Source: Gammaproteobacteria bacterium (GTDB lineage: Bacteria; Pseudomonadota; Gammaproteobacteria; Steroidobacterales; JABDLF01). Taken from it: DNA of 38,210 nt. Shown here piece after piece: positions 1 to 38,210 of the stretch (position 1 is the stretch's first letter; each line of letters opens with the position of its first letter). A program made the position numbers and the translations under genes. Below the pieces are notes generated by a model that was given only the letters and a program-made list of their open reading frames with translations, made no database searches and was not told the origin of the DNA. The stretch covers positions 1-38,210 of the forward strand of contig JABDLF010000006.1 of the NCBI GenBank assembly GCA_013003115.1. Reading direction: 5' to 3'.

Positions 1-849
1 CAGCACCACTTCCTTGTGGCAGCCGTGCCGCCGCCGGATGTTACGTATCAGCTCGAAGCCGCGCTGCTGAGCAGCAACCGCTACTTGCTGCGAACCGTTG
101 GCCCCACGCGCAGCGTTGCGCCCGGCGCAATGGAGAGCTTTCCCCAGACGTTATTCGTTGGCCCAAAGCTGCAAAACCAGCTCGAAGAGGTCGGGAAGAA
201 GCTGCCCCTTACCGTTGATTACGGCTTCACCACAATCATTGCGCAGCCGTTGTTCTGGGTGCTCAACAAAATTCACTCCTTAGTGGGCAACTGGGGCTGG
301 GCCATAATTTTGCTCACGATTCTGATCAAGCTGGTCTTTTACAAACTGGCAGAAACCAGCGGCCGGTCCATGGCAAAGATGCGCAAACTACAGCCGCGCA
401 TGAAGGCGCTGCAGGAGCGTTACAAGGACGACCGCCAGAAGCTGAGCCAGGCAATGATGGAGCTCTACAAGCAGGAAAAGGCGAACCCGGCGGCGGGCTG
501 TTTGCCTCTGCTCGTACAGATGCCGGTGTTTTTCGCGCTCTACTGGGTGCTGATCGAAAGCGTTGAGCTCAGACAGGCGCCGTGGGCCCTGTGGATCAAT
601 GACCTGTCTTCGCGTGATCCGTACTTTGTCTTGCCGGTCCTGATGGGCATCAGCATGTTCGCCATGCAAAAGCTCAACCCGCAGCCGACGGACCCGATCC
701 AGGCGAAGGTGATGTTGGCAATGCCTCTTATGATGGGCGCGTTCATGGCGTTCTTTCCGTCGGGGCTGGTTTTGTACTGGCTCGTCAACAACCTGCTGTC
801 CATCGCTCAGCAATGGCGCATCAACAAGGTCGTCGAGGCAGAGCGCTGA
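1..849 (+). CDS. yidC: Membrane protein insertase YidC (3' part)
   Basis: The frame is open from base 1, so the N-terminal transmembrane segment and most of the periplasmic domain lie upstream; 282 codons are present. YidC inserts proteins into the inner membrane, alone or with SecYEG. Visible family landmarks are the end of the periplasmic domain, the segment VDYGF followed by QPLFWVLNKIHSLVGNWGWAI, the cytoplasmic coiled hairpin (SMAKMRKLQPRMKAL, LYKQEKANP), the QMPVFFALYWVL helix, and FPSGLVLYWLVNN near the end. The hydrophilic-groove Arg of E. coli YidC (R366) aligns with Lys about 110 residues into this fragment, a charge-preserving change. The C-terminal tail is short (RINKVVEAER). In many gammaproteobacteria yidC is followed directly by mnmE; here a minus-strand gene lies between them. 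The identification is secure. Confidence 0.97.
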   Translation, partial: QHHFLVAAVPPPDVTYQLEAALLSSNRYLLRTVGPTRSVAPGAMESFPQTLFVGPKLQNQLEEVGKKLPLTVDYGFTTIIAQPLFWVLNKIHSLVGNWGWAIILLTILIKLVFYKLAETSGRSMAKMRKLQPRMKALQERYKDDRQKLSQAMMELYKQEKANPAAGCLPLLVQMPVFFALYWVLIESVELRQAPWALWINDLSSRDPYFVLPVLMGISMFAMQKLNPQPTDPIQAKVMLAMPLMMGAFMAFFPSGLVLYWLVNNLLSIAQQWRINKVVEAER

Positions 850-871
850 GCGCCGCGCCGGTTTCTCGCGG

Positions 872-2107
872 TTAGTTCCGTGGCACGTCTGCGAGCGCAG
901 TCACCACGTCAATTTCTCCTTCGAGCGTGCGGTGCACCGGGCAGCGGTCAGCGATCTCCAGCATGCGCTGGCGTTGATCCTCGTCTAGGTCGCCGTCAAG
1001 CGCGATACGCCGCTCAAAGCGATCAATCTTCCCCGCGGTGCTTTCGCAGTGCTCGCAATCCTTTGCGTGGATCTTGCTGTGCGTTACCGTCACGTGCGCC
1101 TCGCGCAGCGCCAGCTCCTTGTGTCGTGCGTACATGCCCAGCGTCATGCTGGTACAGGCGGCAAGCGCCGCCGACAGCAGATCGTAAGGGGAGGGGCCGC
1201 GGTTGTTGCCGCCATAAGACACCGGCTCGTCGGCCTGCAGCGCATGACCGGCGGCATTGATTTCTGTGTAGAAGCCGTCGCTACGGGTGCGCGCACGCAC
1301 GCCGGTAAGTGACGCATCGTCCTGCGGGCCGGGCGCTTGCGCGGCGGCCGCACCAACGTATCGAGACGCCCACGCCGCAAGCACGGCGCCCGCATAGAGA
1401 GAGTCGGCTTCTGCGCTCAGCAAGTGGTCGGTGTCATCAAGCGAAACGAAGCTCTTGGGGTGTAGCGCCAGCGCAAACAGCTCCGAGGCGTTGTCGATCC
1501 CTACAATCTTATCGGCCGGGGAGTGCATGATCAGCAGCGACCGGCGCAGGCCACGGACGACCGTGCTCATTTTTTGGCTTTCGAGATCGCCGAGAAATTG
1601 TTTTTTTATGGTGAAGGGCCGCCCGCCGAGGTTGACCTTTGCCGCGCCCGCGCGCCGAATTTCGCCTTCGCTGTCGGACACGAGGTGGGCGACATGCGCA
1701 GGGTCCGCCGGCGAGCCGATGGTAGCAACGGCCTGCGATTCGGGAATGCGTTGCGCAGCCTTGAGTACCGCGGTCCCGCCCAGGGAATGGCCCACAAGCA
1801 GGGTGGGCGCCTGACCGCGGGCGCGCAGGAAGTCGGCGGCGACGACGAGGTCATCAACGTTATGCGAAAAGTTGGTGTCGGCGAACTCGCCGGCGCTCTG
1901 GCCGAGCCCGGTGAAGTCAAAGCGCAAGACCGCAAACCCTGCCTGCGACAGCGCCCGGCTGATGTTGCGCGCCGCTTTTACGTTTCTGCTGCAGGTAAAA
2001 CAGTGGGCGAACAGGCAGGTGGCCACCGGCGCGCCCGACACCGGTTGCACGAGGTCGCCCACCAGCACATCGCCGGCCTTGTTGTTGAATGTAACTTTGC
2101 TGCTCAT
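872..2107 (-). CDS. Bifunctional alpha/beta hydrolase-OsmC family protein
   Basis: The protein has 411 residues and two fused domains. Residues 1-250 form an alpha/beta hydrolase with nucleophile elbow GHSLGG (Ser108), probable acid Asp199 (SPADKIV) and His228 (DTDHLL). Residues 270-405 form an OsmC/Ohr-like domain with the two expected cysteines, Cys318 (AACTSMT) and Cys389 (RCPVHRTL), which in this superfamily reduce organic hydroperoxides. The fusion occurs in many proteobacteria; its substrate is not known to me. I chose the ATG at 2107 because GGGGTAAC lies just upstream and the hydrolase domain begins there; the frame stays open to 2221 but that would run into mnmE. It lies between yidC and mnmE on the opposite strand, divergent from mnmE with a 79-bp gap and tail to tail with yidC (22 bp). 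Confidence 0.9.
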
Positions 2108-2186
2108 GTTGTTACCCCTTAATGGCCGCGCCGGCCCGGCGCCGTTAGTTCTGATATCTTTCGTCGGCACAGACCAGAGAATTCCC

Positions 2187-3566
2187 ATGTCCAGCCGCAA
2201 CGACCGCCCGTCAGATGACATTGATCACATGGACACCATTGTAGCGGTGGCGACGCCGCCGGGGCGCGGCGGTGTGGGCATCGTTCGCGTTTCCGGCGCG
2301 CGATCGCGATACATAGCGAAGCAGATCATCGGGGCGTGCCCGGCGCCAAGACATGCGGTATTCCGGCGCTTCGCAGATGCCGATGGCGCCATGATTGACG
2401 AGGGCATAGCGCTTTTCTTTTCAGGACCCAATTCGTTTACCGGTGAAGACGTGCTCGAGCTGCACGGCCACGGCGGACCCCAGGTGATGGATCTGCTCGT
2501 GCAGCGGGCACTGAAGCTTGGCGCGCGCAGCGCAGCGCCGGGCGAGTTTTCACTGCGCGCCTTCCTGAATGGCCGGCTTGACCTGGTGCAGGCAGAGGCG
2601 ATCGCTGATCTGATCGATAGCGGGTCGGAGCAGGCCGCGCGCGCGGCCGCGAGGTCGCTGCAAGGAGAGTTTTCGCGGCTGGTTCTCGAGCTTCTGGAGG
2701 CGCTTACGGACCTCAGAACTTACGTAGAGGCGGCCATCGATTTCCCGGACGAAGAAATCGACTTCCTTGCGGACACGGAGGTCTCCGCGCGACTCGCAGA
2801 CGTCTTCGCAAAGTTCGACTTTATCTCGGCGCAGGCTCAGCAGGGCAGGCTGCTGCGCGAGGGAATGCGCGTTGTCCTTGCCGGCCGACCCAACGCGGGC
2901 AAGTCGAGCCTCATGAACCAGCTTGCGGGACACGAGGCCGCGATTGTTGCAGACGAACCCGGCACCACCAGGGACGTGCTGCGGGAGGAAATCCAGATCG
3001 ACGGTATGCCGCTGCACATCGTCGATACGGCCGGGCTGCGAGACAGCGCGGACAAGGTTGAAAAGGAGGGCGTGCGCCGGGCCAGGGCAGAGGCAGCAAA
3101 CGCAGATCTTGTGCTGCTGCTGGTCGACGCAAGCGAGGAAGGCGCGGAAGAGCACGAGCAGCTCAGCGCAGCCCTGCCTGATGGCGTGCCGATAACCCGC
3201 CTGAGAAACAAGATTGACCTGAGTGAAGAACCGGCGGGACTTCAAAAGGCGCAGCCGCCAACGATAAACATTTCGGCAAAGACCGGCGCGGGCCTCAGCG
3301 CGCTGCGCGCGCACCTGAAATCAGTGATGGGTTACCGCGGAGCGGAAGGCGGCGCCTTCAGCGCGCGCCGTCGCCACACGGACGCGCTCGAGCGGGCCCG
3401 GCAGCATACGGCGGCAGGGCGCAGGCAGCTCGTAGAGGGCCGCGCGGGAGAGCTGTTGGCCGAGGAGCTGCGGCTCGCACAGCTTTCCCTGTCGGAGATC
3501 ACCGGCGAATTCACGAGCGACGACCTGCTGGGCAGAATATTCAGCAGCTTCTGTGTGGGGAAGTAG
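2187..3566 (+). CDS. mnmE: tRNA modification GTPase MnmE
   Basis: The 459-residue protein (E. coli MnmE is 454) acts with MnmG to place a carboxymethylaminomethyl (or aminomethyl) group on U34 of certain tRNAs. Visible are the N-terminal folate-binding domain ([19 protein letters not shown], residues 16-34), the central helical domain, and an inserted G domain with P-loop GRPNAGKSS (233-241), GTTRD (259-263), DTAG (280-283), NKID and SAKTG. The C-terminal FCVGK carries the conserved Cys456. The ATG at 2187 matches the usual N-terminal length; an in-frame ATG at 2229 is the alternative. No strong ribosome-binding site is seen. Its 3' end overlaps the convergent rquA by 26 bp. Its partner mnmG lies about 7 kb downstream on the same strand. 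Confidence 0.97.
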
Positions 3567-4326
3567 GTGCCCCCTGTTTGGGGCCAGGCCGGGAAAAGAC
3601 GGTCTTTTGGTACAGGCCGCCGAAGTACCGCTGTTTCTTAATTTCAAAGCCGTGAAGATCAGCATCGGCTTGTGCCGAGATGTCCCTGGCCCAGAAGTCG
3701 CTGGCGAAGGGCTCAAGCAGCCAGAAAACCAGGCCGGCAAAATAGCGAAACGGATTCCAGCGGGAAGGCCGGTGGTAGTCGACGAAAATAGTTTTTCCGC
3801 CCGGGCGCGTAACGCGCAGTGCTTCGTCAATGGTCGCGCGGCGCACCGCGTCCGGCTGCTCATGAAGCAGGAAGAAAACGATCACGTTGTCGAAATGCGC
3901 CGGGGCAAATGACAGTCGCGCCGAGTCCTGCAGGTGGAAGGCGGCGCTGCCGCTTCCGCCCATCTTGCGCCGCGTGTTCTCAAGCTGAATCGGCGCAACA
4001 TCCACTACGTCGAGCGTTGCGTCGGGGCCCAGGTGCGCGCGGAGTTGCTCTGTAAAGTCACCGTAAACACAGGCAACCTGCAGCGTTTTTTGCGATGCCC
4101 CCTTAGGCAGCTCAGCCAGCGCGGCGTCGCGCAGCCTGAAATAGTTGCCATACAAAATCAGGTTAACCAGCCACGGCCGATCGAAAAACCGCACTGCCCC
4201 GGGGCGCAGATAAGCCCACCAGTAAGCGTGCTCGAGGTAGTCCGGCATCTCGGCCGGGCGGGGGGCTTCGGTCTGGACCGGCTCAGGAAGAACATCATCC
4301 CTGACTCGTGCGGCGTCTCCATGCAT
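3541..4326 (-). CDS. rquA: Rhodoquinone biosynthesis enzyme RquA
   Basis: This 261-residue protein has a class I methyltransferase-like fold and matches what I know of RquA. RquA converts ubiquinone to rhodoquinone by replacing a ring methoxy group with an amino group, with S-adenosylmethionine reported as the amino donor. Diagnostic features are the N-terminal [16 protein letters not shown] and [11 protein letters not shown] segment (residues 35-62) and the non-canonical motif I VACVYGD (84-90) in place of the usual GxGxG. Later SAM-fold elements are DVVDVAP (107-112), [12 protein letters not shown] (145-156) and [12 protein letters not shown] (174-185). Rhodoquinone supports fumarate reduction at low oxygen, so the gene suggests facultative anaerobic metabolism. 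The ATG at 4326 has AAAGAG upstream; a TTG at 4332 is the alternative. The 3' end overlaps mnmE, and the 348-bp upstream region is shared with the HD-GYP gene. Confidence 0.9.
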
Positions 4327-4539
4327 ACGCAATCATCTCTTTGTGGCTTTTGTTAAAACGACACCGGCAAGTTTCAATGATTACTTGTCAGGAAGCAAAG
4401 GGACGGCCGCCCGGGCCGATCCGGTGCCCGGCGTTTGTGCTGCCGCTGGTGCGCTGCGGGCCAACATCGAAAGCGAGAAATCACGAACAGGCCCGGGGCG
4501 CCTCGTGGCGCCAGTCCGCTGCCAGGGGGCATGGAAAAC

Positions 4540-4555
4540 TGTGACAAAGATCACG
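4540..4555. promoter_or_regulatory. CRP/Vfr-like binding site
   Basis: TGTGACAAAGATCACG matches the CRP consensus TGTGA-N6-TCACA in nine of ten defined positions. The symmetry extends outward: AAAAC on the left and GTTTT on the right are complementary. The site is centred about 127 bp upstream of the HD-GYP ATG and about 222 bp upstream of rquA, so which gene it serves is unclear. Confidence 0.55.
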
Positions 4556-4612
4556 TTTTGGGCGCCGCAGCGCCCTGCGCCGCCTAAAGCAGCGCGCTAA
4601 TTATGTGAAAAC

Positions 4613-4626
4613 TTGATGCCCATCAC
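4613..4626. promoter_or_regulatory. FNR/Anr-like box
   Basis: TTGATGCCCATCAC matches the FNR/Anr consensus TTGAT-N4-ATCAA in nine of ten positions. It is about 55 bp upstream of the HD-GYP ATG and about 290 bp upstream of rquA. An oxygen-responsive site would make sense next to a rhodoquinone gene, but this is only a pattern match, and the distance fits the HD-GYP gene better. Confidence 0.4.
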
Positions 4627-4674
4627 ACCATCCGCGGCGTATTTCCAAGACTATTGGCTGCAATCAGGCACTCC

Positions 4675-5916
4675 ATGCGGGACGAGCAATTGGAATCGGA
4701 AAAATTCAACCCGGAGAACACGGTCATCTTAAGTCCCGACGATCTTAAGATTGGCATGTATGTCTCCTATCTCGATCGCCCCTGGACGGAGACGGACTTC
4801 CCTTTCCGCGGTTTCCGCGTCAACTCTGACGATGAGCTGCGGCAGCTGCGAGACAACTGCGAGTACGTGTTCGTTGACCCCCAGCGCGGAGACCAGAAGA
4901 CTGGCTATCAGCAGTTCTTCGAAGCCAAGGCCCGTACCGCGGAGCTGGATCGCAAAGCCGAGGACGAGGCCCCAAGGGATTACAACGACAAGCACCCAAC
5001 TGAACGAGAGTTTCGCGCGGCCAAGGCCGCTCACGCTGCGTTTCGTTCGGCAGTGGTCAACGCCTTTGAGCTTGCGCGCGTAGGAAGCCTTCAGGATCTG
5101 GCAAGGCTGAAAGCAGCAGCAGAGGATCTCGTCGATAGCGTTATTCGGATGCCCGACGCCCTGATCTATCTTGTCAGAACACAGGCGAGCGGGGATTACC
5201 TGTATCGGCACGCCGTGGCCTGTGCGGTCATGTGCGCGGCCATGGGCCGAGAGATTGGCCTGCCCCGGGGCTCTTTGATCACGCTTGCTCTGGGCGGTGC
5301 GCTGCTTGATATTGGCAAGACGCGTACGCCAAGCGATCTGCTACAGCGAACAAGCGCGCTGACGCTGTCGTCGGGAGAGCTTCACCAGCTGCGCCGGCAC
5401 GTTGGCTACAGCCTCGAAATAATTTCCAACGCCGACCCGGACAACAGCCAGCTGGCTGAGCTGGTGGCATCGCACCACGAGCGCCACAACGGCTCAGGCT
5501 ATCCAAATGGCCTCGCGGCTAACAGCATTCCGCTGCTCGGTCGGATTGCCGCCATCGTGGATATGTATGACGCGATGATAAGTGAGCGTAGCTACGGTCG
5601 CCGGGCAACGCCGTACGAAGCCATTCGCTATCTGAAATCTCAGCGTGGCGAGGACTTTGAAGGGCAGCTTGTAAACGATTTCGCTTTGGCCTTCGGTTAC
5701 TATCCCACGGGGTCTCTTGTCGAATTGTCTGATGGCCAGGTTGGTTTCGTGATTCAGCAAAACCAGGCGGCGCAACTTCAGCCAAGGGTTTACGTGGTGA
5801 TGGACGCCAAAGGCAAGCGACCGCAGGAGTTCCTGACGGTGGATCTCTCAACCTCCTCGCAGAATGTGATGATCAAAAAATGCCTGAAGGCCGGTAGCTA
5901 CGGCATAGAATTCTGA
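4675..5916 (+). CDS. DUF3391 / degenerate HD-GYP domain protein
   Basis: The 413-residue protein has an N-terminal DUF3391-type domain (LKIGMYVSYLDRPW, residues 24-37) and a C-terminal HD-GYP domain, the family of cyclic-di-GMP phosphodiesterases. His179, His242, the pair His267-His268, the GSGYP motif (273-277) and DMYDA (296-300) are present. The signature HD dyad reads Leu211-Asp212 (GALLDIGK), so one metal-binding histidine is missing, and the usual HDG before GYP reads HNG (Asn272). Catalysis may be lost or altered, leaving a c-di-GMP receptor or interaction role. I chose the ATG at 4675; TTG at 4654 is in frame, and neither has a strong ribosome-binding site. CRP-like and FNR-like boxes lie upstream, and a terminator follows at 5971-5999. 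Confidence 0.88.
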   Translation: MRDEQLESEKFNPENTVILSPDDLKIGMYVSYLDRPWTETDFPFRGFRVNSDDELRQLRDNCEYVFVDPQRGDQKTGYQQFFEAKARTAELDRKAEDEAPRDYNDKHPTEREFRAAKAAHAAFRSAVVNAFELARVGSLQDLARLKAAAEDLVDSVIRMPDALIYLVRTQASGDYLYRHAVACAVMCAAMGREIGLPRGSLITLALGGALLDIGKTRTPSDLLQRTSALTLSSGELHQLRRHVGYSLEIISNADPDNSQLAELVASHHERHNGSGYPNGLAANSIPLLGRIAAIVDMYDAMISERSYGRRATPYEAIRYLKSQRGEDFEGQLVNDFALAFGYYPTGSLVELSDGQVGFVIQQNQAAQLQPRVYVVMDAKGKRPQEFLTVDLSTSSQNVMIKKCLKAGSYGIEF

Positions 5917-5970
5917 TTCGTCTGCCGTACTGCCGCCCGCCGCGGTCCCGCATTCCCGGTTTGTGATAAA

Positions 5971-5999
5971 AGCCTGCCTTCGCAGGTCTTCTTGTTTTT
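5971..5999 (+). terminator. Probable rho-independent terminator of the HD-GYP gene
   Basis: CCTGC-CTTC-GCAGG forms a 5-bp stem with a 4-base loop, followed by TCTTCTTGTTTTT. It sits 55 bp after the HD-GYP stop codon and before the DoxX gene. The stem is short but the T-rich tail is clear. Confidence 0.6.
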
Positions 6000-6057
6000 G
6001 AGCACAAGACTCTGCGGCCTTGTCGCCGCGGGGCGTATCACCACCTGGGGGCTACAA

Positions 6058-6462
6058 ATGAACAACAAAGGGTTTTTGTTTGACAACGCACACTTTCTAT
6101 TGCGCTTTGTGATAGCCAGCGTTTTTCTCTTCCACGGAGTCGGCAAGCTGGTGGATGTCGGCGGTTTTGCCCAGATGATGGGGATGCATATCGGCGTCGC
6201 GTGGCTGGTTACCCTGGCCGAGGTTCTCGGCGGTCTTGGCATTATTGTTGGTGCCTTTTTAAGGAATGATCTCGTTACGCGCCTCGCGGGGGCGGCCATC
6301 GTGCCGGTGATGGCCGGTGCCATTGCGCTGGTTCACTGGCCGCGCTGGAGCTTTACGCCTTCGGAGTCCCACCCCATGGGCGGCATGGAGTTTCAGGTAA
6401 GCCTGCTGCTAATTGGCTTGTACTTCGCGATTGTCGGTAACGCGAAAGCTGCGACGCAATAA
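6058..6462 (+). CDS. DoxX family inner-membrane protein
   Basis: This is a 134-residue protein with four hydrophobic segments (approximately residues 12-30, 45-62, 70-92 and 108-130) and the DoxX-type opening LLRFVIASVFLFHGVGKL. DoxX proteins are small integral membrane proteins; some are linked to quinone or thiol redox stress, but no reaction can be assigned here. The ATG at 6058 has a G-rich stretch about 4-9 bp upstream. It is preceded by a terminator, so it is probably transcribed alone, and it meets the permease gene tail to tail with a 22-bp gap. Confidence 0.85.
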   Translation: MNNKGFLFDNAHFLLRFVIASVFLFHGVGKLVDVGGFAQMMGMHIGVAWLVTLAEVLGGLGIIVGAFLRNDLVTRLAGAAIVPVMAGAIALVHWPRWSFTPSESHPMGGMEFQVSLLLIGLYFAIVGNAKAATQ

Positions 6463-6484
6463 GCGCCAGCGCTCCGGTCTTCTG

Positions 6485-7666
6485 TTAACCAAGAATCGCC
6501 TCGCGCCCGTAAAGGCGTGCGGCGAAAACGGTCAGAACGCAGGCCAGGGCCACGGTGCCGCCCGCAGAAATCCCCGCATGCACAAGGTTCAGCGGCTCCC
6601 CCTTCATCAGCTCGGTAATCAGCAGGTGCTGACTCAGGCTTGGCACCAGCATGAGCGGGGCGCTGGCCTTGAGCGCGTAAAGGCCGGCAAAAACAATGGG
6701 CAGAGTGGGCACCAGCAGCACAAACGAAAGATAGCTCTGCGCCTCCTTATAGCTGCGGGTAAAGCTGGCTACGAGGGTAAGCAGCGCGGCGCCAAACAGC
6801 ACAAAGGGCAAGACAACCAGGAAGGCCTTGAATACAACAAGTGGCCCGAAGTTTGCCGACATTCCGACCTCCTCCAGCGGCAGGTATCTCAGGCTCACCG
6901 CAAAGGCAACAAGGGTCAGCAGCAGCGAAAGAACCATGAATGCGCAGGTTGCGGCGAGCTTGCCCCCGAGAAGCTGCGCGCGCGATACGGGCAGGGTGAG
7001 GAGGGGCTCGAGAGACCCGCGCTCGCGCTCACCCGCCGTGGAGTCTATGGCGAGGTAGAGCCCGCCCATGAGCGTCGCAAAAAACAGAAAGTAGGTCACC
7101 ATGCCGAGAATCAGTACAGAGCGCGCACTTGGCGTGGACACATCTACCTGTTCAATTACCACCGGCAGCGAGACCGTCGGGCTGATGCCGCGGGCCTGCA
7201 GACGAAGGAGGGCGATGCGCTGTTGATAGGATTTCAACACAGAGGTAACACGACTAACGTCCTTGCCCGCGTCGCGGTCTGACTTGTCGGTAACAAGCCG
7301 CAGCATGGCAGGACTGCCCTTTAAAAAGTCAGCGGCAAATTTTTCCGGAATGACCAGCACGAACGCACGCTCACCGTCGCGCACGAGGTCCTCGGGCACG
7401 ACATCGACACCAAGCAGCAGCGGTTCCAGGTTGTTCTGGGACAGGAAGCTTAAAAGGTTCGGCGCGAACTCGGCGCCCAGCACGGGCACCTCGAGTGACT
7501 TCTCCGAGTCAGAGATGGCCATTTTCAGCGTCATGCTCATAATGACGGCGAAAAACACGGGACCGAAAAGCGGGCCGAAAAACAGCGCAGACATTAAGGT
7601 CCTGCGGTCGCGCACATTATCGACCACCTCTTTTACAAACATCGTCCAGACGCCGGCGTGATTCAT
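6485..7666 (-). CDS. ABC-2 type transporter permease (NatB-like)
   Basis: The 393-residue protein has one N-terminal transmembrane helix (about residues 24-48), a large extracytoplasmic domain (about 50-180), and five or six further helices after residue 185. It carries the ABC-2 family motif ERERGSLEPLLTLPVSR (about 215-231), where the cytoplasmic coupling element is found. This topology is typical of NatB/YhaP-type exporters, in which the permease pairs with a NatA-like ATPase. The ATG at 7666 overlaps the stop of the ATPase gene by 4 bp (ATGA), indicating translational coupling. The transported substrate is unknown; sodium export is only one possibility in this family. Confidence 0.88.
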   Translation of the reverse strand: MNHAGVWTMFVKEVVDNVRDRRTLMSALFFGPLFGPVFFAVIMSMTLKMAISDSEKSLEVPVLGAEFAPNLLSFLSQNNLEPLLLGVDVVPEDLVRDGERAFVLVIPEKFAADFLKGSPAMLRLVTDKSDRDAGKDVSRVTSVLKSYQQRIALLRLQARGISPTVSLPVVIEQVDVSTPSARSVLILGMVTYFLFFATLMGGLYLAIDSTAGERERGSLEPLLTLPVSRAQLLGGKLAATCAFMVLSLLLTLVAFAVSLRYLPLEEVGMSANFGPLVVFKAFLVVLPFVLFGAALLTLVASFTRSYKEAQSYLSFVLLVPTLPIVFAGLYALKASAPLMLVPSLSQHLLITELMKGEPLNLVHAGISAGGTVALACVLTVFAARLYGREAILG

Positions 7667-8394
7667 TCGAGGCCCTCCTCGCTGCCGATAGCCCTCACAA
7701 AGGCGTCTTCAAGGCTATCTTCGCCGGTGTTTCTGCGAATCTGATCAGGCGTGCCGGCGGCGACAACCCGGCCGGAACCGATGATGACTATCTCATCACA
7801 AAGCGCGGCAACCTCCTGCATAACGTGGCTGGAAAACAAGACACACTTACCCTCGTCCCTGAGGCGACGAATCAGCGTGCGAAGCGAGCGCGTTGCCATC
7901 ACATCCAGCCCATTTGTTGGCTCGTCTAACAGTATGTTTCTTGGTTCGTGCACCATGGCGCGGGCCAGCGCCACCTTGATGCGCTGCCCCTGAGAAAAGC
8001 CCTTGGCGCGCCTCGTCGCAAACTCGCCGATCTCCAGCATCTCGATAACGCGATCCGTGTTGCGCTTGAGGGCCGCCTTTTTCAGGCCATTCATGCGGCC
8101 AAAGAACTCAATATTTTCGCGAGCGCTCAGGCGCGGGTACAGGCCGGCATTATGTGGCAGCACGCCCATACGGCCGCGCACCGCCAGGGCATCGGTCATC
8201 ACGTCGTGGCTGTCAACGCTGGCCCTGCCCTTATCGGGCTTGATCAAGGTGTAAAGCACGCGAAGGGTCGTCGATTTGCCCGCCCCGTTCGGCCCCAGTA
8301 AACCGGTAATGCGCGCGTCGCGAGCCCGAAATGAAACGCCCCTGACCGCCCGCACCTTGCCAAAAGACTTGTGCAGATCCTGAACCTCGATCAT
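7663..8394 (-). CDS. ABC transporter ATP-binding protein (NatA-like)
   Basis: The 243-residue ATPase has Walker A GPNGAGKST (residues 34-42), a signature motif that reads FSQGQ (133-137) instead of LSGGQ, Walker B ILLDEPTNGLD (154-164) and the switch His190 (SSHVMQE). The Q-loop position carries His (LPHNAGLYPRLS). It overlaps the upstream hydrolase by 4 bp and the downstream permease by 4 bp, so all three are almost certainly one transcript. It should energise the ABC-2 permease encoded next to it. The exporter assignment is firm, the substrate is not. Confidence 0.92.
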   Translation of the reverse strand: MIEVQDLHKSFGKVRAVRGVSFRARDARITGLLGPNGAGKSTTLRVLYTLIKPDKGRASVDSHDVMTDALAVRGRMGVLPHNAGLYPRLSARENIEFFGRMNGLKKAALKRNTDRVIEMLEIGEFATRRAKGFSQGQRIKVALARAMVHEPRNILLDEPTNGLDVMATRSLRTLIRRLRDEGKCVLFSSHVMQEVAALCDEIVIIGSGRVVAAGTPDQIRRNTGEDSLEDAFVRAIGSEEGLE

Positions 8395-9869
8395 GGTCTC
8401 GGCCCGTTGAAAGACGTGAAAAACGGCATGGGGGCAACGGCGTCGAGGCAGCCGGCGTCAAGATTGCCAAGACTTGCCTCGCTGACGTAGCGGGACATGA
8501 GCCGGGGCACGCAGCCAACGGGCGCAAGGATGTGCCCCATGTCTTTGCCAACGAGGTGCATGTGGTTGCTCAGGGTCTGCGCGGCGCGTTCCGCGTAGGC
8601 GGGCGGCGTGATGGGATCCGCCCCGCCCGAGAGCAGCAGCACCGGCAGATCAGAGCGCACCGGCTCCTTGAAGTCCGGGTCGATGGTGCCGCTCGGCCAA
8701 ACGTTGCAGATGTTCTGAAGCAGTTCGAGCTGGCCGGCGCCCAAATAAGTTTTCTTGAGCGCGTCAACATCAATGTCGTCGCTCCTGAGGAAAGGCACGT
8801 CTTCGGTACATACAACCGAGTTGTGCATGCCAAAGCTCAGCGCTTCGCTGAGGCTGGTTTCGATCATGATGGACTGCGCCGCGATCGGACCATAATGGCC
8901 GCGATTTGCGGCCTCGTGAATCAGCAGGGGCATTATTGCAACGCTTTCCGGTGCGTAGCTCAGCAAGCGCATGGCGATGGCGAAGCGGTCGTAGCCGAAT
9001 TCCACCTCGCGCTGCTCGCCCGTAACCGGGTCAGCGAGGCGAACACTTCGCGACTGCTCGCGAAGCTCGTTCTGCAGGCCGGCGAACAACGTGGCGATAT
9101 TCCCGAAACTTTCAACGCACGCGCTGGCGGCATCACATCGGAGGAACATGTTTTCCAGGGCCTGCTGCGCGGTAAGCGCGATGCCCGGGCCGAGGCTGAT
9201 GTCCGCCGGTACCACGCCGTCAAGGATGAGCGTGCGGACGCTGTCCGGATACTTGCGCAGGTAGTGCAAACCCACGCGCGTGCCGTAGCTGCCGCCGTAA
9301 ACGTTAAATGTCTCGTACCCCAAAGCCCTGCGCACGCGCTCGAGGTCGTCCACGGCGATGCTGGTCGTATAGAAGCGTGGGTCGGCCTCAAAACTGTCGA
9401 GACACAGCCGCAGCGAGGCCATCAGTGCCGCGGCGTCCGGCGAAGGTCCGAGCAGGGCCTCGTCCTCTTTGCATTCGAGGGGCGCGGATCGCCCGGTGCC
9501 GCGCTGGTCAACCAGCACAACGTCACGATCACGACGAACGAGCTCAAAAGCGCGGTGAAGATCAACGAAAGAGGTCGTGGCGGCCTGCCCCGGCCCACCG
9601 GCAAGAAAAGTAAACGCGTCCGTTGGTACTTCACTGCCCTCAGATTCGATTACCGCAACAAAAAGCGCGATCTCGCGGCCACCGGGGTCATCCGGATTTT
9701 CCGGCACGTTCAGATGACCGCAGCGTGCTCCCATGGCGGCAAAGCCGCCGCTCCCCGTTAATTCGCAGGGGGCAAGGTCAATTTTGCTTGCGGGCGCGGC
9801 ATCGGTAATTCGTGGCCAGAGTGCGGCTGTGAGGCACGCGACCAGCGTCGCGAAGTGATTTGACGTCAT
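8391..9869 (-). CDS. Secreted alpha/beta hydrolase, TAP/proline-iminopeptidase-like
   Basis: The 492-residue protein starts with a signal peptide (hydrophobic residues 6-19, probable cleavage near Ala24-Ala27). It shows the S33 peptidase pattern: oxyanion loop LAGGPGQAA (89-97), DQRGTGRS (121-128), nucleophile elbow GGSYGT (192-197, Ser194), Asp418 in SGGADPITPP and His446 in GHILAP, followed by a TAP-like C-terminus. Six or more cysteines suggest disulfides in the periplasm. It probably cleaves short peptides or esters. I start it at ATG 9869, where the signal peptide begins; the open frame extends further upstream without support. It is the first gene of an overlapping operon with an ABC-2 exporter, suggesting that hydrolase and exporter act on related compounds. 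Confidence 0.88.
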   Translation of the reverse strand: MTSNHFATLVACLTAALWPRITDAAPASKIDLAPCELTGSGGFAAMGARCGHLNVPENPDDPGGREIALFVAVIESEGSEVPTDAFTFLAGGPGQAATTSFVDLHRAFELVRRDRDVVLVDQRGTGRSAPLECKEDEALLGPSPDAAALMASLRLCLDSFEADPRFYTTSIAVDDLERVRRALGYETFNVYGGSYGTRVGLHYLRKYPDSVRTLILDGVVPADISLGPGIALTAQQALENMFLRCDAASACVESFGNIATLFAGLQNELREQSRSVRLADPVTGEQREVEFGYDRFAIAMRLLSYAPESVAIMPLLIHEAANRGHYGPIAAQSIMIETSLSEALSFGMHNSVVCTEDVPFLRSDDIDVDALKKTYLGAGQLELLQNICNVWPSGTIDPDFKEPVRSDLPVLLLSGGADPITPPAYAERAAQTLSNHMHLVGKDMGHILAPVGCVPRLMSRYVSEASLGNLDAGCLDAVAPMPFFTSFNGPRP

Positions 9870-9930
9870 TGTGAAAGAGCCTGAAAACACAGGGCCATCA
9901 TCATAGAGAGGACACGGCGGCCGGGCAACG

Positions 9931-9955
9931 AAAAAGGCCGCCCGAAGGCGGCCTT
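9931..9955 (-). terminator. Rho-independent terminator of the DUF4332 gene
   Basis: Read on the minus strand, a perfect 9-bp stem AAGGCCGCC / GGCGGCCTT with a TTCG loop is followed by TTTTT. It lies 23 bp after the DUF4332 stop and upstream of the hydrolase start, separating the two transcription units. Confidence 0.9.
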
Positions 9956-9978
9956 GTCGAAGCAATCGCGACGATTAC

Positions 9979-10386
9979 TCAGTGCGTGACCTTCGGCTGC
10001 AGCACTTTGGCCTGCGCCACCCAGCCCGCGATTACTTTCGCGCTCGGAACATTGCGTACGAGACGCTTCTGCTTATTAATGTCCGCCATTTTCTCTGCGA
10101 GGTTCTCGGCATTGCGGTTGCGAAGCTCCTTGACCGTGTCGACGCCCGCACACTCGAGCAGCTCGGCGTACTGGCTGGCGATGCCTTTCACACGGAACAG
10201 GTCCGCATGATTCACCCACTTGAGGATGTTGCCCTCGCTCAGCCCGGTCTTGGCGGCGATATGTTCGCGGCCTTTTTTCGTGCAGCCCATTTCGAGAAGC
10301 TGCTCCACGTTGCGGCAACCCGCGGCGCGCAGCTTTGCCCCGTAGGACGGGCCTACGCCCTCTATGTCTTCAATCTTCTTAGCCAT
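9979..10386 (-). CDS. DUF4332 helix-hairpin-helix protein
   Basis: The 135-residue protein begins with IEDIEGVGPSYGAKLRAAGCRNVEQLL, a helix-hairpin-helix motif of the type seen in DUF4332 proteins. A second related half follows (VKGIASQYAELLECAGVDTVKELR, residues 66-89). Such motifs usually bind DNA backbone without sequence preference, but no function is established for this family as far as I know. There is no signal peptide or membrane segment. The ATG at 10386 has GGGAG upstream at good spacing. It is monocistronic, with its own terminator at 9931-9955, and divergent from mnmG. Confidence 0.85.
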   Translation of the reverse strand: MAKKIEDIEGVGPSYGAKLRAAGCRNVEQLLEMGCTKKGREHIAAKTGLSEGNILKWVNHADLFRVKGIASQYAELLECAGVDTVKELRNRNAENLAEKMADINKQKRLVRNVPSAKVIAGWVAQAKVLQPKVTH

Positions 10387-10606
10387 TGTCGTGCTCCCAG
10401 GTCGTTGGATTTATTTGGGGTAAATCAAAAGTGCCCGGATTTTACGCATTCAGGGCCATAATTTCATGCTTGGCAATGCAAAACTTTGTAGCGATGAGGC
10501 CCGGAAGGTTGAATCGCTGGCTGCCGCCAGGTGTTTCCCGCGCTGGTGATTTCCATGGTGGCCGAATAAAATGGAGGGCTGTCCCACGCACCAGCAAGCA
10601 AAACCC

Positions 10607-12532
10607 ATGCAATACAGAGCCCGATACGACGTCATCGTGGTTGGCGGCGGACACGCCGGGACCGAGGCGGCGCTTGCCGCTGCGCGGGCCGGTGCGCGCA
10701 CTTTATTGCTGACGCACAACATCGAAACTATCGGCCAGATGAGCTGCAACCCGGCCATTGGCGGCATTGGCAAGGGCCATTTGGTGAAAGAAATAGATGC
10801 GTTGGGCGGCGTCATGGCAAAAGCCGCAGACCGCGCCGGCATCCATTTTCGAACGCTGAACGCCAGCAAGGGCCCTGCCGTGAGGGCGACGCGTGCACAG
10901 GCGGACCGCAGCCTCTATCGCCAGGCGATCAGGGAACTGGTCGACGCGCAAGCCGGGCTCGCGATTTTCCAGGGCGCGGTAGACGATCTCATCCTTGAGG
11001 GGGAGGTCGTTGCGGGCGTGATAACCAGCGCGGGTCTTCGCTTTGAGGCGCCGGCCGTGGTGCTGACCGTTGGAACATTTCTCGGCGGCCGCATTCACGT
11101 GGGCGAAGAAAAAAGCGAGGGTGGCCGCGCCGGTGATGCGCCCTCGAACGGGCTGGCCCAACGGATGCGCGAGCTGCCATTTCGCGTGCGTCGTCTCAAG
11201 ACTGGTACGCCGCCACGTATCGACGGCCGCAGCGTTGATTTCAGCAAACTCGCCGTTCAACATGGCGACGACCCGCGCCCCGTGTTTTCTTTCATCGGCC
11301 ACCAGGGCCAGCACCCTCGTCAAGTGCCGTGCCACATAACCCATACTAATGAGCGCACCCACGAGATAATTCGTGCGGCCCTGCACCGATCGCCGATGTT
11401 CACCGGTGCGATTGACGGCGTCGGCCCGCGCTACTGCCCGTCGGTTGAAGACAAGATTGTTCGCTTCGCCGAGAAGAACTCTCACCAGGTTTTTGTTGAG
11501 CCGGAGGGCCTCATCACCCGGGAGCTGTATCCAAACGGCATATCGACCAGCCTGCCTTACGAGGTGCAGCTCGCGTTTGTACGCAGCATGGAGGGCTTCG
11601 AGCGCGCACACATAACGCGAGCCGGCTACGCCATCGAATACGACTTCTTCGATCCTCGAGACCTGCGATATTCCCTGGAAACGCGCTTTATTAAGGGCCT
11701 TTATTTTGCGGGCCAGATTAACGGCACGACCGGTTACGAGGAGGCGGCCGCACAGGGGTTGCTGGCGGGGCTCAATGCCGCGCTGACCGTGCAGGGCAAG
11801 GACTCGTGGTGGCCGCGCCGGGATGAGGCGTATCTTGGCGTATTGATCGACGATCTCATCAGTCGCGGCACCAGCGAGCCCTATCGCATGTTTACCAGCC
11901 GCGCGGAGTATCGTCTCAGCCTGCGCGAAGACAACGCCGACTTAAGGCTTACCGAAAAAGGCCGCGAACTGGGCCTGGTCGACGATCACCGCTGGCGCGT
12001 GTTCGACATTCGCCGAGAAGCCATCGCGCGCGAAACCGCTCGCCTCGGGAAGCTGGTCGTGCACCCACAGGATGTGCCCGGAGACCTGGCCGCGCAGTTG
12101 TTCTCCGGCGGCCTTCAGCGCGAAGCGACGGCACTCGAATTGCTGAAGCGTCCGGGCGTGAGCTATGAATCGCTTGCGAGCATACCGAAGGTGGGGTTGT
12201 CAGATTGTCCAGACGGCATCGACGAGGCGCTAAGGGCGGGCGTGCACACCTCCATTGGCCGTCAGGTTGAAATTCACGCGCGCTACGCAGGCTACATCGA
12301 TCGCCAGCATGACGAGATCGAGCGTAGCCGCCGCAATGACGAACTCACCCTGCCTGCCGACATCGACTATGCGTCGGTGCGCGGCCTCTCGGCCGAAGTC
12401 AGCCAGAAACTCGAGGAGCGGCGGCCGGAAACACTTGGCCAGGCGGCCCGCATCCCCGGCATCACGCCCGCGGCAATCTCCCTGCTGCTCGTGCACCTCA
12501 AGAAACGCCGACCTCGGCGCATCGCCTCCTGA
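10607..12532 (+). CDS. mnmG: tRNA uridine-34 carboxymethylaminomethyl synthesis enzyme MnmG
   Basis: The 641-residue FAD protein (E. coli MnmG has 629) is the partner of MnmE in wobble-uridine modification. Visible are the FAD dinucleotide motif [16 protein letters not shown] near the N-terminus, [16 protein letters not shown], the tRNA-modification signatures GGRAGDAPS and [35 protein letters not shown] and the C-terminal [16 protein letters not shown]. The ATG at 10607 gives the family's usual N-terminus; the in-frame ATG at 10571 has a slightly better upstream GGTGG and would add 12 residues. In many bacteria rsmG and parAB follow mnmG; here oppA follows after 2 bp. Confidence 0.96.
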
Positions 12533-12534
12533 CT

Positions 12535-14175
12535 ATGAACATCCCGAGGCCCGTTCTGCCCGCGTTTCTGATCGCGGCGCTGGTTCTGGCAGCCTGCGGC
12601 GGGGACAGTGGGCAGGGCGCCGAGCCCGGGCTGTCGAGCACTGACGGGGCGGCATCGCAGATGACCTTTCGTCGTGGCAATGGCGGCGACCCCGACTCCC
12701 TTGATCCACATCGCTCCGAGGGCACGTCGTCCGGGTCAATCCTGCGAGACCTCTTCGAGGGCCTGGTTGGTGAGACGGTGGCGGCCGAGCTGCGGCCCGG
12801 CGGCGCGCGCAAATGGGAGATCAGCGAAGACGGCCTCAGCTACACGTTCTATCTGCATGAGGACGCCCGCTGGTCGAACGGCGATGCAGTGGTGGCGGAG
12901 GACTACGCGTTTGGTTTGCGCAGAAGCGTAAGCCCCGGCACGGCGTCATCTTACGCGCAGCTTCTGAATCCGGTTAAGAACGCTGCCGCCGTGATTGCCG
13001 GCACGCTGCCGCCGGAAGCGCTGGGCGTTAGCGTGATTGATGATCACACCCTGCGCATTGAACTGGAATCACCAACGCCGTACTTGCTGGGCATGTTGAC
13101 CCATACGTCCACGTTTCCGGTGCACCGGCAGAGCCTGGCGGCGCACGGCGACCAGTTCACGCGCCCCGGCAAGCTGGTGAGCAACGGCCCCTACATGCTT
13201 GATGAATACGTCGCGCAGTCGCACATCAGAATTAAAAAGAACCCGCACTATCGCGAGCGCGACAAAGTTGCCATCGACACGGTTTACTATTTCAACACCG
13301 AGGATCGCAACGCTGAACTGAAGCGCTATCGCGCCGATGAGCTGGACTACACGTTCGAAATCCCCACCACCCAGCTCAAGTGGATCCGCGAGCACCTCGG
13401 CGGGGAGCTCAGGTCCGCGCCGTACCTCAGTGTTTACTACTATATTTTTAACCTTGAAAAACCGCCGTTCAAAGACAACAAGGCGCTGCGCCAGGCGCTC
13501 AGCATGGCCGTTGATCGAAAGACACTGGTGGAAAAAGTGACCGGGGTTGGCGAGGTTGCGGCCTATGGTTTCGTGCCGCCGGGCGTGTATGGGCACGAGC
13601 CGGTTGAGTACGAGTGGGCCAGTCTCTCCGACGCCCAGAGGATTCAGCGCGCGCAGGAGCTGTACGAGCAGGCCGGCTATTCACGAATGGCGCCCCTCAA
13701 AACCGAAATCCGCTACAACACCAGCGAAAACCACAAAAAAATCGCGGTGGCCATCGCCGCCATGTGGAAGCAGGCGCTGGGCGTTGAAACCACGCTGGTC
13801 AACGAAGAGTGGAAGGTGTTTCTGCAAACGCGCAAAAAGCGTGACGCATGGGAGGTCTTTCGCTTCAGCTGGGTGGGCGACTATAACGACGCCAACACCT
13901 TTCTCGAGATCATGCACTCCCGGCACGGACAGAACGACGCCGGCTACAGCGACAAGCCGTTTGATGAGCTGCTTGGGCAGGCCGCACTGGAGACCGACAT
14001 GCCCGCGCGCGCCCTGCTGCTGCGCCAGGCGGAACAGCGCATGCTGTCTGACTATCCCGTCATGCCGCTGTACTTTTACGTCAGCAAGCACCTGGTCAAG
14101 CCGTGGGTAAAGGGCTATCAGCCGAACATCATGAACCGCGACCAGTCGCGCTACTATCGCGTCGAGAAAGACTAG
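12535..14175 (+). CDS. oppA: Oligopeptide ABC transporter substrate-binding lipoprotein OppA
   Basis: The 546-residue protein has a lipoprotein signal (LVLAAC, Cys21 the lipid-modified residue) and a family 5 solute-binding domain. Typical stretches are the opening FRRGNGGDPDSLDPHRSEG, the YTFYLHEDARWSNGD segment, LVSNGPYMLDEY, and KALRQALSMAVDRKTLV. It binds peptides in the periplasm for import by OppBCDF. Its ATG lies 2 bp after the mnmG stop and no ribosome-binding site is visible, so translation is probably coupled to mnmG or aided by it. A hairpin follows the stop before oppB. Assignment to oligopeptides rather than dipeptides rests on family resemblance and gene order. Confidence 0.93.
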   Translation: MNIPRPVLPAFLIAALVLAACGGDSGQGAEPGLSSTDGAASQMTFRRGNGGDPDSLDPHRSEGTSSGSILRDLFEGLVGETVAAELRPGGARKWEISEDGLSYTFYLHEDARWSNGDAVVAEDYAFGLRRSVSPGTASSYAQLLNPVKNAAAVIAGTLPPEALGVSVIDDHTLRIELESPTPYLLGMLTHTSTFPVHRQSLAAHGDQFTRPGKLVSNGPYMLDEYVAQSHIRIKKNPHYRERDKVAIDTVYYFNTEDRNAELKRYRADELDYTFEIPTTQLKWIREHLGGELRSAPYLSVYYYIFNLEKPPFKDNKALRQALSMAVDRKTLVEKVTGVGEVAAYGFVPPGVYGHEPVEYEWASLSDAQRIQRAQELYEQAGYSRMAPLKTEIRYNTSENHKKIAVAIAAMWKQALGVETTLVNEEWKVFLQTRKKRDAWEVFRFSWVGDYNDANTFLEIMHSRHGQNDAGYSDKPFDELLGQAALETDMPARALLLRQAEQRMLSDYPVMPLYFYVSKHLVKPWVKGYQPNIMNRDQSRYYRVEKD

Positions 14176-14186
14176 CGGGGCGCGGG

Positions 14187-14216
14187 GTCAGCGGGGGATC
14201 ACCGCGGCCTGCTGAC
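14187..14216 (+). other. Intercistronic hairpin between oppA and oppB
   Basis: GTCAGC and GCTGAC are perfectly complementary around an 18-base GC-rich interior. No T-run follows, so it is not a standard terminator. In other binding-protein operons, such hairpins protect the upstream message and raise the amount of binding protein relative to the permease; that role here is inference. Confidence 0.45.
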
Positions 14217-14265
14217 ACGGCGGTGTTATGATCGCCGACGCTCTAAACGATACAAGGGCTCGCCC

Positions 14266-15195
14266 GTGTTGCGTTACGCTGTGCGCCGGATACTCGGCGC
14301 GATACCCACACTACTGCTGCTCATTGCGCTGGCTTTCGCGCTGGTGCGCGCGGCGCCCGGGGGGCCTTTTGATACTGAGCGCAATCTTGCGCCGGAGATC
14401 GAGGCCAATCTTGAGCGGGCCTATCACCTCGATGAGCCGTTACCGAAACAGTTTCTTCGTTACCTCGGCAATCTTCTGCGCGGCGATTTCGGCCCTTCAT
14501 TTCAATATCGGGACTACACGGTTAACGAACTGATAGCTGCCGGCTTTCCCGTGTCCCTGCGCCTTGGCGTCGGTGCCATGCTCCTTGCGCTGTTGGTTGG
14601 TACCAGCGTGGGCGTGTTTGCCGCGCTCAGGCAAAACACGATTTTTGACCATGGTGCGATGACCTTCGCCATGACCGGGATATCGGTTCCAAACTTTGTG
14701 ATGGCGCCGCTTTTGATTCTCTGCTTTGCGGTCTACCTTGGATGGTTGCCTGCTGGCGGTCTTGGTGGCGACACGCTGCAATCCACACACATGATACTGC
14801 CTGTTATCACGCTTGCCTTGCCGCAGATCGCCTACATTGCACGACTGACCCGTGGCAGCATGATCGAGGTTTTGCGCAGCGATTTTATCCGCACTGCGCG
14901 CGCAAAAGGACTACCGGTGCGCAGCATCATTCTTCGTCACGCGCTTAAGCCAGCCTTGCTGCCCGTAGTTTCATACCTGGGACCCGCGACGGCCGGCATT
15001 ATCACCGGGTCCGTGGTTATCGAGCAGATTTTCGGTCTGCCCGGACTTGGTCGCTATTTTGTTCAGGGTGCGCTCAACAGGGATTACACGCTGGTGATGG
15101 GCGTCGTCGTGTTTTTCGGCGTATTGATTGTGCTGTTTAACCTGTTGGTGGACCTGGTTTATGCGCTGCTTGATCCCCGGGTGCGGCACTCGTGA
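14266..15195 (+). CDS. oppB: Oligopeptide ABC transporter permease OppB
   Basis: The 309-residue permease has the N-terminal LRYAVRRILGAIPTLLLLIALAF helix typical of OppB/DppB and about six membrane segments. The EAA-loop region runs SDFIRTARAKGLPVRSIILRHALKPALLP (about residues 206-234), the site that contacts the ATPases. The GTG at 14266 is supported by AAGGG about 8 bp upstream. The stop overlaps the oppC start by 4 bp (GTGA). Confidence 0.94.
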   Translation: MLRYAVRRILGAIPTLLLLIALAFALVRAAPGGPFDTERNLAPEIEANLERAYHLDEPLPKQFLRYLGNLLRGDFGPSFQYRDYTVNELIAAGFPVSLRLGVGAMLLALLVGTSVGVFAALRQNTIFDHGAMTFAMTGISVPNFVMAPLLILCFAVYLGWLPAGGLGGDTLQSTHMILPVITLALPQIAYIARLTRGSMIEVLRSDFIRTARAKGLPVRSIILRHALKPALLPVVSYLGPATAGIITGSVVIEQIFGLPGLGRYFVQGALNRDYTLVMGVVVFFGVLIVLFNLLVDLVYALLDPRVRHS

Positions 15196-16070
15196 ACAGC
15201 GTCGCACCGCCAGTTATAGTTGCGGGCCGCAGCCTGTGGCAGGATGCGCTGCGCCGACTCACCGGCAACCGCGCAGCACTGCTGAGCGCGCTCATATTGC
15301 TGCTCATGTTCGTGCTGGTTTTTATCGGCCCGCAGCTCGCTCCTTATTCCTTCGACGAGGCAGACTTTTCGAAGGTATCCCAGCCGCCGTCTCTTGAAGA
15401 CGGGCATATCTTCGGCACCGACTCGGTTGGGCGCGACCTGTTCGTGCGCACGCTCTATGGCGGCAGGGTTTCGCTGATGGTTGGTTTAGCGGCAACCCTC
15501 GTGAGCCTGCTTATCGGGGTTAGCTATGGCGCAACGGCGGGCTACATCGGTGGCAAAGTCGACGGCCTGATGATGCGGGCGGTAGACATTCTATACGCGC
15601 TGCCGTTCATGTTCTTCGTCATCATGCTTATGGTCGTGTTTGGCCGGAATCTGTTCCTGATTTTTGTCGCCATCGGCGCGATAACCTGGCTCGACATGGC
15701 GCGCATAGTGCGAGGCCAGACCCTGAGCCTTAAGCACCGGGAGTTTGTGGCAGCGGCGCAGTCTTATGGCGCGTCGACATTCAGCATCATTCGCCGCCAT
15801 ATCGTGCCCAACCTGCTGGGCGTGGTCATGGTATACGTCACGCTGACCATTCCGCGAGTCATACTCGTGGAGTCGTTTCTCAGCTTCCTTGGGCTTGGTG
15901 TGCAGGAGCCGCTGACTTCCTGGGGAGCGCTGGTCAACGAGGGTGCGCAGGAGCTCGAGAGCTCACCGTGGATGCTGATCTTTCCGGCAGGGTTCCTGGC
16001 CACCACCCTGTTCTGCTTCAATTTCATCGGCGACGGACTGCGCGACGCTCTCGACCCGAGGGATCGATAG
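15192..16070 (+). CDS. oppC: Oligopeptide ABC transporter permease OppC
   Basis: The 292-residue permease has an N-terminal helix (about residues 28-48), the OppC/DppC-type segment HIFGTDSVGRDLFVRTLYGGRVSL (about 73-97), and the EAA loop LKHREFVAAAQSYGASTFSIIRRHIVPN (about 180-207). It forms the membrane channel with OppB. It starts at GTG 15192, overlapping oppB, and ends 1 bp before oppD, so expression is tightly coupled. Confidence 0.94.
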   Translation: MNSVAPPVIVAGRSLWQDALRRLTGNRAALLSALILLLMFVLVFIGPQLAPYSFDEADFSKVSQPPSLEDGHIFGTDSVGRDLFVRTLYGGRVSLMVGLAATLVSLLIGVSYGATAGYIGGKVDGLMMRAVDILYALPFMFFVIMLMVVFGRNLFLIFVAIGAITWLDMARIVRGQTLSLKHREFVAAAQSYGASTFSIIRRHIVPNLLGVVMVYVTLTIPRVILVESFLSFLGLGVQEPLTSWGALVNEGAQELESSPWMLIFPAGFLATTLFCFNFIGDGLRDALDPRDR

Positions 16071-16071
16071 C

Positions 16072-17034
16072 ATGATCCTCGAAGTCGCCGACCTCAATGT
16101 CCGTTTCAATACGCCCGAGGGCGATCTGCACGCCGTCAACGGGCTTGGCTTCAGTGTCGCCAAAGGCCGCACCCTCGGCATCGTGGGAGAGTCGGGTTCG
16201 GGGAAGAGCCAGAGCGTGCTCGCGATGATGGGGCTGCTTGCCGGCAACGGCAGCGCCGCGGGAAGCGTGCGCTTTGACGGCAAAGAGATTCTGAACCTGC
16301 CGCCGCGGCAGATGAACAAGCTGCGCGGCATGCGAATCGCCATGATATTTCAGGACCCGATGACTTCGCTTAATCCCTACCTGCGCATCGGCACCCAGAT
16401 GATGGAAGTGCTTGAGCAGCACAAGGGCATGAAGCGGGCAGATGCCCGTGAACGCAGCGTCGAAATGCTCCGCTCGGTTCATATTTCTGATCCCGGCGCG
16501 CGCTTTGCCAGCTATCCGCACGAACTTTCCGGGGGCATGCGACAGCGGGTCATGATCGCCATGGCCTTGCTGTGTGACCCTGACCTGCTGATCGCGGACG
16601 AGCCAACCACGGCGCTCGATGTCACCGTCCAGGCACAGATCCTCGGGTTGCTAAAAGAGCTGCAGGCGGAGCTCCACACCGCCGTAATTCTTATCACCCA
16701 TGACCTCGGCGTGGTAGCTGGCAGCTGCGACGATGTGCTGGTGATTTACGGGGGCCAGGTGATGGAGCGCGGTCCCGTCGACGAGATTTTCTATGCGCCC
16801 CGCCATCCCTACACGCGGGGACTGCTGAGCTCCATGCCATCGCAGGGTGCAAACAAGCATGCGCCGCTGACCGTGATCAAAGGGAGCCCGCCGGATTTGC
16901 GCTGCCTGCCGGCAGGGTGCCCATTTGTCGCACGCTGCGACCAGCGCCTGAACATCTGTGAATCCGAAAGGCCTGGGCAGTTCAGCGTCGGTACCGGTCA
17001 CCTGAGCGCCTGTCACCTTGAGAGTGCGTCGTGA
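16072..17034 (+). CDS. oppD: Oligopeptide ABC transporter ATPase OppD
   Basis: The 320-residue ATPase has Walker [11 protein letters not shown] (residues 39-48), signature LSGGMRQRV, Walker [11 protein letters not shown] and a switch His in ITHDLGVV. The C-terminal oligopeptide-type extension contains cysteines in [19 protein letters not shown]. In DppD/OppD relatives such cysteines bind an iron-sulfur cluster; here that is inference. Its stop overlaps the oppF GTG by 4 bp. Confidence 0.95.
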
Positions 17035-18032
17035 GCGAGTCCGTGCTGAGCGTTTACGACCTTAGCGTTGATTTCATGCTTCCTGGAGAAGGGTTTTTCA
17101 GCAAGGCGCGCCGGCTGCGCGCCGTGGACGCAGTGAGCCTCGAACTTAAACACGGTGAAACCCTGGGGGTCGTAGGCGAGTCCGGGTGCGGCAAGTCGAC
17201 CCTTGCGCGCGCGATTCTGGGGCTCGTACCAGCCAGTGCGGGCGTGGTGACCTTTATGGGGCATTCGCTGTCCGACAGCGACTTAAAAACACTTCGACGA
17301 CGGCGCCGCGAACTGCAGCTGATATTCCAGGACCCACTTGCCTCGCTCAACCCGCGCATGAGTGTCGGGCGGCTCGTCGCCGAGCCGCTGCAGGTCCACT
17401 TCCCGGATATGCTGCGCAAGGATCGCGAGGCTCGTGTGTTAAATGCGATGCAGCAGGTCGGGCTGACCCGGGACCTGGTCAACCGCTATCCCCACGAGTT
17501 TTCCGGAGGTCAGTGTCAGCGCATAGGCATTGCGCGTGCGCTGGTGCTGCAACCGAAGGTCATCATTTGCGACGAACCCGTCAGTGCGCTGGACGTGTCA
17601 GTGCGGGCGCAGATTATCAACCTGCTGACAGGGCTACGTGACGAACTGGGCTTGTCGCTGATTTTTATTGCGCACGACCTCGGTGTAGTACGGCATATCA
17701 GCGACCGCGTGATGGTTATGTACCTGGGTCGGGTGGTGGAATGCGCGCCGGCTGAGGCCCTGTTTGAGTCGCCAGGTCATCCCTACACGCAGGCCCTGAT
17801 CGCCGCGGTCCCGGTCGCCGACCCCAAAACCCAGCGAGAGCGCCTGCCCGAAGCGATGGCCGGTGAGGTGCCGTCTCCGCTCTCGCCACCTTCGGGCTGT
17901 GCTTTTCGTACGCGCTGCCCCTGGGCAATCGAAAAGTGCGCTGCAACGGCGCCCGCACTCAGGCCCTTTGCCAACGGCGAGGTGGCGTGTCATCGCCTCG
18001 AAGAAATCCATGGCTCGCAGCCGGCTGGCTAG
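17031..18032 (+). CDS. oppF: Oligopeptide ABC transporter ATPase OppF
   Basis: The 333-residue ATPase pairs with OppD. It shows Walker A GESGCGKST (about residues 48-56), FSGGQCQRIGIARAL, Walker B ICDEPVSALD and IAHDLGVVRH. The C-terminal extension reads GCAFRTRCPWAIEKC, again with clustered cysteines. The protein starts with GTG at 17031 overlapping oppD, and the gene ends the mnmG-opp transcription unit. Its stop overlaps the convergent DUF945 gene by 4 bp. Confidence 0.95.
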   Translation: MSESVLSVYDLSVDFMLPGEGFFSKARRLRAVDAVSLELKHGETLGVVGESGCGKSTLARAILGLVPASAGVVTFMGHSLSDSDLKTLRRRRRELQLIFQDPLASLNPRMSVGRLVAEPLQVHFPDMLRKDREARVLNAMQQVGLTRDLVNRYPHEFSGGQCQRIGIARALVLQPKVIICDEPVSALDVSVRAQIINLLTGLRDELGLSLIFIAHDLGVVRHISDRVMVMYLGRVVECAPAEALFESPGHPYTQALIAAVPVADPKTQRERLPEAMAGEVPSPLSPPSGCAFRTRCPWAIEKCAATAPALRPFANGEVACHRLEEIHGSQPAG

Positions 18033-19357
18033 AGCAGGAAAGGAAGCGCCATGGGCTGTCCGTTTATGGTCAGCAGCGCGCCCTTAAGCGCAACGTCCAT
18101 TATCAAAACACCCTCTTTCTCAAGCAGAAGGCCCGCGGCCACCAGGCCCTCAAGCTGTGCACCAGCCTCAGGGTTGTGCAGCGCAAGCAGTTCGGCAAGG
18201 GCTGCCGGCAACTGCAGGTTCGCACTGGCATCCAGATTGGCGAGCATCTCGGCAAGGGTTCCCTGTGCTGTTTCGGGGACGTTTATCCGGGCCCGGACGG
18301 ACAGGACGCCATCCGGGGTCACGATGCTCAGCTCCTCAAGATCGACGCTGGGGCCATGAGCAAGCAGCTGTTCAAAAAACGCGAAACGACCGAAGATGTC
18401 GCCAACGGCGCCGTCACCGCCCGCCGAGAATATGCGCTCCGGCTTCTCGATCAGCGCGCCAATTGCCGCCGCATCGAGACCGTCGATGGTAACGAGGAGC
18501 CTTGCAGTGCCGCTGCGCCAGCCCTCAAGCTCGATGAAGTCGACGGACAGATCGACGTGCTGATCAACGGCGCGGTCGTCAGTGCTGATGGTCGCGCTCC
18601 AGGACAATTGACCCATGGAAAAGTCGGGCCCGTCACCGGTGGTCATCGCGAAGCCGGCAAAGCGGCCCGACTGATCGCCAGACCAGAAGCCAAACTCGGT
18701 CAATTGCTGCTCGCCACCAAGTTGCAATGTCCCTATCTCAACGCGAATCGCGTTCATGACAAGACCCATGGCCCCGATTTCACCGCTGAACGCGACTTCA
18801 TCCAGGGAAGAATTGAAATGCGTCTCGAGATGCATTCCCTCCCAGTTGATTTCTGCCGGTTGTCCACCCGCGTCGAAACTACTTGTGAGCGCATCAAAGG
18901 CAATGACGTTGACATGATGCCCGAAGAAACCGAGGCGCGTACTGATGGCGCCGGGTATCGCTATTTTTTCACCATCAATGCCGGTTACGGTTACTTCATC
19001 AATGCTGTGCGCAAGCGCGGGGAGCAGGGACACGCCGGGCTCGCCAAAGCCAGCAAAGAAAATCGGGCCGTGCAGGATTTTAGCCTCGCTGGCAAACGTC
19101 GGCAGCTGGTCGATGTCGCCGTCGCCGGCAAGCATTTCAGCAACTAACTGCGGCCCGAGCTCCAGGTGATAGCGTGCTCGCGAGCTGAACCAGCCGCGTT
19201 CGTATTCGTCCACGACAAAGCGATATCCGGGAGCGGCCTCCTCCACGTTAGCGGCGAGGCGGCGAAACTGATTTTCTGCGCTTACCCCGACGGCAGCGGG
19301 CATCAGCAGCAACACGACGGCGAGCAGCAACAACGTAAAGAAGAGGGTTTTTTTCAC
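18029..19357 (-). CDS. DUF945 (YdgA-like) family protein
   Basis: The 442-residue protein begins with a signal sequence or membrane anchor (VKKTLFFTLLLLAVVLLLM) and then the family hallmark YERGWFSSRARYHLEL. The remainder is alternating beta-strand sequence with acidic loops, as in E. coli YdgA, an inner-membrane or periplasmic protein of unclear role. I chose GTG 19357 because GGAA lies about 7 bp upstream and the signal sequence begins there; TTG at 19393 is in frame but would add an unlikely 12-residue tail. It diverges from the glutathione peroxidase gene (89-bp gap). Confidence 0.82.
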   Translation of the reverse strand: MKKTLFFTLLLLAVVLLLMPAAVGVSAENQFRRLAANVEEAAPGYRFVVDEYERGWFSSRARYHLELGPQLVAEMLAGDGDIDQLPTFASEAKILHGPIFFAGFGEPGVSLLPALAHSIDEVTVTGIDGEKIAIPGAISTRLGFFGHHVNVIAFDALTSSFDAGGQPAEINWEGMHLETHFNSSLDEVAFSGEIGAMGLVMNAIRVEIGTLQLGGEQQLTEFGFWSGDQSGRFAGFAMTTGDGPDFSMGQLSWSATISTDDRAVDQHVDLSVDFIELEGWRSGTARLLVTIDGLDAAAIGALIEKPERIFSAGGDGAVGDIFGRFAFFEQLLAHGPSVDLEELSIVTPDGVLSVRARINVPETAQGTLAEMLANLDASANLQLPAALAELLALHNPEAGAQLEGLVAAGLLLEKEGVLIMDVALKGALLTINGQPMALPFLL

Positions 19358-19446
19358 AAGCGGTTTCCGTGTCGGGCAGTGCGGACGCGACAAGATGCTA
19401 GCATAGACCCCGAAAATTAAGTCACAGGCAAACGAGGGACAAGAGC

Positions 19447-19932
19447 ATGACGGCCTTAGCGGATTTCGAGCTTGCAGATATTCATAGCGGTGAGAATCTT
19501 GTTGCGCAGGCGCGCGGCAAGGCCGTGCTCCTTGTGAATGTGGCGAGCGAGTGCGGTTTTACGCCCCAGTATGAAGCGCTGCAGTCACTGCATGACGAGC
19601 TTGCGGACAAGGGCTTCACTGTTATCGGTGTGCCATGCAACCAGTTTGGCGCCCAGGAGCCCGGCAGCGAAGAAGAGATTGTTTCATTCTGCACGTCGCG
19701 CTATTCGGTCAGTTTTCCCATGAGCAAAAAGACCGAGGTCAATGGCGCAAACCGGCACCCCCTCTACGCATGGCTTACGGATCCCGCGCAGGGCTTCCCG
19801 GGTGACATTGCATGGAACTTTGAAAAGTTTCTCATCGATCATCGCGGCCTGCCTGTGGGCCGATACCCGTCAGGCGTAACCCCACGGGACAACGGCCTTA
19901 TGCAGGATATTGCCGAAGCGCTGCCAGGTTAA
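19447..19932 (+). CDS. Glutathione peroxidase family protein (Cys-type)
   Basis: The 161-residue protein reduces hydroperoxides. The peroxidatic residue is Cys36 in NVASECGFT, in place of selenocysteine. The catalytic partners Gln70 (CNQFGAQEPG), Trp123 and Asn124 (WNFEKFLI) are present. Cys82 (SFCTSRY) sits where thioredoxin-dependent bacterial homologues such as BtuE have a resolving cysteine, so thioredoxin may be the real reductant. No signal peptide is seen, so it is cytoplasmic. The ATG at 19447 is preceded by GAGGGACAAGAGC. Confidence 0.94.
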   Translation: MTALADFELADIHSGENLVAQARGKAVLLVNVASECGFTPQYEALQSLHDELADKGFTVIGVPCNQFGAQEPGSEEEIVSFCTSRYSVSFPMSKKTEVNGANRHPLYAWLTDPAQGFPGDIAWNFEKFLIDHRGLPVGRYPSGVTPRDNGLMQDIAEALPG

Positions 19933-19959
19933 TTCAGACCGGCGACCCGAAGCAACGCG

Positions 19960-20682
19960 CTACTGTGCAATCAGCAAATCGAACACCGCGTTGACCTGGG
20001 AGGTCAGCTTGATCTCACCCGCCTCGTAAGATTCTTCGGCCCCGCCGCTGTCCGCGGCCATGCTCATCGATTCCATACGAAGCTGTGGCCTCGGTGGTGG
20101 CAGACTGGCCCCTTGCGCCTGGACGCTGCGGACCGGCCCGAGTGTCGCGCCCAGCGTCATCGCGATCACCTCCGCGTTGCGGCGCGCATCCTCCGCCGCC
20201 CGCTTGAGCGCAACCCGTTTCAGTTCGGCCTCGCGGCTCGATGAAAAGTAGGGCCCCGACACATTGTTGATACCCAGTTCCGTGGCGCGCTCCAGCAGCG
20301 GGCCCAGCTTTTCGAGATCCTTAAGATCGACGCTGATTTGCCGAGCGACGTAGTAACCCGTAAGCCTGCGTTTGCGGGCCGCGGCTATCCATTCGTATTC
20401 TGGCCTGATCGTGAGCTGCGATGTGTTCAGCGATTCTTTATCGATGTCCAGCTTTTTGGCGAGAGAAAGGAAATCTGTCACCACCTTGCTTACCTCATCA
20501 CGCGCTGCCTGCAGCTCGCGGGCGCGCATTTCCACGCCCAGAGAGACGTTGGCGCGATCCGGCGCAACGGATATATCACCGTTTCCGCCAACCGCGATTT
20601 GCCGCAGCATCTCTTCCGCTGCGAGAGGAGATGCCAGCAAAGTCATTGTCAGAAAAGCAATTGGGAAAAAACGCTCACGCAT
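19960..20682 (-). CDS. Periplasmic SIMPL domain protein (DUF541)
   Basis: The 240-residue protein has a clear signal peptide (MRERFFPIAFLTMTLLASPLAA, cleavage near residue 22) and a DUF541/SIMPL domain: ISVAPDRANVSLGVE near the N-terminus, YVARQISVDLKDLEKLGPLLERATELG in the middle, and KRAAEDARRNAEVIAMTLGATLGPV later. E. coli YggE is the best-known relative, linked to oxidative stress tolerance; no catalytic activity is known to me. It is divergent from the MBL-fold gene with a 114-bp gap and tail to tail with the peroxidase gene. Confidence 0.88.
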   Translation of the reverse strand: MRERFFPIAFLTMTLLASPLAAEEMLRQIAVGGNGDISVAPDRANVSLGVEMRARELQAARDEVSKVVTDFLSLAKKLDIDKESLNTSQLTIRPEYEWIAAARKRRLTGYYVARQISVDLKDLEKLGPLLERATELGINNVSGPYFSSSREAELKRVALKRAAEDARRNAEVIAMTLGATLGPVRSVQAQGASLPPPRPQLRMESMSMAADSGGAEESYEAGEIKLTSQVNAVFDLLIAQ

Positions 20683-20796
20683 GGTTCATGCTCCGATATG
20701 GGTTCCTGCTTAAGACCCCACCCAGGCAGGCGGGTTCCGGCACGACGCCGGGCGTGCAACAATATCAGTGTCGGCCCTTAAGCATAAGGAAACAAC

Positions 20797-21753
20797 GTGC
20801 AACCCGAAAACTTCGTTCAGGACATGGGCCATGACATTTACGCGGTAGATGCCGGCTACGTTCGGCCCGGGCTGGCCGCAAGCCACCTCATCGTCAGCGG
20901 TGAGCGCGCCGCATTTATAGATACCGGTACAGCAAACTCGATTCCCCGCCTGCTCGGGGCCCTCAACTATCTCGGGCTGTCACCGGAGTGCGTGTCGCAT
21001 GTCTTACTCACGCACATCCATCTTGATCATGCGGGCGGCGCGGGTCAGCTGATGCAGTCGCTTCCTGAGGCGACGTTATTTGTGCACCCGCGCGGCGCGC
21101 GTCACATGACAGACCCCGCGAAGCTCATTCAAGGCACCCGGGCCGTCTACGGTGACGCCGAGTATCGTCGTTTATATGGCGAGATAGTACCGGTTGCCGG
21201 TGAGCGGGTTCATGAGGTGGCCGACGGAGAGGTAACCAGCGTCGGCGTGCGCGAGCTTAAGCTACTTCATACCCGGGGGCATGCAAATCATCACTACAGT
21301 ATCGTTGACCCGGCTGCAAAAGCGATCTTCTCCGGCGATTCATTTGGCGTGTCTTACCGCGAACTCGACACGGACAATGGCGAGTTTATTATTCCAACCA
21401 CAACGCCCGTGCACTTTGACCCTGAGGCGGCACATGCCTCTATAGACCTCATGCTGAGTTTCGAGCCCGAGGCGATTTTTCTGACGCACTACAGCAAGGT
21501 AACTTCAATCGCTCGTCTCGCAAAAGACCTGCACGCGGACATCGATGCATTCGTTGCAATCGCCGAGGGCTGCGAAGACCGGGAGGACCGCATGCAAAAT
21601 ATTGCCGACGGCATGCGCGATTATGTCTGGCAACGTCTCAGCGAGCACGGCTATCGGGGCGGCGATCGACAGCGCGAAGACGTACTCGGCATGGATATCG
21701 AGCTAAACTCAATGGGTCTCGATGTCTGGTTGAGCCGCATGACCGCGGCCTGA
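20797..21753 (+). CDS. MBL-fold metallo-hydrolase
   Basis: The 318-residue protein has the metallo-beta-lactamase motif THIHLDHAGG (His73, His75, Asp77, His78), followed by GHANHHY, SGDSFG and LTHYSK as later metal-binding positions. It starts at GTG 20797 with AAGGA at ideal spacing. It has no signal peptide and ends 11 bp before acuI, so the two are probably co-transcribed. Substrates in this superfamily vary widely (thioesters, lactones, glutathione adducts). Its place beside acyl-CoA metabolism suggests a thioester or ester hydrolase, which is inference. Confidence 0.87.
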   Translation: MQPENFVQDMGHDIYAVDAGYVRPGLAASHLIVSGERAAFIDTGTANSIPRLLGALNYLGLSPECVSHVLLTHIHLDHAGGAGQLMQSLPEATLFVHPRGARHMTDPAKLIQGTRAVYGDAEYRRLYGEIVPVAGERVHEVADGEVTSVGVRELKLLHTRGHANHHYSIVDPAAKAIFSGDSFGVSYRELDTDNGEFIIPTTTPVHFDPEAAHASIDLMLSFEPEAIFLTHYSKVTSIARLAKDLHADIDAFVAIAEGCEDREDRMQNIADGMRDYVWQRLSEHGYRGGDRQREDVLGMDIELNSMGLDVWLSRMTAA

Positions 21754-21764
21754 GGAGAAAAGAC

Positions 21765-22757
21765 GTGGAAGAGTTCAAGGCCTACCGCATCCATCAAGAC
21801 GGCAAATCTGTACACGCCCGGTTCGAGGACCGCACGCTGCGCGATCTCGGTAATCGGCCGGTGCTCGTGCGCGTACGTTATTCGGGCATAAACTTCAAAG
21901 ACGCCCTGGCTGCAACCGGCGCAGGCAAGATACTGCGAAGCTTCCCACTGACGGGCGGCATCGATCTGGCCGGTGATGTCGTGGAGAGTTCAGACACGAG
22001 GTTTCACGTCGGCCAGACGGTGTTGGTTACGGGCTGCGGGCTGGGCGAAGAGGTCGACGGCGGCTATTCTGAGTACGCGCGGGTCGACGGCGACTGGGTA
22101 ATACCCATACCGGAGGGGTTTGACGCGCGCGACGCGATGACCCTCGGGACGGCCGGTTTTACTGCAGCGCTGGCTATCCATCGGATGGAGCGCAACGGGC
22201 AAAACCCGGAGCGCGGACCCGTCGTTGTAACGGGTGCGAGTGGCGGCGTTGGCAGCGTCGCGGTAGATATGCTGGCTGGCGCGGGCTACGAGGTTATCGC
22301 GATCAGTGGCAAGAAAAATGCTGCGTCGTGGCTCAGGCAGATCGGTGCAGACAAGGTGCTTGACCGGAACGAGGTTGAATTTGGTGCGCGCCCGATGGAG
22401 ACGGCGCTTTGGGGCGGTGCCATTGATAACGTGGGCGGCGACATGCTTGCCTGGCTGACACGAACCGTAAACTGGTGGGGAAACATTGCCAGCGTCGGGC
22501 TGGCCGGCAGCCACGAACTGCACACAACGGTTATGCCGTTTATTTTGCGTGGTGTCAGTATTCTGGGCATTAACTCGGTCAAGACCGCAAGGGACGAGCG
22601 CAAACAGGTTTGGGCGCGCATTGCCAGCGACCTGCGCCCTCGCCACCTGGACGCCATTCGCACAAGCGAAATAGATTTTGCCGAGCTGCCGGGGGCCTTC
22701 GAAGACTTTCTGGGCGGTCGCGTGCGCGGGCGCACGGTGGTGCGCATCAACGCCTGA
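21765..22757 (+). CDS. acuI: Acrylyl-CoA reductase (AcuI/YhdH family)
   Basis: The 330-residue medium-chain reductase lacks zinc ligands and has the nucleotide motif TGASGGVGS (residues 156-164) and the AcuI-type opening VRVRYSGINFKDALAATGAGKI. The family reduces acrylyl-CoA to propionyl-CoA with NADPH, in acrylate detoxification or DMSP and 3-hydroxypropionate use. The start is GTG 21765 with GGAG upstream. It is followed, after a short minus-strand gene, by prpBCD, which would take propionyl-CoA further; this supports the assignment. Confidence 0.88.
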   Translation: MEEFKAYRIHQDGKSVHARFEDRTLRDLGNRPVLVRVRYSGINFKDALAATGAGKILRSFPLTGGIDLAGDVVESSDTRFHVGQTVLVTGCGLGEEVDGGYSEYARVDGDWVIPIPEGFDARDAMTLGTAGFTAALAIHRMERNGQNPERGPVVVTGASGGVGSVAVDMLAGAGYEVIAISGKKNAASWLRQIGADKVLDRNEVEFGARPMETALWGGAIDNVGGDMLAWLTRTVNWWGNIASVGLAGSHELHTTVMPFILRGVSILGINSVKTARDERKQVWARIASDLRPRHLDAIRTSEIDFAELPGAFEDFLGGRVRGRTVVRINA

Positions 22758-22800
22758 CAGGCCAGGTTAAAGGATTGCCCGGAAGGCACGCTATTAGCGC

Positions 22801-23154
22801 CTAAGCGCCATCCTGCATCATTCGCGACAATCGCATCTTCAGGCTCTTGATCTGCTGTTTGCTGACTTCGGAGTCCTTTTCGGCAGCACGCAGCTCATCG
22901 AGTTTAGCCGGCAGGGTAGATTGCGACATCAGGGCGCGAGTGTCGGCCCACTGCGCTTTTTCTTCCTCTGGCAGCGCGAGCAGCGACATATCGCCGGCGA
23001 CCACCGCGGCCTTATGTTTGCAGAATCGGCCCAGCGCTCCGGCGGGGCAGTCGCAGAAAACCGAGACCTTGTCTTTTTGGCCCAGCACCTCGATGCGATA
23101 GGGCCTTTTGCGACTGCTGGCTTTGACGCTGAGTTCAACGCTTTGATCGGGCAT
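22801..23154 (-). CDS. Small SWIM-type zinc-finger protein
   Basis: The 117-residue protein carries a SWIM motif CxCx8CxH: Cys34, Cys36, Cys45, His47 in FCDCPAGALGRFCKH. The C-terminal third (KLDELRAAEKDSEVSKQQ onward) looks helical and may form a coiled coil. SWIM domains bind DNA or protein; the role here is unknown. I chose ATG 23154, but its ribosome-binding site is weak and the frame is open upstream into prpB, so the N-terminus is uncertain; translation could start further up between 23154 and 23278. It separates acuI from prpB on the opposite strand. Confidence 0.65.
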   Translation of the reverse strand: MPDQSVELSVKASSRKRPYRIEVLGQKDKVSVFCDCPAGALGRFCKHKAAVVAGDMSLLALPEEEKAQWADTRALMSQSTLPAKLDELRAAEKDSEVSKQQIKSLKMRLSRMMQDGA

Positions 23155-23237
23155 CCAGTAATTGTACGCTGCCGCGCGCCTGCCGGGGCGCTGTGGGTCA
23201 AAAATTTCTGGCTGAGGTAAAATGCCGCCCCCGATCA

Positions 23238-23266
23238 GGCCGCCAATTGCGCTTATGCAGGCGGCC
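23238..23266 (+). promoter_or_regulatory. Inverted repeat upstream of prpB
   Basis: GGCCGCC and GGCGGCC are perfectly complementary 7-mers separated by 15 bases. The second arm ends one base before the prpB ribosome-binding site (AGGAG, 23268-23272). It could be an operator or an RNA hairpin affecting ribosome access. A TAAAAT at 23218-23223 could be the -10 element of the prpB promoter, but no good -35 is seen. Confidence 0.4.
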
Positions 23267-23278
23267 CAGGAGTCTTGA

Positions 23279-24166
23279 ATGAGTGACAGGCAATCAGCGG
23301 GCAAGCGTTTGCGAGCGGCAGTCGTCGCTGAAAAACCGCTGCAGCTCATCGGCACGGTTAACGCGTACACAGCGCTGATGGCCAAACGGGTTGGTTACAG
23401 GGCCATCTATTTGTCCGGTGGCGGCGTTGCTGCCAATTCACTGGGCATGCCCGACCTCGGCATCAGCACCATGGAAGACGTAACGATCGATATCGGACGC
23501 ATCACCGACGCCTGCGATCTTCCGCTGCTGGTTGATGCTGACGTTGGCTGGGGCGGCGCGTTCAACATCGCGAGGACAGTTCGGCAGTTTATCAAGGCGG
23601 GCGCTGCCGGTCTGCACATCGAAGACCAGGTTTCCAACAAGCGCTGCGGGCATCGGCCGGGCAAGGCCATCGTCAGTAAAGGTGAAATGGTGGATCGGGT
23701 TAAGGCCGCGGTGGATGCGCGCAGCGACGATGGCTTCGTGATTATGGCGCGAACCGACGCGCTCGCGGGAGAAGGAATTGACCGGGCAATCGAGCGCGCC
23801 ACGGCCTGCGTCGAGGCGGGGGCCGACATGATTTTTCCCGAAGCCGTGCAAACGCTAGAGCAGTACACGCAGTTTAAAGAGGCCGTTGGGGTTCCAATTC
23901 TTGCCAACATCACAGAGTTCGGCCACACGCCCCTGTTTGGTCGCGACGAGCTGGCCGCCGCGGGCGTCGATATTATTCTTTACTGCTGCGGTGCTTATCG
24001 GGCGATGAACAAGGCTGCTCAGCGGGTGTACGAAGCAATTCGCAAAGACGGCACGCAAAAGAATGTGCTCGATACCATGCAAACTCGTGACGAGCTATAT
24101 GACATGCTTGGTTATCACGACTACGAGCAAAAACTCGATGAGCTGTATGCACAAGACAAGGACTGA
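23279..24166 (+). CDS. prpB: 2-Methylisocitrate lyase PrpB
   Basis: The 295-residue enzyme cleaves 2-methylisocitrate to pyruvate and succinate, the last step of the methylcitrate cycle. The catalytic loop [10 protein letters not shown] is at residues 120-129 with Cys123; the metal and substrate region [14 protein letters not shown] (83-96) and HIEDQ (113-117) match the family, as does the length. The ATG at 23279 has CAGGAG upstream. It is the first gene of prpBCD. Confidence 0.96.
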
Positions 24167-24184
24167 CAACCGGGAGTCATTGAG

Positions 24185-25306
24185 ATGAGCGATAACAAGG
24201 GAAGCGGGCTGCGCGGAATCAACGCAGGCTCCACCAGTATTTGCAGCGTCGGCGCAAGCGGCGACGGGCTGCACTACCGCGGCTACGATGTCGAAGAGAT
24301 GGCTGAGGACGGCAGTTTTGAAGAAGTTGCCTATCTGCTGCTCTACGGAGAATTGCCCGACAAGGCGCAGCTGAGTGCTTACCGCGAGGCGCTCAAGGAA
24401 AAGCGCGGCTTACCGGCTGTCCTCAGGGAGGTTCTCGAGAAGATTCCTGCAGGCGCGCACCCGATGGACGTCCTGCGCACCGGTTGTTCGATGCTTGGCA
24501 ACCTCGAGCCCGAAGGCGATTTTAAAAACCAGGACCGCGTGGCCGACAGGCTGCTCGCCAGCATTCCTTCCATGATGGCCTACTGGTACCGTTTTGCGCA
24601 TGACGGTAAGCGCATCGATACTGAAACGGACGATGACTCAATGGCGGGCCACATCCTCAGGATGATCACCGGGCGCGAGGCACCTGAGGAACACCGCCGA
24701 TACATGGACGTTTCACTCATCCTGTACGCGGAGCACGAGTTTAATGCCTCGACGTTTACCGCCAGGGTAATAGCAGCCACGCTCTCGGACATGCACTCGG
24801 CGGTGACGGGCGCGATTGGTGCGCTGCGCGGCCCCTTGCACGGCGGTGCCAACGAGGCGGCAATGGAGCTCATCGAGAAATTCAAGACCCGCGAGGAGGC
24901 GCGCGCGGGCGTCGAGGCGATGCTGGCGCGCAAAGAAAAAATTATGGGCTTCGGTCACGCAGTCTATAAGCTCAAGGATCCGCGCAACGCCATTAACAAG
25001 AAGTGGTCGAAGATTCTGTCGGCCGATGCTCCCGATGCGTATCTCTATGATGTGTCCGACGTTATCGAAAAAGTCATGCAGGACGAAAAGAAGCTGTTTG
25101 CCAACGCCGACTTCTTCAGCGCGTCCGCTTACCATTTTATGGGCGTGCCAACACCGCTTTTCACGCCCCTTTTTGTATGTTCACGAACCAGCGGGTGGTG
25201 TGCGCATATTAAAGAGCAGCGCGCGGACAACAAGCTGATCAGGCCGGGCGCTGAGTATATTGGGCCAGGGCCCAGGCCGTTTATCGAACTAAGCAGCCGC
25301 GGCTGA
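24185..25306 (+). CDS. prpC: 2-Methylcitrate synthase PrpC
   Basis: The 373-residue citrate-synthase family protein condenses propionyl-CoA with oxaloacetate. Catalytic residues are visible as His219 (GPLHGGANEAA), His258 (GFGHAVYKLKDPR) and Asp309 (ANADFFSA). The short length and the N-terminal GLRGINAGSTSICSV segment favour methylcitrate synthase over the larger housekeeping citrate synthase. It starts at ATG 24185, 18 bp after prpB, with GGGAG upstream. Confidence 0.95.
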   Translation: MSDNKGSGLRGINAGSTSICSVGASGDGLHYRGYDVEEMAEDGSFEEVAYLLLYGELPDKAQLSAYREALKEKRGLPAVLREVLEKIPAGAHPMDVLRTGCSMLGNLEPEGDFKNQDRVADRLLASIPSMMAYWYRFAHDGKRIDTETDDDSMAGHILRMITGREAPEEHRRYMDVSLILYAEHEFNASTFTARVIAATLSDMHSAVTGAIGALRGPLHGGANEAAMELIEKFKTREEARAGVEAMLARKEKIMGFGHAVYKLKDPRNAINKKWSKILSADAPDAYLYDVSDVIEKVMQDEKKLFANADFFSASAYHFMGVPTPLFTPLFVCSRTSGWCAHIKEQRADNKLIRPGAEYIGPGPRPFIELSSRG

Positions 25307-25327
25307 TAACAAAAAAGGAAACGACTT

Positions 25328-26776
25328 ATGTCCGGCGCAGATATTCGTATCGCCAATCGACCCGATCCCGATAAAGAGCTGCTTGCGATCGCAGAATACG
25401 TTTCAGGGTTCAGCGCTGACGGAGACGTGGCGCGCAGCACAGCCCGGTATTGCCTGATGGATACGCTGGCCTGTGCGTTCCAGGCGCTTGACTATCCGGC
25501 CTGTACGAAGCTGCTTGGCCCAGTGGTGCCGGGGGCTACGCTGCAGGGCGGCGCACGAGTGCCGGGTACGGCCTATGAACTCGACCCCGTAAACGCGGCC
25601 TTCAATATTGGTGCGCTCGTGCGCTGGCTGGACTTTAATGACACCTGGCTCGCCGCTGAGTGGGGCCACCCGTCAGACAACCTCGGCGCCATTCTCGCGC
25701 TGGCAGATTATCTGAGTCGAACGCGCGTGGTGGAGGGCGGCGATTCCCTGACGGTCGGTGACGTACTGACAGCGATGATCAAGGCGCATGAAATTCAGGG
25801 CGTTATCGCGCTGGAGAACAGCTTTAATCGCGTTGGTCTTGATCACGTGCTGCTCGTGCGCATTGCATCGACGGCTGTTGCCACCGACATGCTTGGAGGG
25901 AGCCGCGACCAGATTGTGAATGCCGTTTCCAACGCGTTCATTGATGGCGGCGCGCTGCGCACCTACCGCCACGCGCCCAATACGGGATCGCGCAAGAGCT
26001 GGGCGGCGGGTGACGCAACCAGCCGCGCCGTTCGGCTGGCACTTATCGCCATGCGCGGCGAAATGGGTTATCCGTCGGCGCTGAGTGCCAAGACCTGGGG
26101 TTTCTCCGATGTGTTGTTCAAAGGTCGACCCCTGTCGTTCTCTCAACCCTACGGCAGCTACGTGATGGAGAACGTGCTGTTCAAGATTTCGTATCCCGCT
26201 GAGTTTCACGCCCAGACAGCGGTGGAAGCCGCGATGAGCCTGCACGCGAGTGTGCGCGACCGCATCGAGGACATAGATCGAATCGTGGTTGAGACGCAGG
26301 AACCCGGCGTACGCATCATCGACAAGATCGGGCCGCTGGATAACCCGGCGGACCGCGATCACTGTCTTCAATACATGATTGCGGTGCCGCTTGTCTTTGG
26401 GCGCCTTACCGCCGCCGACTATGAAGACGATGTGGCCAGCGATCCGCGCATCGATATACTGCGTGAAAAAATGCAGGTCACGGAAAACAAAACCTTTACG
26501 GAAGAATATTTCGCTGCGGACAAGCGCTATATCGGCAATGCTATCCAGGTTCACTTCAAAGACGGGACAGCCACCGAACGGGTGCACGTGGACTATCCAA
26601 TCGGGCACCGCAAGCGTCGTGAAGAGGGCATTCCCGTGCTGGTAGAGAAGTTCAAATCCAGCATTGCCGGCAAGCTTTCCGACAGCCAAGTCGAGAGCCT
26701 CACCGAACTGTTTGATGACCAGGCGAAGCTGGAGCGATTCCCGGTCACCGAGTTCATGTCGCTGCTGGTTCGCTAA
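25328..26776 (+). CDS. prpD: 2-Methylcitrate dehydratase PrpD
   Basis: The 482-residue MmgE/PrpD-family protein dehydrates 2-methylcitrate to 2-methyl-cis-aconitate without an iron-sulfur cluster. Characteristic are the opening [40 protein letters not shown] (about residues 98-123), and the [13 protein letters not shown] stretch in the middle. It starts at ATG 25328 with AAGGA upstream, 21 bp after prpC. No prpE, prpR, acnD or prpF follows, so propionyl-CoA must come from elsewhere (for example AcuI) and hydration is probably by a housekeeping aconitase. Confidence 0.95.
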
Positions 26777-26862
26777 GATCGATTAGTTTCGCCGCGGGAA
26801 CGCCCGCTTCGCACGGCGGTCATAGTGAGACTCGTCTTTAGTGCGAATCCCGGAGCCAGATT

Positions 26863-28482
26863 ATGAACGCCGCTTTTTGGAAAGGTAAGCGTCTCCCTCT
26901 GATGATCCTGGCCTTCCTCGGCGCCGGCACTGTTTCGGCCTGGTTTTTTTCCTCGATGAACACCCGGGCAGCTTCGCCGCAGGCGCAGCCGTCCTATGCG
27001 GGCGAGGATCCGGCCCCCGAGTTTCCCGAAGGTCTTGACTGGATCAACACCGGTGGCAAGCCGCTGAGTATAGAGGGCCTGAGAGGAAAGGTGATCTTGC
27101 TCGACTTCTGGACCTTTGGCTGCATTAACTGCATTCATATCATCCCGGATCTCAAGAAGCTCGAGGCGAAATACGGCGACGCGCTGGCCGTTATTGGCGT
27201 ACACAGCCCGAAGTTTGACCACGAGAAAAAGACCTCTGCCGTGAGAAAAATAACCATGCGCTACGACCTCGAGCATGCCGTGGTCAACGATCGCGACATG
27301 CGTATCTGGCGCAGCTATGGTGCCCGCGGCTGGCCGCATCTTGCACTGATTGATCCGGAAGGCCGACTGATCGGCGCCGTCTCCGGCGAAGGTCATTACG
27401 ACCTGCTTGATCGGGTTATTGGCGGCGCGATTCGCCAGTTTGAAAAGGAAGGAAAAATAAACCGCGCGCCCGTTGCGCTCGTGCTCGAGAAATCACTGCT
27501 CAAAGACTCGAAGCTCCTGTTTCCGGGGCGCGTGCTGGCCGACGGAGTAAGCAAGCGGTTGTTCATTGCCGACACCAATCATGACCGCATTGTTGTCACG
27601 GATCTGGACGGCGAGGTCACCGCGGTTATCGGTTGCGGGACTGCGGGTCTCGCAGACGGAGACTTCAAGGCCGCAGAGTTTTTCCGGCCGCAAGGTCTTG
27701 CGTTAGCAAGCAAGGACACTCTTTACGTGGCCGATACGAAGAACCACGTCATCCGCAAAGTTGATCTTGCGGCAGAAAAAGTAAGCACCGTTGCGGGCGT
27801 TGGCAGGCAGGTATACCAGACCAGCGACTCGGGACCCGCAGCTACGACGGGCATGAACTCGCCGTGGGGGCTGCTCTACCATGACGGGCTTTTGTATATC
27901 GCAATGGCCGGCCAGCATCAGCTGTGGATTTACGATCCGGCGCAGCAAGAGCTGCGCGAGTACGCCGGCTCGCGCCGCGAAGAGCTAAAAGACGGGAGGC
28001 TGCTTAGTGCCGGGCTGAACCAACCCAGTGGTCTCGCAACGGACGGTGAGTATATCTACGTTGCTGACAGCGAGGCGAGCGCAATCCGGGCTGCCGATAT
28101 CGACCCTGACGGCAAGCTCGATACCATCGTTGGCCAGGGTTTGTTTGCTTTCGGTGATATAGACGGGCGCGGCGACAAGGTAAGGCTGCAGCACCCGAAA
28201 GACCTCGTGTGGTGGGAAGGAAGCCTGCTGGTTGCCGACACCTACAACAGCAAGATCAAACGTATTAATCCGGCTACCCGTGAGAGCCGGACGCTCATAG
28301 GCAGTGAGGCCGAGCTTGATGAGCCTGGTGGCGTCAGCCTGCTGGGCGACACGCTCTTTATCGCCGACACCAACCGCCACAGGGTAGTTACGTTTGATCT
28401 GCCAAAGGGAGAGGCGAAGGCGCTTGCGATTAGAGATCCTCAGGGCCTGCTGGAGTCAGAAAAACCCGATAATAGCCTCTAA
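26863..28482 (+). CDS. Membrane-anchored thioredoxin-like / NHL-repeat protein
   Basis: The 539-residue protein has an N-terminal hydrophobic anchor (residues 11-30), a thioredoxin-like domain with CINC (Cys87 and Cys90 in WTFGCINCIHIIPDL), and a C-terminal beta-propeller with about five NHL-type repeats, recognisable by FIADTNHDRIV, YVADTKNHVIRKVD, LLVADTYNSKIKRINP and FIADTNRHRVV. The architecture resembles NHLRC2-type proteins. It probably faces the periplasm; a disulfide or scaffold role is inferred. The ATG at 26863 has GGAG about 7 bp upstream. It lies 86 bp after prpD with its own upstream region, so it may or may not belong to that operon. Confidence 0.87.
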   Translation: MNAAFWKGKRLPLMILAFLGAGTVSAWFFSSMNTRAASPQAQPSYAGEDPAPEFPEGLDWINTGGKPLSIEGLRGKVILLDFWTFGCINCIHIIPDLKKLEAKYGDALAVIGVHSPKFDHEKKTSAVRKITMRYDLEHAVVNDRDMRIWRSYGARGWPHLALIDPEGRLIGAVSGEGHYDLLDRVIGGAIRQFEKEGKINRAPVALVLEKSLLKDSKLLFPGRVLADGVSKRLFIADTNHDRIVVTDLDGEVTAVIGCGTAGLADGDFKAAEFFRPQGLALASKDTLYVADTKNHVIRKVDLAAEKVSTVAGVGRQVYQTSDSGPAATTGMNSPWGLLYHDGLLYIAMAGQHQLWIYDPAQQELREYAGSRREELKDGRLLSAGLNQPSGLATDGEYIYVADSEASAIRAADIDPDGKLDTIVGQGLFAFGDIDGRGDKVRLQHPKDLVWWEGSLLVADTYNSKIKRINPATRESRTLIGSEAELDEPGGVSLLGDTLFIADTNRHRVVTFDLPKGEAKALAIRDPQGLLESEKPDNSL

Positions 28483-28830
28483 AAACACCGAAAAATACGC
28501 GATCTTCTGAAAAAAACGTAATTCTGCGCGTTGCGAGCCGGGTTTAATAAACAGGCGGCCGGCTGATGCTCGCAGGACGATCAACGCCTGCCAGAGCCGC
28601 GAACAGGGCAACACCCCGGTTTTCCGGCGCGGTGCAGAAAACGGCGTCCCCGCTTAGTGAGTGAATTCCGGGGCTTACGCGCGCAAATGCCTCGAAAAGC
28701 TGACAATTTGCGTCACATTTGGCCGATAGCCGCGCCAGCACGCGTGAAACAGTCGGATATTTCCTGCCTAAATCGGCCATTTTTCATTGAACCCATTGAT
28801 TTCATTTGTGATGTGGTCGGCATTCAAGGC
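28483..28830. other. Intergenic region before the sigma-54 promoter
   Basis: This is 348 bp with no convincing gene. No clear terminator hairpin follows the NHL gene. A TGAC-N7-GTCA palindrome lies at 28701-28715. A 78-codon minus-strand frame covers much of the region but has no recognisable domain and a weak start. Confidence 0.5.
28701..28715. promoter_or_regulatory. Possible activator palindrome upstream of the sigma-54 promoter
   Basis: TGACAATTTGCGTCA is an inverted repeat TGAC-N7-GTCA. It lies about 130 bp upstream of the sigma-54 promoter, a common distance for enhancer-binding activators. Only one copy is seen, whereas such sites often come in pairs. Confidence 0.3.
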
Positions 28831-28846
28831 GGGCATGATTCTTGCA
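28831..28846 (+). promoter_or_regulatory. Sigma-54 (RpoN) promoter
   Basis: GGGCATGATTCTTGCA matches TGGCAYG-N4-TTGCW at every defined position except the first. The GG (28832-28833) and GC (28844-28845) elements are separated by exactly 10 bases. Transcription would start near 28857, about 205 bases before the TTG start of the large surface protein. Confidence 0.75.
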
Positions 28847-28862
28847 ATATGTTATGCCAGGC

Positions 28863-28927
28863 CGGACAGCGGTCCGCAGGAAAGCCCGGGAAAGCATCCC
28901 GGCCAGCCGAAAGCCAGCATTTCGGTT
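28863..28927 (+). ncRNA. Structured leader: three consecutive hairpins
   Basis: Three stems follow one another just after the predicted transcription start: CGGAC-AGCG-GTCCG (28863-28876), CCGGGA with TCCCGG (28886-28902), and AGCCGAAA with TTTCGGTT (28905-28927, 8 bp with one G-U pair). The motif AAAGC occurs three times in the interval. No T-run follows the last stem. It could be a riboswitch, a protein-binding leader or a stabilising 5' end; I do not recognise a known class. Confidence 0.45.
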
Positions 28928-28951
28928 GTTGCAAAAAGGGGCGCGAGGAGC

Positions 28952-29065
28952 ATGAAAAATGATATTCGACTAAGTGCCAGGCCACGGCAACCGGGAAGCG
29001 CCATCTCGCGCTTTTTCTCCTTGGCCCCCTCCGTTTCAGACAAACAAGCCGGGGTTCTCTTTTGA
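28952..29065 (+). CDS. Possible 37-residue leader peptide overlapping the surface-protein start
   Basis: The ATG at 28952 follows GAGGAG, though at unusually short spacing. The frame encodes 37 residues (MKNDIRLSARPRQPGSAISR at the start) and stops with TGA at 29063-29065, overlapping the TTG start of the large protein by three bases (TTGA). Such an overlap allows translational coupling. The peptide has no known domain. Alternatively it is the true N-terminus, joined to the large frame by a frameshift or a sequencing error. Confidence 0.35.
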   Translation: MKNDIRLSARPRQPGSAISRFFSLAPSVSDKQAGVLF

Positions 29066-32000
29066 GCCTGACCGGCAAAAAACTGACTGACATCCTGCGC
29101 AACATCGTAGTCACCGGTGTTTGCTGTTTCCTTGGCAGCACTGCCGGCGCGAATCCTGACCTGCCGAACCCGTCACCGACACCGCAGGTGATTCCGTCGG
29201 GATCACTCATCATCCCGATGGACAACGACAAGCAGAATCTTGGCGGGCTCGATTTCAACCTGACGGCGTACGGCCTTGCCACGCATCTGCTGCACGGCGG
29301 TGTTCCGCTCAAGTGGGCCATCACGGCGGGCAAGGCCAAAGATGGCATCGATTTCAACGCTGAGTCGCGCCAGCTTTATCCCAGCGCCGGCGCAACCGCG
29401 TTCCGCGACTTTCGCGGCGGGCCGTTTATCGTCCATCGGGACTTCGTGGGTCTTGCCACACCGATCATCACATCTTTTGCCAACAGCGTTGTGGTGCACG
29501 AGCTGACGCAGGATGCGACTGTAGATGTGCGCTACGAGCTTCTGAACAAGCCCAAGGTCGCTGTTTTTGACGATGGCGGCAAGGCCGACGTGCATGGTGA
29601 CGTGCTGCTTGAAGCAGGCTTTGTCGAAAATGTTCACTACGAAGTCATTTCTGCAGCAACTCTCGCCACCATTAACGCTGACGCATGCTTCACCTTTGGT
29701 TCAGAGCCGCACTGGAATGAAAATCCAGACGATCCTTTAGTGGATACTGCGGCCGAAGCCATCCGCCAGTTCGTAAACGGCGGCGGCAACTTCCTGGCCC
29801 AGTGCGCCGCCATCGAAACTTATGAGAACAACTCGGCTTTCGGATTGTTCAAGTCAACCGATGGCATCGAGGTGGACAACACGGGCAATGAGCTGTTTGA
29901 CTACGCGAACCCGGATCTCTCCTACAGTCAGTTTGAGGGCGCGCTAGATGCAGGCGGCGGCAGTGTCAACGACTGGGTACTTTTGCCGCCGGCACCCCCC
30001 AACGTCTGGCGCGGCGCAACGCAGTTCCACGCACAGAATATCCCGGCACCCCAGCAGATTGCCGCTTCGGCCACCAAGCTCACCGCTGGCACCGGGTCGC
30101 TGGTCTATTACCTTGGCACCCATTCGTTCGGCGACAAGAGTATTGAAGAAATCAACGGCCGGCGGATGTACCTCAATGCGGTGATGACGCCATCGGGTCG
30201 GCCGACATCGTGCAACCTGGCCATCATCATTGCGGACATTTCCGGCACGGTTTACGAAGAACTGAATGGCGATTCGCTCCTCGGCGACTCGATAGGAGCA
30301 CCCGGCGTCAACGTGCGCATTTACGCTGACGTCAACGACAACGGCGTCGTGGATGCCGGCGACTCGTTCTTCTCCGAACAAACCACGGATGCCTCAGGCA
30401 ACTACAGCTTCACGGTGTCGACCGATGCAAGCGGCGCCCGTTTCCTGGTTGCCGTTGATTCAAAATCCGTGGCGCCAGCGGCAGCTTTGAACGGAGGCTT
30501 TACGCAGGCGAATGTCTGGGCTGAGCAGACCTATGGCGACGATCCGGCGACGCTGGCCCTTGACGTCAGCTCCCGTTTTGGCGGCCGCACCGCAGGCGTG
30601 TCGGACAGTTTTAACTCCGCTGACACGGGCCCTGCGGCAAACAGTTATCAGCACGTTGGCCGGGCAGACGTCATTGCCGGTGACGTTACTGGCCTGGACT
30701 TTGCTTTTTCGTTCAACGTCCAGACCAACGTGCGCGACGGCGATGACGATGGCGGTGCTGCAAGGAGCGTTCAGGGATCGCTGCGCCAGTTTGTTCAAAA
30801 TGCCAATGCACTGAGCGGGGCAAACGCGCTGCGCTTTGTGCCTGCGGTCGCTGCAAACAGCGGGTCCTGGTGGACGGTTGCGTTGACAGGCACGCTGCCT
30901 GCAATAGCGGACGGCGACACAACGATCGATGGTCGCGCCTACGATTTTGCGGACGGCATTTCCGTTGTTGATACCAATCTCGGCACCAGTGGCAATACTG
31001 AGGTTGCCGGCCGGGATGTTGGTGCGGGCCCGGACGGGCGCGAGGGCACCGGAGACGAACCGCAGTTGCCGAACTATTTCCGGCCGGAGCTCGAAATTGA
31101 TGTCAATGATCAGGGCATCGGCTTCGAGTTTGCCGGCAACAACGGCACGATCGCGCGCGTCGCGATATTCAACCTTCTTGGCGGTGATGACGCCGTGCTG
31201 TTCAGTGGCGGCGGAAGCGGCGGCCTGGCAACGGAGAACTTCATCGGACTCAGGGCCGACGGCAGCGACCCGGATCTGAGTCTGGCCGGCACTCGGGTGG
31301 AGGGCGGCGGCATCTATGTAGATACCGGTGCCGCAAACGTGATCAATAACTTCATCGGATTCACCGGTGACGCCGCCATCCAGGTTGCCAACACGAGCCT
31401 TGTGGAAGGAAACGAGGTTTATCGTGCTGGCCTGGAGTCAGAGAATGACGACGGCATTACGCTGGAGGGTTCGAACGGGCAGACGATCACGGTTCGCGAG
31501 AACCGGGTATTCGCCGCAAATGCTTATGGCATCGAGAGCTGGCAGGCAGGTGGTCCTTTCACCATCGAAGACAATTCCGTCATCGATAGCGGCCAGCTGG
31601 ACATAGCAACTGGCGAAATCGGCGGCATCCGGGTCTTCGGCAATGGCAGCGTCGTGCGACGAAACGTTATCAAGGGCTCTCAAGGCGCCGGCCTCGTTGT
31701 CTCCTATGGCACTAATTTGGCGGCGCCTTCGCAGCAGAACCGGATCAGTCGGAACGTCATCTACAATAACGGCGGCCTCGGCATTGATCTGGATCAGCTC
31801 AACACCAGCGGTAACCCGAACGGCGATGGTGTTTCCGTCAATGATGGCGCAACGATTGCGGCAGACCAGAACGCCGGCTTTGATTTTCCAGTCCTGCTCG
31901 AGGGGCGCGTTACAGCGACGGATCTCGTGCTCGATGGGTTTGCGCGGCCGGGCGCGGTCATCGAATTGTTTATTGCCGGTGTTGATGCGAGCAACTTCGG

Positions 32001-35000
32001 CGAAGGCCAGGCGTACCTGATAACGATCACCGAGGGCGGCAGCGGCGCAGGCGGCAATGACCCGGTTGCCGACTCAGATGCCGGTACGGGCAGCTACACG
32101 AATCCGGTAAACGGGCTGAACCAGGGCGCGGACGCCAGTGCCAATCGCTTCCGCTTTACAATTCCCCTGGCGACCCTCCCCGGAGTTGCCGCGGGAACAG
32201 TTCTTACTGCCACCGGTCGTGATGGCGCCAACAACACCTCTGAGTTCAGCGGCAACCTGACGCTAGTCGAGGAATTTCCGCCGGTGGCCAACGACGACAG
32301 CGCGGGCACCGAACTGGATACGCCGGTGGCCATCGACGTCCTTGTCAACGACACGGATGCGAACGGAGATGCCCTGACTATCATCGCCAGCGATAGCCCC
32401 ACAGCGAATGGCGGTTCCACAGCAGTCAATGATAACGGCACACCGGGCGATTCTGCTGACGACTATATCGACTATACGCCGCCACCGGGCTTCTCGGGTG
32501 CTGACACGTTTACGTACACCATCAGCGATGGCAGAGGCGGGACGGATACTGCGACGGTGACTGTATCCATGAGTGCCTTCAGCATTTCCGGCACGGTTTA
32601 CAACGACAGCAATGACAACGGTTTGCTGGATCCGGGCGAACAGGGCGTCGGCAACCAGGCGTGGATCAAGCTTATCGACGCAGGCACGGGTTCTGTGATT
32701 GATGCTGTACAGGGTGATTTCAGCGAACCTGGTTACACCGGCAACTTCTCGTTCGATGGTCTGACAAGCGGCGACTACGAAATCATTGTCGATGACAATG
32801 ATGATCCTCTGGATGACATTGCTACGCCGCCGCTCAACTGGAATTTTCGCAATCCCGGCCCGGCCGGCTATCCGGTTGCAGTAACCGTCGCTGGTGCTGA
32901 CGTGTCTGGCCAGGAACTGGGGCTGACATTTGATCTGTCCAGCGCCTGCGCATGCGGTCTCGGGGACGGACTGATGACCCAGACCAGCATCACTATTGAC
33001 GGCGACATGACCGACTGGGCGTCGGTGCTAAGCGACCTCGATAACAACGCCTGCGATGAGGTCGGCGCCGGTGACCGTGACGCTCCGGTGCAGTCAACCG
33101 GGCGCGACATGATTCGAACGACTGTGACCTGGACCGCATCGCGATTCTATATGTTTACAGCGCGAGCCGCGTCCACCAATAACACCCAGAATTACATCTA
33201 TTACGGGGACACCAACAACAACGGATTCATGGAGAATGGCGAGACCGTTCTGGTGGCGAAGTGGAGCGGCAACACCGGCACGGTTGTGTTTGAGCGTTAC
33301 ACTTATATTGCTGTAGATGCAGTCAACGGCGATCCTATGGTCGATGGCAGCGGGTTTTCAGATGGCTATACGATTCCTGGCTACCTTAACTTTGTTGAAA
33401 CGCTGCCGGCGGCAGACGCAGTTGGCAGCACAAGCGGACCGAGTAACGGCGTTCAGATGGAATGGGCCATTGACTGGGCCAAGCTGGGCGCATCGCCGGA
33501 AACCGCCATTCGCTGGCACACTTCTTCAACAAATTCCAATTCTTTCGAGATTCCTAATCTTCCAAACCAGATCGATGACAACATGGGCGGCTGCGGTGGC
33601 CGTTGTTCGGGCTCTAACCAATACGCGTCGATAACACCGACCCCGATCAACGTAGTAGCCGGTGATCCGACTTACCTTGTTCACCAGTTCACCAACTCCG
33701 GCAACGGCACTGACGTGTTTGATCTGACTTCCAGTTCGGTGGGCGACTGGTCGCCGGCCTCGTACACTTATTATCGTGATCTCGGCACGGTCGGCGCCTT
33801 TGACCCTGCCGATGTGCTCCTGACCGACACCAACGGCAACAGCGTTCCGGACACGGGCACCCTCGCGCCATTCGAGGTTTTCGATCTGCTTGTGGCCGTG
33901 GCGCTGCCACCCTCGCCCGCCGTCGGAGATGCGACCGTCACTACCACCGCAGAGTCAAATTTCCAGCGAGAATGTGGCGCGCTGCCGAGTCAGCCCAGCG
34001 GCAGTATTGATAATGACCTGAACATCCCGGGCGCTGATATCGCCGTTGCCAAGACTGACGGGCTCGTCAGCGCAGTTCCGGGCCAGACGATCACTTATAC
34101 GATCACAATAACCAACGCGGGCCCGGACAGCGGAACCGGTATCCAGGTCAGCGATACCTTCGATCCGTCGGTATTTGACGTCGCGTCGGTCAGCTGGACC
34201 TGTTCGATAGCGGGCGTAGGTACCTGCGCAGATTCAGGTCCGACAGCGGGGAATATTTCCACGACCGTCGATCTGGACAGTTCGGCGGTCGCCACGTTTT
34301 CGGTAACTGCGCCAACGCTCACGGACGCTACTGGCACGGTGTTAAATACAGCTACGGCAACGGTTATCAATGAACGGGACCCGGATTCCGGTAATAACAC
34401 GGGCACTGATAACGATACCGTACTGGCACCGACCAGCGACCTTTCGCTCTCCAAGTCGGTGGACAACCCGACACCTCAGGCTGGCGAGACCATTGTTTTT
34501 ACTCTGACGCTCAATAACGGTGGACCCAGTGCTGCGACTGGCGTCGAGGTAACCGATCAACTGCCGGCGGGGTATACCTATCAGAGCGATGATGGCGGTG
34601 GAAGTTACGCACCCGCAACCGGCGTATGGACCGTAGGCGACCTCGCCGCCCCGGGTTCGGCCGGCCTGAACATTACCGTGACTGTGAATGCAGTTGGCCC
34701 TTACGAAAACGTGGCAGAGGTCACCGCATCGGATTCCGCGGATCCCGATGCGACGCCAGGAAATGGCGACCCTGCAGAAGACGATTACGCTTCTAATACG
34801 CCCGCAGTAAACAGATCACCGGTAGCCAACGATGACACGGCCAGCACAGCGACGGATTCGTCAATTGCCGTTGATGTGCTGAGCAACGATACAGACGCCG
34901 ACGGTGATCCGCTCACCATTACCGCCAGCGACAGCCCCACGGCAAATGGTGGCACCACGGTGATCAACGACGGCGGCACACCGGCGGACCCTTCAGACGA

Positions 35001-38000
35001 CACCATTGACTACACGCCGGCCGCGGGCTTCGCCGGCAGTGACACGTTCACGTACACCATTTCCGATGGCAACGGCGGTTCGGATACAGCCACCGTCACG
35101 GTGACGGTGAACAATGCGGCTCCGGTGGCCAACGATGACAGCGCGAGTACCAATACGGACACGTCGGTGAACATCGATGTCCTGGCAAACGACACGGATG
35201 CCAACAGCGATCCGCTGACCATCACAGCATCAGACTCGCCGACGGCCAACGGTGGCACCACGGTCATCAATGACGGCGGCACACCGGCGGACCCAAGTGA
35301 TGACACTATAGACTACACGCCGGCCCCGGGCTTCGCCGGCAGCGACACGTTTACCTATACGATTGACGATGGCAACGGTGGTTCGGACACGGCTACGGTA
35401 ACCATCACCGTCAACAACGCCGGGCCCGTGGCCAACGACGATGTGGCCAGCACCAACACGGACACCGCCGTCAACATCGACGTGCTGGCCAACGATACGG
35501 ATGACAACAACGATCCGCTGACCATTACTGCTTCTGATTCACCTACGGCCAACGGTGGTACGACGGTGATCAATGATGGCGGTACGCCGGCCGATCCATC
35601 GGACGACACCATTGATTACACGCCGGCGGCAGGCTTTGCCGGCAGCGACACGTTCACGTACACGATTGACGATGGCAACGGCGGGTCGGACACGGCTACG
35701 GTCACGGTAACGGTCGACAACGCGCCGCCGGTCGCCAATGACGATGGCACAACGACGCCCACCGACACGGCGGTCAACATTGACGTGCTGGCCAATGACA
35801 CGGATGCCAACAATGACCCGCTGACCATCACTGCTTCGGATTCCCCCACCGCCAACGGCGGCACTACGGTGATTAACGATGGTGGTACGCCGGCGGATCC
35901 CAGTGACGACACTATTGATTACACGCCGGCCGCAGGTTTTGCCGGCAACGACACGTTCACGTACACCATAAGCGATGGCAACGGTGGTTCTGACACCGCC
36001 ACCGTTACGGTGACAGTAAATAACGCGCCGCCGGTGGCCAATGATGACGGAACGACGACGCCCTCGGATACGGCGGTTAACATCGACGTGCTGGCCAACG
36101 ATACCGACGCCAACAATGACCCACTTACCATTACTGCCAGCGACAGCCCCACCGCCAACGGCGGCACGACGGTCATAAATGATGGCGGAACCCCGGCCGA
36201 TCCGTCCGATGACACCATCGACTACACCCCGGCGGCAGGTTTCGCCGGCAGCGACACGTTCACGTACACGATTGACGATGGCAACGGCGGGTCGGACACG
36301 GCGACCGTCACCATCGGGGTCAACAACGCCGCGCCGGTGGCCAACGACGATGCGGCGAGCACCGACACCAACACGGCCGTCAACATCGACGTCCTGGCCA
36401 ACGACACCGATGCCAACAGCGACCCGCTGACCATTACTGCGTCGGACTCACCGACCGCTAACGGCGGCACTACGGTCATCAACGACGGCGGTACGCCCGC
36501 CGACCCATCGGATGACACCATCGACTACACGCCCGCGGCAGGCTTCGCAGGCAGCGACACGTTCACGTACACCATTTCCGATGGCAATGGCGGTTCGGAC
36601 ACAGCCACTGTCACTGTAACGGTGAACAATGCTGTTCCGGTGGCCAACGACGACAGCGCGAGCACCAACACCGACACGGCGGTGAACATCGACGTCCTGG
36701 CCAACGACACCGATGCCAACAATGACCCGCTGACCATCACTGCCAGTGACAGCCCGACGGCAAATGGTGGCACCACGGTCATCAATGATGGTGGTACCCC
36801 CGGCGATCCTTCAGACGACACCATTGACTACACGCCGGCGGCAGGCTTCGCGGGCAGCGATACGTTCACGTATACGATCAGTGATGGCAACGGTGGCAGC
36901 GATTCAGCCACGGTCACGGTTACGGTGAATAATGCCGGGCCGGTGGCCAATGACGATGTGGCCAGCACCAACACGGACACGGCGGTCAACATTGACGTGC
37001 TGGCCAATGATACCGATGCCAACAATGATCCACTGACCATTTCCGCATCAGATTCTCCGACGGCAAATGGTGGCGCCACGGTCATTAACGATGGCGGCAC
37101 CCCGGCCGACCCGAGCGATGACACCATTGACTACACGCCGGCGGCGGGCTTTGCCGGCAGCGACACGTTCACGTACACCATTTCCGATGGCAACGGTGGT
37201 TCGGACACGGCAACCGTCACAGTGACAGTAAATAATGCTGCACCGGTGGCCAACAATGACAGCGCGAGCACCAACACCAATACTCCCGTTAGCGTCGACG
37301 TGCTCGCCAACGATGTTGACGCTAATAGCGACCCTCTGACCATAACAGCATCAGACTCGCCCACGGCCAACGGTGGCGCCACGGTTATAAACGATGGCGG
37401 TACCCCTGCTGATCCATCCGACGACACCATCGATTACACACCCGCTGCAGCATTCAAAGGCAGCGACACGTTTACGTATACGATTGAAGACGGTGAGGGC
37501 GGCAGCGACACGGCAACCGTCACCGTGACGGTGAACAATGCTGTTCCGTTGGCCAACGACGATGCGGCCAGCACCAACACGGACACTGCGGTCAATATCG
37601 ATGTACTGGTCAACGACAACGATGCCAACAACGATCCACTGACCATTACCGCTGCCGATGATCCGAGCGCGAACGGCGGCAAGGTCACCATCCTGGACAA
37701 TGGCACGCCAGCTGATCCCTCTGACGATCTTATCGAGTACAAGCCGGCCGCGGGTTTCGCCGGCGTTGACACATTTACCTACACGATTAGTGATGGTGAT
37801 GGTGGCAGTGACACGGCCACCGTCACAGTGACGGTGAACAACGCAGCACCGGTTGCCAACGACGATGCAGCGAGTACCAACACTAACACCGCCGTCAATA
37901 TCGATGTGCTGGCCAACGACGCCGATGCCAACGGCGATCCGCTGACTATTACTGCGAGCGACAGCCTCACCGCCAACGGCGGCACCACGGTCATTAATGA

Positions 38001-38210
38001 TGGCGGCACCCCGGCCGATCCAGCTGATGACACCATTGACTATGCGCCGGCGGCAGGCTTCGCCGGCAGCGTCACGTTCACGTACACCATTTCCGATGGC
38101 AACGGCGGTTCGGATACAGCCACCGTCACTGTAACGGTGAACAATGCTGTTCCGGTGGCCAACGATGACAGCGCGAGTACCAATACCGACACGGCGGTCA
38201 ATATCGATGT
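29062..38210 (+). CDS. Giant Sec-exported surface protein with Big_9 repeats (3' end missing)
   Basis: An unbroken frame of at least 3049 codons runs off the window. Residues 1-30 form a signal peptide (GKK, then IVVTGVCCFLG, cleavage after AGA). Residues 31-390 include a Rossmann-like part (KVAVFDDGG near 165, GGGNFLAQC with Cys248) recalling class I amidotransferase-like folds. Then come an SdrD-B/carboxypeptidase-like module (about 393-470), a predicted parallel beta-helix opening with GSLRQFVQNAN (about 570-980), one Big_9-type domain (1074-1170), a second SdrD-B module (1176-1260), a DOMON-like region (IDGDMTDWASV, about 1310-1515), two DUF11 domains (from about 1659 and 1793), and the tandem repeats from residue 1920. 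The likely role is adhesion, matrix or surface structure. TTG 29062 is the only plausible in-frame start near the signal peptide; GGGG lies 7 bp upstream. The sorting signal (PEP-CTERM, type I secretion or other) is beyond the window. Confidence 0.88.
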   Translation, partial: MSLTGKKLTDILRNIVVTGVCCFLGSTAGANPDLPNPSPTPQVIPSGSLIIPMDNDKQNLGGLDFNLTAYGLATHLLHGGVPLKWAITAGKAKDGIDFNAESRQLYPSAGATAFRDFRGGPFIVHRDFVGLATPIITSFANSVVVHELTQDATVDVRYELLNKPKVAVFDDGGKADVHGDVLLEAGFVENVHYEVISAATLATINADACFTFGSEPHWNENPDDPLVDTAAEAIRQFVNGGGNFLAQCAAIETYENNSAFGLFKSTDGIEVDNTGNELFDYANPDLSYSQFEGALDAGGGSVNDWVLLPPAPPNVWRGATQFHAQNIPAPQQIAASATKLTAGTGSLVYYLGTHSFGDKSIEEINGRRMYLNAVMTPSGRPTSCNLAIIIADISGTVYEELNGDSLLGDSIGAPGVNVRIYADVNDNGVVDAGDSFFSEQTTDASGNYSFTVSTDASGARFLVAVDSKSVAPAAALNGGFTQANVWAEQTYGDDPATLALDVSSRFGGRTAGVSDSFNSADTGPAANSYQHVGRADVIAGDVTGLDFAFSFNVQTNVRDGDDDGGAARSVQGSLRQFVQNANALSGANALRFVPAVAANSGSWWTVALTGTLPAIADGDTTIDGRAYDFADGISVVDTNLGTSGNTEVAGRDVGAGPDGREGTGDEPQLPNYFRPELEIDVNDQGIGFEFAGNNGTIARVAIFNLLGGDDAVLFSGGGSGGLATENFIGLRADGSDPDLSLAGTRVEGGGIYVDTGAANVINNFIGFTGDAAIQVANTSLVEGNEVYRAGLESENDDGITLEGSNGQTITVRENRVFAANAYGIESWQAGGPFTIEDNSVIDSGQLDIATGEIGGIRVFGNGSVVRRNVIKGSQGAGLVVSYGTNLAAPSQQNRISRNVIYNNGGLGIDLDQLNTSGNPNGDGVSVNDGATIAADQNAGFDFPVLLEGRVTATDLVLDGFARPGAVIELFIAGVDASNFGEGQAYLITITEGGSGAGGNDPVADSDAGTGSYTNPVNGLNQGADASANRFRFTIPLATLPGVAAGTVLTATGRDGANNTSEFSGNLTLVEEFPPVANDDSAGTELDTPVAIDVLVNDTDANGDALTIIASDSPTANGGSTAVNDNGTPGDSADDYIDYTPPPGFSGADTFTYTISDGRGGTDTATVTVSMSAFSISGTVYNDSNDNGLLDPGEQGVGNQAWIKLIDAGTGSVIDAVQGDFSEPGYTGNFSFDGLTSGDYEIIVDDNDDPLDDIATPPLNWNFRNPGPAGYPVAVTVAGADVSGQELGLTFDLSSACACGLGDGLMTQTSITIDGDMTDWASVLSDLDNNACDEVGAGDRDAPVQSTGRDMIRTTVTWTASRFYMFTARAASTNNTQNYIYYGDTNNNGFMENGETVLVAKWSGNTGTVVFERYTYIAVDAVNGDPMVDGSGFSDGYTIPGYLNFVETLPAADAVGSTSGPSNGVQMEWAIDWAKLGASPETAIRWHTSSTNSNSFEIPNLPNQIDDNMGGCGGRCSGSNQYASITPTPINVVAGDPTYLVHQFTNSGNGTDVFDLTSSSVGDWSPASYTYYRDLGTVGAFDPADVLLTDTNGNSVPDTGTLAPFEVFDLLVAVALPPSPAVGDATVTTTAESNFQRECGALPSQPSGSIDNDLNIPGADIAVAKTDGLVSAVPGQTITYTITITNAGPDSGTGIQVSDTFDPSVFDVASVSWTCSIAGVGTCADSGPTAGNISTTVDLDSSAVATFSVTAPTLTDATGTVLNTATATVINERDPDSGNNTGTDNDTVLAPTSDLSLSKSVDNPTPQAGETIVFTLTLNNGGPSAATGVEVTDQLPAGYTYQSDDGGGSYAPATGVWTVGDLAAPGSAGLNITVTVNAVGPYENVAEVTASDSADPDATPGNGDPAEDDYASNTPAVNRSPVANDDTASTATDSSIAVDVLSNDTDADGDPLTITASDSPTANGGTTVINDGGTPADPSDDTIDYTPAAGFAGSDTFTYTISDGNGGSDTATVTVTVNNAAPVANDDSASTNTDTSVNIDVLANDTDANSDPLTITASDSPTANGGTTVINDGGTPADPSDDTIDYTPAPGFAGSDTFTYTIDDGNGGSDTATVTITVNNAGPVANDDVASTNTDTAVNIDVLANDTDDNNDPLTITASDSPTANGGTTVINDGGTPADPSDDTIDYTPAAGFAGSDTFTYTIDDGNGGSDTATVTVTVDNAPPVANDDGTTTPTDTAVNIDVLANDTDANNDPLTITASDSPTANGGTTVINDGGTPADPSDDTIDYTPAAGFAGNDTFTYTISDGNGGSDTATVTVTVNNAPPVANDDGTTTPSDTAVNIDVLANDTDANNDPLTITASDSPTANGGTTVINDGGTPADPSDDTIDYTPAAGFAGSDTFTYTIDDGNGGSDTATVTIGVNNAAPVANDDAASTDTNTAVNIDVLANDTDANSDPLTITASDSPTANGGTTVINDGGTPADPSDDTIDYTPAAGFAGSDTFTYTISDGNGGSDTATVTVTVNNAVPVANDDSASTNTDTAVNIDVLANDTDANNDPLTITASDSPTANGGTTVINDGGTPGDPSDDTIDYTPAAGFAGSDTFTYTISDGNGGSDSATVTVTVNNAGPVANDDVASTNTDTAVNIDVLANDTDANNDPLTISASDSPTANGGATVINDGGTPADPSDDTIDYTPAAGFAGSDTFTYTISDGNGGSDTATVTVTVNNAAPVANNDSASTNTNTPVSVDVLANDVDANSDPLTITASDSPTANGGATVINDGGTPADPSDDTIDYTPAAAFKGSDTFTYTIEDGEGGSDTATVTVTVNNAVPLANDDAASTNTDTAVNIDVLVNDNDANNDPLTITAADDPSANGGKVTILDNGTPADPSDDLIEYKPAAGFAGVDTFTYTISDGDGGSDTATVTVTVNNAAPVANDDAASTNTNTAVNIDVLANDADANGDPLTITASDSLTANGGTTVINDGGTPADPADDTIDYAPAAGFAGSVTFTYTISDGNGGSDTATVTVTVNNAVPVANDDSASTNTDTAVNID
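34819..38210 (+). repeat. Tandem 303-bp protein-coding repeats (Big_9/cadherin-like)
   Basis: Units begin at 34819, 35122, 35425, 35728, 36031, 36334, 36637, 36940, 37243, 37546, 37849 and 38152, each exactly 303 bp apart: 11 complete units and the first 59 bases of a twelfth. Each encodes 101 residues of the form PVANDD, then NIDVLANDTDANNDPLTITA, SDSPTANGG, INDGGTPADPSDDTIDYTPA, AGFAGSDTFTYTI, DGNGGSDTATVTVTVNNA. Asp-rich loops suggest calcium binding. The unit at 37546 is the most diverged (AADDPSANGGKVTILDN). A single more distant copy lies earlier at 32281. Confidence 0.95.

Follow-up and report, generated by a model that had tools for sequence, protein, structure and literature searches.

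The giant gene and its leader

The stretch of DNA analysed here (the window, 38,210 nucleotides) is contig C103 of the assembly G000, which comprises 2.17 Mb and is 82% complete. Genes for a citrate synthase, an MmgE/PrpD protein and a thioredoxin/NHL-repeat protein (24185-28482) are followed by a long intergenic region and a giant gene that runs off the contig (Table 1). The giant protein has a signal peptide-like N-terminus, SdrD-like and beta-helix parts, DUF11 and more than 10 Big_9/cadherin-like repeats. These repeats, near-identical and of about 98 aa each, fill the region from about 34700 to the contig end at 38208, and the assembly probably broke on them. The N-terminal domain of about 350 aa (29152-30219) is conserved and matches no Pfam family; homologues occur in Gammaproteobacteria, Eisenbacteria and many Bacteroidetes. 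A low-confidence structural model of this domain (mean pLDDT 60.6) yielded no PDB match at E ≤ 0.001 and gives only weak hints of a flavodoxin/amidotransferase-like fold.

A search with the N-terminal domain identified locus L044 of a Lysobacterales genome (G396) as the closest homologue (73% identical), followed by L043 from the same order as the window (53%) and by L045 from the Eisenbacteria genome G397 (47%). Distant homologues were found mainly in Bacteroidetes. Around G396 and G397, further homologues were all distant, and the one inspected (G408) did not have the hairpin 2 element described below. An MmgE/PrpD-like gene, recognised by eye, lies directly upstream in L044, and the gene order seems partly conserved.

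Table 1. Features of the giant gene and its upstream region in the window.
Feature	Position	Strand	Remarks
Enhancer (UAS) CTGACAATTTGCGTCACATT, dyad TGAC-N7-GTCA, probable PilR box	28700-28719	+	matches the pilA upstream site at 20/20 bases
IHF-like site, one mismatch to WATCAANNNNTTR	28789-28801	-	between enhancer and promoter; weak consensus, inferred
Sigma-54 promoter GGCATGATTCTTGC (-24/-12)	28832-28845	+	predicted start about 28857; TTCTTGCAATAT kept in L044
Hairpin 1, CGGAC-AGCG-GUCCG	28863-28876	+	L044 columns pair: CGGGA-AUGC-UCUCG
Hairpin 2, CCGGGA-AAGCA-UCCCGG	28886-28902	+	conserved core CGGGAAAGCATCCC at 28887-28900
Hairpin 3, CAGCCGAAA-GCCAGCA-UUUCGGUUG	28904-28928	+	predicted fold only
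37-codon leader ORF, probably not functional	28952-29065	+	sequence has no counterpart in L044; Shine-Dalgarno too close to the ATG
Giant secreted surface protein	29062-38208	+	3,049 codons, open at contig end

Promoter and enhancer upstream of the giant gene

An initial annotation of the locus had proposed a near-perfect RpoN promoter with 10-base GG/GC spacing. The gap in GGCATGATTCTTGC is indeed exactly 10 bases, and the -24/-12 context fits TGGCAY/TTGCW. The consensus score by itself does not set the promoter apart: the score is shared by seven sites in the window, and some sites within coding regions score as well as this promoter alone. The promoter is supported because TTCTTGCAATAT is conserved in the homologue L044 and an enhancer site lies upstream. 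Both rpoN and enhancer-binding proteins are encoded in the G000 genome. From these sequence features, sigma-54 control of this costly surface protein is well supported.

The enhancer site CTGACAATTTGCGTCACATT precedes the promoter of the giant gene by 131 bases. In the intergenic region between pilR and pilA, the same CTGACAATTTGCGTCACATT occurs about 135 bases upstream of a second sigma-54 promoter, GGCACGGCCTTTGC, so that the upstream regions of the giant gene and pilA have an exact match of 20 bases in common. In resampled sequences, the longest shared stretch never exceeded 13 bases in 3,000 trials. The core pattern TGACNNNTTNCGTCAC is present twice in the whole G000 assembly, upstream of pilA and of the giant gene only. 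In G396 it occurs once, before the giant homologue, where the box differs from that of the window at 5 of 20 bases. The distance between enhancer and promoter is similar at all three sites, with about 131 bases in the window, 133 in L044 and 135 at pilA. These sequences, their spacing, the sharing with pilA and the conservation in the homologue are direct observations. At both the giant gene and pilA of G000, an IHF-like site with one mismatch lies between enhancer and promoter.

In G000, pilS-pilR is located directly upstream of pilA, and pilS, pilR, the pilin gene, pilB and pilC were confirmed by Pfam. TGAC-N7-GTCA dyads also occur upstream of the pilA promoters in two genomes of the same order (G062 and G009), at distances of about 125 and 222 bases. 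No pilA promoter was found in G396, and sharing of the enhancer between giant gene and pilA was seen in one genome only, G000. Among the giant-family loci, enhancer plus promoter are retained at two, the window and L044; they were not recognisable at the other homologues inspected (G062, L055, L056 and G408). At locus L112 (8241-9396), two closely related tandem pilin genes lie behind pilS-pilR, and the enhancer and the sigma-54 promoter were seen only before the first of them.

Leader hairpins and the overlapping reading frame

Three adjacent stems had been proposed about 6 bases past the predicted transcription start, and these can form (Table 1). They are not unusually stable (z of -1.1 to -1.6 against dinucleotide shuffles), and evidence for their relevance therefore has to come from comparison, which rests on three leaders (the window, L044 and L045), too few for a covariation test. 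The core of hairpin 2, CGGGAAAGCATCCC, is identical at 14 of 14 bases in L044 and near-identical, one base shorter, in L045. The pattern GGGAAAGCAYCC occurs exactly once each in G000, G396 and G397, in every case on the sense strand of the leader of the giant homologue. The leaders have otherwise diverged, and resampling gave a shared stretch of at least 12 bases in only 0.4% of trials. In L044 the loop is exact and the outer pairs are lost. Upstream of the giant genes of the window and L044, CGGGAAAGCATCCC and TTCTTGCAATAT, the latter in the -12 region, are the longest shared stretches and appear in the same order at nearly the same spacing; the remaining upstream sequence is hardly alignable.

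A gapless alignment of window and L044 anchored on hairpin 2 places two compensatory pairs and one change from G-C to G-U in hairpin 1. Shuffling the differing columns produced an equally good helix in about 5% of trials (p ~0.05; two sequences), and this covariation is suggestive only. Hairpin 3 could not be aligned, although hairpin 2 is followed by a further hairpin in L044 and L045 as well. Of the three stems, then, comparison of the leaders indicates clear conservation for hairpin 2 only. The Eisenbacteria leader contains no recognisable sigma-54 site; hairpin 2 may therefore be independent of the promoter or partly a product of chance.

In line with the earlier view that the leader is not recognisable as a known RNA class, an Rfam search returned no match at the gathering score, and permissive thresholds gave chance matches only. 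BLASTN of the leader against 196 genomes likewise produced short chance matches only; the one at G000:C22 was discarded as lying inside a coding sequence. When 396 genomes were searched for a sigma-54 site combined with GGGAAAGC, the other matches did not extend into the hairpin, and the second match in the own genome (C41) runs into a coding start. With its tandem hairpins at the extreme 5' end, one of which has an invariant loop, the leader is reminiscent of structured 5' leaders such as riboswitches, stabilising 5' hairpins and CsrA sites. In contrast to those, the present element matches no Rfam family, has no conserved canonical CsrA loop GGA and was seen only at homologues of one gene. 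Between hairpins 1 and 2 lies an AGGA, which was rejected as a CsrA site because L044 does not keep it. Also rejected was the idea that hairpin 2 forms part of a conserved upstream peptide, since the reading frames disagree between homologues.

Hairpin 2 might instead act as a DNA operator: in double-stranded form, the imperfect palindrome CCGGGA-N5-TCCCGG at about +30 would be the binding site of, for instance, a repressor. A dyad near a promoter fits this possibility, and three sequences cannot separate a DNA from an RNA reading. We nevertheless regard it as doubtful: the outer arms vary around an asymmetric, invariant centre AAAGCA, the dyad in L045 is shorter by one base, no second copy exists in G000, G396 or G397, and the adjoining hairpin 1 carries compensatory changes. 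A role of hairpin 2 at the RNA level is the reading we prefer. A more far-reaching proposal appears unlikely at present: hairpin 2 (CGGGAAAGCAYCCCG, together with the stems beside it) would represent a novel cis-regulatory RNA class that accompanies this family of giant surface proteins across phylum boundaries, in both Gammaproteobacteria and Eisenbacteria, and that, in addition to control by PilR, senses or binds a factor by means of its invariant AAAGCA loop.

Downstream of the hairpins, the 37-codon ORF noted by the initial annotation was confirmed: it extends from ATG 28952 to a TGA (29063-29065) that overlaps TTG 29062 of the giant frame, which exceeds 3000 codons. The same overlap of TGA and TTG occurs in L044 and L043 and would suit translational coupling of the giant gene to the leader ORF. 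However, the leader peptide is not conserved in sequence in L044, the frame ending at the overlap has no start codon in L043, and the giant homologue of L044 may start at GTG 2326. The ATG of the leader ORF is too near its Shine-Dalgarno sequence (0-1 base past it), and a well-spaced ATG (28959) opens a frame of 4 codons only. As the giant's TTG is preceded by its own modest Shine-Dalgarno sequence, CGGGG, coupling is not needed. We consider coupling quite unlikely, and from the sequence the leader ORF and its overlap are probably incidental. A fusion of leader ORF and giant frame by frameshifting was also rejected: the giant gene is read in the -1 frame, and in that frame CTC TTT TGA, judging from the sequence, allows only poor re-pairing. 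Of the layered control that had been suggested, sigma-54 and a conserved leader element are retained and the coupled start is not favoured.

PilR as candidate activator of the giant gene

Because the 20-base site is identical at pilA, its core pattern is absent elsewhere in G000, and the Lysobacterales homologue keeps a similar site, promoter and spacing, PilR would most likely be the activator of the giant gene. G000 encodes further regulators, namely PspF, NtrX- and NtrC-like proteins and flagellar FlrB/FlrC-like genes, and sigma-54 control might be exerted by a flagellar FlrC-type protein or by the PEP-CTERM regulator PrsR. A connection to PEP-CTERM proteins or exopolysaccharide had been raised initially. 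In proteobacteria, PEP-CTERM genes are often preceded by sigma-54 promoters; ahead of such genes, Haft et al. described a motif ending in TTTACA (motif 1) followed by a sigma-54 site (motif 2), with PrsK-PrsR as the regulatory pair (PMC1569441). The window resembles that arrangement in having a surface-protein gene, a long intergenic region and a sigma-54 promoter. It differs in that the interval from 28483 to 28832 has no TTTACA motif 1, the 82%-complete genome yielded no EpsH exosortase, and none of six activators tested reached the PrsR cut-off (TIGR02915, 502.6; best score 382.4); the C-terminus of the giant protein, where a PEP-CTERM sorting signal would be expected, lies off the contig. 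These results give the PEP-CTERM connection no backing. Together with the identity of the giant's enhancer to that of pilA, which speaks against PrsR and FlrC alike, they make another activator very unlikely. Elsewhere in G000 (L077, 1501 onwards, minus strand; G000:C41:8721-8790), a sigma-54-like site, GGCATGTTTGTTGC, has TTTACA stretches upstream, and the gene behind it resembles an AAA-type ATPase with an FHA domain.

It is scarcely credible that the conserved blocks have no function and stem simply from a recent common ancestry of gene and flank: the upstream gene of L044 resembles the MmgE/PrpD gene of the window and the locus may be inherited together, but only enhancer, promoter and hairpin 2 stand out from barely alignable sequence, and the enhancer recurs at pilA.

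We therefore favour, with a probability of roughly 0.74, a model in which the region 28700-29065 comprises a sigma-54 promoter and a PilR enhancer that drives it, the giant gene is co-expressed with type IV pili, and hairpin 2 is probably an element acting at the RNA level. Phosphorylated PilR, from the PilS-PilR system that would also activate pilA, would bind TGACAATTTGCGTCA, which lies about 131 bases ahead of the -24 element. DNA looping, possibly aided by IHF, would bring PilR to the promoter, where it would remodel RNA polymerase-sigma-54, and transcription would start near 28857. PilR binding, looping, the start site and any function of hairpin 2 are what we infer from the sequence. The 5' end of the transcript would form small hairpins, of which hairpin 2 with its invariant AAAGCA loop would probably be read as RNA, as an element of post-transcriptional control or mRNA stability. 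Translation would most likely begin at TTG 29062 by means of its own weak Shine-Dalgarno sequence. Type IV pili and the giant adhesin-like protein would then probably be made together.

The arrangement matches PilS-PilR/pilA of Pseudomonas aeruginosa and others in its RpoN promoter, an enhancer 100-150 bases upstream and the adjacency of pilS-pilR to pilA, and the giant's enhancer is exactly shared with pilA of the same genome; in contrast, the target here is a giant adhesin-like gene. The dyad layout TGAC-N7-GTCA also differs from the TGT-N11-AGA with nearby GTCT elements in P. aeruginosa (PMC6058289). In P. aeruginosa and Dichelobacter nodosus, PilR is reported to control genes beyond pilA, in the latter including those for surface-exposed proteins (PMC6058289). 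The principle is thus known, and the giant gene would be a new member. PilR regulons have so far been mapped only poorly; the analysis contributes a candidate PilR box and, with it, a second target. If its function is shown, the conserved hairpin would constitute a new post-transcriptional layer. The link between pilus and giant adhesin is concrete and testable; if it is true, the pulling and the sticking apparatus of this metagenome-assembled lineage would be turned on jointly by a single two-component system.
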